Assembly: GCF_000020145.1 (NCBI RefSeq)
Contig: NC_010644.1
Location: 744,001-808,000 of the forward strand
Source of the DNA: Elusimicrobium minutum Pei191
GTDB lineage: Bacteria; Elusimicrobiota; Elusimicrobia; Elusimicrobiales; Elusimicrobiaceae
Length of the DNA: 64,000 nt
Direction of reading: 5' to 3'
Made by a program: the position numbers and the translations under genes. The notes beneath the pieces were generated by a model. That model made no database searches. It was not told the DNA's origin and worked only from the letters and a program-made list of their open reading frames with translations. This document shows, one piece after another, positions 1-64,000 of this stretch (position 1 is its first letter; each line of letters starts with the position of its first letter).

Positions 1-138
1 GACGACGTGAAAGAAGTTGAAAAAGGTTATGAATGCGGCATCTTGCTTGACGGCTTTAAAGCCATAAAGGAAGGCGATATTGTTGAATGTTTCCGAAAGG
101 ATACAATAATAAGACGTTTAGAAAAAACCGCTAACTAA
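1..138 (+). CDS. infB: translation initiation factor IF-2, C-terminal end (partial)
   Basis: The window opens inside a reading frame encoding 45 residues and ending in TAA. The residues match the end of IF-2 domain IV: a [10 protein letters not shown]-like segment, then GDIVECF and a basic tail. IF-2 is the GTPase that delivers initiator tRNA to the ribosome; only the end of its C-terminal fMet-tRNA-binding region is visible. In many bacteria infB is followed directly by rbfA and truB. Here those genes lie 4.5 kb downstream, beyond an inserted block, and infB has its own terminator. Identity rests on this short tail plus the rbfA-truB context. Confidence 0.85.
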
Positions 139-145
139 TTAAAAA

Positions 146-175
146 GGCCCGCTTGAAAGAGCGGGTCTTTTTTTG
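146..175 (+). terminator. Rho-independent terminator after infB
   Basis: A 9-bp stem (GGCCCGCTT with GAGCGGGTC, including G-T pairs) closes a GAAA tetraloop and is followed by a run of seven T. It lies 7 nt after the infB stop. Confidence 0.95.
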
Positions 176-259
176 TTATTTAGCGTATATTAATCATTAA
201 AACATAAAAAACACTGTAAAAATTTAATAATATAAAAAATATCAATATTTGGAGTTTTT

Positions 260-727
260 ATGAAGAAAGGTTTTACATTAATAGAGCTTTTGGTAGTTGT
301 GCTTATAATAGGAATATTGGCGGCCATAGCCCTGCCGCAATACCAAAAAGCTGTAGAAAAATCCAGAATGTCACAAATGTTTATTTTGGGCAAAGCCGTT
401 AAAGATGCGGCGGAAAGGTATTATTTGGCAACAGGTTCATATCCCTCTTCAGAAGACGAGTTGGATATATCTTATGAATGCCCTAATAAATATAAATGTA
501 TGTTTTCATTAGCGTCTGAGGGTAAATTTCAAATTGAACGGACTTCCCCATATACCTATGGCCTTATTTTCAGGCTTGATCAAGGTAGTTATTACCCTGG
601 GGAAATACATTGTTACGCCTCTTTGGGGGATACAAAGTCTGATGTTGTTTGTAAAACTCTTTCAACAAAACCGGCCAAAGGCAGTATGCCGGAATCAGGC
701 GCATATACATTTTATATAGTTAATTAG
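260..727 (+). CDS. type IV pilin-like protein (PilE family)
   Basis: The 155-residue product starts with a class III prepilin signal: a short basic leader MKKG, then FTLIEL with Glu at +5, and a hydrophobic helix to about residue 28. Such proteins are cleaved after Gly by prepilin peptidase, N-methylated and assembled into type IV pili or pseudopili. The C-terminal half has Cys residues near 55, 60, 112 and 125 that could form disulfides, typical of the pilin D-region. GGAG lies 6 nt before ATG. A second pilin gene starts 11 nt after the stop, so the two probably share a transcript. No pilus assembly gene lies in the window. Confidence 0.9.
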
Positions 728-738
728 GAAGAGTTTTT

Positions 739-1246
739 ATGAAGAAAGGTTTTACATTAATAGAGCTTTTGGTAGTTGTGCTTATAATAGGAATATTAGC
801 GGCCATAGCCCTGCCGCAATATACTTTAACGGTTGAAAAATCACGCGCGTCTGAAGGTTTTATATTGGGAAGGGCGGGCCTTTGACGCGGCCAAGAGATA
901 TGAACTTGAAACAGGCTTATGGCCTACTTCTTTTGACCAAATGGATATTGACTTTCCTAATACCGGCACTGGTAATCTGGCCGGATGGGACCAATCTTTA
1001 GGTATAGCTGGCGGGAAATTCCGTCTGTATTTAGGGCCGACTCAGCTGCTTGCGGACAGAACAGCTAAAGGATCTGCCCGTTACACAATAGTTTTTTACC
1101 GGGCGGACAGCTCCGTTTGGTGCGGAGCCGAAGGAACAAGTGAGGATATGTCCCCCAACGACATAAAAGTATGCAAAGCATTAGGCGGTGTATTAGGCAC
1201 TCATCCAAGCAGTTGCTCAAGAAATAAATGTTTTAAATTAAGGTAG
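739..1246 (+). CDS. type IV pilin-like protein requiring a +1 frameshift
   Basis: The first frame starts at ATG 739 and gives a perfect prepilin leader (MKKG, then FTLIEL), but stops at TGA 883-885 after 48 residues. The pilin continues in the +1 frame to TAG 1246. Reading CTT 880-882, skipping one T and resuming at GAC 884 gives 168 residues. These align without gaps to the pilin just upstream (ILGRAGL-DAAKRY against [13 protein letters not shown], then TG, P, S and DI in register). The downstream 120 codons stay open and keep pilin-like Cys residues. The interruption resembles the prfB recoding signal (see finding). Alternatives are a recent pseudogene or a one-base sequence error. Confidence 0.75.
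870..886 (+). other. candidate programmed +1 frameshift site (prfB-like)
   Basis: The codons read AGG GCG GGC CTT TGA C. The E. coli prfB site is AGG GGG UAU CUU UGA C. The slippery CTT, the in-frame TGA, the following C and the position of an upstream purine-rich SD-like block all coincide. The SD-like block is weaker than in prfB because one C interrupts the G run. Function is inferred from layout only. Confidence 0.5.
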
Positions 1247-1371
1247 ATATTATAAATTTTATTGTTATAAGGTAGAATATTATACCTCATGTAAAAACAC
1301 TGAGGTTTAGCGGCTTATAAACACAAAGTTTAATATTGTTTTGAAATAATTTTCACACAATTTTGTAAATT

Positions 1372-1408
1372 AAAAAACCCCCGGGCAGTTTTACCCGGGT
1401 GTTTTTTA
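1372..1408. terminator. bidirectional terminator between convergent genes
   Basis: A CCCGGG / CCCGGG stem with an 8-nt loop is flanked by six A on the left and a T run on the right. It serves the pilin gene on the plus strand and the secreted-protein gene on the minus strand. The rest of 1247-1371 shows nothing I recognise. Confidence 0.8.
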
Positions 1409-1418
1409 TTTGTACAGA

Positions 1419-1985
1419 TTATAAAGCGCTTATTTGTGAGGCAATTTTTTCTTTAACAGCGTTGTCTTTTTGTGTTGCTTTAACATGCTCTGAAAGGAAT
1501 TCTTTAATAACTTCATCTTTTGATAAAGGTATTAGAACTTTGAAAGTTTTTGATTTGGCTGTTCTGTTTATCCATGTTCCGCCGCTTGTAAAAACAACAT
1601 TAACGCCTTCTGCGCTTTCAACAACTTTGATAAAGCTGTCTTTAAGGCAAAGGCCGTCGGTGTTAATCATTTTTGACGTAACTCTTAAGCTTAAGCCTTT
1701 GTCTGTTTTTACAGGTGTAAAGCTAAATTCTATTTTACCTTCATAATCATAATCAATGCCGTCGGGATCATGGAAGTCGTTTTCATAGAATTCTGACACT
1801 TTATAAAAAGCTTGGCTTTGGCCCAGCTGCCAATCTTCACTATTTAGAACATAATAATAAGCATTTGCCGGGCTATAAGTTGCGTTATTTTGATTTTCTA
1901 ATAATATTTTCCCCGCGCTGTTTGCGGCAAAAAGTCCGCATGATAGAGCCGCTACCAGTGCTACTGCAGTAAGTATTTTCTTCAT
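1419..1985 (-). CDS. secreted protein of unknown function, single-domain paralogue of the next gene
   Basis: The product has 188 residues. The first ~20 form a Sec signal peptide (MKK, hydrophobic run, AxA-like end at LFAANS). The rest is one copy of a beta-rich domain: YKVSEFYEN near residue 62, EGKIEFSF near 82, a NTDGLCLKDSFIKV segment near 108, then VVFTSGG near 130. The neighbouring 295-residue protein holds two copies of the same pattern. A charged, helical tail follows residue 150. AAGGAAAG lies upstream of ATG. No family name or function recognised; export to the periplasm or surface is inferred from the signal peptide. Confidence 0.8.
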   Translation of the reverse strand: MKKILTAVALVAALSCGLFAANSAGKILLENQNNATYSPANAYYYVLNSEDWQLGQSQAFYKVSEFYENDFHDPDGIDYDYEGKIEFSFTPVKTDKGLSLRVTSKMINTDGLCLKDSFIKVVESAEGVNVVFTSGGTWINRTAKSKTFKVLIPLSKDEVIKEFLSEHVKATQKDNAVKEKIASQISAL

Positions 1986-2040
1986 AAGTATCTTTCCTTG
2001 TTTTTGAGTAGAATTTAGCGACTTATGTCAATGTCTCGCG

Positions 2041-2928
2041 TTAGAATTCAACGAGTTTTATTCTCATATTTACGTCTTGTTTTGTTGAAGGGTTTTTCTT
2101 TAACTGTTTTTGAACACCCTTCTGTATTGCTGTCATGTTATTTTTTGCTACTACGTCAAATTTGTTATGTGTATGTCTAAAATCAGCCTGGTTGCCTTTC
2201 ATTGTAAACACAACTTCAACAATGTTTTTCTTTTCATTAACGGTTATGAATGTTTTTGAAAAATTAAATCCGTCTTCGCTTAAAACATTGTTGGTTATTT
2301 TAAGCATTTGGCTTCCGTTGTTTTCAATTATTTCAAAGTTAAGTTTTAAAGCGCCTTCAAAAGGGTTGCCGGCGGGAACATCATAATGTTCGGCTACTTT
2401 ATAAACACCGTGTTCTTGCATAAGGTAGTTGGATTTGCTTGGAAGTTTGTAAAGATAAGTGTTACCTGTTTTAAAAGAGGTTTCTTTTTCTGATGTTAAA
2501 AGAACTTCTTTCATTTCGCCGATTTTATGTTCTTCATTGGCGTAAAACTGGGGATCGGACTGGTTGCCTTTCATGTTGATAATAAGGTATAAATCATTGT
2601 TTTTAGAGGAGATAGTAAAGAATAAGTTATTAAGGCCGTCTTGATTAATAACCTTGGGGGAAACATTTATTCTGTCTTTTACCATTGTTATTTTAAAGTC
2701 AACGCGTCCTTCATAAGGGTTTCCTGCGGGTGGTGAATAATGTTTAGCTACAAAAAAACTGTAATTACCCTCTTTAACGTTAACGTTTTTAATATTAAGT
2801 GTGTATAATTCTTCGTGGGAGGGATAAACCTGCACTTTTTGGTTTAAATTTATGATTGGATATGAATCCGCGGCAAAAACGGCGGTTGTTAAACAAAGAA
2901 CTGTAAGTAATGCTAATATTTTCTTCAT
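2041..2928 (-). CDS. secreted protein with two copies of an uncharacterised domain
   Basis: The product has 295 residues. A Sec signal peptide covers about residues 1-20 (ends VFAADS). Two homologous halves follow. The first has VAKHYSPPAGNPYEG near 60 and MKGNQSDPQ near 119; the second has VAEHYDVPAGNPFEG near 180 and MKGNQADFR near 245. A Lys-rich segment ends the protein. An AAGGAG box precedes ATG. The gene is followed 55 nt later by the single-domain paralogue on the same strand, so the pair probably arose by duplication. A conserved hairpin element lies upstream at 2986-3035. Function unknown; the AGNPxEG and MKGNQxD motifs are the best search handles. Confidence 0.85.
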   Translation of the reverse strand: MKKILALLTVLCLTTAVFAADSYPIINLNQKVQVYPSHEELYTLNIKNVNVKEGNYSFFVAKHYSPPAGNPYEGRVDFKITMVKDRINVSPKVINQDGLNNLFFTISSKNNDLYLIINMKGNQSDPQFYANEEHKIGEMKEVLLTSEKETSFKTGNTYLYKLPSKSNYLMQEHGVYKVAEHYDVPAGNPFEGALKLNFEIIENNGSQMLKITNNVLSEDGFNFSKTFITVNEKKNIVEVVFTMKGNQADFRHTHNKFDVVAKNNMTAIQKGVQKQLKKNPSTKQDVNMRIKLVEF

Positions 2929-2985
2929 AACTTCTCCTTTTTTTGGTTTCTTATATAAAAATATTATAAGTTTGGCTGTTAGTTT

Positions 2986-3035
2986 ACCAGGGCCAAAAGG
3001 CCCATTTTTCGTCTAGGTCTTTTTTTAGGTCTTTA
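2986..3035 (-). repeat. conserved upstream element, copy A
   Basis: Read on the minus strand: AGACCTA appears after an A-rich run, then a 9-nt spacer and a GGGCC-TTTT-GGCCC hairpin followed by CTGGT. A second copy at 26609-26660 has the same order and spacing with compensatory stem changes. It lies about 60 nt upstream of the gene ending at 2928 and upstream of a TATAAT-like box on that strand. Confidence 0.6.
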
Positions 3036-3081
3036 TTTTTATTGAGCGCTTAGTATAAATGTAATAAAATACAATAATACG

Positions 3082-3101
3082 GAACATTGCACACAATGTT
3101 C
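3082..3101. promoter_or_regulatory. perfect inverted repeat upstream of the AGCS symporter
   Basis: GAACATTG and CAATGTTC form an 8-bp perfect inverted repeat separated by CACA, 28 nt before the symporter start. This suits either a dimeric repressor operator or a small hairpin in the mRNA leader. No regulator gene is adjacent. Confidence 0.5.
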
Positions 3102-3129
3102 TGTTATTTTTATACCTAAGAGGTAACAA

Positions 3130-4542
3130 ATGGCTTTTTTATACAGGATATTCGATACTTTTAATTTTTATATTTGGGGAGTGCCGATGGTGCTTCTTAT
3201 TTTCGGATTAGGAATTTATCTTTCGTTTTCACTTGGATTTTTACAAAAACATTTGTTAAAAGCGATTAAACTTTCCGTCACTAGCAGCAAAGGAAAGGGG
3301 GAAGTAAGTTCTTTCGCTTCGCTGGCTATTAATATAGCCGCTAATGTGGGTACCGGCAGTATATTAGGTATGACAACAGCTGTTGTGGAAGGCGGCCCAG
3401 GCGCTGTGTTTTGGATGGTTTTTGCCGGATTTTTCGGGTTTGCCACAAAATACGCCGAATGTTTTTTAGGCGTTAAGCACAGAGTCCATATAAAAGATGG
3501 GGAATATGTTGGCGGCCCTATGTATGTTTTGCAAAATGTCGTTAAAAAAAGATGGGTTGCCATATTGTTTGCCATTGCCGCTATTTCTATGGCTATTACC
3601 GGGGGCGGGTCGCTGCAGTCAAACGCTATATCTGATTTACTTGTATCAAGCTATAGGATAAATCCTCTTTATGTAGGCATTTTGCTTGCAGCTATAATAG
3701 GAGTAATTATTTTTGGCGGCGTTCACAGAGTGGCAAAATTTTCAGAAGCCACAACCCCTTTAAAAGGCGGGGTTTATATTTTAGCCACTATTATAATTTT
3801 ATGTATGCATATTAAAGATGTTCCCGGCGCGGTGGTGCTTATTATGAAAACAGCTTTTACGGGCAAAGCCGCCGCCGGCGGATTTTTGGGCGTAGGAGTT
3901 ATGGCGGTGGTTAACGGTATGATAGCGGCGGCAAGATCGGGCGTAAGCCGCGGCGTTTTTTCTACTGAGGCGGCCCTCGGAAGCGCGGCTATAGGCGCGG
4001 CGGCGGCTAAAACGGACAGCCCCGTAAAACAGGCTCTTATTTCCGCGACGGCCGTATTTTGGACAATTATAATATGTACTCTTACCGGGCTTGTTATTAT
4101 TGTAGCCGGTGATTGGCAAAACCCCAACCTTTACAGCGGTTCTTTGGCGCATAACGCGTTTTCCACGCTTAAATATATAGGCGTGCCTATGCTTGTATTT
4201 TCCTTAACTTTATTTGCTTTTACAACTATCGTGGGCTGGTACTATTACGGGGAAAAAGTTATAGAGTTTTTGGAAGGCAAAAAATGGATTTTTCCCTTTA
4301 GAATATTTTGGATTCTAATTATTTTGGGAGGTTCAGTGCTTGGAGCCGATTTCCTAAATTTTAAATTCTTTTTATCAGCTGAAGACGTTTTAACCTTTAA
4401 CAGCGGTATGAGCGTGCAGTTTATGTGGGCTTTGGTTGTTACCGTTACCACTTTTATGGTGTTGCCGAATATTTATTGTATGTGGGTTCTTAGAAAAGAA
4501 ATAAAGGAAGATACTAGAAAATATATTAAAGAAAATTTTTAA
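3130..4542 (+). CDS. alanine/glycine:cation symporter, AGCS family
   Basis: The 470-residue protein has about ten hydrophobic segments and the AGCS hallmarks: a NIAANVGTGSILGM stretch near residue 76 and VEGGPGAVFWM near 94, then KYAECFLGVKHR and GGPMYVL. AGCS carriers import alanine or glycine with Na+ or H+ across the inner membrane. Length is normal for the family (about 450-480). AAGAGG lies 8 nt before ATG. It stands alone between the secreted-protein genes, which are divergent, and rbfA, from which a terminator separates it. Substrate is inferred from family only. Confidence 0.92.
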   Translation: MAFLYRIFDTFNFYIWGVPMVLLIFGLGIYLSFSLGFLQKHLLKAIKLSVTSSKGKGEVSSFASLAINIAANVGTGSILGMTTAVVEGGPGAVFWMVFAGFFGFATKYAECFLGVKHRVHIKDGEYVGGPMYVLQNVVKKRWVAILFAIAAISMAITGGGSLQSNAISDLLVSSYRINPLYVGILLAAIIGVIIFGGVHRVAKFSEATTPLKGGVYILATIIILCMHIKDVPGAVVLIMKTAFTGKAAAGGFLGVGVMAVVNGMIAAARSGVSRGVFSTEAALGSAAIGAAAAKTDSPVKQALISATAVFWTIIICTLTGLVIIVAGDWQNPNLYSGSLAHNAFSTLKYIGVPMLVFSLTLFAFTTIVGWYYYGEKVIEFLEGKKWIFPFRIFWILIILGGSVLGADFLNFKFFLSAEDVLTFNSGMSVQFMWALVVTVTTFMVLPNIYCMWVLRKEIKEDTRKYIKENF

Positions 4543-4550
4543 AACCAGTT

Positions 4551-4579
4551 AAAAGCCCCGATTAAAGCGGGGCTTTTTT
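4551..4579 (+). terminator. terminator after the AGCS symporter
   Basis: AAAGCCCCG pairs with CGGGGCTTT around a 7-nt loop and is followed by a T run. Confidence 0.93.
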
Positions 4580-4600
4580 AACACACGCGTAACGGCAAAA

Positions 4601-4609
4601 TGATATAAT
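4601..4609 (+). promoter_or_regulatory. extended -10 promoter of rbfA, probable leaderless start
   Basis: TGATATAAT is a perfect extended -10 (TGnTATAAT). Only six bases separate it from the rbfA ATG, so the expected transcription start is at or within one base of the start codon, and no SD is present. Confidence 0.65.
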
Positions 4610-4615
4610 AAATAT

Positions 4616-4975
4616 ATGATTGACAGAATAAAACGTCTTGAGGCTTTATTTTTAGAAGAAATAAGCACAATTATAAGCAAAATGATAAGCACGGGCAGCT
4701 TTAAAGGGTTTGTGACGATAACCGGCGTAAGAATTTCAAAAGATTTACGTACAGCCCAGGTCAGATACTCCGTTTTCGGCAGCGTTGAAGACCGTATTAC
4801 AACACAGGAAAAACTTTCAATACTGCGTTCTGAAATAGGCGCCATGTTAAGACATAGGCTGCATTTAAAAAGGATACCCTCTTTTACTTTTGTTTATGAC
4901 GATACACCTGAAAAAGCTTCAAAAGTTGAAACAATATTTTCGGTTATAGAAAAAGAAAAAAATGCAGACAAATAA
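4616..4975 (+). CDS. rbfA: 30S ribosome-binding factor A
   Basis: The 119-residue protein matches RbfA, a KH-fold factor that binds the 30S subunit during late maturation of 16S rRNA. The N-terminal I..E...II segment, the central VRISKDLRTAQV-type strand (residues 38-52) and the C-terminal HLKRIPSFTFVYDD segment are all family features. Length is typical. It opens the cluster rbfA-nrnA-truB-ribF and overlaps nrnA by 14 nt, so translation is probably coupled. The promoter lies immediately upstream with no room for an SD. Its usual upstream neighbour infB ends 4.5 kb earlier. Confidence 0.93.
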   Translation: MIDRIKRLEALFLEEISTIISKMISTGSFKGFVTITGVRISKDLRTAQVRYSVFGSVEDRITTQEKLSILRSEIGAMLRHRLHLKRIPSFTFVYDDTPEKASKVETIFSVIEKEKNADK

Positions 4976-5957
4976 ACCTAACAATACACTTGAGGAAATT
5001 GCCGATGTTATTTACAGAGGCAAAAGTTTTTTTATCGCCGGGCACCAAAATCCGGACGGTGATTCTTTAGGGTCAACAATAGCGGTAAGTTCCGTTTTAA
5101 GGCGTCAGGGGAAAGAGGTTTATTCCTACGCGGATAACGCGCCCGGGGACGACCTTTTATTTTTACCTATGCTTGACACTGTAAACATAGGTAAACTTCC
5201 GCCTGAAGATTTAAAAATAGAAACCGTTATTTTACTTGAGTGTTCTGATGTTACCAGGGGCGGTAATCTTGCTTCCGTTTTAAGTAAAGCCAAAACGGTT
5301 ATCAACCTTGACCATCATTTAACCAGCGACACTTACGGACATTATAACTATATTAATCCCTCCGCTTCCTCAACCGCGGAAATTATTTGGCAGCTTTTTG
5401 AAATCATGCGCATTTGGGTAAACTCCGACGAAGCGACCTGCCTTTACACAGGCCTTGTTACGGATACGGCCCGCTTTTTACATTCTAACACCACGGCGGA
5501 ATCTTTGCGTGTGGGCGCGGGGCTTATATCTTGCGGAGCTGATATTAAAAAACTTAATAATATTCTTTTTCATACGCGTTCTTATTCCGAAACAAAGCTT
5601 TTGGGCCGCGCTTTGGAGAAAATGCAAATTTTAAAAGACGGCAAACTTGCCGTTATCGTTTTAACTTTGCAAGAATTTGATTTGTTCGGCGCCGAACCTT
5701 CCCACACCCAGGGCATAGTAAGCCAGCCTACCATGATACCCGGGGTTGAAGTATCGTTTTTAATTAAAGAAGAAAAAGACAAACTTTCAGTTAATTTGCG
5801 CTCTAAAGGGGAAGTTGACGTAAGCCAACTGGCTGCCAAATTCGGCGGAGGCGGACACGCGAGAGCGGCGGGCTTTAAAAGAAGCGATATGACTTTGGAC
5901 GAACTTACCTCCAAACTTATTAAAGCGGCAGAAGAAGCCATAGATAATGCAAAATAA
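4962..5957 (+). CDS. nrnA: DHH-family phosphoesterase (NrnA-type nanoRNase/pAp phosphatase)
   Basis: The 331-residue protein has the DHH domain (HQNPDGDSLGS near residue 28, NLDHHLTSD near 113) and the C-terminal DHHA1 domain with GGGGHARAAGF near 298. These residues bind the catalytic Mn2+ and substrate. NrnA degrades 2-5 nt RNAs and dephosphorylates pAp. The gene overlaps rbfA at its start and truB at its end, matching the common rbfA-nrnA-truB order. Substrate preference is inferred from the family and position. Confidence 0.9.
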   Translation: MQTNKPNNTLEEIADVIYRGKSFFIAGHQNPDGDSLGSTIAVSSVLRRQGKEVYSYADNAPGDDLLFLPMLDTVNIGKLPPEDLKIETVILLECSDVTRGGNLASVLSKAKTVINLDHHLTSDTYGHYNYINPSASSTAEIIWQLFEIMRIWVNSDEATCLYTGLVTDTARFLHSNTTAESLRVGAGLISCGADIKKLNNILFHTRSYSETKLLGRALEKMQILKDGKLAVIVLTLQEFDLFGAEPSHTQGIVSQPTMIPGVEVSFLIKEEKDKLSVNLRSKGEVDVSQLAAKFGGGGHARAAGFKRSDMTLDELTSKLIKAAEEAIDNAK

Positions 5958-6654
5958 TGAAGTTGCCCCGATAAGCGGCATTTTATTGGTTGATAAACCG
6001 TCCGATTGGTCCTCACACGATATAATTAACGTAGCAAGGCGCAGCATGGGCATACGCAAAATAGGCCATGCGGGTACGCTTGATCCTATGGCTACAGGGC
6101 TTTTAATTCTTTTAGTTTCAAGGACGGCTACAAAACTGCAAAACAAATTTCTAAAATTATCAAAAACATATGAAGGTATAGCGGAGCTTGGCTCAGAAAC
6201 GGACACCTGGGACGCTTACGGCGGCATAACAAATACCTGTGAAGTGCCGGAGTTTGATTTACCGACTATTCATAAACACGCTAAAAAACTAACCGGCAGT
6301 TTTGAGCACATTGTTCCTTTATACAGCGCGAAAAAAGTTAACGGGCGCCCCATGCACCGCTATATGCGCGAAGGCCGCATTGTCGAGGAACGAAAAGCCT
6401 TAATTACCGTACATGAGTGGGAGGAAATTTCTTATTCTAAACCCAATATAAAATTTACGGTAAATGTTTCAAGCGGCACATATGTACGTTCTTTAGCTTA
6501 CATGTTAGGGCGTGAGCTTGGCTGCGGCGGTCATTTAACCCGGTTAAGGCGTACTAGAGTGGGGGATTTCGACATTAAAAACGCCATAACCGTAGAAGAA
6601 TTGCGTAGTTTGCCGCAGGAAGAACTATATAAGCGTGTAATGCCCCTTAATTAA
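5947..6654 (+). CDS. truB: tRNA pseudouridine-55 synthase
   Basis: The 235-residue protein makes pseudouridine 55 in the T-loop of tRNAs. Diagnostic motifs: LLVDKPSDWSSHD near residue 13, GHAGTLDPMATG near 39 with the catalytic Asp, and SSGTYVRSLA near 178. It is shorter than E. coli TruB (about 314 residues) and lacks a clear C-terminal PUA domain, as in some other bacterial TruBs. It overlaps nrnA by 11 nt and is followed by ribF after 12 nt. Confidence 0.93.
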   Translation: MQNNEVAPISGILLVDKPSDWSSHDIINVARRSMGIRKIGHAGTLDPMATGLLILLVSRTATKLQNKFLKLSKTYEGIAELGSETDTWDAYGGITNTCEVPEFDLPTIHKHAKKLTGSFEHIVPLYSAKKVNGRPMHRYMREGRIVEERKALITVHEWEEISYSKPNIKFTVNVSSGTYVRSLAYMLGRELGCGGHLTRLRRTRVGDFDIKNAITVEELRSLPQEELYKRVMPLN

Positions 6655-6660
6655 TATAAT
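6655..6660 (+). promoter_or_regulatory. -10 box immediately upstream of ribF
   Basis: TATAAT starts right after the truB stop and lies six bases before the ribF ATG. There is no SD in the gap. It may give a leaderless ribF transcript in addition to read-through from truB. Confidence 0.45.
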
Positions 6661-6666
6661 ATTTAT

Positions 6667-7575
6667 ATGACAGAGAAAAAAAATTTTATAACAATAGGAA
6701 CATTTGACGGTGTGCATAAAGGCCACCAAACGCTTATAAGCGGGCTTAATAAACTTGCCAAAAAAAATAATATGGCACCGTTGCTTGTTTGTTTTCCATT
6801 ACCTCCAAAAACTCTTTTAAGTAACTCACCTGAGCTTACCGTTCTTACCCTTCCAGACGAAAAATATGCTTTACTTAAACATTACGGCGCTAAAAATATT
6901 GAGATTCTTAATTTTAAATCCTGCCGCCATATCAGCAGGGAAAATTTTTTTGATATTTTACTTAAACGCTATAATATGGGCGGGCTGCTTGTGGGGCGTG
7001 ATTTCGCTTTTGGCAAAGAGAGAAAGGGACATATTGATTTTTTGCGCGCGGCCTGCGCCAAACAGGGCGTAAAGCTTGTTGTAGCGGATTTTTACGGTAA
7101 TAAAGACAGCGGTGGGCATAAAATATCTTCATCACTTATACGTAAAACGCTTTTAGACGGGCATATTAGGCTTGCCGGTAAGTTTTTGGGGCGCAAGTAT
7201 ACTGCTGAAGGTATTGTGGTTACGGGTAAAAAACTAGGCCGTAAATTGGGCTTTCCCACGGCTAATTTGGGTATAAACCATTATAAAGTATTGCCGCAGG
7301 GCGTATTTTCGGTTGAAGCTGTACTTGGCAAAGAAAAATTTAAAGGGGTTGCGAATATAGGCTTTCGTCCTACGGTTAACCCGATACACGCTAAAGTTCC
7401 TTTGGTTGAAGTTCACATTTTAAATTTTAACCGTGATATTTACGGTAAAAATTTAAGCGTTAATTTCGTTGATAAAATACGGGGGGAAAAGAAATTTGAC
7501 GGCCTTCCCGCCCTTATTAAACAAATGACGGTGGATAAAGCTTTAGCTGAAAAACAGGTTAAATTAAAAAGATAA
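6667..7575 (+). CDS. ribF: bifunctional riboflavin kinase / FAD synthetase
   Basis: The 302-residue protein makes FMN from riboflavin and then FAD. The N-terminal nucleotidyltransferase domain carries TIGTFDGVHKGHQ (residues 8-20, HxGH-type) and a VGRDFAFGKERKG segment near 116. The C-terminal flavokinase domain has GRKLGFPTANL near 195 and PLVEVHILNF near 245. Length is normal. It is last in the rbfA cluster, as is common, and ends at a terminator shared with tag. Confidence 0.95.
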   Translation: MTEKKNFITIGTFDGVHKGHQTLISGLNKLAKKNNMAPLLVCFPLPPKTLLSNSPELTVLTLPDEKYALLKHYGAKNIEILNFKSCRHISRENFFDILLKRYNMGGLLVGRDFAFGKERKGHIDFLRAACAKQGVKLVVADFYGNKDSGGHKISSSLIRKTLLDGHIRLAGKFLGRKYTAEGIVVTGKKLGRKLGFPTANLGINHYKVLPQGVFSVEAVLGKEKFKGVANIGFRPTVNPIHAKVPLVEVHILNFNRDIYGKNLSVNFVDKIRGEKKFDGLPALIKQMTVDKALAEKQVKLKR

Positions 7576-7594
7576 CTTATAATGGGAAATATTT

Positions 7595-7626
7595 AAAAAA
7601 CTTCACGTTTTTGCGTGAAGTTTTTT
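7595..7626. terminator. bidirectional terminator, ribF / tag
   Basis: CTTCACG and CGTGAAG form a stem flanked by six A and six T. The T run overlaps the tag stop codon on the opposite strand. Confidence 0.93.
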
Positions 7627-8194
7627 ATTTTCTTTTAAGATTGTTATATTCTTTACACCAGGTCATATGGTCGTTAACCATTCCCACCGCCTGCATATAA
7701 GCGTAGCATATTGTAGATCCTGCGAACTTAAAACCGCGTTTCAAAAGTTCCTTGCTCATAGCATCGGAAAGTTCTGTCCTCGCGGGAGCCTGTTTAATAT
7801 CGGTAAATTTGTTTATTATTTGTTTGCCTTTAACAAACTGCCAGATAAATTTGTCAAAACTGCCGAATTCTTTTTTAACTTCCAAATAAGCCTTTGCGTT
7901 TTGCACGAGGGCATTAATTTTAAGCCGGTTTCTTATTATACCGGGATCTTTTAAAAGGGCCTGTTTTTTGCTTTCCGTATATTTGGCTATTTTAACGGCG
8001 TCAAAATTATCAAAAACTTTACGCATATACTCACGCTTATTTAAAACGGTTATCCAGCTTAACCCGGCTTGCATGCCTTCTAAAATAAACATTTCAAAAA
8101 GTTCCCTGTCGTCATGAAGCGGCTTGCCCCATTCTTCATTATGGTACTTTTCGTATAAAGGCGTAGAGGCCCAGGGGCATATTTTTTTATTCAT
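7625..8194 (-). CDS. tag: DNA-3-methyladenine glycosylase I
   Basis: The 189-residue protein belongs to the TAG family, which excises 3-methyladenine from alkylated DNA. It has the N-terminal CPWA, YHNEEWGKP near residue 17, FEMFILEGMQAGLSW near 33 and C-terminal HMTWC; the conserved Cys and His residues bind zinc in E. coli Tag. Length matches (about 187). It is convergent with ribF and follows, on the same strand, a two-helix membrane protein gene with its own terminator. No clear SD is visible before ATG. Confidence 0.95.
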   Translation of the reverse strand: MNKKICPWASTPLYEKYHNEEWGKPLHDDRELFEMFILEGMQAGLSWITVLNKREYMRKVFDNFDAVKIAKYTESKKQALLKDPGIIRNRLKINALVQNAKAYLEVKKEFGSFDKFIWQFVKGKQIINKFTDIKQAPARTELSDAMSKELLKRGFKFAGSTICYAYMQAVGMVNDHMTWCKEYNNLKRK

Positions 8195-8213
8195 TATTAT
8201 TTGACGGGTTTAT

Positions 8214-8248
8214 ATAAAAAAAAGGGCGGATTAACAATCCGCCCTTTT
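8214..8248 (-). terminator. terminator after the 90-residue membrane protein gene
   Basis: AAAAGGGCGGATT pairs perfectly with AATCCGCCCTTTT around a 3-nt loop; the U run is on the minus strand. Confidence 0.93.
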
Positions 8249-8256
8249 AATTTAAA

Positions 8257-8529
8257 TTAGTAATCTCTTCTTACAAAAACAGGAGCGTATGCTATAAGAG
8301 AAGCGCCCAAGAACATTACGGTACAGTAAGCGAACCACCAAATTCTTTCTTTGGGATTATATACAACAAATACGGCGTTATAAAAAATTTCCGCCAGTAT
8401 TTTTAGGACAAAAAGCCATATTGCCGCGCCCAGTATTTTAGCGGACAGATCAAGCGTGCCCCAAAATATGCCGCGCACGGTAAAAGGCTTAATAAAGAAA
8501 CGGTTTAAAAAAGTTTTAATTATTGTCAT
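8257..8529 (-). CDS. small membrane protein, unknown function
   Basis: The 90-residue product has two predicted membrane helices (about residues 27-48 and 64-83) and basic ends. It follows the outer-membrane barrel gene by 29 nt on the same strand and ends at a strong terminator, so the two may be co-transcribed. I recognise no family. The compact operon position and clean terminator support it as a real gene. Confidence 0.65.
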   Translation of the reverse strand: MTIIKTFLNRFFIKPFTVRGIFWGTLDLSAKILGAAIWLFVLKILAEIFYNAVFVVYNPKERIWWFAYCTVMFLGASLIAYAPVFVRRDY

Positions 8530-8558
8530 AGAATGTTCCTCATTAACAATATAGCAAA

Positions 8559-9674
8559 TTATTTGTCAAAACGTTTAGGTCTTGAGTTCGGGTACCCGCT
8601 TGCCGTTGTTTTTACGTTGTTTGAGGATGCTGTTGTTTTTTTAATTGTTGCTTGCTCTACAGGCGGGTGGGCCACTTCAAAGGGCTGCCTTTGTCCGGCT
8701 ATTCTTTTTTGTGACGTTTCGTAGCTTTTTGGCATTTGGTTTGAGGAAACGCCCGCCTGTTTTGGTGAATAGCTGTTGTTGTATCCGTCATAATTTATTT
8801 TAGAATTTGATGTTTTTTTTGACGAATAATTATTACCGCCCGCTGAAGAACCGAACGGTATCATATAAGAAAGTTTATATGTTTTATTATAATCATAAGG
8901 CAGGTAGGCTATATCTAAACGTCCGCATTCGTTAAAGTTAACGCCGCCGCCAAATGTAAAGTTATCTGTGCCGTGCGCGTCAATATAGCCGAGTCTTACC
9001 GCGTATTTTTGGAATATTAAGTATTCCGCGCCGATACCCCATTTGGAGTGGTCGTCTTCTTTACCTGCGTCAAATCTAAATTCAAAAGAATTGTTATTAT
9101 CATATTCCCAAAAATAAGCCGCGCCTATGCTGTAAGTATCATCCGCGTAAACGCCTTTTTTACCGCCGATATTTTGGTAAACCGCGCCGATATAAAGCTT
9201 TTCCATAGGGCTTACAATTAAACCTAAGTCACCCACAAAAGCGTGTTCGTCTTTACCGGGAACATCAAGCCATCCATTTTTTAATGTAAAGCCAAGCGTG
9301 ATTGGCAGGGAAATTTCCGTTAAATGGTGAAGGGCGAAGTTTGCGCCTAATTTAATTTCTTTATTTTTAAAGTCGGCATCGTTATCATATAAGTAGTTTC
9401 CAAAAGCGTTTAATGTGATGCCGTTAAAAAAATTATAACCGAAACCTACCGAGTAAATTTGCTCGGCGCTTTCTCTTTTATGCCACGCACCGCCAAGTAA
9501 CATTTGTTCGTTTATGGCTGAGGCGGGGTTGTAAGATGCGGCAAAAATATCATTCGGGTTGCCTGCGGTATAAGCGCTGCCCAAAGCCGCGCCTTTTACC
9601 GAAGGTTCAGGTATAAAAGCGAAACTGTTAACAGCAAGCGCGAAAGATAAAACGGATAAAATAACTTTTTTCAT
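8559..9674 (-). CDS. PorV/PorQ-like outer-membrane beta-barrel protein
   Basis: The 371-residue protein has a Sec signal peptide (residues 1-19). The mature start runs EPSVKGAALGSAYTAG then a SYNPASAI segment, close to the GAxAxGMGGAYTA...YNPAGLA opening of PorV/PorQ (UPF0164) barrels. Alternating strands follow to about residue 280, ending in YKLSYMIPFGSS. The last 85 residues are a Ser/Lys/Gln-rich low-complexity tail, unusual after a barrel, possibly a periplasmic or surface linker. PorV-type proteins take part in outer-membrane transport or anchoring in Bacteroidota; that role here is unproven. Confidence 0.7.
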   Translation of the reverse strand: MKKVILSVLSFALAVNSFAFIPEPSVKGAALGSAYTAGNPNDIFAASYNPASAINEQMLLGGAWHKRESAEQIYSVGFGYNFFNGITLNAFGNYLYDNDADFKNKEIKLGANFALHHLTEISLPITLGFTLKNGWLDVPGKDEHAFVGDLGLIVSPMEKLYIGAVYQNIGGKKGVYADDTYSIGAAYFWEYDNNNSFEFRFDAGKEDDHSKWGIGAEYLIFQKYAVRLGYIDAHGTDNFTFGGGVNFNECGRLDIAYLPYDYNKTYKLSYMIPFGSSAGGNNYSSKKTSNSKINYDGYNNSYSPKQAGVSSNQMPKSYETSQKRIAGQRQPFEVAHPPVEQATIKKTTASSNNVKTTASGYPNSRPKRFDK

Positions 9675-9870
9675 ATATCTCCCTTAGGTTAGTTTTATTA
9701 TTTGTTAAACATATTATTACATTTTTTTTTGTGTTTTTGAATAACAATCTATTTTAAATATAATAAATAACTATTCTTTATATTTATGTCAATTCTTTTA
9801 AATCTGTTATAATCTACTTAAAGTAATGAATATTATTACTTGGGCATTAATCTGAAAAAGGAGTTAAACA

Positions 9871-11574
9871 ATGAGTCAAAAAAAAGGGTTCACCTTAATA
9901 GAAATAGCTGTGGTAGTTTTAGTAATAGCTATTTTAGCGGCTATAGCTTTGCCGCAGTACAGAAAGTCGTTAGAACGCTCAAGAGCTGCCGAAGCTTTTG
10001 ACATCCTTACAGAGATAAGGAACAAACAAGAATCCAGGGATTTACTTGGCACGGGCACCGCCAAAGGCTATACTGTAAAGTTTAGCGATTTGGGGGAAGT
10101 AATAGCGGGCAAAACCTCCACAACAAACACGTTAGACACAAAACTTTTTTCATATGTTCTTTCAGATAATCCTTACCCTCAGGCGTACGCCAAAAGAAAA
10201 GATTTAGATTATTCAATAGTTCAAACCAAAGGCTACCAAGACAGCGCATTGTGTTGTATAGGCAAAGACTGCGATATGGTAGATAATGTTTTAAAAGGGT
10301 GTGAGAAGACAGCGTGTCCTACAACATGCGCGGCTGGATATAAAAGAACAGGGTACTTTTTTTCGGAAGACGGGCCTTGCTGTGAAGCTAAAACGTCGTG
10401 TCCCGCAACATGTCCTGCAGGGCAAAAAAGAAGCAGCGTGCAGTATACGGAAGATGGAGCGTGCTGCGTAGCCAAAACATCATGCCCGACAACATGTCCT
10501 ACAGGCCAGCAGAGGACAAGCGTACAATATAGTGAAGACGGAGCGTGCTGCGTAGCCAAAACATCATGCCCGACAACATGTCCTACAGGCCAGCAGAGGA
10601 CAAGCGTACAATATAGTGAAGACGGAGCATGCTGCGTATCAAAAACGTCGTGTCCCGCAACATGTCCTACAGGTCAAAAGAGGACAAGCGTACAATACAG
10701 TGAAGACGGAGCATGTTGCACGGCTAAAACGGCTTGTCCCGCATCATGTCCTGCCGGAGAAGAAAGAACAAGCGTGCAATACAGTGAAGACGGAGCGTGT
10801 TGCACGGCTAAAACGGCTTGTCCCGCGACATGTCCCACGGGCCAGGAAAGAACAAGCGTACAATACAGTGAAGATGGAGCGTGCTGCCAAACAAAAACCT
10901 GCGGCAGCGGACAAACCCTTGTTGGGGGAGTATGTAAAACAGCGTGTCCTGCTACATGTCCTACAGGTCAAAAGAGAACAAGTTCCCAGTATTCGGAAGA
11001 TGGAGCGTGCTGCGTGGCTAAAACAGCGTGCCCCGCTACATGTCCTACGGGCCAGGAAAGAACAAGCGTGCAATACAGTGAAGACGGCGACTGTTGTAAA
11101 ACTTCAAGCGGATGTCCTGTCGGTACTTCAATAGGAGCTAATGGAAAATGTTGTACTCCTGAATTAATGGGTATTGACGAACGGGACGGAGGCTGTTGCG
11201 TAGAATTTTCAAACTGCGGTCTTACCGGACCCGGAGGACTTGCCTTTCCTTGCAGATGTGCAAGAACAGGCACAGGCACTATATCTTGTTCTGGTAACAG
11301 TACGCAATCCTGCGGTCAGTGCGGCACCCAAACAAGAACATGTAATACTTCAACAGGAGTATGGAGCTCATGGAGTTCGTGCAATGAATCTCCAAATCCT
11401 TTAAGCCCTTCGGACCAGGATATGTGCTTAAGCTGCGGCGGTACATTAACATGTAAAGGCTGCGATTGCGGAACTTATTACGACTTTAGCAGCGGCTCGG
11501 GTATTTTATCATATTGCTCTTTTAACAGCCGTTACGGATGCGTATGCGGACAGACGTACAGATCATGCAGATAA
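9871..11574 (+). CDS. giant pilin-like protein with Cys-rich tandem repeats
   Basis: The 567-residue protein opens with a class III prepilin signal (MSQKKG, then FTLIEI with Glu +5) and a pilin-type N-helix to about residue 55, then a short pilin-like head with CC near 129. From residue 146 it carries nine copies of a ~28-residue unit, consensus KTxCPxTCPTGQxRTSVQYS then EDGACC, with four Cys each, one 14-residue insert (KTCGSGQTLVGGVC), and a further Cys-rich C-terminal region of ~155 residues containing a WSSWSSC segment reminiscent of thrombospondin repeats. AAGGAG lies 7 nt before ATG. A paralogue lies at 21625. It is likely exported via the pilus/type II route; an extended disulfide-rich stalk is inferred. 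Confidence 0.88.
   Translation: MSQKKGFTLIEIAVVVLVIAILAAIALPQYRKSLERSRAAEAFDILTEIRNKQESRDLLGTGTAKGYTVKFSDLGEVIAGKTSTTNTLDTKLFSYVLSDNPYPQAYAKRKDLDYSIVQTKGYQDSALCCIGKDCDMVDNVLKGCEKTACPTTCAAGYKRTGYFFSEDGPCCEAKTSCPATCPAGQKRSSVQYTEDGACCVAKTSCPTTCPTGQQRTSVQYSEDGACCVAKTSCPTTCPTGQQRTSVQYSEDGACCVSKTSCPATCPTGQKRTSVQYSEDGACCTAKTACPASCPAGEERTSVQYSEDGACCTAKTACPATCPTGQERTSVQYSEDGACCQTKTCGSGQTLVGGVCKTACPATCPTGQKRTSSQYSEDGACCVAKTACPATCPTGQERTSVQYSEDGDCCKTSSGCPVGTSIGANGKCCTPELMGIDERDGGCCVEFSNCGLTGPGGLAFPCRCARTGTGTISCSGNSTQSCGQCGTQTRTCNTSTGVWSSWSSCNESPNPLSPSDQDMCLSCGGTLTCKGCDCGTYYDFSSGSGILSYCSFNSRYGCVCGQTYRSCR
10306..11097 (+). repeat. tandem 84-bp coding repeat (nine units)
   Basis: The period is 84 bp with one 42-bp insertion between units 7 and 8. 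Units starting near 10474 and 10558 are almost identical at DNA level, indicating recent duplication or conversion. Each unit encodes four Cys residues. Confidence 0.92.
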
Positions 11575-12069
11575 GGCTAAAACGCACAGCTTGCCGTAAT
11601 TTATAATTACGCAGGTTTTAGCTAAAAAAATTAAACGCCCGTCAAAGCAGACGGGCGTTTTTTTGATTGTGAAGTTTTACTTAAGTAAGCGGAGGGGACA
11701 GTTTCTTTGTATATTGCCTTAAACCTTGCGCGCTGCGGAGGGGGATAGTTAAAATGACGGCTTTGAAACAAAAAACGGGCTTTAAACACGTGGCGCAACA
11801 GTGGAAATAAGCAACGGCTTTTTATATTAGAAAATATTTAAAATTAATGGACGCAGAGAACCTAAAGAATTGATAATAAAAAACATTGCGTGTGTTATGT
11901 ATACTTCGTCAAATTAGATAGAAGAATAAAATAAAAATCCCCTTTTTTGAAACATTTTTAAAAAGTGATAAAAAACCAATCTTTGCGAAAGTCATAAGCA
12001 TAAGTTATTTGATATAATAAAAAATCTTATATATTTTGTTTCTTTTATTTAATTTTTACGGAGATTTGT
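11575..12069. other. intergenic region of 495 bp
   Basis: It starts with an 8-bp inverted pair (GCTAAAAC / GTTTTAGC) spanning about 50 nt, then a strong terminator. Beyond 11690 is a stretch with GCGGAGGGG and CTTTGAAACAAAAAA-type words resembling fragments of the structured repeat at 23325 and 25647, perhaps a decayed copy. The last 200 bp are AT-rich and presumably hold the promoter of the pilin at 12070. I see no gene. Confidence 0.6.
11633..11664 (+). terminator. terminator after the Cys-repeat pilin
   Basis: AACGCCCGTC and GACGGGCGTT form a perfect 10-bp stem with a 6-nt loop and a T run. Confidence 0.95.
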
Positions 12070-12567
12070 ATGCAGAACAAATTGTTTAAAAAAAATTCCT
12101 TTGGGTTTACCCTTATTGAACTTTTAGTTGTTGTGCTTATAATAGGCATTCTTGCCGCCATTGCCGTGCCGCAATACCAAAAAGCTGTTTTTAAAAGCAG
12201 GTTCGCTACTTTATATGCGGCCGTAAACGCTATCGCACAAGCTGAAGAAATTTATTATATGGAAACCGGCACATATACGCAAGATAAAGATGCGTTGGTA
12301 ATTAATATGGATGAAAGCTCCAAAGATCTTGTTAATATATGGAATAATCCTTCAACGGATAATTGGGCAGTGCACGCTTCGTTAGATTCAGGAACGCTTA
12401 CATACTTGGTTTGGCCCGCTAATTCCAAGGTAAGAAACAGCGCGCGGCTTTGCCGGGCATATTTAAATAAACCTAATACAGAGTTGGCAAAGTCAGTTTG
12501 CGTGTCTTTAATGGATAAAAGCACCACTGTAGTAAAGGCAGCAGAATATTGGGAATATTTTTTATAA
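12070..12567 (+). CDS. type IV pilin-like protein (PilE family)
   Basis: The 165-residue product has a prepilin leader of 12 residues rich in Lys and Asn (ending SFG), then FTLIELL with Glu +5 and the N-helix. A GTYTQDKDAL segment near 77 corresponds to the GSYP region of other pilins here. Two Cys residues (near 127 and 143) could close a C-terminal D-loop. CGGAG lies 7 nt before ATG. The hydrophobic helix is nearly identical to those of the pilins at 260 and 739, while the rest diverges. It is monocistronic, closed by a terminator. Confidence 0.9.
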   Translation: MQNKLFKKNSFGFTLIELLVVVLIIGILAAIAVPQYQKAVFKSRFATLYAAVNAIAQAEEIYYMETGTYTQDKDALVINMDESSKDLVNIWNNPSTDNWAVHASLDSGTLTYLVWPANSKVRNSARLCRAYLNKPNTELAKSVCVSLMDKSTTVVKAAEYWEYFL

Positions 12568-12588
12568 ATATATAAATTTACAAAAAAT

Positions 12589-12621
12589 CAAAAGCCCTTC
12601 CTGTTTCAGGAGGGCTTTTTA
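12589..12621. terminator. bidirectional terminator, pilin / DUF3592 gene
   Basis: AGCCCTTCCT pairs with AGGAGGGCT with one bulge, flanked by A and T runs, between convergent genes. Confidence 0.88.
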
Positions 12622-12689
12622 ATTTACTATCTTTACGAACTAAATAAAGCGCTGATGTGTTATATTTCAAAAACCTGCCGCAAATGTTA

Positions 12690-13520
12690 TTAATGAAATC
12701 CGCTTTCACTTAAATAGTGAACCAGCAAAAGAATTGCAGGAAAGATAATAAAAAGTGCCGGGAATAAATAGGTAAACCAGGCATCATCAACCATAGCGTC
12801 GTGCGGGTTTTGGGGGGAGATTAGTATTTTTACTTCGTTTTCTATAACTGGCGGCATTGTGCGTGAAAGCATACTATCTTTAAATTCATACTCTTTACCG
12901 TTATAACTATATTTCATTTTATAAATGTATAGCGGGGTTCCTTTTTTGCTTTTATCGCCGTTTGTGGAGCCGCTTATTTTAGCGGTTATTTTTATTTTGC
13001 CTTTGCGTTTATGGTTTAAAAACCAAAACATGAAAACGCCAAAGCTGGCAAAGTAAAACAACGCCGTGGTTAATATAAGAATATCATCGTTGTTTTTTCT
13101 AGGGATAACTTTATATAAAATGTCACTAAATTGTTTGTTTGTGTCAGGGTCAAAAAATATTGCAAAAGAATATACTATTACCAAAAATAATAGCGTTACA
13201 AAAAAATTATAGGCAAAAAGGGGTTGTTTTACCTCTGCTTCCTGTGGATTTTGAGGGTTATATAGAACTGTAAATTTTTTGTTTTTTGTGTTATCTATAA
13301 AACCATATTTGCCCATATCAGTAAAGGTATATTCCTTGCCTTCGACTTCAAAGGTAACTACAGGACTGTAAAATTTATTGTCTTTATGATGGGGAACATA
13401 ATCTTTGGCAATACCTATAGCACGTGGTTTAGAAGAGAGCGTCTGGTTTATAAAAATATTAATGAAACTATAAAGCATTTCTCTAGACAGAAAAAGCACT
13501 ATGGCAAAACCTATTGCCAC
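12690..13520 (-). CDS. DUF3592-type membrane protein with two repeated domains
   Basis: The 276-residue product, counted from GTG at 13520, has four hydrophobic segments. Two soluble domains each carry the DUF3592 pattern: a Y.P.V.F.VEGKEYTF strand, then VLYNPQNPQEAEV near 85-97; and YKMKYSYNGKEYEF, then ISPQNPHDAMV near 244. Function is unknown. No SD precedes the GTG, whereas a strong GAGGAGGG at 13576-13583 has an open in-frame extension of 17 codons starting with ATA, so the true start may be upstream with a rare codon. It follows the tRNA-Met terminator and is convergent with the pilin gene. Confidence 0.75.
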   Translation of the reverse strand: MAIGFAIVLFLSREMLYSFINIFINQTLSSKPRAIGIAKDYVPHHKDNKFYSPVVTFEVEGKEYTFTDMGKYGFIDNTKNKKFTVLYNPQNPQEAEVKQPLFAYNFFVTLLFLVIVYSFAIFFDPDTNKQFSDILYKVIPRKNNDDILILTTALFYFASFGVFMFWFLNHKRKGKIKITAKISGSTNGDKSKKGTPLYIYKMKYSYNGKEYEFKDSMLSRTMPPVIENEVKILISPQNPHDAMVDDAWFTYLFPALFIIFPAILLLVHYLSESGFH

Positions 13521-13601
13521 AGGATGCTGAGTAAGAAAAGATTTAATTTGTAAAAAGATATTTGCTAATATTTTGCCCTCCTCTTAAGAATATAAAAATT
13601 A

Positions 13602-13632
13602 TATAAAAAAGCCCCGCTGTTTAGCGGGGCTT
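13602..13632 (-). terminator. terminator after tRNA-Met
   Basis: GCCCCGCT and AGCGGGGC enclose a GTTT loop; the minus strand continues with six T. Confidence 0.93.
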
Positions 13633-13640
13633 TAAAAACT

Positions 13641-13717
13641 TGGTGTCACCGGGTGGGCTCGAACCACCGACCTGGCGCTTATGAAACGCCCGCTCTAACC
13701 AGCTGAGCTACGGTGAC
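13641..13717 (-). tRNA. tRNA-Met (CAT)
   Basis: The minus strand folds as a cloverleaf: a GTCACCG/CGGTGAC acceptor stem, a D-arm with GCTC...GAGC, an anticodon loop TTCATAA, a T-arm GGTGG-TTCGAGC-CCACC, discriminator A and an encoded CCA. Base pair 1-72 (G-C) is intact, which argues against initiator tRNA. CAT could also be a lysidine-modified Ile tRNA, but the overall sequence looks like elongator Met. It lies between proS and a terminator. Confidence 0.93.
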
Positions 13718-13782
13718 GTATTGTGTATATATTATATCAAAAGATTAGTGTTTGTTGCAATTTTCAGACGGTAAAATATGTT

Positions 13783-15504
13783 TTACTTGCTTGCCTGAAA
13801 TTCTTTAATCTGTTCAGATATGTCTGCCAGTTTGCGTCTTATAGCTTCTTTTGAAGTTCTTTGTTTATACTCGTATTCACCCGTTTCAACCGTGCGGCTG
13901 CTTATTACAATTCTATGTGGCAGGCCTATGAGGTCGGCGTCTTTAAATTTAATGCCGGGCCTTTCGTTGCGGTCGTCGAGCAAAACGTTTAACCCCGCTT
14001 GTGTAAGCTGATTATAAATACTGTCTGTTTCTTCTTTAACTTTAGGGTTTATATCGGTGTCAATTGAAACTAAATAAATATCAAAAGGCGCTAAAGGAGC
14101 GGGCCAGATAATGCCGTTTTCGTCGTGGCTTTGCTCAATAGCCGCGGCCACGATGCGGCTTATTCCTATGCCGTAGCAGCCCATTAAGAAAGGGTGTGAT
14201 TTTTGGTTTTCGTCCAAAAACTCGGCCTTCATGGACTGGGAATATTTTGTACCCAGTTTAAACGTGTGGCCTACTTCAATGCCTCTTGTAAAATTAAACT
14301 TTTTGCCGCATTTGCCGCATAAATCACCTTCGGAGGCGATTTTTAAATCGGCATAAACGTCAGGCGTAAAGTCGCGCGAGGGGGTAACATTAATAATGTG
14401 AACGTCTTTCTCGTTACCGCCCGCGATACCGTTAACAATGCCTGCCACATGGTAATCGGCAAACAATTTGATTTTAGGGTTCTTTTCTTTCAAACCCACG
14501 GGCCCCGCGTAACCAACAAAAGAGCCTGTTACCTTGGCGTAGGTTTCTTCATTAGCTTTTTCAAGCTCCTGCGCTTTTAATAAGGCTTTTAATTTGTGCT
14601 CGTTAAGTTCATGGTCGCCGCGCATTAAAGCGACAACGGGCTGTCCGTCGGCCGTAAAAACCAAAAGTTTAATAAACCTATCTGCCGTTTGTCCAAGCAT
14701 TTTGGCAACGTCTTCAATGGTTGTGGCGTTGGGGGTGTTAACTTTTTCAATAGTTTTTAATTCTTCTTTAGCGGCGGGAAATTTCGGTTTAAAAATTTCG
14801 GCCTTTTCGGTGTTGGCGGCATAACCGCAGTCACAGTCTGCTATTTCGTTTTCACCCGTGTCGGCAAGAACCATAAACTCGTGCGAAAAATTGCCGCCTA
14901 TCGCGCCGGTATCGGCCTCAACCGCTTTAAATTTAAAACCGCAGCGTGTGCAGACTTTCTTGTAAGCTTCAAAAAATTTGAGATACCATTCATTAATTGA
15001 TTCTTCCGTAGCGTGGAAAGAGTAGGCGTCTTTCATATAAAACTCTCTGGCTCTCATAACGCCGAAGCGGGGCCTGATTTCATCTCTAAATTTAGAGGCA
15101 AACTGGTATAAAGCCACTGGTAATTGTTTATAGGAGGTAACGTCTCTTCTTACAACATCGGTAATAACTTCCTCGGCGGTGGGAGCAAAACAAAATTCCG
15201 CCCCTTTGCGGTCTTTAATTCTTAAAAGTTCTTTGCCGTAATATGTCCAGCGGCCGCTTTCTTCCCAAAGTTCTTTGGGCTGTATTAAAGGAAGCCAAAC
15301 TTCATGCGCACCGGCGGCGTCCATTTCCTCACGCACTATCTGCTCAACTTTTTTAAGCACCTTTAAACCTAAGGGCAACCATTCATAAATACCGCTGGCG
15401 GTTTTGCGTATAAGGCCCGCTCTTAACATAAGTTTGGCGGAAATTGTGTCCGCGTCTTTAGGCGCTTCTTTTAAAGTGGGCAGGTAATACTGTGTTAATT
15501 TCAT
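13783..15504 (-). CDS. proS: prolyl-tRNA synthetase (bacterial type)
   Basis: The 573-residue protein charges tRNA-Pro. Class II motifs are present: GIYEWLPLGLKVLKKVE near residue 38, RPRFGVMRAREFYMKDAYSF near 137 (motif 2) and GCYGIGISRIVAAAIEQ near 443 (motif 3). Between motifs 2 and 3 is the INS editing domain (residues ~230-390), so this is the long bacterial form with Ala-tRNA-Pro editing. It closes the cdsA-dxr-rseP-ispG cluster, its common place, but is separated from ispG by the restriction-modification pair. Confidence 0.97.
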   Translation of the reverse strand: MKLTQYYLPTLKEAPKDADTISAKLMLRAGLIRKTASGIYEWLPLGLKVLKKVEQIVREEMDAAGAHEVWLPLIQPKELWEESGRWTYYGKELLRIKDRKGAEFCFAPTAEEVITDVVRRDVTSYKQLPVALYQFASKFRDEIRPRFGVMRAREFYMKDAYSFHATEESINEWYLKFFEAYKKVCTRCGFKFKAVEADTGAIGGNFSHEFMVLADTGENEIADCDCGYAANTEKAEIFKPKFPAAKEELKTIEKVNTPNATTIEDVAKMLGQTADRFIKLLVFTADGQPVVALMRGDHELNEHKLKALLKAQELEKANEETYAKVTGSFVGYAGPVGLKEKNPKIKLFADYHVAGIVNGIAGGNEKDVHIINVTPSRDFTPDVYADLKIASEGDLCGKCGKKFNFTRGIEVGHTFKLGTKYSQSMKAEFLDENQKSHPFLMGCYGIGISRIVAAAIEQSHDENGIIWPAPLAPFDIYLVSIDTDINPKVKEETDSIYNQLTQAGLNVLLDDRNERPGIKFKDADLIGLPHRIVISSRTVETGEYEYKQRTSKEAIRRKLADISEQIKEFQASK

Positions 15505-15564
15505 ACTTGTTTCTTCCTTTATTTGTTTTTAGTTAAATGTAAAATTGAAAAAATATAAATGTAT

Positions 15565-16089
15565 TTAATTCGTTGGTATTGGTAATCCTATTTTTTCTAA
15601 AGGGAGGTACTCAAAATAGTACTGACACCTTACTGAATGTATATAATCTAAAACATCTTTATATTGTTCTTGTCTAAACCAATCGTTTAATATGTAAATA
15701 TATTCAACCTCTATATTTAATTTGGAAAGCAATTTTTGATATTGTTTCTTTTTAAAATCGCAAGTTTGAAGTTTTTCATCTACAGAACCTGCAACTTGTT
15801 GAAATTTAACTTCAATAATAAATAGAGTATTTTTTATAATTACAAAAACAGAGTCATCAGGAAGCAGTTTTTTAGATATTATATTACTCCAATTTACATT
15901 ATTTTCTTCTAAAAATTTATAAAAAGCATATTTTTTAAAAGTTCTAGCAACTTCTTCATTGTTGAAATAAACGATATTTCCTTTTACTGAATATCCTTTT
16001 TGTTTGGATAAAAAAGTTAATATGTCAGTTTTTCCTTCAAAAACTAATCCTGTTTTCGTATTAGCTCCGCCTATTCCTCCTATTTTCAT
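15565..16089 (-). CDS. putative type II restriction endonuclease, PD-(D/E)XK type
   Basis: The 174-residue product has a plausible PD-(D/E)XK core: LPDDSVFV near residue 77, then a hydrophobic strand LFIIEVKFQQ near 90 supplying E-x-K. It begins with a Gly-rich GGIGGANTKTGLVFEGKTD segment. It overlaps the adenine methyltransferase stop region by 4 nt (ATGA), the normal arrangement for a restriction-modification pair. The gene is visibly more AT-rich than proS and ispG. Cleavage site unknown; the assignment rests on the fold motif plus the methyltransferase partner. Confidence 0.75.
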   Translation of the reverse strand: MKIGGIGGANTKTGLVFEGKTDILTFLSKQKGYSVKGNIVYFNNEEVARTFKKYAFYKFLEENNVNWSNIISKKLLPDDSVFVIIKNTLFIIEVKFQQVAGSVDEKLQTCDFKKKQYQKLLSKLNIEVEYIYILNDWFRQEQYKDVLDYIHSVRCQYYFEYLPLEKIGLPIPTN

Positions 16090-16886
16090 TTTTTCATGCT
16101 CCTCAACTGCTCATATCTCTTTTTAGATAATTCTAAATATTTCTGTTCTATATCAATTCCAATGAAATTTCTTTTATAATAAGTAGCCGCTAATCCAGTA
16201 GTAGAACTTCCAGTAAAAGGATCTAAAATCAAATCGTTTTCTTTTGTGCTAGAGAGTATAATTCGACGCATTAGATCGAAAGGCTTTTGGGTTGGATGTT
16301 TGCCAAAAACTTTTTCGGATTTTTTAGGAGTATTAATAGCCCAAACAGAACGCATTTGTAAATTAGGCTTTTTCAAAAAATCTTCACTCCAGATTCCATT
16401 TTTTACTTTATCATAGTTGAAAGTATGCTTGCCTATCTTGTTTTTCCTTGCCCAAATAAGAGTTTCGTGACTTGCTGTAAAAAAACGGCAACTTAGATTA
16501 GGTGCTGCATTAGGTTTAAACCAAGCAATATCATTCAAAATATGATAGTTATTTTTCTGTAATGCAAATCCGCATTGATAAATGGAATGATATGTTCCAC
16601 TAATCCATATAGTTCCATTTTTCTTTAAAATTCTTTTACATTCCTTAATCCAATTATTGTGAAACTCGAAATCGCTATCAAAACCATTGCTTTTATCCCA
16701 CGAACCCTTGTTGACGGAAGCTCTTTTCCCAGATTGAACAGTAAAACCTCCATTTGATAACATATATGGCGGATCTGCAAATATCATATCACAGGATTCA
16801 TCAGGAAAAGACTTTATAACATCAATACTATTACCTAGTATTAATTTAAAATTATCTTTTTCATAAAAAAATTTTTTAAAATGCAT
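16086..16886 (-). CDS. site-specific DNA methyltransferase (beta class, DpnA/MboII-like)
   Basis: The 266-residue enzyme has the beta-class order: catalytic motif IV DPPYMLSNGG near residue 40, then NGTIWISG, a target-recognition stretch, HPTQKP near 208 and the AdoMet-binding motif I DPFTGSSTTG near 231. Motif I has Ser where GSGTT is usual. The sequence recalls DpnA and MboII-type adenine methyltransferases, but the specificity cannot be read. Its start overlaps the 3' end of ispG by 11 nt, so it probably depends on ispG transcription. Lower GC than its neighbours suggests acquisition. Confidence 0.9.
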   Translation of the reverse strand: MHFKKFFYEKDNFKLILGNSIDVIKSFPDESCDMIFADPPYMLSNGGFTVQSGKRASVNKGSWDKSNGFDSDFEFHNNWIKECKRILKKNGTIWISGTYHSIYQCGFALQKNNYHILNDIAWFKPNAAPNLSCRFFTASHETLIWARKNKIGKHTFNYDKVKNGIWSEDFLKKPNLQMRSVWAINTPKKSEKVFGKHPTQKPFDLMRRIILSSTKENDLILDPFTGSSTTGLAATYYKRNFIGIDIEQKYLELSKKRYEQLRSMKK

Positions 16887-17967
16887 TTCTTTCTCTTATT
16901 TTGTTTAAAATGGTTTCAATCCAGTCGGCCTGCGGTATCTTGGAAACGGCTTTGCCGTCAATAAACCAAAGGCCTTCGTTAACGCCGCCGGCTATACCGA
17001 AGTTTGCGTCCCTTGCCTCACCCGGGCCGTTGACTATGCATCCCATTACGGCTATTTTTAGGCCTGTGGCTTTTGCTAACAACTCTTTGTCCGAATAAAT
17101 CCTGTTCTCTAACTCTTTAACCGTTTGGGCTATATTAACTCTGCACCTTCCGCAGGTCGGGCATGAAATTATATCGGGCCCGAACTTGCGCATATCAAGG
17201 GCTTTTAAAATTTCATAGGCTGTTCTTACCTGCAAAACAGGGTCTTCCGTTAAGGAGACGCGGATAGTAGCGCCTATGTCGTTTTTAAGCAGTGTTCCTA
17301 ACGCTATGGAGCTTTTGACCGTGCCCGATAAAAAACTGCCCGCTTCCGTAAGGCCTATATGCAAAGGAATATCCGATGTTTTTGCAAAAAGTTCGTTTGC
17401 GGCTATGGTACGGGGCAAATCGTCCGCTTTAAGAGAAACTAAAATATCTTTAAAATTAAGTTTTTCTAAAATATCGGCCTGGTCAAGCGCTTCGCGCGTC
17501 ATTATTTCGGCCCATTCAAAGGATGTCAAATTAGGTTTGCCTTCAATTTCTTTTAAATATTTTAAAGAGCCCGCATTAACGCCTATTCTTATGGCTACGC
17601 CTTTATCTTTGGCGGCTTGAACCACCTGCCTTACATTATCGGCCGCACCTATGTTTCCGGGGTTTATACGCACTTTATCAACGCCTTGCTTAATAGCTTC
17701 AAGCGCCAGTTTGTAATCAAAATGAATATCCGCCACAAGGGGGGAATTTATACCCTTTTTTATTTTTCCTAAATTTTGCGCGGCTTCCATGTCAGGCACG
17801 GCCACTCTGTTAATTTCACAGCCTGCTGCTTCAAGGCGCAAAATCTGTGCTATTGTGGCGTTGGTGTCGCGAGTGTCGGTATTACACATGCTTTGTACGC
17901 GCACAGGATTACCGCCGCCTAAAATATATTGGCCTACTCTTACTTGCCTTGTTTTCTTTGTGTTCAT
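16876..17967 (-). CDS. ispG: 4-hydroxy-3-methylbut-2-enyl-diphosphate synthase
   Basis: The 363-residue enzyme converts MEcPP to HMBPP, the penultimate step of the MEP isoprenoid pathway. It has the N-terminal TIM-barrel segment (GNPVRVQSMCNTDT near 19) and the 4Fe-4S cysteines in SCPTCGRCRVN near 267 and MGCIVNGPGEA near 309. Length fits the short bacterial form (about 360). It lies between rseP/orf78 and the restriction-modification pair. With dxr in the same cluster it supports a MEP route. Confidence 0.96.
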   Translation of the reverse strand: MNTKKTRQVRVGQYILGGGNPVRVQSMCNTDTRDTNATIAQILRLEAAGCEINRVAVPDMEAAQNLGKIKKGINSPLVADIHFDYKLALEAIKQGVDKVRINPGNIGAADNVRQVVQAAKDKGVAIRIGVNAGSLKYLKEIEGKPNLTSFEWAEIMTREALDQADILEKLNFKDILVSLKADDLPRTIAANELFAKTSDIPLHIGLTEAGSFLSGTVKSSIALGTLLKNDIGATIRVSLTEDPVLQVRTAYEILKALDMRKFGPDIISCPTCGRCRVNIAQTVKELENRIYSDKELLAKATGLKIAVMGCIVNGPGEARDANFGIAGGVNEGLWFIDGKAVSKIPQADWIETILNKIRERNAF

Positions 17968-18048
17968 AAAATAATAAGTAAAGCGGTAATTTAACTCGGC
18001 TTTTTTAAGCTGTTTAAATCCGCCTGATTTTAACCAAACAAACCCTTT

Positions 18049-18285
18049 TTAGCCTTGTAAAAGCCTTAAAATAAATATCGCTAAAGGAACAACAAACAAA
18101 GCAAGCAAAACCAACAAAATAATTTTTTGTATTTTGTTTTTTTGCATGGCCTGTTTTTCATAAACCTTTGTTCTTTTATCTGAGGAAAAAAGGTCCGTTT
18201 CTTTATAAGAGGCGTGACTGTGTTCACTCTCATTGGCGATGCTGTCTATTTGGTTTAATATATCCAGTTTTTCTTTATTTTTCAT
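18049..18285 (-). CDS. small single-span membrane protein, unknown
   Basis: The 78-residue product has a charged N-terminal half rich in Lys, Glu and Ser, then one membrane helix (about residues 53-74) with a short tail, a tail-anchored-like layout. It sits 15 nt after rseP and 81 nt before ispG on the same strand, so it is probably in the operon. No family recognised. Confidence 0.6.
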   Translation of the reverse strand: MKNKEKLDILNQIDSIANESEHSHASYKETDLFSSDKRTKVYEKQAMQKNKIQKIILLVLLALFVVPLAIFILRLLQG

Positions 18286-18300
18286 AAATCTGTAAATTGT

Positions 18301-19431
18301 TTATTTAGAATTTTCTGCCGGTTCAACCGTTTCAACAACCGCAGGGGAGTCAGAAGACTGTTTTATAAAAATTCTTTTAACGTCAAAAACGGAAGCGTAC
18401 AAAACAAGCATTAGTAAAAGAGCTAAGCCCACATTTAACGCTATGTTTACCACTTTTACGGAAGGCAGTTTACCGGTTATGCCTTCCCATATAAATACCA
18501 CGGCGTAACCGCCGTCAAGTACCGGTATCGGAAATAAGTTAAACATGCCCACGGCTAAACTTAACAAACCTATTAACCAAACAAAATCCATCCAGCCGTT
18601 TTGTGTAGCCTGGTGCACGCGGTGAAAAATGCCTATAGGCCCCGCTACTTCTAATTTTTTTGTTTTTGACACGGCTTTGTAAAGTTCCGTTAAAGACAAC
18701 TTAGTCCAAAACCAGCATTGGTAAAGGCCGCTTCTAAACGCCTGCAGCGGAGTTGCGCTTGTATAAAGCGTCTGCACGGCAATGCCCAATTTTGGGTTAT
18801 CTTTATTAAAATCGGAAAAAGGTATAGTAAGGCTTCTTATTTCGCCGTTTCTTTCATATTTAAGGTTAAGGTCCGTATTAAGTGAGGCTACCGAATTTAA
18901 AACATCTTGCCAATTATTAACGGGAGTTTCATTAATTTTTAAAATTTTATCCTGCGCTTCAAGGCCGTGTTTTTGCGCGGGGTAATTGGCCACAACCTCA
19001 CCCAAAACGGCGGGCGTGGCTTTGCTGTCCGTTACGGGAACGCCCGTAACAAAAACAAGGGAAGTAAAAACTATAAAAGCCAACACATAATTCATAAGCG
19101 CGCCGCTTATAACCATAAGAAGTTTTTTCCACCATGATTTTGAGGCGAATTCATAATCTTTAGGGGTGTTTTTGCCGTCTTTATTGTCAACAAACATCTC
19201 GCCCGCGGGGTTAACAAACCCACCGAAGGGTATTGCTCTTATGGAATACTGGGTATGCCCTTTTTTTGTTGACCACAAAACCTTGCCGAAACCGAAAGAA
19301 AATTCCAAAACTCTTATACCCACAAGCCTGCATACTATAAAATGTCCGAATTCATGGATTAAAACTATCGGGCTTAAGGCCACAAGAAACGCGGCTGCCG
19401 TAATTACCCCTTTTAAACTAAACGCAATCAT
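18301..19431 (-). CDS. rseP: site-2 intramembrane zinc metalloprotease RseP
   Basis: The 376-residue protein is a membrane protease of the RseP/M50 family that cleaves membrane segments, for example of anti-sigma factors. HEFGH near residue 27 is the zinc motif; NLFPIPVLDGG near 300 supplies the second metal site. One PDZ domain lies between (residues ~145-210), against two in E. coli RseP. Four membrane helices fit the family. The position after dxr is conserved in many bacteria. The C-terminal 30 residues extend beyond the core. Confidence 0.94.
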   Translation of the reverse strand: MIAFSLKGVITAAAFLVALSPIVLIHEFGHFIVCRLVGIRVLEFSFGFGKVLWSTKKGHTQYSIRAIPFGGFVNPAGEMFVDNKDGKNTPKDYEFASKSWWKKLLMVISGALMNYVLAFIVFTSLVFVTGVPVTDSKATPAVLGEVVANYPAQKHGLEAQDKILKINETPVNNWQDVLNSVASLNTDLNLKYERNGEIRSLTIPFSDFNKDNPKLGIAVQTLYTSATPLQAFRSGLYQCWFWTKLSLTELYKAVSKTKKLEVAGPIGIFHRVHQATQNGWMDFVWLIGLLSLAVGMFNLFPIPVLDGGYAVVFIWEGITGKLPSVKVVNIALNVGLALLLMLVLYASVFDVKRIFIKQSSDSPAVVETVEPAENSK

Positions 19432-19443
19432 TACAAAGCTCCT

Positions 19444-20631
19444 TTAAATTATTGTTTTTTTATATTTTTTGTTTGCCAAAAATTCCCGCGCTTTTTCCCT
19501 GGCCCATACGTCAAATTCGGCCGCTTCACTTATTGTTATTTTCCCGGAAGGAGACCTTGTTTCTTTAAGCACGCTGTAAATAAGTTTAGGAATATCGGTA
19601 AATAAAATCTTTTCTTTTAAATATGCATCCACGGCAATTTCATCCGCCGCGCTGAGCACAGCGGGGAAAGCACCTTCCTTTTGCGCTGACCATAAGGCCA
19701 GTTCCAAACACGGAAATTTTTTAAAATCAGGCGCCGCGAATTCCAATTTAGCCATGTCCTTAACCGTTAATTTTTTAACAGGCGAAGGCATGCGGTTGGG
19801 GTAAGTTACCGCGTACTGTATGGGCAGGCGCATATCGGGCTGTGAAAGTTGAGCCAAAATACTGCCGTCTTTAAACTCCACGGCTGAGTGTATTATAGAC
19901 TGCGGGTGTATAACAATTTCAATATCTGAAAGTGAAACATTAAAAAGGTGCATAATTTCAATAGTTTCAAAACCTTTATTCATTAAAGTAGCCGAGTCTA
20001 TTGTAATTTTTTTGCCCATTACCCAACGGGGGTGGGCTAAGGCCGCCTCAGGCTTAACTCTGCTTAAAGCGCCTTTATATTTAAAAAACGGACCGCCTGA
20101 AGCGGTAAGCAAAAGCCTTGAAATATCTTCTTCTTTCCTTCCCGCGGGAGTGCCCTGCAAGCACTGGAAAATGGCGGAAGGTTCCGAATCAACGGGTAAA
20201 ATTGTCGCTTTCCAGCGGTAACACTCTTCCATAATGGACTTGCCGGCCATTACAATAGGCTCTTTATTTGCCAAAGCTATGGTTTTGCCGTTTTTAATGG
20301 CGGTAACCAAAGGCATAAAACCTACAGCGCCCACAAGACCATTAATAATTAAATCCGCCGAAGGCAGCGAGGCTAAAAATATAAGGCTGTCCTCATCGGG
20401 GGGAAGGAGCTTTGTGTTTTCCGGCACATAAGGTTTAACTTTTTGGTAGCTGTCTTCATTAAGTACGGCTACAAAGCGGGGTTTAAATTTAAGCATTTGT
20501 TTAATAAGCAAATCAGCGTTTGTGTTGGCTGATAACGCCAATACGCCGTATCCCGCGCCCAATTTATCAATAACATCGAGCGAGGATACCCCTATAGAAC
20601 CCGTAGAACCCAAAACAACTATATTTTTCAT
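19444..20631 (-). CDS. dxr: 1-deoxy-D-xylulose-5-phosphate reductoisomerase
   Basis: The 395-residue enzyme makes MEP from DXP with NADPH, the first committed MEP-pathway step. It has the N-terminal NADPH motif VLGSTGSIGVSSLDVI, ANKEPIVMAG near 121, the metal-binding DSEPSAIFQCL near 148 and SATLMNKGFETIEI near 218. Length is standard. It overlaps cdsA by 4 nt and rseP follows after 12 nt. Confidence 0.97.
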   Translation of the reverse strand: MKNIVVLGSTGSIGVSSLDVIDKLGAGYGVLALSANTNADLLIKQMLKFKPRFVAVLNEDSYQKVKPYVPENTKLLPPDEDSLIFLASLPSADLIINGLVGAVGFMPLVTAIKNGKTIALANKEPIVMAGKSIMEECYRWKATILPVDSEPSAIFQCLQGTPAGRKEEDISRLLLTASGGPFFKYKGALSRVKPEAALAHPRWVMGKKITIDSATLMNKGFETIEIMHLFNVSLSDIEIVIHPQSIIHSAVEFKDGSILAQLSQPDMRLPIQYAVTYPNRMPSPVKKLTVKDMAKLEFAAPDFKKFPCLELALWSAQKEGAFPAVLSAADEIAVDAYLKEKILFTDIPKLIYSVLKETRSPSGKITISEAAEFDVWAREKAREFLANKKYKKTII

Positions 20632-21443
20632 AAAAAGAATAAAACCGTATAATAAAATGCCGGCGCTAAAAGAAGGTAAGAATCAAACCTGTCTAAAAAA
20701 CCGCCGTGGCCGGGCAATAAATTAGAAGAATCTTTTACGCCCGTGCTTCTTTTAATAATACTTTCCGATAAATCCGAAATCTGGCCCGTTACAGCTATAA
20801 TTAACCCCAGTAAAGCCGCTTCCCATACAGTAAGAAGCGTGGGTAAAAACAAAGCCCGTAAGCCTATTGCCGCTAAAACGGCAAAAGCCGTTCCGCCGAT
20901 AGCTCCTTCCCAGGATTTTTTTGGGCTTACTTCTTTATTCATTTTGTGCCTGCCGAAAGCCCTGCCCGTAAAATAGGCCATAGTGTCGCATACCCAGACG
21001 GTAACTATCATAATGATTGTAAGGTATTCACCGTATTGCGGTATATCGCGTACGTTAATCATATGCGCAAGCGTCCACGGTATAAAAAAGATGCCGAAAA
21101 AGGTAAAAGCCACACGCTCTATAGAGCGGTTTGGCGTAATAACTTCAACAAACATAACGCCGAATATTACCACGCTTATAGCAAAAGGATATAGGTTGTC
21201 GGGCAGGGTTACGGGTACGTTGGCCCGGCCCAAAATAGCAACAACCGCCATGAGCAGTCCGAAAAAGACCAGCGAAAATAAGTGTACGGGTTTTCGCCCG
21301 GCTTTCATTATAAGTCCGTATTCATAGAGGCATAAGGCTATAACACCCCCTATAAACGCCATATAAACGAGGCCGCCCATATGTATGGCGGCGATAATTA
21401 AAGGAACGCCTACTAAGGCGGTAATAATTCTGGGTAAAAGCAT
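20628..21443 (-). CDS. cdsA: phosphatidate cytidylyltransferase
   Basis: The 271-residue, multi-span membrane enzyme makes CDP-diacylglycerol from phosphatidate and CTP. The CdsA signature is complete near the C-terminus: IIKRSTGVKDSSNLLPGHGG followed by FLDRFDS. SPKKSWEGAIGG near residue 173 is also typical. It is the first visible gene of the minus-strand cluster cdsA-dxr-rseP-orf78-ispG-RM-proS. The usual upstream uppS-frr-pyrH set is 15 kb away at 35.6-37.7 kb. Confidence 0.96.
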   Translation of the reverse strand: MLLPRIITALVGVPLIIAAIHMGGLVYMAFIGGVIALCLYEYGLIMKAGRKPVHLFSLVFFGLLMAVVAILGRANVPVTLPDNLYPFAISVVIFGVMFVEVITPNRSIERVAFTFFGIFFIPWTLAHMINVRDIPQYGEYLTIIMIVTVWVCDTMAYFTGRAFGRHKMNKEVSPKKSWEGAIGGTAFAVLAAIGLRALFLPTLLTVWEAALLGLIIAVTGQISDLSESIIKRSTGVKDSSNLLPGHGGFLDRFDSYLLLAPAFYYTVLFFL

Positions 21444-21624
21444 ATATTTAATTTTACTAAAAAAACACTGTTATATGTATATATATCATATAGGCATTTT
21501 ATTTTTTAAAAAAATGTAGAATTTTTTTATTGTATTCTTTGTCATATGATAGTATATTATTTATATTAGGACATCCTATCTTATAATTTATTTTTTAAAC
21601 TGAAAAAATGATAAAGGAGCCTTT

Positions 21625-23271
21625 ATGAGAAAAAGAAATCTGCAGTCAAAAGGATTCACATTAATTGAAATAGCTGTTGTTGTTCTAGTAATAGCTATTT
21701 TAGCTGCGGTGGCGCTGCCGCAGTACAAAAAGTCGTTAGAACGCTCAAGAGCTGCCGAAGCTTTTGACATTCTTACCGAGATAAGGAATAAACAAGAGGC
21801 AAGAGAACTCCTTGGCACGGGGACGGCCAAAGGCTATACTGTAAAGTTTAGCGATTTGGGGGAAGTTATAGAGGGTAAAACATCTACAACAAATACATTA
21901 GACACAGACCTCTTTACATATACACTTTCAAACAACCCATATCCGCAGGCGTATGCAAAAAGAAAGGATATGGATTATTCAATAGTGCAAGCTAATGGGT
22001 ACCAGGACAGTGCGTTATGCTGTTTGGGTAAAGATTGTAAGGTTGTAGACAGCGTTTTAAAAGGGTGCGAGAAGACTGCGTGCCCCACAACCTGCGCGAC
22101 TGGGCATAAAAGAACAGGATATTTTTTCCAGGAAGACGGGCCTTGCTGTGAGGCAAAAACAGCGTGTTCTGCAACATGTCTTGCGGGAGAAGAAAGAACA
22201 GCCGTACAATATATTGAAGACGGCGCCTGCTGCCAAACAAAGACTTGCGGTGCCGGGCAGACGCTTGTAGGCGGTATATGTAAAACAACGTGTCCCGCAA
22301 CATGCTCAGCAGGGGAAGAAAGAACAGCCGCGCAATATAGCGAAGACGGCGCTTGCTGCCAAACAAAAACTTGCGGCGCCGGACAGACGCTTGTAGGCGA
22401 TATATGTAAAACAACGTGCCCCGCAACATGTTCCGTAGGAGAAGAAAGAACAGCCGCGCAATATAGCGAAGACGGCCCGTGTTGTGAAACAAAATGCGAT
22501 TTTAATCAAATTATTGTAAACGGGGTTTGTAAAACACCTTGCGCGTCTCTATCTATTCCGCAAGGATATAAGAAAACTTCAAATAATTACTTAGAGGAAG
22601 AAGGCGGTTGTTATACTAAAGATAACTCCTGCCGCGCGCTTCCAAAATATTTTTGCGGCGGCAATAAACATGGCGGATATTGTGTACATGGCGGTTACTG
22701 GTCAGGCGGTACGGAATATCTTACCGCCGCGCCTGATTATATAGTCGGGTATGAATGTAAAAATTCCGTTACAGGAGAAGCTTGTGACGGCTGCGTTTTA
22801 CCTTTGGAAAACAAATGTTCTGACTCGGGCTTTTTTGAAAAAAATATGAATTTTTGCTGTAACAGCAGCCTTGGCGATCAACCTAAATGTTGTATAAATG
22901 TTATCTCCAGCAGCTGGCCGACTGAATGCGAGCCTCAAAACTTGCCGCAAGGCCAGCATTGTTCAATGGATAAAATGGTTATGGTATGTAAAAATCTTTT
23001 AGGAAACGCGTGTGTCTGCGCCAGTAAAGGCGGCGCGCTGCCGGCGGCTCCTTCTGATTATTGCAATAAAGGACAAGTGTATGACGACGGTGTTTGCAAA
23101 ACCATCTGTCCTAACTTCTGTCCTTCCGGTAAAGTAAGAAGCGGCTTGTATTTTAAAGAAGAGGGCGCTTGCTGCGTAGATGGGGATGGGGAAGATGATT
23201 CTTCTGATTCTATTGTCTTACCGGGCGGAGGAGGCTCTTTAGGCGACGTGGAAATTATCACTAAGTTTTAG
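21625..23271 (+). CDS. second giant pilin-like protein with Cys-rich repeats
   Basis: The 548-residue product is a paralogue of the gene at 9871: almost identical prepilin helix and head (SLERSRAAEAFDILTEIRNK, CC near 132), then Cys-rich units. It begins with one 28-residue unit, then 42-residue units of the form KTTCPATCSAGEERTAAQYS, EDGACCQT, KTCGAGQTLVGGIC. After a shorter third copy the sequence diverges into a 250-residue Cys-rich region rich in Gly, with one more unit (CPNFCPSGKVRSG, EEGACC) near the end and an acidic tail. AAGGAG precedes ATG. It ends at a terminator and a structured intergenic repeat. Confidence 0.88.
   Translation: MRKRNLQSKGFTLIEIAVVVLVIAILAAVALPQYKKSLERSRAAEAFDILTEIRNKQEARELLGTGTAKGYTVKFSDLGEVIEGKTSTTNTLDTDLFTYTLSNNPYPQAYAKRKDMDYSIVQANGYQDSALCCLGKDCKVVDSVLKGCEKTACPTTCATGHKRTGYFFQEDGPCCEAKTACSATCLAGEERTAVQYIEDGACCQTKTCGAGQTLVGGICKTTCPATCSAGEERTAAQYSEDGACCQTKTCGAGQTLVGDICKTTCPATCSVGEERTAAQYSEDGPCCETKCDFNQIIVNGVCKTPCASLSIPQGYKKTSNNYLEEEGGCYTKDNSCRALPKYFCGGNKHGGYCVHGGYWSGGTEYLTAAPDYIVGYECKNSVTGEACDGCVLPLENKCSDSGFFEKNMNFCCNSSLGDQPKCCINVISSSWPTECEPQNLPQGQHCSMDKMVMVCKNLLGNACVCASKGGALPAAPSDYCNKGQVYDDGVCKTICPNFCPSGKVRSGLYFKEEGACCVDGDGEDDSSDSIVLPGGGGSLGDVEIITKF
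22156..22491 (+). repeat. tandem 126-bp coding repeat
   Basis: Two full 126-bp units (from 22156 and 22282) and a truncated third encode the 42-residue Cys-rich module. The same 14-residue linker (KTCGxGQTLVGxxC) occurs once in the paralogue at 9871, so both proteins draw on the same two building blocks. Confidence 0.88.
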
Positions 23272-23290
23272 TAATAACGGTGTTTTAAAA

Positions 23291-23326
23291 CAAAGCCCCC
23301 GTATTAAAAACACGGGGGCTTTGTTA
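23291..23326 (+). terminator. terminator after the second Cys-repeat pilin
   Basis: CAAAGCCCCCGT and ACGGGGGCTTTG form a perfect 12-bp stem with a 9-nt A-rich loop. Confidence 0.93.
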
Positions 23327-23488
23327 TGAGAGTATCCATTCCTCTGCGTAAGCCGGGGGATGGATACTCTCCTGATTTAACGGCACGCCCGCCTTGCTGT
23401 CACGGAGGCGTTGCCGTTTGTTGTTGGCGAAATCGCAAAGCGGAGCTTTGAAACAAAAAAACCCCGGGCATGAGCCTGGGGTTTTTCA
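23325..23488. repeat. structured intergenic repeat, copy 1
   Basis: Three inverted pairs are visible: AGAGTATCCAT / ATGGATACTCT (23329-23370), ACGGC.CGCC / GGCGTTGCCGT (about 23380-23417), and CAAAGC / GCTTTG. It ends in a CCCCGGGC..GCCTGGGG hairpin flanked by A and T runs that can act as a terminator for lysA. A relative lies at 25647-25818. Confidence 0.65.
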
Positions 23489-23527
23489 TATTTTCAATAA
23501 AATATATTACAGTACTGGCGGCAAATA

Positions 23528-24781
23528 TTATTTTTTAAGCCAGTCCGGTATGGTTTGGCCTGATAACATTTCTTCATAAGTCGTTCTCTTGCGAACTACG
23601 GTAAAAGCGTTTTTGTTTACCATAACTTCCGGCACCAGCGGCCTGAAATTATAAACGGATGACATTGAAGAGCCGTATGCCCCTGCGCTCATCATAGCTA
23701 CAAGCTCGCCTTGTTTAACGGGTTCTATAATACGGTCTTTAGCGAAAGTGTCGCTTGATTCGCATATAGGGCCCACAATATCGGCCGTAATCGGCGCGAG
23801 GCCTTTTTTAACAACAGGCACTATTGTATGCCAGGAGTCGTACATAGCGGGGCGCATAAGGTCATTCATGCCAGCGTCAACAATAATAAAGTGTTTTGAG
23901 CCCATGTCTTTAGTAAAAATAACTTCACTTATTAATATGGCGGCCTCGCCTATTATGGAGCGGCCCGGCTCTATAATAATATGCTTATTAAACTTGCCTA
24001 AAGTTTCCTCTATAACTTGTGCGTAGGCTTCTTTGGTAGGGGGGAGTTCTACGTTATAATTAATACCTAAACCTCCGCCTAAATCAAGATTTTTTAAAAT
24101 AATACCTTCTTTCTCAAGTTCGCTTACCATGTCCGCCATTTTTGTAAAAGCAAGGCGGAAAGGGTCCAAATCCAAAAGCTGCGAGCCTATGTGCATAGCG
24201 ATACCTACTACGTTAAGGCCTTCCATTTTAGAGGCTTTAATATAAAGGTCTTTGGCTATATCCCAGTCAACACCGAATTTATTTTCTTTTTTACCCGTTG
24301 TTATTTTAACATGTGTTTTAGCGTCAACATCAGGGTTAACGCGAAGGGCGATATTGGCTTTTTTACCCAGTTTTAAAGCTATGTGGTTTATTGTGTTTAC
24401 TTCAGCTTCACTTTCGGCGTTTATTTGAAGAATTTCATTTTTAATTGCTTCCTCAAGTTCCCGTTTGGTTTTGCCCACTCCTGAAAAAACTATTTTATTT
24501 GCCGGTATGCCCGCTTTTAAAGCGATACACATTTCACCCGCGGAAACAACATCCGCCCCGCCGCCTAAAGAAGCTATTGTTTTAACTATTCCTAAATTGC
24601 TGTTTGCCTTAATAGAATAAGAGATTGTGTTTTTAAATTTTTTTAAAGCGTTGTCAAAATCTTTAAAATTTTTCGTTAAAATTTCGTTTGAATAAATGTA
24701 ACACGGCGTACCTACTTCTTTTGCGATAATTTCTACGGGAACGTTTTCTGCATGTAAAACGCAGTTTATATAATGGAACAT
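23528..24781 (-). CDS. lysA: diaminopimelate decarboxylase
   Basis: The 417-residue PLP enzyme makes L-lysine from meso-diaminopimelate, the last lysine step. YSIKANSNLGIV near residue 55 holds the PLP lysine; GGGLGINY near 230, EPGRSIIGEA near 275 and GPICESSDTFA near 340 (active-site Cys) are family signatures. AGGAG lies 8 nt before ATG. It is monocistronic. Its 5' leader encodes a lysine-rich 21-residue peptide followed by competing hairpins, suggesting lysine-controlled attenuation. Confidence 0.96.
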   Translation of the reverse strand: MFHYINCVLHAENVPVEIIAKEVGTPCYIYSNEILTKNFKDFDNALKKFKNTISYSIKANSNLGIVKTIASLGGGADVVSAGEMCIALKAGIPANKIVFSGVGKTKRELEEAIKNEILQINAESEAEVNTINHIALKLGKKANIALRVNPDVDAKTHVKITTGKKENKFGVDWDIAKDLYIKASKMEGLNVVGIAMHIGSQLLDLDPFRLAFTKMADMVSELEKEGIILKNLDLGGGLGINYNVELPPTKEAYAQVIEETLGKFNKHIIIEPGRSIIGEAAILISEVIFTKDMGSKHFIIVDAGMNDLMRPAMYDSWHTIVPVVKKGLAPITADIVGPICESSDTFAKDRIIEPVKQGELVAMMSAGAYGSSMSSVYNFRPLVPEVMVNKNAFTVVRKRTTYEEMLSGQTIPDWLKK

Positions 24782-24819
24782 AATTTATCTCCTATTCGTT
24801 TTGTTAAAATTTTCAAATT

Positions 24820-24855
24820 AAAAAGCCTCGTTAAATTGTAATTTTACGAGGCTTT
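24820..24855 (-). terminator. leader terminator of lysA (attenuator)
   Basis: On the minus strand AAAGCCTCGT pairs with ACGAGGCTTT around a 14-nt loop, followed by T residues. It lies 39 nt before the lysA start codon, between the leader peptide and lysA, so it must be read through for expression. Confidence 0.88.
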
Positions 24856-24880
24856 AAAAAAATTTATTTCGCAAAATTAC
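24838..24880 (-). promoter_or_regulatory. predicted antiterminator of lysA
   Basis: Minus-strand GTAATTTTGCG (24880 to 24870) can pair over 11 bases with CGTAAAATTAC (24848 to 24838), one pair being G-U. The second segment covers the 5' arm end and loop of the leader terminator, so the two folds exclude each other. The first segment starts only 4 nt after the leader-peptide stop codon. Confidence 0.65.
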
Positions 24881-24884
24881 AGGT

Positions 24885-24950
24885 TTAGGCTCCTAATGTT
24901 TTCTTAGAACCCTTTTTAACTGAATCTGTTTTTTTTGCGTTTTTTAACAT
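24885..24950 (-). CDS. lysine-rich leader peptide upstream of lysA
   Basis: ATG at 24950 opens a 21-codon frame ending in TAA at 24885. Seven residues are Lys, six of them in three adjacent pairs (KK at 6-7, 12-13, 16-17), and both AAA and AAG codons are used. No SD precedes it, but a promoter -10 box ends six bases upstream, so the mRNA probably starts at the ATG. Position between promoter and attenuator fits a ribosome-stalling leader peptide that senses charged tRNA-Lys. It is inferred, not a recognised family; A-rich sequence alone could give several Lys codons. Confidence 0.6.
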   Translation of the reverse strand: MLKNAKKTDSVKKGSKKTLGA

Positions 24951-24956
24951 AACAAT

Positions 24957-24986
24957 ATAATACAAAATATTAAGTTTTATATGCAA
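24957..24986 (-). promoter_or_regulatory. promoter of the lysA leader
   Basis: On the minus strand TTGCAT, 18 nt, then TATTAT. The expected start falls at the leader-peptide ATG. Confidence 0.6.
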
Positions 24987-25002
24987 TAAAAGTTTTAAGA
25001 GT

Positions 25003-25030
25003 TTGAAATATAACTAATAATATGTATAAT
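25003..25030 (+). promoter_or_regulatory. promoter of the nitroreductase gene
   Basis: TTGAAA, 16 nt, TATAAT on the plus strand, 19 nt before the ATG and followed by an AAGGAGAGG ribosome-binding site. It is divergent from the lysA leader promoter. Confidence 0.7.
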
Positions 25031-25049
25031 TTAAAAAAAGGAGAGGCTT

Positions 25050-25601
25050 ATGAATGAAATTATTAAAACCTTGCTTTCACGCAGAAGCGTAAGGGCTTAT
25101 AAAAATACACAAATTTCAGATGAAAAGTTACAAATGATTTTAGAAGCGGGCCGTTTTGCGCCCAGCGCAATGAACCTGCAGCCGTGGCATTTTTTGGTTA
25201 TTCAAAATAAAGCCGCTTTGGACGAATTTTCTAAAGACGTTAAAGATGTTATGATAGCGTCCGACTTTGAAAACGCTAAAAAAGAAGGCTTTAATTTCTT
25301 TTATAACGCGCCGACCGTAATTTTTATCTGCGGGGAGGAAACATCTTCTTTCGCGGAAATGGATTGCACTATGGCCGCGTCAAACATGATAACTGCCGCG
25401 ACTTTACTGGGGTTGCAAAGCTGTTTTATAGTTTCTTTCAAGGTTTTGTTTAAAACGCCTTATCATGAAAAATACGCGGTTAAATTTGGCCTTCCTAAAG
25501 GATATATGCCTATGTGCGCCGTTGTTTTGGGACACGCGGCAGATGGGGAAACGCTGAAAATACCGCATAAAAAAACAGAAATAGTTACTTTAATTAAATA
25601 G
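25050..25601 (+). CDS. nitroreductase-family flavoprotein
   Basis: The 183-residue protein begins LLSRRSVRAYKNTQIS and has GRFAPSAMNLQPWHFLV near residue 35, the FMN-binding start of the nitroreductase fold; the C-terminal VVLGHA segment is also typical. These enzymes reduce nitro compounds, quinones or flavins with NAD(P)H. Length matches the small subfamily. A consensus promoter and SD precede it. The natural substrate cannot be inferred. Confidence 0.92.
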   Translation: MNEIIKTLLSRRSVRAYKNTQISDEKLQMILEAGRFAPSAMNLQPWHFLVIQNKAALDEFSKDVKDVMIASDFENAKKEGFNFFYNAPTVIFICGEETSSFAEMDCTMAASNMITAATLLGLQSCFIVSFKVLFKTPYHEKYAVKFGLPKGYMPMCAVVLGHAADGETLKIPHKKTEIVTLIK

Positions 25602-25646
25602 TTTTAAAAATAAAAAATGCCCAAACCCAGTTAGAGCGTTTTTTTG

Positions 25647-25818
25647 TGAGAGTATGGAACATTCCCTGCGTAAGCCGGGGGATAAATAGTATCTTGATTT
25701 CACGGCCTCTCCGCAACAGCAAGGCGGAGGGGTCATTGTTTATTGTTGAGTGAAATCGCAAAGCGATGTTTTGAAAGAAAAGAAACCTCGGGCATGAGCC
25801 CTGAGAGTTTTATTTTTT
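25647..25818. repeat. structured intergenic repeat, copy 2
   Basis: It shares with 23325-23488 the order AGAGTAT, CTGCGTAAGCCGGGGGAT (identical), AGTATC or ATACTC, ACGGC, GGCGGAG, GAAATCGCAAAGCG, TTTTGAAA or CTTTGAAA, and a final CGGGCATGAGCC hairpin with a T run. Some stems of copy 1 are decayed here. It occupies most of the 375-bp gap after the nitroreductase gene; the remainder to 25976 holds an AT-rich stretch and a terminator. Confidence 0.65.
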
Positions 25819-25938
25819 GTAAATAAGGCTGCAGAGTTATAGTTCATTTCGCAGCTGTATATTTTTGTTTTATATTGCTTTACATTTCGGATTTAAATAA
25901 ACATTGTTTGCCAGTTAAGAAAAAAAATATTTAACAAA

Positions 25939-25966
25939 ATAAACCCCGCGCTAAGCGGGGTTTATT
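25939..25966. terminator. bidirectional terminator before the secreted GREG-repeat gene
   Basis: AAACCCCGC and GCGGGGTTT with a GCTA loop, flanked by A/T runs. Confidence 0.93.
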
Positions 25967-25976
25967 TGTTATTTGT

Positions 25977-26528
25977 TTATTGTATAGGCTGTCTTGAACC
26001 GAAATAAAGTTTATTAATTTCAGAATTTACTTTCTTTTTAGCTGTAGGTTTGCCTTCTTTTTCAAGCTTATTTTGTTCTTTTTTATAAGAAGATAAAAGG
26101 TTGAAGAAAGCTTCGCCGGCTGCCATTGCTTTTCCTTCACGTCCGCCAATAATTACTTGCGTATTTTTAGGGGTTTCTTTTTTAGGTTCGGCTTTTTTTT
26201 CTTCTTTTTTCTTCGCTTCTTCTTTTGCTGTCAAAAACGCGGCAAAACCTTCACCTGTTCTCATCATTGCGCCTTCTCTTCCATATATGAACGGTTCGGC
26301 GGCTTTTTGGGTTTTAACTTCTTGTTTCTGTTTTGCGGATTCTTTGTCAGCCGAGTTATCTTTCTTGGCTATTGGTTCAGACGGGGGAACCGCGTCTTTG
26401 CCTGTAATGAGGTTATATAAAGCGATACCCGCCTCTACTTTTTTCATTTCAGGGCCTCCATTCGCGGCTTGCGCGAACGCTGCGTTTGCTGCTAAACATA
26501 CTGCTGCAAATAAGACGATTTTTTTCAT
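25977..26528 (-). CDS. secreted low-complexity protein with GREG motifs
   Basis: The 183-residue product has a Sec signal peptide (residues 1-19, ending AFAQA). The mature part is Lys/Glu/Ala-rich with three related blocks: EAGIALYNLITG near 33, YGREGAMMRTGEGFAAFL near 86 and GGREGKAMAAGEAFFNLL near 131, separated by charged linkers likely to be helical. No family or function recognised. A conserved hairpin element lies upstream at 26609-26660. It stands alone between two terminators. Confidence 0.75.
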   Translation of the reverse strand: MKKIVLFAAVCLAANAAFAQAANGGPEMKKVEAGIALYNLITGKDAVPPSEPIAKKDNSADKESAKQKQEVKTQKAAEPFIYGREGAMMRTGEGFAAFLTAKEEAKKKEEKKAEPKKETPKNTQVIIGGREGKAMAAGEAFFNLLSSYKKEQNKLEKEGKPTAKKKVNSEINKLYFGSRQPIQ

Positions 26529-26608
26529 ATTCTTTCTTCTTCCACCTTGTGTGTGAATTTCTTTTTTATTTCCGACTAATTAAATTGTATGTAAATTGCA
26601 CTTTTCTC

Positions 26609-26660
26609 ACCAGGGTCTTTAGACCCACTTAAAAAGTAGGTCTTATATAGGACTTTTTTT
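26609..26660 (-). repeat. conserved upstream element, copy B
   Basis: On the minus strand: AAAAAGTCCTA, AAGACCTA, a 9-nt spacer, a TGGGTCT-AA-AGACCC hairpin and CTGGT. It has the same spacing as copy A at 2986-3035. Stem pairs differ as GGGTC/GACCC against GGGCC/GGCCC, a compensatory change. It lies about 80 nt upstream of the secreted-protein start at 26528. Confidence 0.6.
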
Positions 26661-26691
26661 ACAGTATAAAAATATGTTTTCAGAAGTAAAA

Positions 26692-26720
26692 GGGCGGGGC
26701 GCAAACCCCGCCCGTATTTT
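26692..26720 (-). terminator. terminator after the prohead-protease gene
   Basis: GGGCGGGG and CCCCGCCC form an 8-bp GC stem with a U-rich minus-strand tail. Confidence 0.9.
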
Positions 26721-27316
26721 TATTTATTTAAGGCCGTTAACCAGGCATCAATTTCCTCTTGCAATTTCAACTTTATATTTTTTTCATTTTCAGCCTCATC
26801 AATAGTTTTTTCGACCGCTTGGGCAAGGCTGTCAGGATCGGCGGGTACCGCCACTAAACTTATTTCATAAATTTCAGCGTAAGTTAAATGCGAAGGATTG
26901 TCATTATCCTCAAAATGAAATCTGCCCGCTATGCTTATACCCTTGGCGTGCCCTTCTTTATATATATGTCTTGCGTGGGCCACTATGGGATGACCTGAAG
27001 TTGAAAATACCGCTTTAAAATAAAGGCCTTTATCGTCTTCCCTTATATTTACAACCGATCCTGCTAAATGGTCTATCCTGTTAACGTGGTCAATTAATAA
27101 AACAGGATTTTTAGCAAAATGTTTTAACTCATATACATAATCTCTTTTTTTATGGTAAACGGTTGGAATATCGCCGTACCTGTCGGCCTTATTTTTTGTG
27201 TTCGCGTAACCCTGTATATAAACTAATCCTTGCGATGTCTCCGTTATTTTTACTTCACTTATCGGAAGTATTTTTACCGCCGGCAAAACTTTTGTTCCTT
27301 TAATAATATGTTTCAT
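26720..27316 (-). CDS. HK97-family prohead protease (peptidase S78)
   Basis: The 198-residue protein matches the capsid maturation protease of HK97-like phages: VYIQGYANTKNKADRYGD near residue 32 recalls the G-x-a-s...D..GD opening; LLIDHVNRIDHLAG near 73 holds the catalytic His; GHAKGISIAGRF near 123 holds the catalytic Ser; EISLVAVPADPDS near 151 is the hallmark end. It follows the portal gene by 1 nt, the normal phage order, but no major capsid gene follows; a terminator does. Confidence 0.9.
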   Translation of the reverse strand: MKHIIKGTKVLPAVKILPISEVKITETSQGLVYIQGYANTKNKADRYGDIPTVYHKKRDYVYELKHFAKNPVLLIDHVNRIDHLAGSVVNIREDDKGLYFKAVFSTSGHPIVAHARHIYKEGHAKGISIAGRFHFEDNDNPSHLTYAEIYEISLVAVPADPDSLAQAVEKTIDEAENEKNIKLKLQEEIDAWLTALNK

Positions 27317-27317
27317 T

Positions 27318-28517
27318 TTAAAATTTCCTCTTTGCTTTTTTTACAGTGCTTACGCTAAACGGCAAGCCTAACGCGTTAATAACCTCATCACGCCCAAAAC
27401 CCATATCCAAATATAATTTAGCCGCCTGGGCGCGTTGCACTTCGTCGTCTTTTAATACCGATACCGCGCTTATATCAGGCGTTAAATATAATTCGCGTGA
27501 GGAATCAAAATCAGGCAGTAAAAATTCCGTTAAAGATTCAAGTATTAAAGTAAGTTTAGGCAGTACGCAGGTCTGGTAAAAAATACGCTGTTGTTCGCGC
27601 GTGTTAAACTGAGGGGCGTGGTCAAAAATTCCTACAAGCGCGGGAGGAACATGAAACACGGAAAGTATTGTTTCCCTATTGATTTTAACGCCGCTTATAA
27701 AATCCATATCTTTTTGGCTCATTCCTATAGACTGCCACTTTAAACCGCCTTCTAATAAAGCTACTTTATGCGCTTTAGCGGCGGAAGTATATTTGTCGTT
27801 CCACGCTTTGCTTATGCGTGTTCTGGTAGCGTCGTCTAATTTATTTTCGGTTGAAAGTATACCCGATATTGTGGCGGAATTATCAAAAAAAGCTCTGTTA
27901 TAATTTTCGGCTGATTCTATAGCGTCGGCCGCTCCTCTTGCTGCCGCCAAAGGCGACAATCCGTAAAAAAAATCAAAAGGGTTAAAATATTTTATATGAA
28001 TAATATCCTTAGCCCTGTAATAAGCGGTTTTGGAGCCTACTCTGTATTTATACCCTTGTACAGGTTCGGCCGCCATGGTACCGGGTACAACCTCAACCAA
28101 ATGGCTTAAAAGAGGAAACAGCTCCACGGGGGAACCGTCCGAGCGTAAAGAGTCTTTTAATATATAAGCGTTGCCCGTAAGTTCAAGGCTAGCCGTTATC
28201 CATTGTCTTAACTGGCGCCCCGTCATAAGAGGGTTTGGTTTATACATAAGTTCAAGAACAGGATGTTTTGTTATTATTTCCCCTTTAGCGTTTTTTAAAA
28301 GAAATTCAGTGGAGGATACTGTTTCAGCTATTACCGATACTGTTGAGTATATCCAAGGCTTATCGGCGTAAGCTTCTACGTAAGGAGCGTAGTTCCGTCC
28401 CGAAGGAGAAGGCAGGCGGCTGTATTTACCGGTAAGTTCAAATACCGTAGGCGCCGTGAAAGATTTTTCGTCTTTATCACGGGTTAATTGTTTTACTATT
28501 TTTTGTATTATATTCAT
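27318..28517 (-). CDS. HK97-family phage portal protein
   Basis: The 399-residue protein matches HK97-type portal proteins, the dodecameric ring through which DNA enters the capsid. Features: WIYSTVSVIAETVSS near residue 54, HPVLELMYKPNP near 84, LTGNAYIL near 112, FFYGLSPLAAARGA near 183 and SVFHVPPALVGIFDH near 288. Full family length is kept, with no frameshift. No terminase, capsid, head-tail or tail gene is nearby. A terminator-like hairpin lies just upstream and no clear SD precedes ATG. Confidence 0.92.
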   Translation of the reverse strand: MNIIQKIVKQLTRDKDEKSFTAPTVFELTGKYSRLPSPSGRNYAPYVEAYADKPWIYSTVSVIAETVSSTEFLLKNAKGEIITKHPVLELMYKPNPLMTGRQLRQWITASLELTGNAYILKDSLRSDGSPVELFPLLSHLVEVVPGTMAAEPVQGYKYRVGSKTAYYRAKDIIHIKYFNPFDFFYGLSPLAAARGAADAIESAENYNRAFFDNSATISGILSTENKLDDATRTRISKAWNDKYTSAAKAHKVALLEGGLKWQSIGMSQKDMDFISGVKINRETILSVFHVPPALVGIFDHAPQFNTREQQRIFYQTCVLPKLTLILESLTEFLLPDFDSSRELYLTPDISAVSVLKDDEVQRAQAAKLYLDMGFGRDEVINALGLPFSVSTVKKAKRKF

Positions 28518-28544
28518 TTTTTTGTGTGTAACCGTGGCGGGCGC

Positions 28545-28589
28545 AAAAAAAGAGACCTGCCGCAGTTTTTTGTTCTGCTGACGGATCTC
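28545..28589 (-). terminator. terminator-like hairpin upstream of the portal gene
   Basis: On the minus strand GAGATCCGTCAGCAG pairs imperfectly with CTGCGGCAGGTCTC around a 9-nt A-rich loop, followed by seven T. It lies 28 nt before the portal ATG, so it either ends an upstream transcript or acts as an attenuator. Confidence 0.65.
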
Positions 28590-28714
28590 CTTGTTATTTA
28601 ATAGCAGTTTTAAAGGATGTTTGTCAACAGATTAGAACTTGAAAAGAATGCGTAATATCTTATAATATATATGATATTCATATGTAATAGCGGATTTATA
28701 ATACTGGGGTAAAT

Positions 28715-30064
28715 ATGGCAAATATTTTTAAGACACCAAAAAAAACAAGAGGCCCTTTAATTAAGGATAAAAGAAATATTATCGGCGCAATAGTAATACT
28801 ATTACTGCTGCTCCTTCTTTTTACTACGGTGCCTGTAGCCAAAATTCCTTTGGTAAGAAACTTTTTTGAACTTATAGGTTTTAATGACGCCGTAAACAAC
28901 GGCTATACTTTAGCCGGTATCGTGGGAAGGGGCACGGCTAAAACATTAGGTTTTGAAAATGCTTGGTATAATGACAGCGCGCTGGCTCGCTCAATGAGTT
29001 CTTTATCCCCGTTAGATCTTGACGAGTTTAAACAATCACGTCTTTTAGACGCGCAGCGCCTGCGTGACGAGGCCAGAAGAAGGGGTGAAGAAGCCCTTGC
29101 AATAAAAGGAGTTGCCAGAGACCGTGAAGGAAGGATAACCGCGTCCGATTATAATATTGACGGCAGCCGTTTTAAATCAGGCCAAGAGGGGTTTGATGAA
29201 AATAATTTTGACATACCTTTATACAGCGATCCTTTGGGAGATGATCCTGTAAGCGGGTTCGCAAGGCCTATAGGGGGAAGTAAGTTTGCCCAAAATCCGC
29301 CTTATCCCGCTGACATGGTTGGCTTTATGGGAGATAAACTGGGTATGGCTAATAAAGGAAAATTAGGTCAGTTTGTGGACCCGAAAGGAAAATACAGACG
29401 CGGACGCGCATCGATAGGTGATCTCGGTAATTTTGGGGACGACCCTTTTGGACAGTCCGGTACGGCCTGGGTTTTTAGCCGCGCGGGGGACAGAACAAAA
29501 CTAAGCGAAACAAAAAAAGCCCTTGCCGACGCCGCTTTTGACGGAAGTATGGCGCCTGACGACGTTATTTTAAAAGAGGCGGAAAAAGGCGGCGTTACCG
29601 AAGTCAGCGGAGAGAGCGATCCCTCTACATTTTTAGATAACCAAAAACTGATAAACTCCTGCAGAGAAGCAAGACTTCACTATAATCCATTTGTTAAACA
29701 GGCAAGAGATAATATGAATGACATTATGAAAAACCTTAAAAACTCTAACCCGACATGTAAAAAGAAACTTAAATTATCAGGTTGGAAATGTTATTCCTCA
29801 AATATCTCCGGTTGGGTGTCAAAAACCTCGGATTTGATGAGCGAGTGTAACAGCTATAACGGATATCAGCAGGCTATAGCATCAGCTTGCAAGCTTTCCA
29901 CAAAACAAGGCGATTGCAGTAAAATTGTAAAAGCGGCCGAGCTTTCCAAATGCGGAGGAGCGTTTATTCATCTGCACGGCTGCAAAAGCCCCAGGGGAGA
30001 TGTTAACGCAGTTACGTCGGCTATTAATAATAAGGGCGGCTTAACTGAATTGGGTTTTAGATAA
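28715..30064 (+). CDS. membrane-anchored protein of unknown function
   Basis: The 449-residue product has a basic N-terminus and one membrane helix (about residues 23-42); the rest is probably periplasmic. Residues 95-290 are charged, Gly/Asp-rich and look disordered (for example LDAQRLRDEARRRGEEA near 111). The C-terminal 140 residues contain nine Cys (CREARLHYNPF near 320, then pairs to 435) and look like a folded disulfide-linked domain. The next gene, a secreted TPR protein, follows after 27 nt on the same strand and may be a partner. No family recognised. Confidence 0.75.
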   Translation: MANIFKTPKKTRGPLIKDKRNIIGAIVILLLLLLLFTTVPVAKIPLVRNFFELIGFNDAVNNGYTLAGIVGRGTAKTLGFENAWYNDSALARSMSSLSPLDLDEFKQSRLLDAQRLRDEARRRGEEALAIKGVARDREGRITASDYNIDGSRFKSGQEGFDENNFDIPLYSDPLGDDPVSGFARPIGGSKFAQNPPYPADMVGFMGDKLGMANKGKLGQFVDPKGKYRRGRASIGDLGNFGDDPFGQSGTAWVFSRAGDRTKLSETKKALADAAFDGSMAPDDVILKEAEKGGVTEVSGESDPSTFLDNQKLINSCREARLHYNPFVKQARDNMNDIMKNLKNSNPTCKKKLKLSGWKCYSSNISGWVSKTSDLMSECNSYNGYQQAIASACKLSTKQGDCSKIVKAAELSKCGGAFIHLHGCKSPRGDVNAVTSAINNKGGLTELGFR

Positions 30065-30091
30065 ACGGCAATATCTTTTTCGGGGTTATGG

Positions 30092-31783
30092 ATGTTAAAA
30101 AAAACTTTTACTTTTATTTTCCTTTGTCTTTTTTGCGTGTGTTGCTTTGGGCAAAACCTTATAGGCCGCAAAAAAGAACTTAACCCCGACTACTCCAAAT
30201 CAGTTTGGGATAATGTTATGGAAACCCAGTCTCTTAACGACGTACGCAAAGGGTTCTATTTCATGTCCGTGGCAAAATATGAGGACGCGGTTACCGCGTT
30301 TGCAAAAGCTGTAGTAAAAAACCCCAAAGAAGCAAATTATTATCTTTTTTTAGGCCGAGCGCTTTATTGGTCCGGTAAAGTAGATTCCGCTATGGCTGAG
30401 TTTCGCACCGCTATGGAAATCAACCCTAAAAATGGCGATGCTTACCAGCTTTTAGGTATAGGTTACGGCTGGAAAGGCGATATCAGGCAAGCCCAAAAGA
30501 ATTTTGAGAAAGCGGAAAGACTTATGCCAAACAGGCCTGACGTAAAAATGAATTTAAGTTCCGTTTACGCAAGCCAAAACAAATTGGAGCTGGCGCTTGA
30601 TTATATAAGAATGGCGGTGGCGTTGTCGCCGAAAGATCCGCTTCTTTACCACCAGTTAGGGCTTATAAGCGAAATGCTTGGGCGGGACTCCTCAGCTGAA
30701 GAGGCTTTTAAAACCTCAATTAAACTCTATCCCCGCTACGAGGATTCCATGCTGGCTCTGGCAGCTACTTATGAAAAGCGAAATGATGATAAAGACGCTT
30801 TGTCTTACTATAAAAAAGCCTTAAAAATTAAACCTGAGGATTATGTGGCAAGGCTGCGTTACGCTAATTTACTTTTCACGTCGGCTTTTGAAAAAGAAGC
30901 AAAAGAAGTTGTTGAGAAAGCTTTTTCAATCAGTTCACGCGAAGGCAAAGGTCTTGCGTTTAATGTTTCCTACAGCGCGGTGCAGAACCAAACTGCCCAA
31001 TCCTCTTTTCCTCCCGAGCTTTCCGCTTTAAAAAAAGTGCTTGAAGAAACTGATTTGGCAGATGATATTATTGTTGACGCGGAGGTAAACTATTCTTTAC
31101 CGCACGAATTTAAAGAAGCAAAAGAAAAAAGCCTTCTTGAACGTGAAATGCTGCGCGCTTTGGAGCAATCCCGCGCCGCCGCTGCCGGTTCCCAGACGTT
31201 CCGCCGCAGTTTTATTATAAACGGCGCTAATAAAGAAGAGCGTAATATACAGATAGAAACTATTATAAACACCCTTAGCGAGGCGCTTCAAAACTCGCCT
31301 GAAAATACACAGTCAAAACTAAATGTAAAAACTGAAAACGCAAAAAAAACCGTGCCTGTGGAAGGAACAGGGGGGAACAGTTCCCAAAAAACCGCTTATG
31401 ACCCTAGAAATGTAGGTAATGACATGGGGCTTTGGGTAGCGGGTAAAAGCTGGGTTCGTTTTGTAGCCGAAACTTTGCCTGATATAGAAAACCGTATTTT
31501 TGATAAGGAACAGCAAAAGATGGAGCCGGATTCTTTTGATAATGTTTTAATGGGGTTGGCCTATCTTACTTTAGGTAAAGGAAATGAGGCGTTAAATTAT
31601 TTTGACGACGCCTTGAAAACAGAGCCCGCAAATGAACTTGCTCTTTTAGGCAAAGGAACCGCATGGATAGTTTTAGGACGTGAAGACAATGCGCAAAATA
31701 TATATAGGCAAGTTTTGGAAATTAACCCTAAAAACAAAACGGCTAAAAAAAATCTTACATTTTTAGAAAAAAGAGGAGCCTGA
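30092..31783 (+). CDS. secreted TPR-repeat protein
   Basis: The 563-residue protein has a signal peptide (residues 1-20, ending CFG; the Cys residues make a lipoprotein possible). At least six TPR units follow from about residue 48 (YFMSVAKYEDAVTAFAKAVV, LFLGRALYWSGKVDSAM, LLGIGYGWKGDIRQAQ), and two more lie near the C-terminus (GLAYLTLGKGNEALNYF, GTAWIVLGREDNAQN). A low-complexity linker separates the blocks. TPRs mediate protein contacts. It overlaps rsmA by 1 nt (TGATG), so the genes are co-translated. Confidence 0.85.
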   Translation: MLKKTFTFIFLCLFCVCCFGQNLIGRKKELNPDYSKSVWDNVMETQSLNDVRKGFYFMSVAKYEDAVTAFAKAVVKNPKEANYYLFLGRALYWSGKVDSAMAEFRTAMEINPKNGDAYQLLGIGYGWKGDIRQAQKNFEKAERLMPNRPDVKMNLSSVYASQNKLELALDYIRMAVALSPKDPLLYHQLGLISEMLGRDSSAEEAFKTSIKLYPRYEDSMLALAATYEKRNDDKDALSYYKKALKIKPEDYVARLRYANLLFTSAFEKEAKEVVEKAFSISSREGKGLAFNVSYSAVQNQTAQSSFPPELSALKKVLEETDLADDIIVDAEVNYSLPHEFKEAKEKSLLEREMLRALEQSRAAAAGSQTFRRSFIINGANKEERNIQIETIINTLSEALQNSPENTQSKLNVKTENAKKTVPVEGTGGNSSQKTAYDPRNVGNDMGLWVAGKSWVRFVAETLPDIENRIFDKEQQKMEPDSFDNVLMGLAYLTLGKGNEALNYFDDALKTEPANELALLGKGTAWIVLGREDNAQNIYRQVLEINPKNKTAKKNLTFLEKRGA

Positions 31784-32568
31784 TGCAAAAGTACGGACAG
31801 CATTTTTTAGTTAATGAGGGGGTTATTGATAAAATTGTTAATGCCGTTGTTGACGCGCGGGCAAGGCACCCGAAGGCGCGAATAATTGAAATAGGCCCCG
31901 GCAAAGGCGCTTTGACGCTGCGTTTGTTGGATAAAGGAATAAAGGATTTAAAGTTAATCGAAATAGACCCTATAATGGTGGACCACTTGCGCGGCGTTTT
32001 GCCTTCCGGCGTTGAAATAATACAAAGCGATTTTTTAGACACTGATTTATCTTTACTCTCTGAAAACGGCGTTATTTTTGTAAGTAATCTGCCTTATATA
32101 AACGCGGCGGAGATATTAAATAAAGTGCTTAATTATAAAAATTTTCTTTCAGCCGTTTTTATGTTCCAGCGCGAGCAAGCCCAAAGGATAAAAGCCGGGG
32201 AAGGCGACACTTTTTACTCCCCTATAAGTTTAACAAGCCAGATAGCGGCGGATATAAAAAGTTTATGCCGGGTAAGCCCCGGTAGTTTTAACCCGCCGCC
32301 TAAGGTGGAAAGCGAAGTTCTTTGTTTTGAAAGAAATATAAAAATACAGGAAGATTTGCTTAATGGTTTTACTCTTGCCGTTCAAGCCGCTTTTGCTTAT
32401 AAACGTAAGAATGTTTTAAATTCAATATCCGAATATTTTAAAAAAGATAAAAAAGAAATTTTCAGTTTATTGGAAAGTTCGAAAATTAGTCCAAACTGCA
32501 GAGCTCAAAATTTAACTCAAACAGATTATAAAGTTCTTGCGGGTAATATAAAAAAAATGCTTAACTAA
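31783..32568 (+). CDS. rsmA: 16S rRNA (adenine1518/1519-N6)-dimethyltransferase
   Basis: The 261-residue enzyme dimethylates two adjacent adenines in the 3' hairpin of 16S rRNA. It begins KYGQHFLVNEGVIDKIV, has the AdoMet motif IEIGPGKGALTLRL near residue 29, and catalytic SNLPY near 100. The C-terminal FKRNV-type helix is present as YKRKNVLNSI. Length is normal. Coupling to the upstream TPR gene is unusual. Confidence 0.96.
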   Translation: MQKYGQHFLVNEGVIDKIVNAVVDARARHPKARIIEIGPGKGALTLRLLDKGIKDLKLIEIDPIMVDHLRGVLPSGVEIIQSDFLDTDLSLLSENGVIFVSNLPYINAAEILNKVLNYKNFLSAVFMFQREQAQRIKAGEGDTFYSPISLTSQIAADIKSLCRVSPGSFNPPPKVESEVLCFERNIKIQEDLLNGFTLAVQAAFAYKRKNVLNSISEYFKKDKKEIFSLLESSKISPNCRAQNLTQTDYKVLAGNIKKMLN

Positions 32569-32594
32569 AGTATGTTCTTATAAAGGAAATTAAT

Positions 32595-33098
32595 ATGAAA
32601 AAGGGTAAAATAGGTAAAATTGAAATAATAGCGATAATATTAACGGTAGCAGTAACGTTTAAATTGTCAATGCCGGGAATAATTAGAATTATTGAAATTC
32701 AAAACGCTAAAAAAGCTTTAGCTAATATTAATATTATTTTAGACGCACAAAAACTTCAGCTTGATAATTACGGTACCTATGCTAATAGTTTTAAAAACCT
32801 TAAAATTGATATTCCTGTTTTGGAAAACCCCGGAAATAATAATAAATGTAATCATCCGAATTGCCTTCATTCGGGCAAATATTCATATTCATATGATAAC
32901 AAACAAAATCTCATAGCGCAAAGAGAACGCTCAAAAATGGATTTGGCTAATTACTTTTTTGAATGTAAAATAGACCGCTCCAAACCGATTTATTGTATAG
33001 CTTCTAATGAAAACGCCGCCAATATTTGTGATAAACTGGGCGGTAATTATATGTATTCCGACCCGAAAACAAATGAAATAATTTTTTCTATAAAATAA
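32595..33098 (+). CDS. divergent pilin-like protein with altered prepilin motif
   Basis: The 167-residue product starts MKKGKIGKIEIIAIILTVAV, a basic leader then a hydrophobic helix, but lacks G-FTLIE: after Gly7 comes KIE, so the Glu is at +3, or at +6 after Gly4. The rest follows the local pilin pattern: a helix with LANINIILDAQKLQLDNYGTY near 42, and Cys residues in a C-terminal segment with DKLGGNY like CKALGG in the pilin at 739. AAGGAA lies before ATG. It follows rsmA by 26 nt. Probably a decayed or specialised pseudopilin; processing is uncertain. Confidence 0.7.
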   Translation: MKKGKIGKIEIIAIILTVAVTFKLSMPGIIRIIEIQNAKKALANINIILDAQKLQLDNYGTYANSFKNLKIDIPVLENPGNNNKCNHPNCLHSGKYSYSYDNKQNLIAQRERSKMDLANYFFECKIDRSKPIYCIASNENAANICDKLGGNYMYSDPKTNEIIFSIK

Positions 33099-33114
33099 TT
33101 CTACAAACATGAAA

Positions 33115-33142
33115 TAAAAAACAGACTTCTTTAAGAGGTCTG
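33115..33142. terminator. bidirectional terminator, pilin-like gene / dacB
   Basis: AACAGACTTCT pairs with AGAGGTCTGTT around TTAA, flanked by A and T runs. Confidence 0.9.
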
Positions 33143-34621
33143 TTTTTTTATATTTCCGGCAGCTTTTTTAGTTGCGGGCGGCGGCCGCCCGATATTTGAA
33201 AGAGAGGATAAAATATCCTCAAATATTTTATTTATTTCATTTGTTGTAACCGTATAGTTATTTACAATAAAAGAGAATGTTATCATTTTACCATTACAAT
33301 CTTTAATATAACCGCTGTAAGAGCGTACACCCGTTAAAAACCCTGTTTTCATATGAAGATCAAACGCCGGTGAATTGGAAAACGCGTTTTTAAGACGGTG
33401 TTTTTCTTCTCCCGCTGGAGTCAGAAGAGAGTTATAAAAAATCTCAAAATATGGTTTTTTTGTCATGTTTTCAAGAAACGTAATCACGGTTTTGGTGTTT
33501 ACAAAACTATTTCTTGACAGGCCACTGCCGTCGTATATTTTAAAATTATCCGTAAGATTGTTTTGCGCGCGTAAAAAGTTTTCAACTTCTATAATCCCCT
33601 GTTCCGTGCTTCCTATGCCTGTATTAAAAACGGCGATGTTTTTTAATAAAACCTCGGAATAAAGATTAAAACTTTTTTTATTTATAATATTAATTATTTC
33701 AAAAAGCGCGGGTGAATACGAGGAGGCAAGAAGCGTTTTGTCTGTGTAATTAAAGTTGCCATAGCTTACCCTTGCTCGGCCTGTGATTTTAATTCCTCTT
33801 TTTAAAAGTTCGTTTTTAAATTGCTGGGCTGTAAATAAAGGCGGATCAGGCAGCGATGCATAAACATAACTCGCTGTTGTTTTTATCGGTACTGTTCCTC
33901 TGGCAATAAGCTCAAATTGCCCGGGAGCGGCAAAAATATAAATCTCGTCGCTTGATGAAAACGGGTCTGTCACAACATAGCTTTTTACGCTTATTCTTTC
34001 AACCTGCGGAGACATGGAATCAAATTCAACTAAACTAAGTTTCTGCGGCTGGGGTTTAAAACGTAGCGTAAACATATTATCATTAAAATTAAGCGCTTCG
34101 GAAGTGGCGCCAAAATAGTTGCCCATATCTTCCCAAGCTGTTTTAGGAGGAAGATTATTGCCGGAAAAAAGAGAAACATCTGCAATTATATCTCCATCAA
34201 TTTTTTTAATCTCCTGGCTTTCTATGCGCGAAGCCCAAAAATCCAAAATTTCTTCCATAGAAGGGTTTGTTTTAATTCTGTTAGAGCCTAGCGACGGGTC
34301 CCCTCCGCCTTTTATGTAAACATTACCCTTTAAAGTACCAAAAATATTTTTTTTGCCGTCAAAATAAATTTCCGTCTTAAATTTATGTTCGGGCCCCATA
34401 TATTCAATCGCGGCGGCGGTAGTAAACAGTTTTATCAGACTGCCGGGGGTAAGGCGCAGTTCGGGGTTTATTGTCAAAATATCTTCACCGTCTACATATT
34501 TTGCGTAAAAAGAATATGAAGTATTTTTAAGCGCCTCGGATTGTAGAGGCACTTTTATTTCCGCTCCGTGCAAGGTTAAACTAAAACAAAGTATAATAAA
34601 TGTAAGGAAAGTTGTTCTCAT
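33131..34621 (-). CDS. dacB: D-alanyl-D-alanine carboxypeptidase/endopeptidase (PBP4 family, S13)
   Basis: The 496-residue periplasmic enzyme trims or cleaves peptidoglycan stem peptides. A signal peptide covers residues 1-19. All three penicillin-binding motifs are visible: TPGSLIKLF near 58 (SxxK), DGSGLSRNSF near 367 (SxN as SRN) and HMKTGFLTG near 424 (KTG). The domain insert between SxxK and SxN is typical of class C low-mass PBPs. A perfect TATAAT ends seven bases before ATG with no SD, suggesting a leaderless mRNA. It is divergent from mgsA. Confidence 0.94.
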   Translation of the reverse strand: MRTTFLTFIILCFSLTLHGAEIKVPLQSEALKNTSYSFYAKYVDGEDILTINPELRLTPGSLIKLFTTAAAIEYMGPEHKFKTEIYFDGKKNIFGTLKGNVYIKGGGDPSLGSNRIKTNPSMEEILDFWASRIESQEIKKIDGDIIADVSLFSGNNLPPKTAWEDMGNYFGATSEALNFNDNMFTLRFKPQPQKLSLVEFDSMSPQVERISVKSYVVTDPFSSSDEIYIFAAPGQFELIARGTVPIKTTASYVYASLPDPPLFTAQQFKNELLKRGIKITGRARVSYGNFNYTDKTLLASSYSPALFEIINIINKKSFNLYSEVLLKNIAVFNTGIGSTEQGIIEVENFLRAQNNLTDNFKIYDGSGLSRNSFVNTKTVITFLENMTKKPYFEIFYNSLLTPAGEEKHRLKNAFSNSPAFDLHMKTGFLTGVRSYSGYIKDCNGKMITFSFIVNNYTVTTNEINKIFEDILSSLSNIGRPPPATKKAAGNIKKQTS

Positions 34622-34628
34622 ATATTGT

Positions 34629-34634
34629 ATTATA
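34629..34634 (-). promoter_or_regulatory. -10 box of dacB, probable leaderless start
   Basis: TATAAT on the minus strand, 7 nt before ATG, leaves no room for a leader or SD. Confidence 0.5.
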
Positions 34635-34644
34635 GGAAAATTTT

Positions 34645-35100
34645 ATGACAATAAAAGCAAAAATGCCACTAAGTAAAACAATAGCTCTTGTGGCGCACGA
34701 TAATAAAAAGAAAGATATGCTTGAATGGGTTATGTATAACAAAGGAAGCCTTTCAAAACATAAGATTTGCGCTACCGGCACAACCGGCGGGCTTATAGAA
34801 GAAGCACTTAATATTAAAGTTAATTGTTTTAAAAGCGGTCCTTACGGGGGAGACCAGCAGATAGGCGCCGGTATAGCCAACGGGGAAATAGATATACTTA
34901 TATTTTTCTGGGATCCGTTAACCCAGCTCCCCCATGATCCGGACGTTAAGGCGCTGCTTCGAATAGCGGCGGTATGGAATATTCCCGTAGCGTGTGACAG
35001 GGCCAGCGCGGACTTTATAATTTCATCAGATTTAATTCACCGCGAATATGAAAGGGACGTTCCTAATCTCAGCGGGCATATGAACAGGTTAAAAAAATAA
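34645..35100 (+). CDS. mgsA: methylglyoxal synthase
   Basis: The 151-residue enzyme converts dihydroxyacetone phosphate to methylglyoxal, bypassing lower glycolysis when phosphate is low. It has the phosphate-binding GTTGGLIEEA near residue 45, SGPYGGDQQIGAGIANG near 66 with catalytic Asp, and FFWDPL, PHDPDVKALLR near 93. Length is standard. AGGA precedes ATG. It abuts the next gene by 1 nt. Confidence 0.96.
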   Translation: MTIKAKMPLSKTIALVAHDNKKKDMLEWVMYNKGSLSKHKICATGTTGGLIEEALNIKVNCFKSGPYGGDQQIGAGIANGEIDILIFFWDPLTQLPHDPDVKALLRIAAVWNIPVACDRASADFIISSDLIHREYERDVPNLSGHMNRLKK

Positions 35101-35101
35101 T

Positions 35102-35605
35102 ATGCAACCGATAAATATAGCTTTAAATAAAACAAAATTTTTAATAATTTTCGCAATAGCGCTTACGCTGTTTTGTTCTTCTTTACTTCTTTTAAAACAG
35201 GCTGCCATATACCCGACAACCTTTCTTAAAATGGGGGGGATTTTGGGAGTTTTATTCTTTGGCATAATAGTTGTTGTTATGCTTTTTAAAATTTTAAGTT
35301 CCGCGCCGGGACTTACAATATCCAAAGACGGGCTGCTTTATAATACAAGTATATTCCCTATGTTTATTTATTGGAGTTACTTTGAAAAGGTTTCTGTCAT
35401 AAATGAAAAAGGAAAAAATATTATGCTTATTTTTCCCACGGACAGTAAGGATTATCTCAGAAAGGTAGACCTTGTTCAAAAATTTAATTCTTTACGCAAT
35501 AACAAAGTTTATAAAACGCCGATAGTTGTGCACCAGGATTCAATAAAATATGATATTTTTTTAGCCGCAAAATATATTGAAGAGCAAATAAAAAAGCATA
35601 AATAA
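35102..35605 (+). CDS. membrane protein with PH-like domain (STM3941-like)
   Basis: The 167-residue product has two membrane helices (about residues 12-34 and 44-66), then a beta-rich soluble domain starting PGLTISKDGLLYNTSIFP and a W-containing strand, as in small bacterial PH-domain proteins of the STM3941 type. Function unknown. It follows mgsA directly and is convergent with uppS, with only 2 nt between the stops. Confidence 0.7.
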   Translation: MQPINIALNKTKFLIIFAIALTLFCSSLLLLKQAAIYPTTFLKMGGILGVLFFGIIVVVMLFKILSSAPGLTISKDGLLYNTSIFPMFIYWSYFEKVSVINEKGKNIMLIFPTDSKDYLRKVDLVQKFNSLRNNKVYKTPIVVHQDSIKYDIFLAAKYIEEQIKKHK

Positions 35606-35607
35606 AA

Positions 35608-36294
35608 TTAAATTCCGCCGTATCTTCTTATTCTTGCTTGAAATTCAGTAACGGCTTTTTCAAGTTCTGCCCCGTCAAAATCGGGCCAAAGCACAGGGGT
35701 GAAATAAAACTCGCTGTAAGCCGACTGCCAAAGCAGAAAATTAGAAATTCTTTTCTCACCTGATGTTCTTATAATAAGGTCCGGGTCCGGTATGCCGGGC
35801 TGGTACATACAGGCTGAAATATCTTGTTCCGTTATTTCTTTTTTACCCTGTGAAACAAGTTTTTTAATGGCGTCAGTTATTTCCTGGCGCGCGCCGTAAT
35901 TAAGCGCCAAATTTACCGTAATTGCGGTATTGTTTTTTGTACTTTCAACTACATTATCTATATCTTTTAGAATGTTTTCGGGCAATTTTTCACGCCTGCC
36001 GCTTATGATAAGTCTTGTATTATTTTTTTTAGAATCTTTATTATACCGGGCAAGCGTTTTGGATAAAAGTTTCATTAAAGAGTCTATTTCTCTTTGCGGG
36101 CGGGACCAGTTTTCCGTGGAAAAAGCGAAAAGCGTAATATATTTTACGCCTAGTTCTCTGGCTTTTTTAATAACCTTTTCGACAGTTTTGGCGCCTGCTT
36201 CATGCCCGTAATTACGGGGCATATTTTTGTTTTTGGCCCACCTGCCGTTGCCGTCCATGATAAAAGCTATGTGAAGAGGTATTTTTTTATCCAT
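35608..36294 (-). CDS. uppS: isoprenyl (undecaprenyl) diphosphate synthase
   Basis: The 228-residue cis-prenyltransferase makes the C55 lipid carrier for cell-wall synthesis. Motifs: IAFIMDGNGRWAK near residue 8 with catalytic Asp, GHEAGAKTV near 30, FAFSTENWSRPQ near 56, and DPDLIIRTSGEKRISNFL near 170 followed by W and E. It comes after frr on the same strand but beyond a terminator, so it needs its own promoter; no SD is seen. Its usual partner cdsA is 15 kb away. Confidence 0.96.
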   Translation of the reverse strand: MDKKIPLHIAFIMDGNGRWAKNKNMPRNYGHEAGAKTVEKVIKKARELGVKYITLFAFSTENWSRPQREIDSLMKLLSKTLARYNKDSKKNNTRLIISGRREKLPENILKDIDNVVESTKNNTAITVNLALNYGARQEITDAIKKLVSQGKKEITEQDISACMYQPGIPDPDLIIRTSGEKRISNFLLWQSAYSEFYFTPVLWPDFDGAELEKAVTEFQARIRRYGGI

Positions 36295-36346
36295 AATAAA
36301 TTTTATCTTATTATTACTTAAATTAAAAACAAAAGAGTTAGGGAAA

Positions 36347-36382
36347 TAAAAAGCCCCTCTTAATTTTAAGAGGGGCTTTTTG
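36347..36382 (-). terminator. terminator after frr
   Basis: AAAAAGCCCCTCTTA pairs with TAAGAGGGGCTTTTT; A/T runs on both sides. Confidence 0.93.
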
Positions 36383-36393
36383 TTTTTGTTAAA

Positions 36394-36957
36394 TTATATT
36401 GTCATTATTTCTTTTTCTTTATCTGAGATGGTTTTATCTATTAAAGCTACAGTAGAGTCGGTTGCTTTTTGTATGTCGCCTTCATATCTTTTCAAATCAT
36501 CTTCGGTAATTTCACCCGCTTTTTGGGCTTTTTTAAGTTTTTCCAAAACGTCGCGGCGTTCGTTTCTTACGGCTACTTTAAAGTCTTCGCTCATTTTAGA
36601 AACGTTTTTAACTAACATTTTGCGTCTGTCTTCCGTCATGTTAGGTAAAACTATGCGTATGATTTTGCCGTCGTTAACAGGACTTGCGCCTAAATCGGCT
36701 TTTTGTAAAGTTTTATCAATTTCGTTTAAAGCGCTTATGTCCCAGGGGCTTATTTCCAAAGTCCTGGCGTCTGTTACGTTAATCATAGCCATTTGTTTAA
36801 GCGGCGTGGGCGTGCCGTAATAATCAACACGTATATTCTCAATAAGCTGGGTGCTGGCTCTGCCTGTTCTTATTGTGCCAAGATCCCTTTTAAGTCTTTC
36901 CACATGATCATTCATGCCTGTTTTTGATTTGCTGATTAGTTGTGATATGCCTTCCAT
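36394..36957 (-). CDS. frr: ribosome recycling factor
   Basis: The 187-residue protein releases mRNA and splits ribosomes with EF-G after termination. Signatures: LGTIRTGRAS near residue 27, YYGTPTPLKQMA near 47, PWDISAL near 72, VLPNMTEDRRK near 107, and a helical C-terminus. Length is normal. It follows pyrH after 9 nt on the same strand, the widespread pyrH-frr pair. Confidence 0.97.
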   Translation of the reverse strand: MEGISQLISKSKTGMNDHVERLKRDLGTIRTGRASTQLIENIRVDYYGTPTPLKQMAMINVTDARTLEISPWDISALNEIDKTLQKADLGASPVNDGKIIRIVLPNMTEDRRKMLVKNVSKMSEDFKVAVRNERRDVLEKLKKAQKAGEITEDDLKRYEGDIQKATDSTVALIDKTISDKEKEIMTI

Positions 36958-36966
36958 AAATACCTC

Positions 36967-37680
36967 TTAATAAATAATTGTTCCTATTTTTTTGCCGTCT
37001 ACAGCGGCTTTAATATTGCCTTTTTTGTGTAAATTAAAAACTTGAATGGGCAAATTGTTTTCCATACAAAGCGCTAATGCCGCCGTGTCCATAAATTGCA
37101 GACCTTTGCTTATCGCTTCCCCGTAAGTAATGCGGCTTATAAGTTTGGCTTTGGGGTTTTTGCGCGGGTCTGAATCGTAAACCCCGTCAACCTGAGTGGC
37201 TTTTAAAAGAATATCCGCGCCTATTTCGCTGGCTCTTAGAGCGGCGGCGGAATCTGTTGTAAAGAAAGGGTTGCCTGTGCCGCCTGCGAAAATAATAACG
37301 CGTCCTTTTTCAAGGTGTCGTACAGCCTTGCGTCTTATAAACGCCTCGGCAAGTTCATAAATGTTAATTGATGTTAAAACTCTTGTAGGTATATTAATAT
37401 CTTCTAAAGCTGATTGCAAAGCTAAAGCGTTTATAACCGTGGCTAACATGCCCATATTGTCAGAGTTAACTCTGTCTATAATACCGCCGCCGTCTCTTAC
37501 GCCTCGCCAAATATTGCCGCCGCCTATTACAACGGCGAGTTGGCAGTCTTTAGAGGCGGAGGCTATTTCTTTAGCTATATCTTTAAGAGCAAAGGGGGTG
37601 ATGCCTCTTTTTCCTTCTTCTACAAGCGCCTCACCTGAAAGTTTAAGTAAAATTCTTTTTTGCTGGGATTTTTTCTTCAT
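36967..37680 (-). CDS. pyrH: UMP kinase
   Basis: The 237-residue kinase makes UDP from UMP. It starts at ATG 37680, preceded by AAGAGGAG; a longer TTG-started frame from 37713 is unlikely because the SD lies inside it. Motifs: ILLKLSGEALV near residue 9, AVVIGGGNIWRG near 50, FAGGTGNPFFTTDSAAALRA near 130 and ATQVDGVYDSDP near 158. It pairs with frr. Confidence 0.96.
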   Translation of the reverse strand: MKKKSQQKRILLKLSGEALVEEGKRGITPFALKDIAKEIASASKDCQLAVVIGGGNIWRGVRDGGGIIDRVNSDNMGMLATVINALALQSALEDINIPTRVLTSINIYELAEAFIRRKAVRHLEKGRVIIFAGGTGNPFFTTDSAAALRASEIGADILLKATQVDGVYDSDPRKNPKAKLISRITYGEAISKGLQFMDTAALALCMENNLPIQVFNLHKKGNIKAAVDGKKIGTIIY

Positions 37681-37717
37681 AAACTCCTCTTGAGATTTTT
37701 TATATGATATCAAAAAA

Positions 37718-37745
37718 TAACCCCCGCGTATAGTACGGGGGTTAT
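37718..37745 (-). terminator. terminator after the APC permease
   Basis: AACCCCCG pairs with CGGGGGTT around a 9-nt loop, right after the permease stop; it insulates pyrH. Confidence 0.9.
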
Positions 37746-37748
37746 AAA

Positions 37749-39191
37749 TTATTTTTTACTGCCTTTATAGCGGTAATGTAACCCGAAAGGTATTAAACTA
37801 AAGCCTATTGTGCCGAAAACAACTAAAGCTACGTAAATCTTCGGGCTGCTTACGGGAATATCCGAAGGAGGGAAGAAGGATACGCCCAAAGCAAATAATA
37901 CAGCCGCCAACCCTACTAAAGCTATTAAAATACCGCCCGCTTTACCGCCGGGCATAGAATAGGGCCTTGGCATATCCGGCTTTTTGATTTTAAGATATAT
38001 AGCTGCGATATACATCAATATATAAACAAACAAATAAAGCCCCGCCGTTACCGTTGTTATAAGAAAGAACGCCAGGTCAACGGAGTCCATAAAAATATAA
38101 ACCGACATTAAAAGCGAAACTATTACCCCTTGCGTTAAAAGAATGTTTTTTTCAATACCGTTCTCATTTGTTTTGGCGAAAACTTTAGGCAGCATGCCGT
38201 CCTGGGCGGCTTTTAACATACCTCTGCTTGGGCCCGCCGTCCAAGATATAATACCCGCGAAAGAGCCGAAAGCCACAAGCAAAGCCATAATATTAAGAAT
38301 CCATGAAGGCAGGTTAAAATTAGTGAAAATTATTTTAAACGCGTCCATAAGGCCGGCGGTTAAACCTATTTGTTTTTGCGGTATAACTGTTGCTATTGAA
38401 AGCGAGCCTAAAGAAAAAATAACAATACATAAAATAGAGGCAATTAATATAGCTATAGGAAACTGCGTTTTTGGTTTTTGCATTTTTGTTATGTTAATAG
38501 CGTGCACTTCCACACCGGCGAATAAAAGAACAAGGCCCGCTAAAAAGGCTATATCTCCCATACCTGTAACTTTAGGCAAAAATCTGGGTACAATCTGTCC
38601 AGCGTCATTTACGTAAGCTATAGCGTGGTGGACTTCAGAAGGATTAAGAAAGTGTATCGGGTGTCCTTTGGCTATCCAAACAATTGCTATTACAACTAAA
38701 ACAATGCCGGGCAAGCAAGTGCCAAGCAAAAAACCCTGGTCAACGACTTTGGCTATTATAGCGTTGCCTTTAAAAGTTATTAATGTGGCTGTCCAATAAA
38801 GCAAAATGCCGGCTATCCCTATATAAAAACCGTTTTGGGCAAATTCGGGTTTTCCAAATGCGTAAGAAAGCGTAACACACACAAAACCTAAAATAACCGG
38901 GTACCATGTAACGTTTTGCGCCCATAAAAGCCAAATTTCCAAAAAACCCCATTTTTCACCAAAGGCCTCTTTAACCCAGGCATAAATGCCGCCTTCTTTA
39001 TCACTTAAGGCGCTGCCAAGCTCGGCCGATATTAAAGCCGTAGGTATTAAAAATAATATTGAAGCAAAAGCTATAAAAAAGAATATGGTAAGTCCTTCCA
39101 TAGCCATCATAGGCAGCCCGCGAAGGCTGATAACCGCGGCCCCTGTTAATAGGGTCATTTGCAGAGTGGTTAAAATTGTTTTGTTATTCAT
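37749..39191 (-). CDS. APC-superfamily amino acid permease (glutamate/GABA antiporter-like)
   Basis: The 480-residue protein has about twelve membrane helices. The start LLTGAAVISLRGLPMMAMEG, the loop SDKEGGIYAWVKEAFG near 63 and SWTAGPSRGMLKAAQDGMLP near 324 match the GadC/AGT branch of amino acid antiporters. Substrate is not determinable. No decarboxylase gene, the usual GadC partner, is adjacent. Confidence 0.88.
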   Translation of the reverse strand: MNNKTILTTLQMTLLTGAAVISLRGLPMMAMEGLTIFFFIAFASILFLIPTALISAELGSALSDKEGGIYAWVKEAFGEKWGFLEIWLLWAQNVTWYPVILGFVCVTLSYAFGKPEFAQNGFYIGIAGILLYWTATLITFKGNAIIAKVVDQGFLLGTCLPGIVLVVIAIVWIAKGHPIHFLNPSEVHHAIAYVNDAGQIVPRFLPKVTGMGDIAFLAGLVLLFAGVEVHAINITKMQKPKTQFPIAILIASILCIVIFSLGSLSIATVIPQKQIGLTAGLMDAFKIIFTNFNLPSWILNIMALLVAFGSFAGIISWTAGPSRGMLKAAQDGMLPKVFAKTNENGIEKNILLTQGVIVSLLMSVYIFMDSVDLAFFLITTVTAGLYLFVYILMYIAAIYLKIKKPDMPRPYSMPGGKAGGILIALVGLAAVLFALGVSFFPPSDIPVSSPKIYVALVVFGTIGFSLIPFGLHYRYKGSKK

Positions 39192-39220
39192 TTAAAGTTG
39201 CAGCCTCTTTATCTCAAAAT

Positions 39221-39244
39221 ACGGGCCGCGCTATGGCGGCCCGT
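39221..39244. terminator. GC-rich hairpin upstream of the permease
   Basis: ACGGGCCGC pairs with GCGGCCCGT around a 5-6 nt loop, followed by TTTAAT. On the minus strand the tail is not U-rich, so it may be a leader structure of the permease transcript rather than a terminator. Confidence 0.55.
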
Positions 39245-39288
39245 TTAATATGTTTAAATTTTACTAAATTTTTTATTTTTCCAATTAT

Positions 39289-39347
39289 AAAAAAAGTCCT
39301 ATTTAACCTAAATTTTGGGACAGGGGGCCGGGGGCACTGTCCCAAAA
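39289..39347. repeat. palindromic GC-rich element with A7-GTCCTAT lead
   Basis: AAAAAAAGTCCTAT is followed by AACCTA and a perfect 11-bp inverted pair, TTTTGGGACAG / CTGTCCCAAAA, enclosing a G-rich GGGGCCGGGGGCA loop. It ends 2 nt after the stop of the DUF1015 gene on the opposite strand. The A-run/GTCCTA lead resembles the upstream element at 26609-26660. Confidence 0.6.
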
Positions 39348-39349
39348 GA

Positions 39350-40582
39350 TTAATATTTATAAGTTAAAAGCCCGCTTCTTAATTTAGGCTCAAACCAGGT
39401 GCTTTTGGGGGGCATAACAAGGCCTGCGTCGGCCACTTTCATAAGTTCGTCCATAGAAGTTGGGAACATTGAAAACGCTGCCGAGTAGCCAAGCTCGTTA
39501 ACATATTTTTCAAGCTCTGCTGTGCCTCTTATGCCGCCTATAAAATCAATGCGTTTGCTTGTTCTTGGGTCGTCAATACCTAAAACGGGACCCAGCAAAT
39601 TATCCTGCAAAATGCTGACATCAAGGCATTTAATGGGGTCGGTTTCGTTAATAATATTTTCTTTAGCTTCAAGCGTGTACCACTGCCCTTTTAAATACAT
39701 ACCGAACTCGTGGCGATTTTGCGGTTTTTTAGTGTCAGTTTTGGTTACGGTAAAACATTTTTCAACTTCCGCCATAAACTGGTCCCGGCTTAAACCGTTA
39801 AAATCTTTAACCGCGCGGTTATAATCCATAATATAAAGTTGTTCAGCGGGGAAAACTACCGCTAAAAAGAAGTTGTAGTTTTCAAGCCCTGTATGTTTAT
39901 GGTTTTCGACTCTTCTTAATTGGGCGGTATTATAAGCGCTGGCCGCCCTGTGGTGCCCGTCCGCTATATAGAGATTGGGAAGTTTGAAAAACTTGCCTTC
40001 TATATCAATAATATCTTTATCATCGCTTATTTTCCAAACGGTATGGCCTATGCCGTCATCAGCCGTAAAGTTATAAATAGGCGTTGTTTTGGCAATCCTT
40101 TCAATTACTTCGTTTAACTCTTTACTGTCTTTATAAGCAAGGAAAACGGGGCCCGTGGTAGCGCCCATGGTGTTGATATGGCGGGTGCGGTCAGCCTCTT
40201 TATCTTTGCGGGTAAATTCATGGCGTTTAATGCGGCCCGCCCCGTACTCAGCCGTGCTTGCCGCCACTACAAAGCCATACTGCTTTCTGCCGTCCATGGT
40301 TTGGGCGTATAAATAAAAGCAGGGTTTATCTTCTTGTATTAAAATGCCTTCGGAAATAAATTTTTCCAAATTTTCTTTACCTTTGGCGTAGACGCTTGGG
40401 TCATAAAGGTCCACATTCTCAGGTAAATCAATTTCAGGTTTTTCAACATGAAGAAATGAAAGCGGGTTGCCTTTGGCAATCTGTCTTGCTTCCTCGGAAT
40501 TTATTACGTCGTAAGGGAAAGATGCTATAAGCTTTTCATCCTTATTAGGCCTTATCGCTTTAAAAGGTTTTACTGTAATCAT
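39350..40582 (-). CDS. DUF1015 family protein
   Basis: The 410-residue protein matches DUF1015: VKPFKAIRPNK at the start, SFPYDVINSEEARQIA near residue 24, SFLHVEKPEIDLPE near 42, RHEFTRKDKEADR near 139 and IADGHHRAASAYN near 210. Its role is not established. It overlaps serA by 4 nt in a serC-serA-DUF1015 operon, a neighbourhood known from other anaerobes, so a link to serine or hydroxypyruvate metabolism is likely but inferred. Confidence 0.88.
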   Translation of the reverse strand: MITVKPFKAIRPNKDEKLIASFPYDVINSEEARQIAKGNPLSFLHVEKPEIDLPENVDLYDPSVYAKGKENLEKFISEGILIQEDKPCFYLYAQTMDGRKQYGFVVAASTAEYGAGRIKRHEFTRKDKEADRTRHINTMGATTGPVFLAYKDSKELNEVIERIAKTTPIYNFTADDGIGHTVWKISDDKDIIDIEGKFFKLPNLYIADGHHRAASAYNTAQLRRVENHKHTGLENYNFFLAVVFPAEQLYIMDYNRAVKDFNGLSRDQFMAEVEKCFTVTKTDTKKPQNRHEFGMYLKGQWYTLEAKENIINETDPIKCLDVSILQDNLLGPVLGIDDPRTSKRIDFIGGIRGTAELEKYVNELGYSAAFSMFPTSMDELMKVADAGLVMPPKSTWFEPKLRSGLLTYKY

Positions 40583-41526
40583 TTGTTCACCTGGTGTAAA
40601 AAAGTTCCTTTATCGGCAAGTTCCTGCACAATTTGAACCGCTACTTCGGCCACAGCATCCTGCGCCTGCTCGGTTGAAGCGCCTATGTGGTGAGTGCCGT
40701 AAATATTAACGGCGGAAGTTACAGGGTCAACAAACTCTTTAGCGTCGGCCTTAGGTTCTTTTTCATAAACGTCTAAAGCGGCCCTTATGCCTTTTTCGGC
40801 GCAGGCTTTTATTAAAGCGTCTTCTTTAACAAGACCTCCGCGCGAAGTGTTTATAAAATAAGCGCCGGGTTTCATGGCTTCAAAAAACTTTTCATCGTAA
40901 AAATGTTTTGTTCCCGCTGTATTGGGCACATGTATTGTAATAATATCGGCTTTTTTAGCAAGGTCATACACATCGCTTACCATTTGAGCTAAGGGAGACT
41001 CTTTTACAAAAGGGTCAAAAGCTATAATTTTTAAACCAAAAGCCTGCGCGCGTTTTGCCACCTCACGCCCGATATGACCAAGGCCTATAATGCCCAACGT
41101 TCTGCCGTATAAACCTTTGGCTTTGCTGTATTCGGTTTTATTCCATTTGCCCGCTTTTAAGTCAATAATATTGTCAGGTATTCTCCTGTCTAAAGAAAGA
41201 ATTAGACCCATGGCAAGCTCTGCCACCGCTATGGAGTTTGTGCCCGGGCAATTGCATACGGCAACGCCTTTTGTTTTAGCGTGGTTAATATCAATGGTGT
41301 CATAACCGGCGCCCGCGCGTATAACAAGCTTTAAAGAAGGCGCCGCATCAATGGCTGAGGCGTTAACCTTTGTGCTTCTTACAATAATTATTTCAGCCTG
41401 CTCTGTTTTTTGGGCTTCGGGTAAAGTATTTTCATCCAAAGCGGGGTTTAGAATAATCTCATGCCCTTTTTCTTTTAGAACTTCAACCCAATGTTTGGGG
41501 AATTTATCAGCTATTAAAATTTTCAT
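40579..41526 (-). CDS. serA: D-3-phosphoglycerate dehydrogenase-type 2-hydroxyacid dehydrogenase
   Basis: The 315-residue NAD-dependent dehydrogenase probably oxidises 3-phosphoglycerate, the first serine step. It has GIIGLGHIGREVAKR near residue 145, NTSRGGLVKEDAL near 230 and the catalytic His in YGTHHIGASTEQAQ near 288. It lacks the C-terminal ACT domain, so classical serine feedback is not expected. It lies 1 nt after serC, which supports the serine role over other 2-hydroxyacids. Confidence 0.9.
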   Translation of the reverse strand: MKILIADKFPKHWVEVLKEKGHEIILNPALDENTLPEAQKTEQAEIIIVRSTKVNASAIDAAPSLKLVIRAGAGYDTIDINHAKTKGVAVCNCPGTNSIAVAELAMGLILSLDRRIPDNIIDLKAGKWNKTEYSKAKGLYGRTLGIIGLGHIGREVAKRAQAFGLKIIAFDPFVKESPLAQMVSDVYDLAKKADIITIHVPNTAGTKHFYDEKFFEAMKPGAYFINTSRGGLVKEDALIKACAEKGIRAALDVYEKEPKADAKEFVDPVTSAVNIYGTHHIGASTEQAQDAVAEVAVQIVQELADKGTFLHQVNK

Positions 41527-41527
41527 A

Positions 41528-42679
41528 CTATTTTCTAAGCTCCTTAACTACAAAATCTATTGTCTTGGCAAGTTTTTCAAACTGCTCCGTGCCGTTGATG
41601 TCAACAAACGGGAAACAAGCTATTCTAAGCGAATTATCCTCCACGCTGGAATATTTGCTTATACCGTCGGACAAGCAGCCTTTTCCACATTTTTTTATGG
41701 CTGAGGAAATGTCCGCGTCTTTTAATTTAGAGTCTGTTATTTTTAGTGTTAATGTGGTGTAGGAGCGGTTGTCCTCATCTTTTATTAAAGGTTCAAGATA
41801 ATCTGTTTTAGCGGCAAAGTCTAAAACGGCTTTAGCGTGTTTGCGGCAAAGCTCGTCCATAGCTTTCAACCCGCCGTTTGCAAGCATCCATTTGGCTGCC
41901 TCGTTGGCAAGCCATATGTTAGTCGTGCTTGGGGTGTTAACCGTTTGGTATTTTTTTACCTTGGCAAGAGCTTCCTCAAACTGTAGTATATAAGGAATAT
42001 TACGGCCTGAGGCTTTAATTTCCTCAGCCCTTTTAACAGCTTTGGGGCTTAAAATAATAACGCTTGTTCCGCCCGGCGCGCCAAAACATTTTTGCAAGGA
42101 AAATAACATAACGTCAAATTTGCCCGAGGGTAATAACCTACCCCCGGCGCAGGAAGTGCAGTCCCACGCTATAATAGTGTCCTCTCCTTTTTGGGCCCAG
42201 GCTTCTTCTAAATACTTATTGGAAATCTGCACGCCCATTGATGTTTCATTAGGGGTTAAAATAACCAGGCTTGCTTTGTAATCCGCCTTTTCTTTGGGAA
42301 AGTATTCGCCTTCGGCGGGTGATTTAAAATCTTTTTTAATATCGGACGGTAAAGCACCGGCTATTTTTTTTGCCCATAATTTGGAAAACGCGCCAAAAGA
42401 TAAACCCGAAATAGAATTTTTTGTTAAATTCCATACAATCGCATCCATAGCAGGGGTGGCCCCGCCGTGGAAGAAAAATAATTCATAATCTTGCGGTATT
42501 TGCAAAAGGTTTTTAATGTTTTCCGTAGCTTCTTTATAAAGCCCTTGCGATAAGAGAGCTGACCTGTGGGATTTTTCAAAATATGTTTCGGACAAAGGCG
42601 TGTTTCTAAAGTCAGGGTGCCCCTGGCTGGGCCCGCAAGCGAAGGTAACGTCAGGCAGAATTTCATTAGGTATATTCAT
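41528..42679 (-). CDS. serC: phosphoserine aminotransferase
   Basis: The 383-residue PLP enzyme transfers an amino group from glutamate to 3-phosphohydroxypyruvate. FACGPSQGHPDFRNTPL near residue 13, FFHGGATPAMDA near 69, WDCTSCAGGRLLPSG near 172 and FSLQKCFGAPGG near 192 (PLP lysine) identify it within class V transaminases. It leads the serC-serA-DUF1015 operon with an AGGAGAG site upstream. No serB is in the window. Confidence 0.9.
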   Translation of the reverse strand: MNIPNEILPDVTFACGPSQGHPDFRNTPLSETYFEKSHRSALLSQGLYKEATENIKNLLQIPQDYELFFFHGGATPAMDAIVWNLTKNSISGLSFGAFSKLWAKKIAGALPSDIKKDFKSPAEGEYFPKEKADYKASLVILTPNETSMGVQISNKYLEEAWAQKGEDTIIAWDCTSCAGGRLLPSGKFDVMLFSLQKCFGAPGGTSVIILSPKAVKRAEEIKASGRNIPYILQFEEALAKVKKYQTVNTPSTTNIWLANEAAKWMLANGGLKAMDELCRKHAKAVLDFAAKTDYLEPLIKDEDNRSYTTLTLKITDSKLKDADISSAIKKCGKGCLSDGISKYSSVEDNSLRIACFPFVDINGTEQFEKLAKTIDFVVKELRK

Positions 42680-42697
42680 TTTTTCTCTCCTGTTATT

Positions 42698-43732
42698 TTA
42701 AGTGTATTGTTTAGCGGCTTTTAATAAACAGTTATTTTCTGTTTTATTGGAAACAGTTATTCTTATTCCGTACCTTGGAAAACAACGCACTACAATTTTA
42801 TTTTTTAATAAATAATTAAAAAAATCAGCTTCTTTAGATATTTTAATAAATAAAAAGTTTGTTTGGCTGGGATATATATAGTTAATAAACGAAAGTTTTT
42901 TAAGTTCTTTTTTCATTCTTTCGCGTTCTTTTAAAATAATTTTTATATTACGCTTGTTTTTAGCCAGCTCTTTTGATGAGGTTAAAAGCTTAACCGCCGT
43001 TGAAATTGACCCGGCCGCCAAAGGATACGGGGGTACTACGGCGTTAAGAACAGTTGTTACTTCTTTTAAAGCTATGGCCGCGCCTACTCTGGCCCCTGCC
43101 ATGGCGCACGCTTTAGACAGCGTTTTTAAAACTATTAAATTAGGATATTTATTTATATATTTGGTAAAGGAATCAGCTTTAGCGAAGTCTATGTAAGCCT
43201 CGTCAAGCACAACCATAGTTGTTTTTTTTGCGGATTTTATAACGGTTAAAATATCTTTTTGGTTAAATAAAACGCCAAGCGGAGCCGAAGGATTTGGAAT
43301 AAAGCATACTTTAGGCTTTTTTGTTTTTATTGTTTTAATTATATTTTTTACATCAAGTTTTTCATCTTTTAAAGGAACTTCTAAAATTTTGGCGTTTTGC
43401 ACTTTGGCGTATACGGAGTACATGCTAAAAGTCGGGGGACATATTAAAACGCTGTCTTTACCGGCGCGGCAAAAAACACGGATAATAAGATCTATGGCGT
43501 TGTCGCTGCCGGCGGTAACGGTAATGTTTTTTTCATTTGCCTTATAATAAGAAGCCAAAGCTTTAATTAATTTTGCGGGCCTTATCATAGGGTAGCGGTT
43601 GCACTCTGGCGCGAAGGGCAGGCAAAAAGGGTTTTCATTGGCGTTAAGGTATATTTTTTTATTATCAAAGTTATCGGCCGCGTAGGGCGAAAGGGCTAAA
43701 AGTTCTTTTCTTACCAAATTTAAAACGGACAT
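42698..43732 (-). CDS. hisC: histidinol-phosphate aminotransferase
   Basis: The 344-residue class I/II PLP transaminase has YLNANENPFCLP near residue 28, VTAGSDNAIDLI near 71, CFIPNPSAPLGVLF near 143, VVLDEAYIDFA near 172 and LKTLSKACAMAGARVG near 202 (PLP lysine). It lies divergent from the TrpR-like regulator and the his operon, sharing a mirrored promoter region. AAGAGG precedes ATG by 6 nt. Specificity for histidinol phosphate is inferred from sequence and context. Confidence 0.92.
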   Translation of the reverse strand: MSVLNLVRKELLALSPYAADNFDNKKIYLNANENPFCLPFAPECNRYPMIRPAKLIKALASYYKANEKNITVTAGSDNAIDLIIRVFCRAGKDSVLICPPTFSMYSVYAKVQNAKILEVPLKDEKLDVKNIIKTIKTKKPKVCFIPNPSAPLGVLFNQKDILTVIKSAKKTTMVVLDEAYIDFAKADSFTKYINKYPNLIVLKTLSKACAMAGARVGAAIALKEVTTVLNAVVPPYPLAAGSISTAVKLLTSSKELAKNKRNIKIILKERERMKKELKKLSFINYIYPSQTNFLFIKISKEADFFNYLLKNKIVVRCFPRYGIRITVSNKTENNCLLKAAKQYT

Positions 43733-43738
43733 AAAAAA

Positions 43739-43802
43739 CCTCTTGACAAAAATGTATTAGTGTAGTACTATAGTAGTACATTAACACAAAGTTGTCAAGA
43801 GG
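43739..43802. promoter_or_regulatory. mirror-image divergent promoters with shared operator (hisC / TrpR-like gene)
   Basis: Plus strand: TTGACA (43743-43748), 17 nt, TACTAT (43766-43771). Minus strand: TTGACA (43798-43793), 17 nt, TACTAT (43775-43770). The -10 boxes overlap in the palindrome TACTATAGTA, within a 20-bp near-palindrome TGTAGTACTATAGTAGTACA (43761-43780). The 64-bp region is bounded by perfect 11-bp arms CCTCTTGACAA / TTGTCAAGAGG that also carry both SD sites. The two promoters cannot be occupied at once. The palindrome is the likely site of the adjacent TrpR-like protein. Confidence 0.85.
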
Positions 43803-43806
43803 TTTT

Positions 43807-44079
43807 ATGAAAAAACATTTATCTTTATTTAAAGCGCTTTTACTGCTTAAAAATGAGAAAGAGGTTGAAAAATTTTTAAAAGATATCTGCACTCCTTCGG
43901 AGTTGCGTGATTTACAGGAACGCTGGCTTGTGGCTCAAATGCTTGAAGAGGGTGATTCCTACCGCGGCATTAATGAAGCCACGGGCATAAGCACCACAAC
44001 GGTGGGCCGTGTGGCCAGGTTTTTAAACGATGAAAATTACGGCGGATATAAACTTATATTAGAGAGAGTAAAAAAGTGA
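43807..44079 (+). CDS. TrpR-like transcriptional regulator, YerC/YecD family (HisR-type)
   Basis: The 90-residue protein has the TrpR fold pattern: LLLLKNEKEVEKFLKDI, CTPSELRDLQERW near residue 32, and a helix-turn-helix SYRGINEATGISTTTVGRVARFL near 52-75. YerC/YecD proteins next to his genes are proposed histidine repressors. Start is ATG 43807 with AAGAGG 4 nt upstream; an in-frame TTG at 43792 is unlikely since it lies before the SD. It overlaps hisG by 4 nt, so it leads the his operon and probably autoregulates through the palindrome at its -10 box. Confidence 0.88.
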   Translation: MKKHLSLFKALLLLKNEKEVEKFLKDICTPSELRDLQERWLVAQMLEEGDSYRGINEATGISTTTVGRVARFLNDENYGGYKLILERVKK

Positions 44080-44963
44080 AAAATAAAGAGACGAGATTAA
44101 ACATAGCTTTACAAAAATCAGGCAGGCTTTCAGAAAAAAGTTTTGAACTTCTTTCCAAATGCGGTTTGGAGCTTGCGCAGGGGAAAAGAAGCCTTATATG
44201 CCGTTCGCAGGAACTTCCGGTAGATGTTTTACTTTTAAGAGATGACGACGTGCCCACCTTTGTTTCCGAAGGCGTGTGTGATATAGGCATTGTCGGGCAA
44301 AACGTGCTTTTAGAGGAAACTTTAGGCACTAAAGAAGGGGAAAATTTGGAAACTGTTATGGAGCTGGGCTTTTCGGGCTGCCGCCTTTCAATAGCGCTTC
44401 CTAAAGAAAAAGAATATAATTCTTTAGAGGATATTAAAGGTTGCAAACTGGCAACCACTTACCCTAAAATACTGCAAAACTTTTTAGATAAAAATAAAAT
44501 TAACGCCATGGCTGTTAAAATGGAAGGTTCTGTTGAAATAGCGCCTTCTTTAGGCCTTGCCGACGGTATTTGCGATATAGTTTCCTCCGGCGCTACATTA
44601 GAAGCGCACGGTTTAGTTGAGGTGGAAAAAATATTCCAATCTCAAGCGGTGCTTGTGGGGCGCAAAAATATGAGCGTCGAAAAAAGAGCGATACTTGTAA
44701 CTATTTTAGAACGTATTAAAGGCGTGAGAGCGGCGGCTAAAAGCAAATATGTTATGTTAAACGCGCCTAAATCTAAATTAAAAGATATCTGCGCTTTATT
44801 GCCTGGTTCCGAATCGCCCACAATAATACCTTTAGCTGATGAAAACAAAGTGGCCGTACACGCCGTTTGTTTGGAGCCTGTATTTTGGTCCACAATGGAA
44901 TCGCTTAAATCGGCGGGCGCTACCAGCGTGCTTATTTTACCTATAGAAAAAATGCTTGTTTAA
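44076..44963 (+). CDS. hisG: ATP phosphoribosyltransferase (long form)
   Basis: The 295-residue enzyme catalyses the first histidine step, ATP + PRPP. LNIALQKSGRLSEKSFELL is the typical start; DIGIVGQNVLLE near residue 70 and GLADGICDIVSSGATLEAHG near 160 bracket the PRPP site. The C-terminal ~75 residues form the regulatory domain of the long HisG type, so no HisZ is needed and direct feedback by histidine is expected. It overlaps the TrpR-like gene by 4 nt. Confidence 0.96.
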   Translation: MKNKETRLNIALQKSGRLSEKSFELLSKCGLELAQGKRSLICRSQELPVDVLLLRDDDVPTFVSEGVCDIGIVGQNVLLEETLGTKEGENLETVMELGFSGCRLSIALPKEKEYNSLEDIKGCKLATTYPKILQNFLDKNKINAMAVKMEGSVEIAPSLGLADGICDIVSSGATLEAHGLVEVEKIFQSQAVLVGRKNMSVEKRAILVTILERIKGVRAAAKSKYVMLNAPKSKLKDICALLPGSESPTIIPLADENKVAVHAVCLEPVFWSTMESLKSAGATSVLILPIEKMLV

Positions 44964-44964
44964 T

Positions 44965-46254
44965 ATGAAAATATATAATTATGCAACTTTAACTAAAAAA
45001 GAAATTAAAGCTTTGTCCGAGCGGTCTTATCTGATGCCTGAAAAATTAAAACAGGCTGTTTGGGAAACGGGCCTTCAGGTTATGAAAAGGGGGGATAAAG
45101 CTATAAAAGAATTAACCGCCGCTTTTGACGGCGTTACTCTTTCGTCCTTAAAAGTAAGCGTGAAAGAATTTAAACAAGCCGAAAAACTTGTAAGCAACGA
45201 GTTAAAAGACGCAATCAAAACAGCATCTGAAAATATAGCTAAATTCCATAAATCGCAGTTAAAAACAAAAGAGCCTGTTATAGAAACATCCAAAGGCATT
45301 GAATGCTGGCGTGAATTTAAGGCTTTGGGTACTGCGGGGCTTTATGTTCCGGGCGGCAGCGCGCCTTTATTTTCAACGGTGCTTATGCTTGCTGTGCCGG
45401 CTAAAATAGCAGGTTGTAAAAAAGTTTATATTTGCACGCCTCCTTGTAAAAACGGGCTTATAGCGCCGGAAATTTTGTTTGCCGCTAAAACCGCGGGAGT
45501 GGATGAGGTTTACAAAATAGGCGGCGCCCAGGCTGTTTTTGCCATGGCTTACGGCACCCAGACAGTGCCCAAGGCGGATAAAATTTTCGGCCCGGGCAAC
45601 CAGTATGTAACGCAGGCCAAAATGGAAGTTTCTTCTTTTACGGCTATAGATATGCCCGCCGGCCCTTCAGAAGTGCTTATAATAGCGGAGGAAAGCACAA
45701 ACGCCTCTTACGCGGCGGCCGACATTTTAAGCCAGGCGGAACACGGGCCTGATTCACAGGCTGTTTTAGCGTGTTCAAGCAAAAATAAAATAAAAGAAAT
45801 TATAGCGGAAGTGGACGCCCAGCTTAAAAAATTGGGAAGAAAAAGCATTGCCGCTAAAGCTTTGGGCAAAAGCTTTATAATGCAAACCCGTAATACTAAA
45901 GAATCAGTCGAGTTTTCCAATATTTACGCGCCTGAGCATTTGATATTAAATTTTAAGGATTGGAAAAAATATTTAACTTCTGTTCAAAACGCGGGCTCTG
46001 TATTTTGCGGAACATTGGCTACAGAGTCTTTTGGCGATTACGCCAGCGGCACTAACCACACTTTACCGACATCGGGCTTCGCCAAAAGTTTTGGCGGATT
46101 AAATACACAAAGTTTCGGTAAATGGATTACTTACCAAACAGTTTCTGCCCAAGGCTTGCGCGGGCTTGGTAAAACGGTTGAAATTATGGCCGAGGCCGAA
46201 GGCCTTACGGCGCACAAAAACGCCGTTACTATAAGGATTGAAAATGAAAAATAA
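44965..46254 (+). CDS. hisD: histidinol dehydrogenase
   Basis: The 429-residue zinc enzyme oxidises histidinol to histidine in two NAD-dependent steps. AGLYVPGGSAPLFSTVLM, GAQAVFAMAYGTQTVPKADK, IFGPGNQYVTQAK, DMPAGPSEVL and ADILSQAEHGPDSQ are all family signatures, as is SGTNHTLPTSGFAK near the end. The ATG at 44965 starts 1 nt after the hisG stop; an upstream in-frame TTG at 44956 lies inside hisG and is less likely. It overlaps hisB by 11 nt. Confidence 0.96.
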   Translation: MKIYNYATLTKKEIKALSERSYLMPEKLKQAVWETGLQVMKRGDKAIKELTAAFDGVTLSSLKVSVKEFKQAEKLVSNELKDAIKTASENIAKFHKSQLKTKEPVIETSKGIECWREFKALGTAGLYVPGGSAPLFSTVLMLAVPAKIAGCKKVYICTPPCKNGLIAPEILFAAKTAGVDEVYKIGGAQAVFAMAYGTQTVPKADKIFGPGNQYVTQAKMEVSSFTAIDMPAGPSEVLIIAEESTNASYAAADILSQAEHGPDSQAVLACSSKNKIKEIIAEVDAQLKKLGRKSIAAKALGKSFIMQTRNTKESVEFSNIYAPEHLILNFKDWKKYLTSVQNAGSVFCGTLATESFGDYASGTNHTLPTSGFAKSFGGLNTQSFGKWITYQTVSAQGLRGLGKTVEIMAEAEGLTAHKNAVTIRIENEK

Positions 46255-47317
46255 AAAAACGCTTTTTATTGACAGGGACGGCACCTTGATTTTTGAGCCG
46301 ATTGCCACAAAGCAAATAAATTCGCTTGATGAAATGTTTTTTACAAAAGGCGTTATCAGCGCTTTAAAACGTTTTAAACAGGCGGGGTACAGCCTTGTTA
46401 TCGTTACCAACCAGGACGCTTTGGGTACACCTGAAAACCCTCGTAAAGTATATGAGAACATTAATAATAAAATGTTCGCAATTTTTGCTTCCGAAGACAT
46501 TTTTTTTAACGCTGTTTTAGAATGCCCGCATAATAAAACGGACGGCTGCGCCTGTCGTAAACCAAAAACTAAATTGGGCGTTAATTACATAAAAAATAAT
46601 CCCGTGGATTTAGAAAATTCTTATATGATAGGGGATAGAGACACCGACGTTGAATTTGGTGAAAACCTTGGCATAAAAAGTTTTAAACTTACTAAAAAAT
46701 TAGGCTGGGCGGAAATAGCGGGTGAAATTTTAGATAAGCCCCGCAAAGCCCAAGTTATAAGAAAAACCAAAGAAACAAACATAAAATTAAACCTTAATCT
46801 TGACGGTAAAGGACAAACAAAAAGTAATACGGGTATTGAATTTTTTGACCACTGCCTTGACCAGCTTGGCAAGCACGGCGGGTTTGATTTGCAAATAAAA
46901 TGCAAAGGCGATTTATGCGTGGACGAACATCACACCGTTGAAGACACGGCGCTCGCGCTGGGGCAAGCCTTTAAAACGGCGCTCGGCGATAAGCGCGGTA
47001 TAGAGCGTTATGCCTGGGAAAGAATTTTAGTTATGGATGACGCTAAAGTTGAAATAAGCATAGATATTTCAAACAGGCCTTACCTTGTTTTTAAAGGCAA
47101 GTTTGACCGTGAATACGCAGGCAAAATGCCCACGGAACTTGTGGAACACTTTTTTGAAAGTTTTGTGTCCGCCTCAGGCATTAATATGAATATAAAAATT
47201 GAGGGTAAAAACACCCACCATAAAATTGAGGCGTGCTTTAAAGCGTTTGCTAGAGTTTTGAGAGATGCCGTTAAAATAACAGGTACTAAAGTGTCCTCAA
47301 CAAAGGGAATTTTATGA
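46244..47317 (+). CDS. hisB: bifunctional histidinol-phosphatase / imidazoleglycerol-phosphate dehydratase
   Basis: The 357-residue fusion carries an N-terminal HAD phosphatase (FIDRDGTLIFEP near residue 7, VIVTNQDALGTP near 53, CPHN..GCACRKPK near 90, MIGDRDTDVEFG near 126) and a C-terminal IGP dehydratase (FFDHCLDQLGKHGGFDL near 200, DEHHTVEDTALALG near 224, KNTHHKIEACFKAFAR near 323). This E. coli-type fusion provides steps 6 and 8 of histidine synthesis. It overlaps hisA by 4 nt. Confidence 0.96.
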   Translation: MKNKKTLFIDRDGTLIFEPIATKQINSLDEMFFTKGVISALKRFKQAGYSLVIVTNQDALGTPENPRKVYENINNKMFAIFASEDIFFNAVLECPHNKTDGCACRKPKTKLGVNYIKNNPVDLENSYMIGDRDTDVEFGENLGIKSFKLTKKLGWAEIAGEILDKPRKAQVIRKTKETNIKLNLNLDGKGQTKSNTGIEFFDHCLDQLGKHGGFDLQIKCKGDLCVDEHHTVEDTALALGQAFKTALGDKRGIERYAWERILVMDDAKVEISIDISNRPYLVFKGKFDREYAGKMPTELVEHFFESFVSASGINMNIKIEGKNTHHKIEACFKAFARVLRDAVKITGTKVSSTKGIL

Positions 47318-48036
47318 TTATCTTTCCCGCCATTGATATTTTAGACGGCAAATGCGTACGTTTATTTAAAGGTGATTTTAATAAGACAACCGTTTATGAA
47401 AACGATCCAGTTAAAACGGCTAAAGACTTTGAGTCGCAAGGCTCAAAATATCTGCACATTGTGGATTTGGACGGGGCCAAAAACCCTTTAAACCGCCAGA
47501 GTGAAATAATAAAGCGTATAGCTCTGGAAACAGAATTAAATATTCAAACAGGCGGCGGTATCAGGAGTGAGGAACAAATAAAAGATTACCTTGATAACGG
47601 CGTATCAAGCGTTATTGTAGGCAGCATGGCCGCGGTTGAGCCTGAAAAGGCCAAAGGGTGGATAAAAACTTTCGGCAAAGAGCGCATAGTGCTTTCTTTA
47701 GATGTAAATATTGTTAATAATGAACCTTTTGTTGCAGCTTACGGCTGGCAGGGCAGCTCCGGCAAAAATCTGTTTGATCTTATAAACGGCTATACATTGC
47801 AAGGCCTGCGGGTTTTATGTACGGACATCAGCCGTGACGGCGCGCTCCAAGGCCCTAATATCGACTTATACAAAAATGTTTTAAACAAATGCCCTGGGGT
47901 TGAACTGCAAGCTTCAGGCGGCGTGGCCGGGCTAAATGATTTGATAAAACTTAAAGAAACGGGTGTTCACGGCGTAATAGTGGGCAAAGCGCTTTATGAG
48001 CGTAAATTTACATTAAGAGAGGCGTTATCAATATGA
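47314..48036 (+). CDS. hisA: phosphoribosylformimino-5-aminoimidazole carboxamide ribotide isomerase
   Basis: The 240-residue TIM barrel has FPAIDILDGKCVRLFKGDF at the start with the catalytic Asp, LHIVDLDGAKN near 46, QTGGGIRSEEQI near 78, CTDISRDGALQGPN near 169 and ASGGVAGLNDL near 196. It catalyses step 4, feeding HisF. Overlaps both neighbours by 4 nt. hisH and hisF, which usually flank hisA, are absent from this operon. Confidence 0.96.
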   Translation: MIIFPAIDILDGKCVRLFKGDFNKTTVYENDPVKTAKDFESQGSKYLHIVDLDGAKNPLNRQSEIIKRIALETELNIQTGGGIRSEEQIKDYLDNGVSSVIVGSMAAVEPEKAKGWIKTFGKERIVLSLDVNIVNNEPFVAAYGWQGSSGKNLFDLINGYTLQGLRVLCTDISRDGALQGPNIDLYKNVLNKCPGVELQASGGVAGLNDLIKLKETGVHGVIVGKALYERKFTLREALSI

Positions 48037-48641
48037 CAGACGTAAATAAAGTTGATTTTAATAAATCCGGCGGTCTTGTTCCCGTTATAGTGCAAGACAA
48101 TAAAACAATGCGGGTATTAATGTTAGGCTATATGAATAAAGAAGCGCTTGAACAAACTTTAAAAACAAAAAAAATAACATTCTTCAGCCGCAGTAAAAAC
48201 AGACTTTGGATAAAAGGGGAAACCAGCGGCAATTTTTTAACGCTTGAAAGCATCAGCCAAGATTGCGATAACGATGCCCTTTTAGCGCGCGCCACGCCCT
48301 TGGGGCCGGTATGCCACACGGGGGAAACTTCCTGCTTTGGCGATGGTTCAGCCAACTCTTTAGCGTGGCTTTCAAAGTTAGAAGACGTAATTGAAAAGCG
48401 TAAAAAAGCGGACCCTAAAGAAAGTTACACAGCAAAACTTTTTGAAAGAGGCATAGAAAGAATAGCCCAAAAAGTGGGGGAAGAAGGCCTTGAAACGGCA
48501 CTTGCCGCGGTAGCTCCGGCTAAAGCGGCGGAATTGCCGGGCGAAGCGGCGGATCTTATATTCCACCTTCTTGTTCTTTTAAATGCGAAAGGACTTAATC
48601 TCGCCGATATCTGCCAAGTTTTAGAACAAAGACATAAATAA
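48033..48641 (+). CDS. hisI: bifunctional PR-AMP cyclohydrolase / PR-ATP pyrophosphatase
   Basis: The 202-residue HisIE fusion has the HisI cyclohydrolase domain (MLGYMNKEALEQTL near residue 30, FSRSKNRLWIKGETSGN near 51, DCDNDALLARATPLGPVCH near 77) and the HisE domain (ARGIERIAQKVGEEGLETALA-like near 133, GEAADLIFHLLVLL near 170). It catalyses steps 2 and 3 and closes the operon before a terminator. Confidence 0.96.
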   Translation: MTDVNKVDFNKSGGLVPVIVQDNKTMRVLMLGYMNKEALEQTLKTKKITFFSRSKNRLWIKGETSGNFLTLESISQDCDNDALLARATPLGPVCHTGETSCFGDGSANSLAWLSKLEDVIEKRKKADPKESYTAKLFERGIERIAQKVGEEGLETALAAVAPAKAAELPGEAADLIFHLLVLLNAKGLNLADICQVLEQRHK

Positions 48642-48644
48642 CCG

Positions 48645-48673
48645 AAATCCCCGCTTAAAGGCGGGGATTTTTA
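48645..48673 (+). terminator. terminator of the his operon
   Basis: AAATCCCCGC and GCGGGGATTT form a 10-bp stem with a T-rich tail, 4 nt after the hisIE stop. Confidence 0.93.
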
Positions 48674-48739
48674 GCTCAAACTTTTAGCCGGTTTTTATAA
48701 TTTTAGACAATCGTTATATAAAATTATAAAATATATAAA

Positions 48740-50227
48740 ATGTCATTAGAAGAAAATTTATACAACACCTTTTCAGCCGGCCGCGCGCCTGATGAAAAAA
48801 TTGATTTCCACGCGTCCAAAATGTTCTCTCTTCTGGAGGATCCTTTCGGCATATGGTGTGATTTTCACGCCCCGAGAGAAGCTTCCGTTTTTGAATCTAA
48901 CCGTTATGAAAACCTTAAAGTCAGAACGGATAAATCTAACCGAGATTCGTGGATAACTCAAAACTTCCCTAACACTTTTTTTATCAAGGCCGACAATATA
49001 ACAGAACGTTTTAAAGCCACCTTAGCCGCAATGGCAAGGGGTGAGGAAGCCATAGCCAGCGCTTCTTTATGGAATTTGCCCGAAAATGTTTTTTGCGGAG
49101 TAAACCTGCTTGTTAAAATACCCGGCGAGGAAAGCGTATTCGGCCCCTACCATTATAAAATAATTCAGTTAAAAAGAGCTCATGACATTAAAGACCATTA
49201 CAGTTTGCAGGTATCTCTTTCAAACAAAATTTTATGGCAAATACAAGGCGTGTTTCCTACCTACGCCAGAGTTATTTTAAACGGTAAAGACGCTAAAATA
49301 AACTGCGTGCTTATGTCTGAGCGTCTTGAGCAGGAACTTGCAAAATGGCGCGGAATTAAAGACGGTACTTTTGAGCCTGAGCCGCACAAGCCGCCTAAAG
49401 CGGCCTCTTCACCGTGGAGGGTATACGCAAATAAAGTTGTTACCGAGCGTAAAGATTTGCTTATGTTGCCTCATTTAAGCGCCGCCATGAGAAATTTACT
49501 TAAAGAAGCGGGTTACAAAACTACCGATGACGTTGCCAATGCGGATTTAAATGTTTTAAAAACAATTTTAGAAGATCCTTGGGCAACGGAAAGCTATTAC
49601 ACTTCCATTGCTTACATGCATAATAAACCGGTTTTAAAAGAAGAAGGTGTTTTCCCGCCGCCGCGCAAAAAACATAATTTATATTTTGATTTTGAAGCCA
49701 CGGAAACTTTTACCAAAGACAACGAGTCATTTGTCTATCTTATAGGTGTTTGGGATGCGGAGGAAAATAAATTTATAAGTTTTGTGGCTAAAAATAAAGA
49801 GGAAGAGGAAAAGATATTCTCTGATTTCTTTGACTATATAAAAGAACCGCAAGACACCATACTTTACCATTGGACTGAGTATGAAGTTAAAAAAATGCGT
49901 TCTTTGGCCTCAAAATACCCTGATATAGCGCAAAAGCTTAACGCCCTTGCCAATATGTGTCTGGACCTTAAAATCTTAATAGGAAAGGCTTTTTACCTGC
50001 CCAGTCCCAGTTTATCTTTAAAAGCGGCCGCGCCCGCGTTTGGATTTAACTGGCGCCAGGGCGATTGCGGCGCTATGGACAGCATGGTGTTTTATACCAA
50101 CTGGTGTAAAACAGGCGACAACAATTTAATAGAAAAGGTTTTAATGTATAATGAGGACGACTGCAAAGCTATGATTTATTTAGACGAATACCTGCAAAAA
50201 ATAGAAATTATTAAACCTGTTAAATAG
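48740..50227 (+). CDS. TM0106-type RecB-like nuclease with RNase H-like (YprB) domain
   Basis: The 495-residue protein has an N-terminal region resembling RecB/Cas4-type nucleases (DPFGIWCDFHAP near 33, a central DIKDHYSLQVSLSNKILWQ segment), a helix-hairpin-like stretch (LLKEAGYKTTDDVANADL near 253), and a C-terminal YprB/RNase H-like exonuclease domain (LYFDFEATETF near 314, LYHWTEYEVKKM near 374, MYNEDDCKAMIYLDEYL near 471). Acidic residues fit a two-metal nuclease. Biological role unknown. No SD; an AT-rich -10-like run abuts ATG. Confidence 0.8.
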   Translation: MSLEENLYNTFSAGRAPDEKIDFHASKMFSLLEDPFGIWCDFHAPREASVFESNRYENLKVRTDKSNRDSWITQNFPNTFFIKADNITERFKATLAAMARGEEAIASASLWNLPENVFCGVNLLVKIPGEESVFGPYHYKIIQLKRAHDIKDHYSLQVSLSNKILWQIQGVFPTYARVILNGKDAKINCVLMSERLEQELAKWRGIKDGTFEPEPHKPPKAASSPWRVYANKVVTERKDLLMLPHLSAAMRNLLKEAGYKTTDDVANADLNVLKTILEDPWATESYYTSIAYMHNKPVLKEEGVFPPPRKKHNLYFDFEATETFTKDNESFVYLIGVWDAEENKFISFVAKNKEEEEKIFSDFFDYIKEPQDTILYHWTEYEVKKMRSLASKYPDIAQKLNALANMCLDLKILIGKAFYLPSPSLSLKAAAPAFGFNWRQGDCGAMDSMVFYTNWCKTGDNNLIEKVLMYNEDDCKAMIYLDEYLQKIEIIKPVK

Positions 50228-50240
50228 ACTTTATAATAAT

Positions 50241-50270
50241 AAAAAGCCCCTCCAGAAAGAGGGGCTTTTT
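50241..50270. terminator. bidirectional terminator, nuclease gene / ackA
   Basis: AAAAAGCCCCTC and GAGGGGCTTTTT with a 6-nt loop between convergent genes. Confidence 0.95.
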
Positions 50271-50278
50271 ATTTGGTT

Positions 50279-51637
50279 TTATTTAACTAAGTTTTTTATA
50301 TTTTCCGGCACATTGACAGCCGCTTTTAGCAAGAATGGCTTTTTGGCGATTTCTTTGGCAAAAAGCTCATCTCTTAATTTGTTGCGGTAGTTCTTATCTT
50401 CAAAGATATATGTGTATTTTGTGTGAACGTCATACCTGTTTTCAAGTATAGCCACAATATCCTCAACGCCTACAATTTCCTCATCGGTAGGAATAACAAA
50501 GGATTTTACCTTGCTGTTTGGTGCTGTAATTTCGCTTTCGGCGTTTTTGGTAAGGGCGGAAAAGTTTTTGTCATGATCATATTCAAGGCCCATATATTCA
50601 AGGTCTCTAAGCGCTTTTTCTCTTATTACCGGGCCTCTTTCACCTACGCCCGCTGTCCAAACAACGGCGTCAACACGGCCTAAAGCGGCGGCGTAAGCAC
50701 CAATGTATTTTTTAATGCGGTAAGATTCCATATCTACCGCAAGTTGGCAGCGCTGGTCACCCGCTTCGGCGGCAAGCTCTACGTCACGTCTGTCCGCTGA
50801 TTTGCCTGAAACGGCCAAAACGCCCGATCCTTTATTTAAAGTATTGTACATATCATCAGGTGATACACCTGTTTTAGACATTACATAAAAAGGAATAGCG
50901 GGGTCAATATCGCCTGATCTCGTGCCCATAACAAGGCCTTCAAGCGGGGTTAAACCCATGCTTGTGTCAAAGCATTTGCCTTCTTTAACAGCGGTTATGC
51001 TTGCGCCGTTGCCAATATGGCAGACAATAACGTTAACTTCATTTGATTTTTTGCCTAAAAGAACAGCAGCTCTTTTAGCGCAATATAAAACCGATGAACC
51101 GTGAAAGCCGTACCTTCTTACTTTTAAGTCCGTATACCATTCATACGGTAAAGCGTACATAAAAACATGGTCAGGCATTGTTTGGTGAAACGCGGTATCC
51201 ATAATACAAATGTTTTTAACGCCGGGAATAATTTTTTGAGCCGCTTCTATACCCATAATGTGCGCAGGATTGTGAAGGGGGGCAAGGTCGGAAATTTCTT
51301 TAAGTTCTTTCATAACAGCGTCGTCAACAAGCACTGATTTTGCGAATTTGCCGCCGTGAACTATGCGGTGCCCAACAGCCGAAATAAGTTTAACATCATT
51401 TATAACGCCGTATTCTTTATTGATAAGGGTATCTACAACTAACTTAACGGCTTCCGTATGGTCTTTACATTCCTTTTCAAAAGAAACTTTATCTTTGCCG
51501 GGGCGTTCATGGGTAATCGCAGTGCCGGGCATTGTAACCCTTTCAACAAGGCCGGCGGCCAGACTTTCTTTTCGGGCCCAGTCGTAAACGCTGTAGCGTA
51601 CGGATGAACTGCCGCAATTTAAAAACAATATTATCAT
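50279..51637 (-). CDS. ackA: acetate kinase
   Basis: The 452-residue enzyme interconverts acetate + ATP and acetyl phosphate, giving ATP in fermentation. LFLNCGSSSVRYSVYD at the start (usually NAGSSSLK), GHRIVHGG near residue 88, MDTAFHQTMP near 145, RRYGFHGSS near 172, CHIGNGASI near 204 and MGTRSGDIDPAIPF near 235 identify it. It exceeds the usual ~400 residues: after the normal IPTDEE region a ~50-residue tail (VHTKYTYIFEDKNYRNK onward) follows. No pta is adjacent. Confidence 0.95.
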   Translation of the reverse strand: MIILFLNCGSSSVRYSVYDWARKESLAAGLVERVTMPGTAITHERPGKDKVSFEKECKDHTEAVKLVVDTLINKEYGVINDVKLISAVGHRIVHGGKFAKSVLVDDAVMKELKEISDLAPLHNPAHIMGIEAAQKIIPGVKNICIMDTAFHQTMPDHVFMYALPYEWYTDLKVRRYGFHGSSVLYCAKRAAVLLGKKSNEVNVIVCHIGNGASITAVKEGKCFDTSMGLTPLEGLVMGTRSGDIDPAIPFYVMSKTGVSPDDMYNTLNKGSGVLAVSGKSADRRDVELAAEAGDQRCQLAVDMESYRIKKYIGAYAAALGRVDAVVWTAGVGERGPVIREKALRDLEYMGLEYDHDKNFSALTKNAESEITAPNSKVKSFVIPTDEEIVGVEDIVAILENRYDVHTKYTYIFEDKNYRNKLRDELFAKEIAKKPFLLKAAVNVPENIKNLVK

Positions 51638-51830
51638 TTACATTATCCTCTCTATTATATGGTAAAACTATACGTTATAAAACCGTGTAGATCCGCAGTT
51701 TTTATAAAAATTTGTAGGGAAAAACAGACGCATATGCCGCGAGCGGCCCTTAAATATATTCTAATTATATCAAAATAAGAAAACTCCCGCTCATACGCTT
51801 TTTATGTTTTTAACGGCTATTTTAATAAAA

Positions 51831-51865
51831 AAACAAACCCTTTGATTTTTTCAAAGGGTTTGTTT
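51831..51865 (-). terminator. terminator after the DUF885 gene
   Basis: AAACAAACCCTTTGA pairs perfectly with TCAAAGGGTTTGTTT around five T; the U run is on the minus strand. The stretch 51638-51830 between it and ackA shows only the AT-rich ackA promoter region. Confidence 0.95.
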
Positions 51866-51870
51866 TAATG

Positions 51871-53637
51871 TTATAAATCAGCTGTTGGTTTATAGACTTT
51901 TAAGCCTGGCCTTTTCTCTTTTTTATATTCTTCCATAAGTTCTGAATCTAACATAGACAGCGGTATTTTACCTATGGTAAATATTTTATTATGGAAACTG
52001 GCCAAACTGAAATCTTTGCCGAATATGGTTTCATATTTTGAGCGCTGGCGTTTAATTTCCTCATAGGCGGCAAGCTCGGCAACTACTTGTCCGGGGTTAA
52101 AAGCTATTTGGCGTGTCATTATTTCCGCTTCCTCTTTCTTTATACCCTGGGAAACTATAAATAAAGCCGTTTCATCATAATCAAGCTGTTTTGTGTTATA
52201 TTTTATATCGGCCAAGGCTTTTACCGCGCGCGCGTAATCTTCATAGGAGAGATACAAAGCATCTTCCTTAGAACTTAAATAGCCTACTTCAAAAGCCAAA
52301 TGTTTTGCATATACGGCCCAGCCGTCAACCATAGCGTTTGACGCTAAAATACGTCTTATTGGTTTTGTGTCATAGGAATAAGAATAAAACATTTGTCTGC
52401 CGGGAACAACGCTTTCCGTTACAAGCATTTTTATTCTGCTCATGTTAAAGTTCTTATTTATATGGCTTGTTCTTGCCCTAGGGTTATCTTGCGGGGTGTA
52501 AATAAACAATGTCCCTATTAAATTATGTTCAATGCCGTAAGGAGGCAGAAACATATATACCGGGTTTAAGAATGACGGATACTGCGGCATATGGTTAACA
52601 AACACACGCATTTCCGAAGCGGGCAAAACGCCTTTCATGGCCTTGTTGGCGTTTTCAATTTCATCTCCCACCGTTTTTAAAAGATAGGGGTAATCGGGCG
52701 CCGTTTTATCTTTTGCTTCAATATTGTAAAAATCTTTTATTTCAGCTTTTTCTTTGCCGGTTATAGCGCTTATCATAAGAATAAGATTACTCTTACTTTT
52801 CTTTATTGCGGCTTCAGCTGTTTTGGTAAGTTCCTCGGGCGTTTTATCCAAATGCAGGCTGTTTTTTAACAAAATTCTGTAGTCTGAATCGTTTTTGTTT
52901 GTTACTTTTTTAGCGTTTTCGTTAAGCGCTTTGATATAGTTAAAAAACTCTCTCAAGGCGGCTTTCTTGGCGTTTAATAAAAGCTGGAGCTTAGTTCTGT
53001 CAACAGCGTCGTCGGCGTTTTTCTTTAAAAAATCTTCATAATCGGATATTGACGTATAAGCGGCGTAAGCTTTATTAATTGCCAAAGCGGACTCTGTTTT
53101 TGAAGCGGAGGGGATATTGTTAACCCCTGCTATAAAAACATCGGGCAGTTTTGTAAGCCTGGGTTGAACTTCTTTAAACTGTCTTATAGAGTTAATCTGC
53201 TTAAGCATTATGTCGTAAACAGCGTCCTGCGCCTCAAGATAATAAAGGGGGCTTGTTTCGAAAAGTCTTTTATTTAAAAGGTAGTTGTCAAAAGCCAATG
53301 TTCTTGAAATAATTTCATAGTCCGTTTTTTCGGAATGGGTTAATTTTTTCTTTTTAACTTTGCTTAATTTTACTTTTATCTGGGCTAAGGCGTCACGTCT
53401 CTGTCCGTCTGCTTTTTGGCTTCTTTCATCAAGCATAGTATTGGCTATTTCAAAACCTGCCCTGGTAGCTCTTTCAGGGTAAAGCGTTTCCAACATGACC
53501 ATATAAGAATTAGTTATTTCAAAAAGAGCGTATTTGCCCATCATGCTGTTTATCTCTTTATCCAAATCAGCGGCAAACAAAGGAGCCCCTAAAAAAAATA
53601 AAACACAAAAATAAAAAATCTTTTTCATTATATCCAC
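51871..53637 (-). CDS. secreted DUF885-family protein without the zinc motif
   Basis: The 588-residue protein has a signal peptide (residues ~4-22, ending LFAAD) and a DUF885 fold, helical throughout. The C-terminal landmarks of the family are present but altered: where active members have HEAxPGH, this reads VTESVVPGRQMFY near 412; EGWALYAE appears as DGWAVYAKHLAFEVGY near 440. Loss of both motif His residues argues against a zinc peptidase. DUF885 members are often annotated as lipoprotein-type carboxypeptidases. An in-frame MK start four codons in (MKKIF) is a good alternative. Monocistronic. Confidence 0.78.
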   Translation of the reverse strand: MDIMKKIFYFCVLFFLGAPLFAADLDKEINSMMGKYALFEITNSYMVMLETLYPERATRAGFEIANTMLDERSQKADGQRRDALAQIKVKLSKVKKKKLTHSEKTDYEIISRTLAFDNYLLNKRLFETSPLYYLEAQDAVYDIMLKQINSIRQFKEVQPRLTKLPDVFIAGVNNIPSASKTESALAINKAYAAYTSISDYEDFLKKNADDAVDRTKLQLLLNAKKAALREFFNYIKALNENAKKVTNKNDSDYRILLKNSLHLDKTPEELTKTAEAAIKKSKSNLILMISAITGKEKAEIKDFYNIEAKDKTAPDYPYLLKTVGDEIENANKAMKGVLPASEMRVFVNHMPQYPSFLNPVYMFLPPYGIEHNLIGTLFIYTPQDNPRARTSHINKNFNMSRIKMLVTESVVPGRQMFYSYSYDTKPIRRILASNAMVDGWAVYAKHLAFEVGYLSSKEDALYLSYEDYARAVKALADIKYNTKQLDYDETALFIVSQGIKKEEAEIMTRQIAFNPGQVVAELAAYEEIKRQRSKYETIFGKDFSLASFHNKIFTIGKIPLSMLDSELMEEYKKEKRPGLKVYKPTADL

Positions 53638-53770
53638 CTATTATATTGATAACATATAAAACATATACATTATTACAATTTTTTTACAAAAAAGAAAGTT
53701 TATCTCTATTTTAACAACTTAACAGAGGTTACTTATTGAAGCCAAATATATAAATAGAAATAGGACTTTT

Positions 53771-53799
53771 TTGAAATAGCGGATATTTTTTAGTATAAT
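53771..53799 (+). promoter_or_regulatory. promoter of the tRNA-Lys gene
   Basis: TTGAAA, 17 nt, TATAAT, with the tRNA starting 15 nt further on. Confidence 0.8.
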
Positions 53800-53813
53800 A
53801 AATACATCTGAAA

Positions 53814-53886
53814 GGGCTATTAGCTCAGTTGGTAGAGCAGACGCCTCTTAAGCGTAAGGTCACAGGTTCGAACCCTGTATAGCCCA
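53814..53886 (+). tRNA. tRNA-Lys (CTT)
   Basis: GGGCTAT/ATAGCCC acceptor stem, D-arm GCTC/GAGC, anticodon loop CTCTTAA giving CTT, T-arm ACAGG-TTCGAAC-CCTGT, discriminator A. CCA is not encoded, in contrast to the tRNA-Met gene at 13641. Confidence 0.96.
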
Positions 53887-53978
53887 TATTCTTTCTTAAA
53901 ACAATTAATAAGATTGAAGTTAAAATACCTCTTAGGATTTATATTGCGTGAGGGGAGAGACACTCTTCTCGGATTTTA

Positions 53979-54060
53979 GGACGGATGGCGGAATTGGTAT
54001 ACGCGTACGGCTTAGAACCGTATGGAGCAATCCTTGAGGGTTCAAGTCCCTCTCCGTCCA
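53979..54060 (+). tRNA. tRNA-Leu (TAG)
   Basis: GGACGGA/TCCGTCC acceptor stem, anticodon loop CTTAGAA giving TAG, a class II long variable arm (TGGAGCAATCC), T-arm GAGGG-TTCAAGT-CCCTC, discriminator A. CCA is not encoded. It precedes tig by 56 nt. Confidence 0.95.
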
Positions 54061-54116
54061 TTTATTAAAAAGATTTAAGTATTTATATTAGTATCAAAGC
54101 AGCAATAGGAGATAAA

Positions 54117-55397
54117 ATGGCTACGTTTACAAAGGCCGAAGCCGGTGAAGTCAAGGCCAAGCAGTTAAGCAAAGAAAATTGTGAAATCAAATTGAGCGTT
54201 GAAGCTAACGCTAAACTTGTAAATAAATGTTTTGAAGACGCGCTGGTGCAGGTTCAAAGCCGCGCGCAAATGCAAGGTTTTAGAGCGGGTAAAGTTCCTT
54301 TACAGCTTGTAAAACAGAATTTTCCTTCACATATTAAGGAAAGAGCGATAGATTTTATTATAAGAGCCGGCGTTGCCAAAGCTTTGGAAATTGAAAAAAT
54401 AAACCCCGTAACGGTTCCTACGCTTACTAAAGCCGATTTTAACGCTTTGGAAGAATCCAAGCCCTTCTCTTTTGAATGTTTGGTTGAAGTAGCGCCTGAG
54501 TTTGAGCCTAAAAATTACACAGGCATAAAAATCGCCAAAAAGGCGGATACGGTTACCGATAAAGAAGTTGACGCCAGAATTCAAGAAATTCTTGAGCATA
54601 ATTCCCGCTTGGAAGAAGACGCCGAAGGCGTTATCACGGACAATGTGTTCGCGGTAGTAGGTTATGACGCTATTAAAAACGGCGAAAAAGATTTTAAACT
54701 TTCAGCCGACAGTGAGCTTATTGATATGTCCGCCCCGCAGACTGTTGTCGGTTTAGCTGAAGCTGTTAAAGGCGCTAAAAAAGGCGATTTAAAAGAATTT
54801 ACGGCTAAAGTAGGCGAGGATGACGTTACCTTTAAAGTAACAGTGCAGGAAATCAAAAAGAAAGTGCTTCCCGCGCTTGACGAAACGTTTGCCAAAGACA
54901 TGGGTTTTGACTCAATAGACGCGCTTAAAACAAAAGTTAAAGAAACAATGGAAAAAGACGCTAAAGCCGACTCAGAAAGAGATGTCATAATTCAAATTGA
55001 AAACCAATTGGTAGAACATAACTCATTTGCGCTTCCCAAAGGTTTAGTTGAAGAGCAGCTTAACTCAACGGTTGACGGTTTCTTACAACGCTACGGCGGA
55101 CAAAACGCTAAAGACATTCCCGCCGCGCAAAGAAAAGAACTTGCCGACAGAATGAGAGAAAACGTTGAAAAAGATTTAAGGATAGGCTACCTTGTACACG
55201 CCATAGCCAAAAAAGAAAATATTGAGGCTAACGAAGCGGACTGGCAAAAAGAACTGGATAAATCCTTAACGGAAAACAAGAAAGAAGAAGCCGCTAGAAT
55301 CAAAGGGTTTTTCAAAGATAGAAAAGAACATATTCTTGCCACGATTACGGAAAGAAAAGTATTTGATTTCTTAAAAGAAAAAGCCGAAATTAAATAA
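54117..55397 (+). CDS. tig: trigger factor (ribosome-associated chaperone, PPIase)
   Basis: The 426-residue protein binds ribosomal L23 and assists nascent chains. The N-terminal ribosome-binding signature appears as MQGFRAGKVPLQLVKQNF near residue 52 (family GFRxGKxP). A PPIase-like domain spans about 150-240 (DNVFAVVGYDAIKNGE; the active-site region is divergent), and the C-terminal chaperone arms are helical and Lys/Glu-rich. AGGAG precedes ATG. It lies just after tRNA-Leu; the usual clpP-clpX partners do not follow. Confidence 0.94.
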   Translation: MATFTKAEAGEVKAKQLSKENCEIKLSVEANAKLVNKCFEDALVQVQSRAQMQGFRAGKVPLQLVKQNFPSHIKERAIDFIIRAGVAKALEIEKINPVTVPTLTKADFNALEESKPFSFECLVEVAPEFEPKNYTGIKIAKKADTVTDKEVDARIQEILEHNSRLEEDAEGVITDNVFAVVGYDAIKNGEKDFKLSADSELIDMSAPQTVVGLAEAVKGAKKGDLKEFTAKVGEDDVTFKVTVQEIKKKVLPALDETFAKDMGFDSIDALKTKVKETMEKDAKADSERDVIIQIENQLVEHNSFALPKGLVEEQLNSTVDGFLQRYGGQNAKDIPAAQRKELADRMRENVEKDLRIGYLVHAIAKKENIEANEADWQKELDKSLTENKKEEAARIKGFFKDRKEHILATITERKVFDFLKEKAEIK

Positions 55398-55794
55398 ATT
55401 TAAAGACTAAGCCGATTTAAGTTCCACTTAAATAAGGTATTAGTTTTTAACCTCAGGGGCCCGCGGAAGCGGGCCCTATTTTTATTGTGAAATAGCCTCT
55501 GCGTAATGCGGATAATATTTACTGTTTGTCAGCGCAAACATAAATGCTGTTAAAAAAAAAGAACTCCCAGGTATAATTCACTAGAGTTTTATTTCTTAAC
55601 AGAATTTTTCTGCCTTAATAAAATCTTCCAAGAGCAGCGCGTGTGAAAAATAATTAAAAATAGTTATTAAAAAAATAGGCCCTTTGGCCCTTGCGTTCCA
55701 GGGATTGTTTAGTGTATACTATTATTGTTAGGTTATTCTAACTTTGATAAGCAACACTTAAATATGAATTTTAAATAAAAAAAGGAGTTACAAA
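55398..55794. other. intergenic region of 397 bp
   Basis: It holds the tig terminator (55455-55486), a GCCTCTGCGTAATGCGGAT stretch like a fragment of the structured repeat at 23325, a GGCC-CTTT-GGCC hairpin at about 55683 reminiscent of the upstream elements at 2986 and 26609, a GTTAG/CTAAC pair, and a possible promoter TTGCGT-18 nt-TATACT for the next gene. No ORF of note. Confidence 0.55.
55455..55486 (+). terminator. terminator after tig
   Basis: GGGCCCGC and GCGGGCCC form an 8-bp stem with a GGAA tetraloop and TATTTTTATT tail. Confidence 0.93.
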
Positions 55795-56481
55795 ATGAAG
55801 ACATTATTAAAAGCAGTTTTTATCGCTTTATTTTGCGCGGTAGGTTTTGCAACCGCCCAAGCGGGGGACATTAAAATCGTTATAGAAGATAAAGCCCAAA
55901 TACAAAAATTTATTAAAGACAACGATAAATTTTATTTCCTTACTGAATATAACTTTTGGAAAGGAACCGGTTCTGAATATATAAAAAGTTATATGTCTAA
56001 ATATAATTTACAAGATAATGTTACATATAAAAATACTTTGGTTCAATGGGACGGCGCTTTTATAGCCCCTTCAGATATAAAACAGATTATAATTGAAAAA
56101 AAATCCAGCACGGCTTATAAAATGGAAACAAAAAAATCACATCGCCCAAAGTTATCAAACTTAAAAACTTATGATAAAGACTATTACAAAATTACCGTTA
56201 TTTCAAATAATAACGATAAAAGGGAAGGAACCGTTTATTTATCAGATATTACGAATAATGCAGGCAAACCTGTTTTCGCCTATGATAACACTAACAAAGA
56301 AGAGGTTAAAAACCATTCTTTAACATATCCCGAAAGCATGGTTGTAAACGGCAATGATGTTAAAGTATCCTTAGATAATGCAGAAAAAGAACTTGAAAAA
56401 AAGCTTAAACGCAGCAATAAATCAATACTTGCGCAGAGAATGGCAGTAAGAAAAAAATACAATTTCAGCTTTTTTGATTAG
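55795..56481 (+). CDS. secreted protein of unknown function
   Basis: The 228-residue product has a Sec signal peptide (residues 1-23, ending AQAGD). The mature chain is Lys/Tyr/Asn-rich with many alternating strands (YKIIVISNNNDK-like near 135) and a basic C-terminal helix (ELEKKLKRSNKSILAQRM). No Cys in the mature part. AAGGAG lies 6 nt before ATG. It is monocistronic with a terminator. I recognise no family; residue composition resembles the secreted proteins at 1419 and 2041 but no clear homology is visible. Confidence 0.78.
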   Translation: MKTLLKAVFIALFCAVGFATAQAGDIKIVIEDKAQIQKFIKDNDKFYFLTEYNFWKGTGSEYIKSYMSKYNLQDNVTYKNTLVQWDGAFIAPSDIKQIIIEKKSSTAYKMETKKSHRPKLSNLKTYDKDYYKITVISNNNDKREGTVYLSDITNNAGKPVFAYDNTNKEEVKNHSLTYPESMVVNGNDVKVSLDNAEKELEKKLKRSNKSILAQRMAVRKKYNFSFFD

Positions 56482-56484
56482 TTT

Positions 56485-56515
56485 AAAAGCCCTCTTTGGT
56501 AAAGGGGGCTTTTAT
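56485..56515 (+). terminator. terminator after the secreted-protein gene
   Basis: AAAAGCCCTCTTT pairs with AAAGGGGGCTTTT around GGT. Confidence 0.92.
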
Positions 56516-56569
56516 ATTTTTGCTTTTTTACCGCAAATATATATATAATAAGTAAAAGCCTTTTAAATT

Positions 56570-56583
56570 AATCCAGTGAGGTT
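56570..56583 (+). promoter_or_regulatory. PyrR-binding RNA loop (anti-antiterminator)
   Basis: AATCCAGTGAGGTT fits the published PyrR-binding loop consensus (ARUCCNGNGAGGYU) at every position. CTTTTAA and TTAAAAAAG flank it and can form the supporting stem. It lies 43 nt upstream of a leader terminator and in front of pyrR itself. Confidence 0.85.
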
Positions 56584-56625
56584 AAAAAAGAGCATATGCT
56601 AAAAACCGATTTTATATTTTTTACC

Positions 56626-56663
56626 AAAACCCGTACGCTGTAACTAGCGTTACGGGTTTTTTA
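56626..56663 (+). terminator. leader terminator of the pyr operon (attenuator)
   Basis: AAAACCCGTACGCT pairs with AGCGTTACGGGTTTT with one bulge, then a T run, 25 nt before the pyrR ATG. With the PyrR loop upstream it forms a classical UMP-responsive attenuator. Confidence 0.9.
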
Positions 56664-56687
56664 TTATAAGAATTTGAGGTGAACTTA

Positions 56688-57227
56688 ATGGAAAAGTTAA
56701 TTAAAGACGGTGAAGAATTAAACAGAACTTTGGACCGCATGGCGCATGAAATATTAGAAAAGCATGAAATTGACAACACTCTGGCTTTAGTCGGTATACG
56801 CACAAGGGGTATTTACATAGCCCGGCGTTTAATGGAAAAAATTAAAAAAATAACGGGTAAAGACGTGCTTTACGGGGAGCTTGATATCACCCTTTACCGC
56901 GACGACCTTAGTCAAGTGGCCGAACAACCTGTTTTAAAGGCAACTAATATACCTTTTGATATTACCGGCAAAACAATAATACTTACGGACGATGTTCTTT
57001 ACACAGGCCGAACAATACGTTCCGCTTTAGCCGCTTTATCGGACTTCGGGCGCCCTTCACGTATTGAACTTGCCGTAATTGTTGACAGAGGGCACAGGGA
57101 ACTTCCCATTAAAGCAGATTATGTGGGCAAAAACTTACCTACCGCCAAAACGGAAATCGTGCATATAAAACTTAAAGAATACGATGGTGAGGATTCTATA
57201 ACACTTTTGGTGAAAAATAATGACTAA
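56688..57227 (+). CDS. pyrR: PyrR, pyr mRNA-binding attenuator / uracil phosphoribosyltransferase
   Basis: The 179-residue protein has the PRPP loop TIILTDDVLYTGRTIRSALA near residue 100 and VDRGHRELPIKADYVGKNLPT near 136, as in PyrR, which binds pyr leader RNA when UMP is high and has weak UPRTase activity. Start is ATG 56688, 8 nt after GAGG; a GTG at 56679 overlaps the SD and is unlikely. It heads the pyrimidine operon, directly after its own binding loop and attenuator, and overlaps pyrB by 8 nt. Confidence 0.95.
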   Translation: MEKLIKDGEELNRTLDRMAHEILEKHEIDNTLALVGIRTRGIYIARRLMEKIKKITGKDVLYGELDITLYRDDLSQVAEQPVLKATNIPFDITGKTIILTDDVLYTGRTIRSALAALSDFGRPSRIELAVIVDRGHRELPIKADYVGKNLPTAKTEIVHIKLKEYDGEDSITLLVKNND

Positions 57228-58158
57228 TAAATTTGTCTGGACTAAAAAAGACCTTTTGGGTCTTGAATACTTAACCGCTGAGGAACTTTCCCATATACTT
57301 GAAACGGCAGAAGGTTTTAAAGAAGTTTCCACCCGCGACATTAAAAAGGTGCCCGCTTTAAGGGGTAAAACCGCGGCTAACTTATTTTACGAGCCTTCCA
57401 CAAGAACGCGCGTAAGCTTTGAAATTGCAGAAAAAAGGTTATCCTGCGATGTTGTTAATATGGATATGAAGGCCTCAAGCGTGCTTAAAGGGGAAACCCT
57501 TGCTGACACGGGGCGCAATTTAGAAGCTTTAAAAATAGATATTTTTGTAATCCGTCACCATATGGCGGGTGCGCCAAATGTTTTAAGCCAATTTGTCAAT
57601 GCCAGCGTAGTTAACGCGGGGGACGGCAAACACGAACATCCTACTCAGGCATTATTAGATATTTATACTTTAAAAGAAAAGTTTGGCTCTTTAAAGGGCC
57701 TCAATGTAAGCATTATAGGCGATATTTCGCATTCAAGGGTAGCCCGCTCAAACATATGGGGGCTTACCAAATTAGGCGCTAATGTAACGCTTTGCGCGCC
57801 TGAAATTATATTACCGCACGATTTTAAGCAATTTGGCGTAAAAATAACCAGCGATTTGGACGAGGCCCTAAAAGACGCCCATGCCATTAACGTGCTGAGA
57901 ATGCAGTTTGAGCGCGATAACGCGGCCGCTTTCCCAAGCCCTTCCCAGTATTATAAACAATACGGAATAACAAAGGATCGCCTTAAAAAACATAAAAAAG
58001 ACATTATTGTTATGCATCCCGGTCCTATTAACAGGGGCATAGAAATAAGTTCCGATGTGGCCGACGGCCCGAATTCCGTAATTTTAGACCAAGTTACAAA
58101 CGGTATCGCCGTAAGAATGGCGGTATTATATTTAGTTTCAACGGCAAAAAGAGGGTAA
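57220..58158 (+). CDS. pyrB: aspartate carbamoyltransferase, catalytic chain
   Basis: The 312-residue enzyme makes carbamoyl-aspartate. FYEPSTRTRVSFEIAEKRL near residue 58 and DGKHEHPTQALLDIYTL near 138 are the carbamoyl-phosphate and aspartate site signatures; VMHPGPINRGIEI near 267 is typical. No pyrI regulatory chain gene follows, so a trimeric unregulated enzyme is expected. pyrC follows after 2 nt. Confidence 0.97.
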   Translation: MTNKFVWTKKDLLGLEYLTAEELSHILETAEGFKEVSTRDIKKVPALRGKTAANLFYEPSTRTRVSFEIAEKRLSCDVVNMDMKASSVLKGETLADTGRNLEALKIDIFVIRHHMAGAPNVLSQFVNASVVNAGDGKHEHPTQALLDIYTLKEKFGSLKGLNVSIIGDISHSRVARSNIWGLTKLGANVTLCAPEIILPHDFKQFGVKITSDLDEALKDAHAINVLRMQFERDNAAAFPSPSQYYKQYGITKDRLKKHKKDIIVMHPGPINRGIEISSDVADGPNSVILDQVTNGIAVRMAVLYLVSTAKRG

Positions 58159-58160
58159 AT

Positions 58161-59459
58161 ATGAAATATTTAATAAAAAACGCGCATGTGATTGACCCGG
58201 CAAATAAAATTGACGGTTTAAAAGATATTCTTATTGAAAACGGCAAAATAGCCGCTGTGGAAAATAAAATTGAGGATAACGCGGCCAAAATAATTGACGC
58301 TAAAGGCCTTACCGCCATGCCCGGATTTGTTGATATGCATACCCACTTGCGTGAACCCGGGCAAGAAGGCAAGGAAACAATTTTTACAGGCACAAAAGCT
58401 GCTTTAAAAGGCGGTTTTACAACAGTTTGCATGATGCCTAACACCAACCCCGCCATGGACAGCAAAAACAATTTAGCCATAGCGCAAGACATTATTAGAA
58501 AAACTGCTAATGTTAATGTTGAAATCATGGGCGCTATTACCAAAAACCGCGCGGGTAAAGAACTTTCTAATTTCGCCGAGCTTAAACAGGCGGGCGCCAT
58601 AGCTTTGTCAGACGATGGATCAGGTGTTGAGGACGATGCTGTTATGCAGGCCGCCTTTAAAGAATCCGTTAAACAGGATATTCTTTTAATATCCCATTCG
58701 GAAGACAGCAAACTTTCAGCCGGCGGGGTTATGAATGAAGGCCTGATATCTACAAAATTAGGGCTAAAACCTATTTCAAACGCTTCAGAATATGAAATGG
58801 TTAAGCGTGAAATACAGCTTGCCAAAGGATTGGACGCGAAAATACACATAGCTCATGTTTCAACAAAAGAATCTTGCGAGATTATAGCCAAAGCAAAAAA
58901 ACAGGGCGTTATGGTAACAGCCGAGGCTACTCCCCACCACTTTACGCTTACGGATAAAGCCTGCGAATCTTTTAGCGGAAACACAAAAATGAACCCGCCA
59001 TTAAGAAGCGAAGCCGACGTTGAAGCCCTAAAACAAGCTTTAAAAGACGGCACCATCGATGCTATAGCGACAGACCATGCCCCTCACGCCGTGCATGAAA
59101 AGGAGGTTGAGTTTGACCTTGCTTATTTTGGCATAATAGGGTTAGAAACGGCCTTTCCTTTAGCCTATGATGTCTTAGTTAAAAGCGGTTTAATAGATAT
59201 GGCGAAATTAGTTGGGCTTATGTCTTTAAACCCTTCTAAAATTTTGGGTCTTAAAAAAGGCACCTTAACCCCGGGCGCGGACGCGGATATAACCATTGTT
59301 GATTTAAACAAACAATGGGTATACAGTAAAGAAGAAGTGCAGTCGTTAAGCTGCAACAGCCCTTTTATAGGCAAAAACCTGCAGGGGTATATTGAATATA
59401 CTTTTGTGGGAGGGGAGCTTAAACTTGAAAACGGAACACTAAAAGTTAAAGATGCGTAA
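58161..59459 (+). CDS. pyrC: dihydroorotase
   Basis: The 432-residue zinc amidohydrolase cyclises carbamoyl-aspartate. VDMHTHLREPGQEGKET near residue 56 binds metal; MMPNTNPAMDS near 93, HIAHVSTKE near 232 and IATDHAPHAVHEKE near 305 with the catalytic Asp are family motifs. Class I length (about 425). It overlaps the L,D-transpeptidase gene by 8 nt. Confidence 0.97.
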   Translation: MKYLIKNAHVIDPANKIDGLKDILIENGKIAAVENKIEDNAAKIIDAKGLTAMPGFVDMHTHLREPGQEGKETIFTGTKAALKGGFTTVCMMPNTNPAMDSKNNLAIAQDIIRKTANVNVEIMGAITKNRAGKELSNFAELKQAGAIALSDDGSGVEDDAVMQAAFKESVKQDILLISHSEDSKLSAGGVMNEGLISTKLGLKPISNASEYEMVKREIQLAKGLDAKIHIAHVSTKESCEIIAKAKKQGVMVTAEATPHHFTLTDKACESFSGNTKMNPPLRSEADVEALKQALKDGTIDAIATDHAPHAVHEKEVEFDLAYFGIIGLETAFPLAYDVLVKSGLIDMAKLVGLMSLNPSKILGLKKGTLTPGADADITIVDLNKQWVYSKEEVQSLSCNSPFIGKNLQGYIEYTFVGGELKLENGTLKVKDA

Positions 59460-60021
59460 AGAAAGGCTTATCTATATTTTTATTGTAACGTTTATTTTAC
59501 TTTGCGGCGTTTTGTTTTTTGCGCTGCGCGGTAATGCGGCGGGTATTCCTTTGACAAAAGAAGAACAGGAAAATTTAAAAAAAGAGATACCCGAAAACGC
59601 CGTTATAGATAAAATAGTTATTTTAAAAGAAAAACGCATTATGGAAGTTTCCCAAAAGGAAGAACTTCTTAAAAGCTATAAAATATCTTTAGGTTTTGAG
59701 CCCAAAGGCCATAAAGAACAACAGGGCGACGGCAAAACCCCCGAAGGTATTTATAAAGTTGACGGCAAAAACCCGCATAGCCGCTATTATAAAAACTTGG
59801 GCGTTTCTTACCCTAATGACAAAGACAGGGCCGCAGCCAAAGCAAAAGGCATAAACCCTGGAGGGGATATAAAAATACACGGCATAGGCAAAGATTATTG
59901 GCATATAAAAGAAAATATTTTGGGCGACTGGACCCTTGGCTGCATAGCCGTTACCAACGCCGAAATTGATGAAATTTACAATCACACCCCTATAGGGATA
60001 ACAGTGGAAATAAAACCTTAA
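59452..60021 (+). CDS. L,D-transpeptidase (YkuD family)
   Basis: The 189-residue protein has an N-terminal membrane anchor or signal (residues 7-26) and a YkuD domain: GDGKTPEGIYKVDGKN near 94, KIHGIGKDYWH near 143 and catalytic GDWTLGCIAVTNAEIDEI near 158 (HxG...GC). Such enzymes form 3-3 peptidoglycan crosslinks or attach outer-membrane lipoproteins in the periplasm. Its location inside a pyrimidine operon, with 8-nt overlap upstream and a 1-nt gap downstream, is odd. The usual GCIR is GCIA here. Confidence 0.9.
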   Translation: MRKERLIYIFIVTFILLCGVLFFALRGNAAGIPLTKEEQENLKKEIPENAVIDKIVILKEKRIMEVSQKEELLKSYKISLGFEPKGHKEQQGDGKTPEGIYKVDGKNPHSRYYKNLGVSYPNDKDRAAAKAKGINPGGDIKIHGIGKDYWHIKENILGDWTLGCIAVTNAEIDEIYNHTPIGITVEIKP

Positions 60022-60022
60022 T

Positions 60023-60796
60023 ATGAAACAAATTAAAGCGGAAGTAATTAATATATCAGAAGTAAAACCGGGCATATTTAACATACTTATGAAAGCCCCT
60101 TATATAGCTAAAAACGCTAAAGCGGGCCAGTTTGTTGAGGTGCTTTGCAACAACGGCGCTGCCAAAAACTGCACGGGCGGGCCTTTGCTGCGCCGTCCTT
60201 TCGGCGTTCATAACGCGAAAGGGGAAAATATAGAAATTTTATTTAAAGTTTTAGGCAAAGGAACTGAGTATCTTAGCCAAAAAAAAGCGGGTGATATTTT
60301 AGACGTTATAGGCCCGTTAGGCAACGGTTTTGATATTAAAGAAGGCCGCTTGGCCGTTATAGCGGGCGGCGGTATGGGCATCGCGCCTCTTTTATTTGCC
60401 GCTAAACAAACCAAAAACCCTTTAATCTTTTTAGGAGCCAGGAACGAGGCTGAACTTCCCTGCAAAGAAAAATTTGAAAACCTTGGCAAACTTATCTTAA
60501 CCACGGACGATGGATCTTTGGGCGAAAAATGTTTTTTAAATATTCCTTTAGAACGTGTTTTAAAGGAAAATAAAAATGCTGTTATCTATGCCTGCGGCCC
60601 GCACCCGATGCTCAAGTGTTTAGCTGATTTAGGCGTTAAGTACGGCGTTGAGGTGCAAGTTTCTTTAGAGGAAAAAATGGCCTGCGGCATAGGCGTTTGC
60701 CAAGGTTGCCCCGTGGAACTTAAAAATAAAGACACTAAATACAAGCTTGTCTGTAAAGACGGCCCTGTATTTAACGCGGAGGACGTTGTATGGTAA
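60023..60796 (+). CDS. pyrK: dihydroorotate dehydrogenase electron-transfer subunit
   Basis: The 257-residue flavoprotein has the ferredoxin-reductase fold: LLRRPFGVHNAKGENI near residue 55, VIGPLGNGFDI near 94, IAGGGMGIAPLLFAA near 113, YACGPHPMLK near 191, and the 2Fe-2S cluster cysteines in MACGIGVCQGCPVELK near 215 plus a later CKDGPVF. It passes electrons from PyrD1B to NAD. It overlaps pyrD by 7 nt, as expected for the complex. Confidence 0.96.
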   Translation: MKQIKAEVINISEVKPGIFNILMKAPYIAKNAKAGQFVEVLCNNGAAKNCTGGPLLRRPFGVHNAKGENIEILFKVLGKGTEYLSQKKAGDILDVIGPLGNGFDIKEGRLAVIAGGGMGIAPLLFAAKQTKNPLIFLGARNEAELPCKEKFENLGKLILTTDDGSLGEKCFLNIPLERVLKENKNAVIYACGPHPMLKCLADLGVKYGVEVQVSLEEKMACGIGVCQGCPVELKNKDTKYKLVCKDGPVFNAEDVVW

Positions 60797-61701
60797 AAAT
60801 AAATATAGGCGGGCTTGAATTTAAAAACCCCGTTATGACAGCCAGCGGCACTTTCGCGAGCGGGAAAGAGTACTCGGAATTTGTTGATTTAAATAAATTA
60901 GGTGCGGTTGTTTGTAAAACTGTAACTTTAAACCAGCGGGACGGCAACAAGCCGCCCAGAATTGCGGACATGCCCTCAGCCATGCTTAACTCCATAGGGC
61001 TTGAAAATAAAGGGTTAGAGTATTTTATAGAAAACACACTGCCGTTTTTAAAAAACTTTGATACCAGAACAGTTGCCAGCATAGCGGGCAATAATGTTGA
61101 AGATTATACCACTTTGGCAAAACGCCTTAATGAATGCAAAGAAGTGCACGCCATAGAGGTAAATATGTCTTGCCCTAATGTTGTGCACGGGCAAAATAAA
61201 GGCCTTTTTAGCCAGGATGAAAAGACAACCTTTGAAATAATGTCGGCCGTGCGCAAAAACACAAATAAACCCATTTTCGGCAAAATATCGCCCATGGTGG
61301 CGGATATCACCGTTATAGCCAAAGCTATTGAAAGGGCCGGGGGCGACGCTGTTGCCCTAATAAACACAATTCCCGCCATGGGGGTTGATTTAAAAACCAG
61401 ACGCCCCTTGCTTGGCAATATAACGGGCGGTTTAAGCGGCCCCGCCGTAAAGCCTGTGGCGTTAAAACTTGTTTGGGACGTGTATAAAGCCGTTAAAATA
61501 CCCGTTATAGGCATGGGGGGTATAATGTGCGCGCAGGACGCGCTTGAATTTATACTTTGCGGAGCTACCGCCGTGCAGGTTGGCACCGGCAACTTTGTTA
61601 ACCCAAAGTTAACAGAAGAAACCGCTTTGGGCATTGAAAAATATTTTAAAGAAAATAACCTTAGCGGCGTTGATGATTTAAAAGGCAAACTTAATATATA
61701 A
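60790..61701 (+). CDS. pyrD: dihydroorotate dehydrogenase, type 1B catalytic subunit
   Basis: The 303-residue FMN barrel has NPVMTASGTFASGKEY near residue 13, KTVTLNQRDGNKPPRI near 44, NMSCPNVVHGQ near 119 with the catalytic Cys (class 1), ALINTIPAMGVD near 184 and GMGGIMCAQDALEFI near 240. Class 1B pairs with PyrK, encoded just upstream, and uses NAD+, fitting an anaerobe. Confidence 0.97.
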   Translation: MVKINIGGLEFKNPVMTASGTFASGKEYSEFVDLNKLGAVVCKTVTLNQRDGNKPPRIADMPSAMLNSIGLENKGLEYFIENTLPFLKNFDTRTVASIAGNNVEDYTTLAKRLNECKEVHAIEVNMSCPNVVHGQNKGLFSQDEKTTFEIMSAVRKNTNKPIFGKISPMVADITVIAKAIERAGGDAVALINTIPAMGVDLKTRRPLLGNITGGLSGPAVKPVALKLVWDVYKAVKIPVIGMGGIMCAQDALEFILCGATAVQVGTGNFVNPKLTEETALGIEKYFKENNLSGVDDLKGKLNI

Positions 61702-61716
61702 AGAGGAATAAAAAAA

Positions 61717-62421
61717 ATGAAACCTTATGAAAAAATAATTGTAGCGCTTGACGTTGATACAGAAAAAAAAGCTTTAGCTTTAGTAAAAAAATTAAAAAAT
61801 AAAGCGGGCGTGTTTAAAATAGGCAAAGAACTTTTTACCTCAGCGGGGCCGGGTATTGTTAAAAAAGTACAAAAACTTGGCGGCAAAGTATTTTTGGACC
61901 TTAAGTTTCATGATATTCCCAACACCGTTTATAAAGCCGTGGCTTCAGCCTCAAAATTAGGCGTGTATATGATGACAATTCACACAAGCGGCGGAAGTGA
62001 AATGATGAAAGCCGCTGTAAAGGCGGCGGAAGAAAATTCCACAAAAAACAAACGCCCTATTATCTTAGGCGTTACGATTTTAACCAGTCTTGACGATAAT
62101 GCCCTTGACGAAATAGGATACAAACAAGGGGCCGAAAAAATGGTTTTACACCTTGCTAAAATGGCAAAAAAAGCGGGAGTAACGGGCATAGTATCTTCGC
62201 CAAAAGAACTTAAAAAATTAAGAAAGGCCTTAGGCCCCGGCATGGTTTTGGTAACCCCGGGCATAAGGCCCGTTTGGAGCGCCGCGGGCGACCAAAAACG
62301 CATTACCACTCCAGCCGACGCGGTTAAAAACGGCGCCAGCTTTATGGTAATAGGCCGCCCCATAACAGGCGCTAAGGACCCGGCCAAAGCCGCCCAAATG
62401 ATTTCCGACGAAATTAAATAG
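61717..62421 (+). CDS. pyrF: orotidine-5'-phosphate decarboxylase
   Basis: The 234-residue barrel makes UMP. IIVALDVDTEKKALALV near residue 6, FLDLKFHDIPNTVYKA near 58 (catalytic DxKxxD) and VTPGIRP, FMVIGRPITGAKDP near the end are type 1 signatures. AGAGGA precedes ATG. No pyrE is in the window; pyrE and carAB must lie elsewhere. Confidence 0.97.
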   Translation: MKPYEKIIVALDVDTEKKALALVKKLKNKAGVFKIGKELFTSAGPGIVKKVQKLGGKVFLDLKFHDIPNTVYKAVASASKLGVYMMTIHTSGGSEMMKAAVKAAEENSTKNKRPIILGVTILTSLDDNALDEIGYKQGAEKMVLHLAKMAKKAGVTGIVSSPKELKKLRKALGPGMVLVTPGIRPVWSAAGDQKRITTPADAVKNGASFMVIGRPITGAKDPAKAAQMISDEIK

Positions 62422-62468
62422 AATTTAGGAGATAAAATTGCTACACTGTATATAAGAGGATAATTCTT

Positions 62469-63527
62469 ATGGTAAAAACAAAATTTAACCCCGAACTTAT
62501 TAAAAAACTTCAAAAAGCTGTTGTGAAAAACAAATTAGACGCTTATTTTGTAACCGATTATAAGGACCAGCTTTATTTGACCGGTTTTAAATTTTACCCG
62601 CAGGAAGCTATTTTACTTGTAACTCCTAAAGAAGTTTATTGTTACACAAGAGATTTATATATTATAGAACTTGGGCAGAAAATACCCCTGTTAAAGGCTT
62701 CCGCCCCGTTAGATTACGCTTTGGCGGCAGCCGAACAGGCAAAAAAACTTAAACTTAAAAATGTGGGTTTTGATGCGGTTAAAACATATTATAATTACGG
62801 CAAAACATTTGAGAAATTCGGCTACAAACCCTCAGCCTTTACGCCGGGTGAACTACGCGAGGTTAAAGAAAAAAGCGAGCTTGACACAATGCGCAAAGCC
62901 AACCGCATAGCTTATAAAACCTATGAATATATTAAAAAATATATTAAAACCGGAATGAGCGAGTTTGAAGTAGCGGCCGAAATTGAACGTTATATGAAAT
63001 CGCAGGGAGCTACAGCCTTAAGTTTTGAGTCAACAGTGTGCTTTGGCGTTAACGGTACAAACACGCACCACACCCCCACAAAAGACAAATTAAAAAATGA
63101 GCAGGCCATATTACTTGATTTCGGCTGTATTTATGATAACTACTGCTCAGATATTTCACGCAGCTGGTGGCACGGCAAAAAACCCACGGCTGAGTATAAA
63201 AAGGCCTGGAAAGCGGTTGATGACGCCAGAAAAGCCGGGATAAAAGCGGCTAAACCCGGTATTACCGGTAAAGAGCTTGACCTTGTTCCTAGAAATGTAA
63301 TTGAAAAAGCAGGTTTTGGCAAATATTTTATACACAGGACAGGCCACGGCATAGGCATGCAGGCGCATGAAGACCCTAACGTGGAACCGCAAAATAACAG
63401 GAAATTTGTTGCTAACAACGTAATAACAATTGAGCCCGGTATTTATTACACAGGTCATTTTGGCATACGTATAGAAGATACTGTTGTTGTCACACCTAAA
63501 GGCGGCGTAATTCTTACAAAGAAATAA
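62469..63527 (+). CDS. M24-family Xaa-Pro aminopeptidase
   Basis: The 352-residue peptidase has an N-terminal creatinase-like domain (LDAYFVTDYKDQLYLTGF near 18) and a C-terminal pita-bread domain with five metal ligands: LLDFGCIYDNYCSDISRSWW near 217 (two Asp), HRTGHGIGMQAHEDP near 284 (His), VITIEPGIYY near 318 and IRIEDTVVV near 333 (two Glu). It cuts X-Pro peptide bonds. AAGAGGA precedes ATG. A second M24 gene follows after 3 nt. Confidence 0.94.
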   Translation: MVKTKFNPELIKKLQKAVVKNKLDAYFVTDYKDQLYLTGFKFYPQEAILLVTPKEVYCYTRDLYIIELGQKIPLLKASAPLDYALAAAEQAKKLKLKNVGFDAVKTYYNYGKTFEKFGYKPSAFTPGELREVKEKSELDTMRKANRIAYKTYEYIKKYIKTGMSEFEVAAEIERYMKSQGATALSFESTVCFGVNGTNTHHTPTKDKLKNEQAILLDFGCIYDNYCSDISRSWWHGKKPTAEYKKAWKAVDDARKAGIKAAKPGITGKELDLVPRNVIEKAGFGKYFIHRTGHGIGMQAHEDPNVEPQNNRKFVANNVITIEPGIYYTGHFGIRIEDTVVVTPKGGVILTKK

Positions 63528-63530
63528 TTT

Positions 63531-64000
63531 ATGGCAGATTACAAAGTAAAAATAAAAACGTTTTTAAAAACTTTAAAACAATGCGAAATTGAAGGATATA
63601 TAACCACTAACGTTATTGATATGCAATATTTTTGCGCGCGCCCTTTCCAGCCAAGCGAAAGAAGCGTGCTTTTAATAACGCCTAAACACTTCATGATATT
63701 CGCCCGCCCGCTTGCTTTTAATGCTATTAAAGAAAGCGTTAAGGAAGCTAAGGTTGTAATGGCCGAAGATATTTCAGCAATAGCAGCGGCGGCTGAGTTT
63801 GTTATTAAAAACAAAATTAAAAATATTTGTTTTGACCAAGATAAAGAGCTGTTTTCAGCGGGGCAGATTTTCCAAAAAGCGGGTATAAAGCCCGAACTTG
63901 CCGTTACCAATACGGTAAGAATGGTAAAAAATAAAGAAGAAATTAAAAATATCCGCAAAGCCTGCCAAATAGCTTATAACGCTTTTCTTTATATAAAACC
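63531..64000 (+). CDS. second M24-family peptidase (N-terminal part, runs off the window)
   Basis: About 156 codons are visible. The N-terminal creatinase-like domain pattern (CEIEGYITTNVIDMQYFCARP, ERSVLLITPKH) and the linker VRMVKNKEEIKNIRKACQIA match the Xaa-Pro aminopeptidase just upstream (LREVKEKSELDTMRKANRIA). The catalytic domain lies beyond the window. Tandem paralogues suggest duplication. Confidence 0.85.
   Translation, partial: MADYKVKIKTFLKTLKQCEIEGYITTNVIDMQYFCARPFQPSERSVLLITPKHFMIFARPLAFNAIKESVKEAKVVMAEDISAIAAAAEFVIKNKIKNICFDQDKELFSAGQIFQKAGIKPELAVTNTVRMVKNKEEIKNIRKACQIAYNAFLYIK

What the first reader, a model, noticed from the sequence alone, without database searches (positions are those of the whole stretch)
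24820..24986. Lysine-rich leader peptide and attenuator controlling lysA
Between a -10/-35 pair and lysA the minus strand encodes a 21-residue peptide with seven Lys, including three KK pairs, followed 4 nt after its stop by a segment (24880-24870) that can pair over 11 bases with 24848-24838, which is part of a Rho-independent terminator (24855-24820). A ribosome finishing the peptide would cover the first segment and let the terminator form; one stalled at Lys codons for lack of charged tRNA-Lys would leave it free to form the antiterminator. This is the trp/his leader logic applied to the last lysine step. Lysine genes are classically known to use L-box riboswitches; ribosome-mediated lysine attenuation is, to my knowledge, poorly documented. 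The peptide also appears leaderless, which would be unusual for an attenuator.
Basis: partly seen in the sequence, partly recalled or inferred. Interest (0 to 1): 0.85.

Follow-up and report, generated by a model that had tools for sequence, protein, structure and literature searches.

The report
Lysine-rich leader peptide attenuator for lysA
In front of the last gene for making lysine, this gut bacterium carries a tiny lysine-rich reading frame and an RNA switch that together should let the gene be read only when ribosomes stall for lack of lysine; 36 relatives share the arrangement, and the same genome seems to do likewise for methionine and threonine.

Summary
The minus strand of a 1.64 Mb Elusimicrobiota genome (size fits Elusimicrobium minutum) carries -35/-10, a leaderless 21-codon ORF with 7 Lys, a terminator, RBS and lysA. 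Structure modelling gives P(terminator) 0.90 without a ribosome, 0.0-0.2 with a ribosome at Lys12, Lys13 or Lys16, and 0.9 at the stop codon; 0 of 150 shuffles behave so. The antiterminator is larger than first described. 36 relatives (37 of 46 family lysA loci, with the window) have a 21-31 aa leader with 5-7 Lys before lysA, usually with ATG exactly 6 nt after the -10. Four Lys positions are invariant in 33 aligned leaders while codons drift AAA/AAG; the antiterminator helix has 6 pairs changed on both sides (0/500 shuffles). No L-box or T-box is found. In the whole genome, the composition-plus-terminator ranking leaves two further leaders matched to their gene: Met-rich before metY and Thr-rich before a homoserine dehydrogenase gene. 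So this is very likely a genuine ribosome-mediated lysine attenuator, part of a set covering aspartate-family branches. The mechanism is known; phylum, gene and combination appear new. Nothing has been tested at the bench.

The parts
24981..24986 (-). -35 element TTGCAT
   Evidence: read from sequence; TTGC conserved at this place in most relatives
24957..24962 (-). -10 element TATTAT, 6 nt before the leader ATG
   Evidence: same 6-nt gap in 33 of 36 leaders
24885..24950 (-). leaderless leader-peptide ORF MLKNAKKTDSVKKGSKKTLGA* (7 Lys)
   Evidence: Lys positions invariant with synonymous AAA/AAG drift in 33 aligned relatives
24926..24939 (-). region 1 (CGCAAAA....ACAG, includes codons Lys6-Lys7), pairs with region 2 to form the protector 1:2 hairpin
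   Evidence: MFE and centroid fold
24869..24893 (-). region 2: antiterminator 5' strand (24893-24887 GGAGCCU plus 24881-24869 UGUAAUUUUGCGA)
   Evidence: duplex -22.3 kcal/mol with the terminator, 0/300 shuffles
24837..24849 (-). region 3: antiterminator 3' strand inside the terminator (second part 24828-24822)
24820..24855 (-). intrinsic terminator (regions 3:4) with U tract
   Evidence: hairpin -14.8 kcal/mol
24788..24793 (-). Shine-Dalgarno AGGAGA of lysA
   Evidence: read from sequence
23528..24781 (-). lysA, diaminopimelate decarboxylase, 417 aa; the regulated gene
   Evidence: NCBIfam TIGR01048 480 bits, cut-off 298

Best explanation
A ribosome-mediated transcription attenuator senses charged tRNA-Lys and controls lysA. 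Transcription starts at or next to the A of the leader ATG, so a ribosome loads on the leaderless end and follows RNA polymerase. With enough Lys-tRNA it reaches the stop codon and covers region 2; regions 3:4 form the terminator and transcription stops before lysA. With scarce Lys-tRNA it stalls at Lys12, Lys13 or Lys16; this breaks the 1:2 hairpin, region 2 pairs with region 3 and the terminator's 3' arm, the terminator cannot form, and lysA is transcribed. With no ribosome, 1:2 forms and the transcript terminates. Shown here: anatomy, conservation, covariation, thermodynamic feasibility. Inferred: transcription start, translation of the peptide, stalling, readthrough, response to lysine. 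Controlling lysA alone would spare the upstream pathway, which also supplies diaminopimelate for the cell wall.
For: Anatomy. Masking model: P(terminator) 0.90 free, 0.0-0.2 with the A site at codons 10-16, 0.9 from codon 17 to the stop; 0/150 shuffles. 36 relatives with a Lys-rich leader and terminator before lysA. Four Lys positions invariant in 33/33, three of them varying AAA/AAG, other residues variable. Covariation: 2:3 helix 95.5% paired with 6 pairs changed on both sides (0/500); 1:2 helices 4 pairs (2/500); 3:4 helix 3 pairs (4/500). The covariance model's strong hits in 90 family genomes (E < 1e-15) all precede lysA. No riboswitch. Two further leaders in the same genome match their downstream gene: Met/metY, Thr/hom.
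Against: No expression data. About a third of the relatives keep the terminator in the equilibrium model at every stall position (e.g. L005, L051, L055), so a kinetic route must be assumed there. The window's own leader is not among the listed matches of the relatives' covariance model, so its kinship rests on position and layout. The congener G001 and six other family lysA genes lack the leader.
Confidence: 0.93

Rival explanations
1. A lysine-binding riboswitch of an undescribed class controls the terminator; the Lys-rich frame is incidental to A-rich RNA.
For: Lysine genes are classically riboswitch-controlled (L-box; cited in PMC1262725). The leader is structured.
Against: No Rfam hit. Across lineages no aptamer-like conserved core remains, whereas Lys codons, promoter spacing and alternative pairings do. 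Third positions of Lys codons drift synonymously.
Confidence: 0.03
2. The short ORF is a functional small protein (or a small RNA) with its own terminator; lysA has a separate promoter or is fed by readthrough.
For: The peptide core is well conserved in one genus; one genome has an orphan copy with no lysA behind it (G085:C23).
Against: Peptide length and sequence differ strongly between lineages while Lys richness persists; the antiterminator covaries with the terminator, which a stand-alone gene would not need; all other strong copies stand before lysA.
Confidence: 0.03
3. Chance: an A-rich divergent intergenic region with a terminator and a spurious short frame.
For: Lys content alone has p = 1.1e-3 for one ORF in this genome.
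Against: and conservation in 36 relatives.
Confidence: 0.01

Closest known systems
Ribosome-mediated attenuators of amino-acid operons (trp, his, thr, leu leaders; Rfam RF00513, RF00514, RF00506, RF00512)
   Same: Leader ORF rich in the regulated amino acid, three mutually exclusive hairpins (1:2, 2:3, 3:4), terminator before the biosynthetic gene
   Different: Lys specificity, lysA as target, leaderless ORF, phylum Elusimicrobiota; no Rfam model matches above its gathering score
Lysine attenuator of Thermus thermophilus (Tsubouchi et al. 2005, J Biol Chem; recalled, not in the library searched)
   Same: As recalled, leader-peptide attenuation in response to lysine
   Different: As recalled it controls the alpha-aminoadipate pathway cluster, not diaminopimelate decarboxylase; sequences not compared here
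Leaderless leader peptides: S. meliloti trpL (PMC10117765); S. lividans leuL, trpL1, ilvL, thrL, metL (PMC8079986)
   Same: AUG at the transcript's 5' end
   Different: Other amino acids and phyla; no Lys case among them; the S. lividans metL precedes a transporter and lacks a clear terminator
L-box (lysine) riboswitch, RF00168
   Same: Regulates lysine genes, often through a terminator
   Different: No match in the window

Membership tests
Ribosome-mediated transcription attenuator | Short leader ORF enriched in codons of the pathway's amino acid | tested here: met
   7 Lys of 21; 5-7 Lys in all 37 leaders
Ribosome-mediated transcription attenuator | Intrinsic terminator between leader ORF and structural gene | tested here: met
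   all 37 leaders
Ribosome-mediated transcription attenuator | Mutually exclusive antiterminator | tested here: met
   0/150 shuffles for the switch
Ribosome-mediated transcription attenuator | Protector hairpin 1:2 | tested here: met
Ribosome-mediated transcription attenuator | Stall codons placed so that region 1 is covered and region 2 is free | tested here: met
   window and most relatives at equilibrium; not for about a third of the relatives
Ribosome-mediated transcription attenuator | Leader is translated; readthrough depends on charged tRNA | not testable with these tools
   needs experiment; synonymous drift at Lys codons is indirect support for translation
L-box lysine riboswitch | Match to RF00168 | tested here: not met
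T-box | Match to the Rfam T-box model | tested here: not met

The most novel reading that the evidence does not exclude
Elusimicrobium minutum runs its aspartate-family branches with a matched set of leaderless leader-peptide attenuators: Lys on lysA, Met on metY-metA-hom2, Thr on a second hom. This would be a tRNA-charging-based replacement for the L-box and S-box riboswitches, in a phylum where no leader-peptide attenuation seems to have been described, and with a Met-codon attenuator on a biosynthetic operon.
Probability: 0.75. Interest if true: 0.72.

Novelty: new member of a known kind. Interest (0 to 1): 0.64.

Why it matters
Lysine and methionine genes are usually quoted as riboswitch-controlled and leader-peptide attenuation as a matter for a few phyla. 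Here a divergent phylum appears to use ribosome stalling for lysine, methionine and threonine, always from leaderless reading frames, which makes it testable whether 70S initiation on a bare AUG can be coupled tightly enough to RNA polymerase for attenuation. It also gives a simple recipe (ATG 6 nt after a -10, biased codons, terminator) for finding more in unannotated genomes.

Tried and rejected
L-box/T-box riboswitch: no Rfam hit at gathering or at E <= 1. Weaker hits of the covariance model elsewhere: of the places inspected, G024:C129, G029:C2 and G005:C28 are plain terminators; the rest were not inspected. Lys-rich ORFs before lysA in 30 phylum-wide lysA loci and 13 same-order loci: no ORF + terminator + gene layout outside the family (crude filter, sample only). 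K/C-rich leader candidate at G000 1560.6 kb: in-frame tail of a longer upstream reading frame. Library searches for the Thermus lysine attenuator paper found nothing, so that citation is from memory.

Full report
What is there. The minus strand of the window, in a 1,643,562-bp single-contig genome (the size fits Elusimicrobium minutum from memory, and relatives found by LysA are titled Elusimicrobia/Elusimicrobiales MAGs), holds in order: -35 TTGCAT, 18 nt, -10 TATTAT, 6 nt, ATG of a 21-codon ORF (MLKNAKKTDSVKKGSKKTLGA*), an intrinsic terminator, AGGAGA and lysA (lysA = TIGR01048, 480 bits). The gene on the other side is divergent, so the terminator can only belong to the lysA leader transcript or to a stand-alone small transcript.

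Structure. The leader folds far better than shuffles (-36.1 vs -20.5 +/- 3.6 kcal/mol; z -4.4). The antiterminator is larger than described: 24881-24869 pairs with 24849-24837, and GGAGCCU (24893-24887) pairs with AGGCUUU (24828-24822), the terminator's 3' arm; total -22.3 kcal/mol against -14.8 for the terminator. So all three classical helices exist and exclude one another.

Model of the switch. Bases covered by a ribosome were held unpaired and the equilibrium probability of the terminator computed. It is 0.90 with no ribosome, 0.0-0.2 with the A site on codons 10-16 (Lys12, Lys13, Lys16) and 0.9 from codon 17 to the stop (repeated). None of 150 dinucleotide shuffles of the part upstream of the terminator gave this. 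Limits: footprint (11 nt past the A site), RNA upstream of the ribosome ignored, equilibrium instead of co-transcriptional folding. In roughly a third of the relatives the terminator wins at every position in this model, though their 2:3 duplexes (about -19 to -38 kcal/mol, compared over different lengths) are as strong as or stronger than their terminators; these would need kinetic preference, as is assumed for trp.

Relatives. Of 46 family genomes with a lysA match, 37 including the window have a complete Lys-rich leader before lysA, one has its downstream half at a contig end (G062), one starts inside lysA (G101), and seven lack it (G001, same genus; G003, G008, G010, G018, G022, G026, several of them with lysA directly behind another gene). 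Peptides are 21-31 aa with 5-7 Lys. In the 33 leaders that align around KxKK, four Lys positions are invariant and three of them alternate AAA/AAG, while neighbours vary; the last base of the -10 is exactly 6 nt before the ATG in 33 of 36 leaders in which a -10 was found, the window's included. That combination argues for translation, for selection on lysine itself, and for a leaderless transcript.

Covariation. On a plain MAFFT alignment of 33 leaders (not fitted to the structure; window and L061 left out), the 2:3 helix is 95.5% paired with 6 pairs changed on both sides (0/500 shuffles; sliding the partner drops pairing to 39-50%). The 1:2 helices have 4 such pairs (2/500), the terminator 3 (4/500). 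Sequences are related, so shuffles overstate significance, but the sliding control keeps relatedness, and different compensated versions occur (GCUUACAAUU/AAUUGUAAGC, GCUUGCAAUU/GAUUGCAAGC, GCUUGUGCUUU/AAAGUACAAGC).

Specificity. A covariance model of the relatives' leader was run over 90 family genomes. Every hit with E < 1e-15 lies before lysA; the next, G085:C23 (81 bits), is an orphan leader with a convergent gene behind it. The window's own leader is not among the listed hits, so it has diverged beyond sequence recognition or arose separately; shared position, promoter spacing and layout favour the former (inference).

Not a one-off. Scanning the whole genome for an ATG 5-7 nt after a -10 with a short ORF and a terminator before a gene, ranked by amino-acid bias, the top four were: a Met-rich ORF before metY, an artefact (tail of a longer frame), a Thr-rich ORF before hom, and the Lys ORF before lysA. 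The Met leader MQKNLSNKAMMMSMSAMMSMMRMHSFAFRINF precedes metY (TIGR01326), followed by a MetA-like gene (named by eye) and a hom gene; four relatives have complete Met-rich leaders at the same place, each with the -10 six nt before the ATG, and a fifth is cut by a contig end. The Thr leader MKLIRTASTTVTTTTTMDKLLAVFVLN precedes the other hom (NF004976). Their terminators did not respond to masking in the equilibrium model, except in G002, so they are predictions from codon bias, layout, strong 2:3 duplexes (Met) and, for Met, conservation. The scan was looked at after the fact, but the match of amino acid to gene in all three genuine top candidates is hard to explain otherwise.

Known versus new. 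Ribosome-mediated attenuation is classical. A 2010 survey knew leader peptides only from Proteobacteria and Actinobacteria and added Firmicutes (PMC2965389). Lysine is quoted as an L-box case (PMC1262725). Leaderless leader peptides are known (PMC10117765; PMC8079986), the latter listing one weak methionine case. One lysine attenuator, in Thermus, is known to me from memory and could not be checked. Searches for Lys- or Met-codon attenuators in the open library gave no equivalent, which is not proof of absence. Verdict: a new, well-supported member of a known kind; its companions make it more interesting than a single leader.

Noticed in passing
G000:C1 about 306.25-306.42 kb (-), upstream of metY 304952-306217; relatives L210-L213, partial L214: Leaderless Met-rich leader peptide and terminator before metY, followed by a MetA-like gene and hom; conserved in four relatives and partly seen in a fifth. 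Possible methionine attenuator.
   Followed up: partly
G000:C1 about 950.98-951.07 kb (-), upstream of hom 949577-950893 (L202): Leaderless Thr-rich leader MKLIRTASTTVTTTTTMDKLLAVFVLN with terminator before a second homoserine dehydrogenase gene; no second example, since the relatives' hom matches lie behind a MetA-like gene.
   Followed up: partly
L094 381-520 (G085:C23:12279-12417): Orphan copy of the Lys leader with terminator but no lysA behind it (convergent PHP-like gene); relic, small RNA or contamination in a MAG.
   Followed up: partly
window 23528-24781: Elusimicrobiaceae LysA is closer to alphaproteobacterial LysA (about 52% identity) than to LysA of the neighbouring family (39-44%); possible horizontal origin, no tree made.
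   Followed up: no
window 21625-23271 (+): 548-aa pilin-like protein (N-terminal GFTLIEIAVVVLVIAILAAVALPQ) with a Cys-rich repeated segment (CPATCSAGEERTAAQYSEDGACCQTK...).
   Followed up: no
A1 columns 42-66 (relatives): Hairpin CAAGAG/CUCUUG inside the leader ORF holds the Lys-Lys codons in its loop; may act as a pause hairpin.
   Followed up: partly

What the first reader, a model, noticed from the sequence alone, without database searches (positions are those of the whole stretch)
43739..43802. Perfectly mirrored bidirectional promoter between hisC and the his-operon regulator
Both strands carry TTGACA-17-TACTAT; the two -10 boxes overlap by two bases in TACTATAGTA, and 11-bp arms make the region symmetrical about 43770.5. 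RNA polymerase can bind only one orientation at a time, and the central 20-bp near-palindrome is the obvious site for the TrpR-like protein, so one repressor would control both directions equally. Symmetric -10 elements giving divergent transcription are known, but full mirror symmetry with both -35 boxes and both SDs is striking.
Basis: seen in the sequence. Interest (0 to 1): 0.65.

Follow-up and report, generated by a model that had tools for sequence, protein, structure and literature searches.

The report
HisR operator-centred two-way histidine promoter
A very compact two-way gene switch in a gut bacterium reads histidine-making genes in both directions from one nearly mirror-symmetrical stretch of DNA, which is most likely shut off on both sides at once by a known histidine repressor.

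Summary
Both strands carry TTGACA-17-TACTAT, sharing two bases; 30 of 36 pairs about 43770.5 mirror each other, against at most 24 in 100 shuffles of the window. The symmetry ends at the start codons and is weakest in the spacer, so it is functional symmetry, not a perfect palindrome. The downstream gene is HisR (TrpR-family histidine repressor). [quoted passage not shown] Additions: the 20-bp operator (43761-43780) shares its dyad with the promoter and covers both -10 boxes; half-sites flank it exactly 8 bp out on both sides, a spacing enriched at 74 related HisR operators; divergent hisC, serC-like and serA-like genes lie under the same site. Two congeneric genomes without detectable hisG or hisD keep hisR and an equivalent site facing the serC-like gene. 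None of 78 other HisR operators compared has consensus -35 boxes on both sides. Most likely: a bidirectional promoter occluded symmetrically by HisR. Binding and start sites are unmeasured. New member of a known kind.

The parts
43733..43806 (.). 74-bp hisC/hisR intergenic region holding both promoters, the operator and both Shine-Dalgarno sequences
43743..43748 (+). -35 box TTGACA of the hisR-his operon promoter
43766..43771 (+). -10 box TACTAT of the hisR-his operon promoter; start site expected near 43778 (inference)
43793..43798 (-). -35 box TTGACA of the hisC promoter
43770..43775 (-). -10 box TACTAT of the hisC promoter; start site expected near 43763 (inference)
43761..43780 (.). central HisR operator TGTAGTACTATAGTAGTACA, 18 of 20 positions symmetrical, covers both -10 boxes
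43753..43772 (.). overlapping second operator match shifted by -8 bp; its outer half-site is TGTATTAG 43753-43760
43769..43788 (.). overlapping third operator match shifted by +8 bp; its outer half-site is TTAACACA 43781-43788 (TGTGTTAA on the - strand)
43797..43802 (+). Shine-Dalgarno AAGAGG of hisR; shares 43797-43798 with the -35 box of the hisC promoter
   Evidence: read
43739..43744 (-). Shine-Dalgarno AAGAGG of hisC; shares 43743-43744 with the -35 box of the hisR promoter
   Evidence: read
43807..44079 (+). hisR, 90 aa, TrpR-family histidine repressor (TIGR02531 75.1 bits, cut-off 42.2; Pfam Trp_repressor 77.8 bits, cut-off 27)
44076..48641 (+). hisG-hisD-hisB-hisA-hisIE, downstream of hisR in the same direction
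42698..43732 (-). hisC, first gene of the divergent transcript (TIGR01141 298.6 bits, cut-off 276.55)
40579..42679 (-). serC-like and serA-like genes behind hisC (18-bp and 1-bp gaps); scores below the curated cut-offs

Best explanation
This is a bidirectional sigma70-type promoter built around one HisR operator whose dyad coincides with the promoter dyad. RNA polymerase binds in one of two mutually exclusive orientations: to the right it makes hisR-hisGDBA-IE mRNA, to the left hisC-serC-like-serA-like mRNA. When histidine is plentiful, HisR (with L-histidine as corepressor) binds 43761-43780 and covers both overlapping -10 boxes, so both directions, its own gene included, are shut off together. 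Flanking half-sites exactly 8 bp out suggest that further HisR dimers bind in tandem (up to three over 43753-43788), as TrpR does. Shown by sequence: the promoters, operator, half-sites, gene identities and the shared register of operator and -10 in relatives. Inferred: promoter activity, HisR binding, histidine as corepressor (shown in print for Ruminococcus gnavus HisR), equal repression, operon extent.
For: Both promoters match 10 of 12 consensus positions with 17-nt spacers. The gene is HisR by NCBIfam, first in a his operon. The operator has 12 of 12 positions of TGTANTANNNNNNTANTACA and is the only such 12-of-12 site in the window; 74 of 80 related HisR loci have a site of 9 or more of 12 upstream. 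The -10 begins at operator position 6 here and in four class-level Elusimicrobiota HisR genes; G187 and G188 have TTGACA/TTGACG at 17 nt. Outer half-sites at 8 bp: 5 of 5 on both sides here. In 39 dereplicated operators of the related loci (window not in that set) the mean at 8 bp is 3.05 and 3.18 of 5, against 1.48 and 1.51 at 9-40 bp. PMC9413887 (passages) reports HisR as a 20-bp palindrome binder, a site upstream of the E. minutum hisR-his operon, and histidine-stimulated binding for R. gnavus HisR. In G067 and G068 the promoter facing the serC-like gene keeps the -35, half-site and -10 of the hisC promoter.
Against: No start sites, footprints or expression data were available. The 6 loci of 80 without a site of 9 of 12 were dropped, and the consensus was chosen after seeing the E. 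minutum operator and the published proteobacterial motif, so the counts are not blind. In G067 and G068 hisR itself appears to use another promoter, outside the operator, so autoregulation is not conserved in the genus. hisH-hisF have no HisR-like site, so the regulon would not cover the whole pathway. The expected start-site spacing is 15 bp, inside the published 7-25 bp range but not the commonest 18 bp.
Confidence: 0.8

Rival explanations
1. Only one direction is a regulated promoter; the other -10/-35 pair arose from operator symmetry and is weak or unused.
For: A palindromic operator that contains a -10 makes a -10-like hexamer on the other strand almost automatically; in most relatives only one side, or neither, has a good -35.
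Against: Here both sides have 6 of 6 -35 boxes at 17 nt, an SD and a his gene within 74 bp, leaving little room for another promoter. The hisC-side elements are conserved in G067 and G068 and the hisR-side elements in G187 and G188.
Confidence: 0.1
2. The inverted repeat is a mobile, invertible or structural element (phase switch, transposon end, terminator hairpin), and the promoter resemblance is secondary.
For: 15-bp perfect arms around a 42-bp core.
Against: Single copy in the genome. Inverting the core would leave the same promoters, so it could switch nothing. No terminator-like site in the repeat. Rfam matches all below their gathering scores, attributable to the inverted repeat. The predicted leaders fold no better than shuffles.
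Confidence: 0.03
3. The mirror symmetry was produced by mutation (template switching that makes a quasi-palindrome more perfect) rather than by selection for two promoters.
For: The arms are perfect over 15 bp; 5 of 6 pairs match between SD and start codon, where little function is expected.
Against: Mismatches concentrate in the spacer where no element is expected (1 of 4 match at d19-22), and symmetry drops to chance beyond the start codons. Each half exists alone in relatives. It could still have contributed to the arms.
Confidence: 0.15

Closest known systems
HisR regulon (TrpR-family histidine repressor; PMC9413887)
   Same: HisR family, 20-bp palindromic operator, hisR first in a his operon with a site upstream; the paper names a single site upstream of the E. 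minutum hisR-his operon.
   Different: The passages seen do not mention the divergent hisC of E. minutum, the shared promoter dyad, serC/serA-like genes or half-sites at 8 bp; the supplements, where the site is likely listed, could not be read.
Bidirectional promoters of Warman, Grainger and colleagues (PMC12825309, PMC10268837; the 2021 paper is not held)
   Same: Overlapping opposed -10 elements, one polymerase orientation at a time, predicted starts 15 bp apart (published definition 7-25 bp).
   Different: The E. coli examples are called pseudo-symmetrical with low basal activity; here both -35 boxes are full consensus and a repressor dyad sits on the promoter dyad. The commonest published spacing is 18 bp.
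E. coli bioA/bioBFCD (BirA) and argE/argCBH (ArgR) operators (recalled; no call supports them)
   Same: One biosynthetic repressor and one operator region control two opposed overlapping promoters.
   Different: Different repressor families and operator sizes; symmetry of promoter elements was not compared here.
TrpR tandem operators (PMC8745587 passages; the 8-bp offset and three dimers at aroH are recalled)
   Same: Overlapping sites for tandem dimers of a TrpR-family protein.
   Different: HisR, not TrpR; tandem binding here is inferred from half-site spacing only.

Membership tests
HisR (YerC/YecD, TIGR02531) | protein above the family cut-off | tested here: met
   75.1 bits against 42.2
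HisR (YerC/YecD, TIGR02531) | linked to his genes | tested here: met
   hisG, hisD, hisB, hisA, hisIE downstream, hisC divergent
HisR (YerC/YecD, TIGR02531) | 20-bp palindromic operator of the HisR/TrpR type | tested here: met
   12 of 12 of TGTANTANNNNNNTANTACA, 18 of 20 symmetrical; consensus chosen after seeing the site
HisR (YerC/YecD, TIGR02531) | histidine-stimulated binding to the operator | not testable with these tools
   published for R. gnavus HisR only
TrpR (TIGR01321) | protein above the equivalog cut-off | tested here: not met
   24.6 bits against 67.25
Bidirectional promoter | opposed -10 elements that overlap, starts 7-25 bp apart | tested here: met
   by sequence only: overlap of 2 bp, expected starts 43778 and 43763 (definition)
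Bidirectional promoter | measured divergent start sites | not testable with these tools
   no RNA data held
Invertible (phase-variable) promoter | second orientation found, or recombinase site | not tested
   no reads held; inversion would be silent by symmetry
Tandem TrpR-type operator | second half-sites at 8 bp | tested here: met
   5 of 5 on both sides here; enriched at 8 bp in 39 dereplicated operators
Tandem TrpR-type operator | more than one dimer bound | not testable with these tools
   needs gel shift or footprint

The most novel reading that the evidence does not exclude
The site is an array for three overlapping HisR dimers centred on the promoter dyad, so that tandem repression is itself mirror-symmetrical; tandem binding at 8-bp offset is a general and so far undescribed property of HisR, and in the Elusimicrobium lineage HisR also governs serine-pathway genes (serC/serA-like), which it keeps controlling in relatives that have lost the his operon.
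Probability: 0.35. Interest if true: 0.5.

Novelty: new member of a known kind. Interest (0 to 1): 0.33.

Why it matters
It is a clean natural case of a promoter whose two directions carry equal consensus elements under one repressor dyad. It would allow a direct test of polymerase orientation choice and of symmetrical repression, where the published E. [quoted passage not shown] The 8-bp half-site spacing at HisR operators gives a testable rule for reading HisR regulons.

Tried and rejected
Looked for the palindrome upstream of hisH/hisF: not found (best 8 of 12 in 210 nt; genome-wide only the overlapping -8 copy within 3 mismatches). Looked for repeat-element copies: none. RNA control: Rfam matches only below gathering scores, leaders unstructured. 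Looked for the mirrored pattern in the phylum: 14 of 334 genomes within 1 mismatch, 3 of 334 exact (G000, G101, G322), control pattern 0 in every row listed. Contexts of the 13 non-window matches: the G101 match lies inside a 211-aa ORF; G322 lies between two divergent ORFs but matches in only 14 of 28 inner pairs (the window: 22 of 28, counted); G068 has one beside a regulator-like ORF, 18 of 28. So such sites are rare, and most of the others are not mirrored beyond the pattern. A HisR tree was poorly resolved; origin of the gene by transfer remains open. Paper searches for bioO and TrpR tandem operators gave little beyond PMC8745587. No structure prediction was run: it would not decide the question.

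In one search the printed '/10' is my label error: the consensus has 12 fixed positions.

Full report
What is there. The 74 bp between hisC (- strand, start 43732) and hisR (+ strand, start 43807) hold two sigma70-type promoters, TTGACA-17-TACTAT on each strand, with the -10 boxes sharing 43770-43771. About 43770.5, 30 of 36 pairs mirror each other; the next best centre in the window has 24, and 100 dinucleotide shuffles of the window never exceed 24. The perfect outer arms are 15 bp, not 11. Split by element, symmetry is 9 of 10 in the operator, 6 of 8 in the next eight pairs, 1 of 4 in the rest of the spacer, 6 of 6 in the -35, 6 of 6 in the SD complement, 5 of 6 between SD and start, and 6 of 22 beyond. 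So it is concentrated where function asks for it. The SD of each gene overlaps by two bases the -35 of the opposite promoter (read).

The organism and genes. The window lies in a single contig of 1,643,562 bases. Its size (recalled) and the hisR-his operon described in PMC9413887 (passages) make Elusimicrobium minutum almost certain; no tool named it. The regulator passes the HisR (YerC/YecD) cut-off and fails the TrpR one. To the right follow hisG, hisD, hisB, hisA, hisIE; to the left hisC, then serC-like and serA-like genes with gaps of 18 and 1 bp. The serC- and serA-like names rest on scores below the curated cut-offs. hisF and, by reading its translation, hisH lie elsewhere without a HisR-like site.

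The operator. 43761-43780 is TGTAGTACTATAGTAGTACA, 18 of 20 symmetrical, unique in the genome within 3 mismatches apart from an overlapping copy shifted by 8 bp. In the window 6 of all 20-mers reach 10 of 12 of the consensus TGTANTANNNNNNTANTACA, and 3 of those 6 are this site at -8, 0 and +8. I therefore tested the 8-bp spacing in relatives. 74 of 80 have a site of at least 9 of 12 upstream; the other 6 were dropped. A half-site TGTNNTA lies 8 bp further out with mean 2.95 (left) and 3.23 (right) of 5, against 1.41 and 1.49 at 9-40 bp; after dereplication at 70% HisR identity (39 operators) 3.05 and 3.18 against 1.48 and 1.51, with 18 of 39 at 4 or more on each side where about 0.8 and 0.9 are expected. 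One of the 80, L035, is the same contig as that of G068 (same length and position). Five Elusimicrobiota sites (window, G187, G188, G210, G227) score 5/5, 5/4, 5/4, 3/5 and 5/4. The offset matches TrpR tandem operators (tandem dimers: PMC8745587 passages; the 8-bp figure is recalled). The terms '8 bp', 'dimer' and 'overlap' do not occur in the main text of PMC9413887 and 'tandem' occurs there only for codons and riboswitches; searches listed no other paper on it; its supplements could not be read.

Relatives and origin. Only 7 of 340 genomes of the phylum pass the HisR cut-off. In four class-level ones the -10 starts at operator position 6, as here, and G187 and G188 have a good -35 at 17 nt on the hisR side. 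In the two congeneric genomes hisR faces the serC-like gene directly, and hisG and hisD are not found (0 of 2; completeness 88 and 66; each family search also missed 1 of 14 control genomes). Their serC-side promoter aligns with the hisC promoter of the window through the -35, outer half-site and -10, with site scores 11 and 10 of 12, while their hisR promoter appears to lie outside the site. Of 79 operators compared, counting the window, only the window has 6 of 6 -35 boxes on both sides. The simplest history is that both promoter halves, each seen alone in relatives, sit on one operator here; the direction of change cannot be settled with three genomes.

Mechanism. HisR bound at the dyad would cover both -10 boxes, so both operons and hisR itself are repressed together; when it leaves, polymerase binds one way or the other. 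Bidirectional promoters with starts 7-25 bp apart are known (PMC10268837 passages), and competition between orientations has been shown in E. coli when activity rises (PMC12825309 abstract, introduction and discussion). With two consensus -35 boxes, competition seems more likely here than at the E. coli cases; this is inference.

Verdict. A real, compact and rare arrangement of known parts. The regulator, its operator class and a site at this operon were in print; the shared dyad with divergent hisC, the serine-pathway link and the 8-bp half-site rule are additions from sequence that need binding data.

Noticed in passing
L008 / G000:C1:602258-602497, with L007, L028, L029, L032: A second TrpR-family gene sits just before a trpB-like gene (name from reading, no family call) and is preceded by a 20-bp palindrome TGTTTCTATATGTAGAAACA; perfect versions (TGTTTCTATATATAGAAACA or TGTTTCTATGCATAGAAACA) precede relatives in other Elusimicrobiota. 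It may be a lineage-specific trp regulator with its own operator.
   Followed up: partly
L016 (G068) and L017 (G067): hisR is kept next to serC-like and serA-like genes in genomes where hisG and hisD were not found, with a HisR-type site facing the serC-like gene.
   Followed up: partly
L115 (G068:C1:411941-411996), locus 1501-1556: Another mirrored promoter-like site with a palindromic centre TCTGATAAAATCGTATCAGA beside a divergent ORF that reads like a helix-turn-helix regulator (no family search): the same layout with another repressor family.
   Followed up: no
HisR tree: The Elusimicrobium HisR is up to 64% identical to alphaproteobacterial HisR but 44-54% to class-level Elusimicrobiota ones, which hints at transfer; the tree does not resolve it.
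   Followed up: partly
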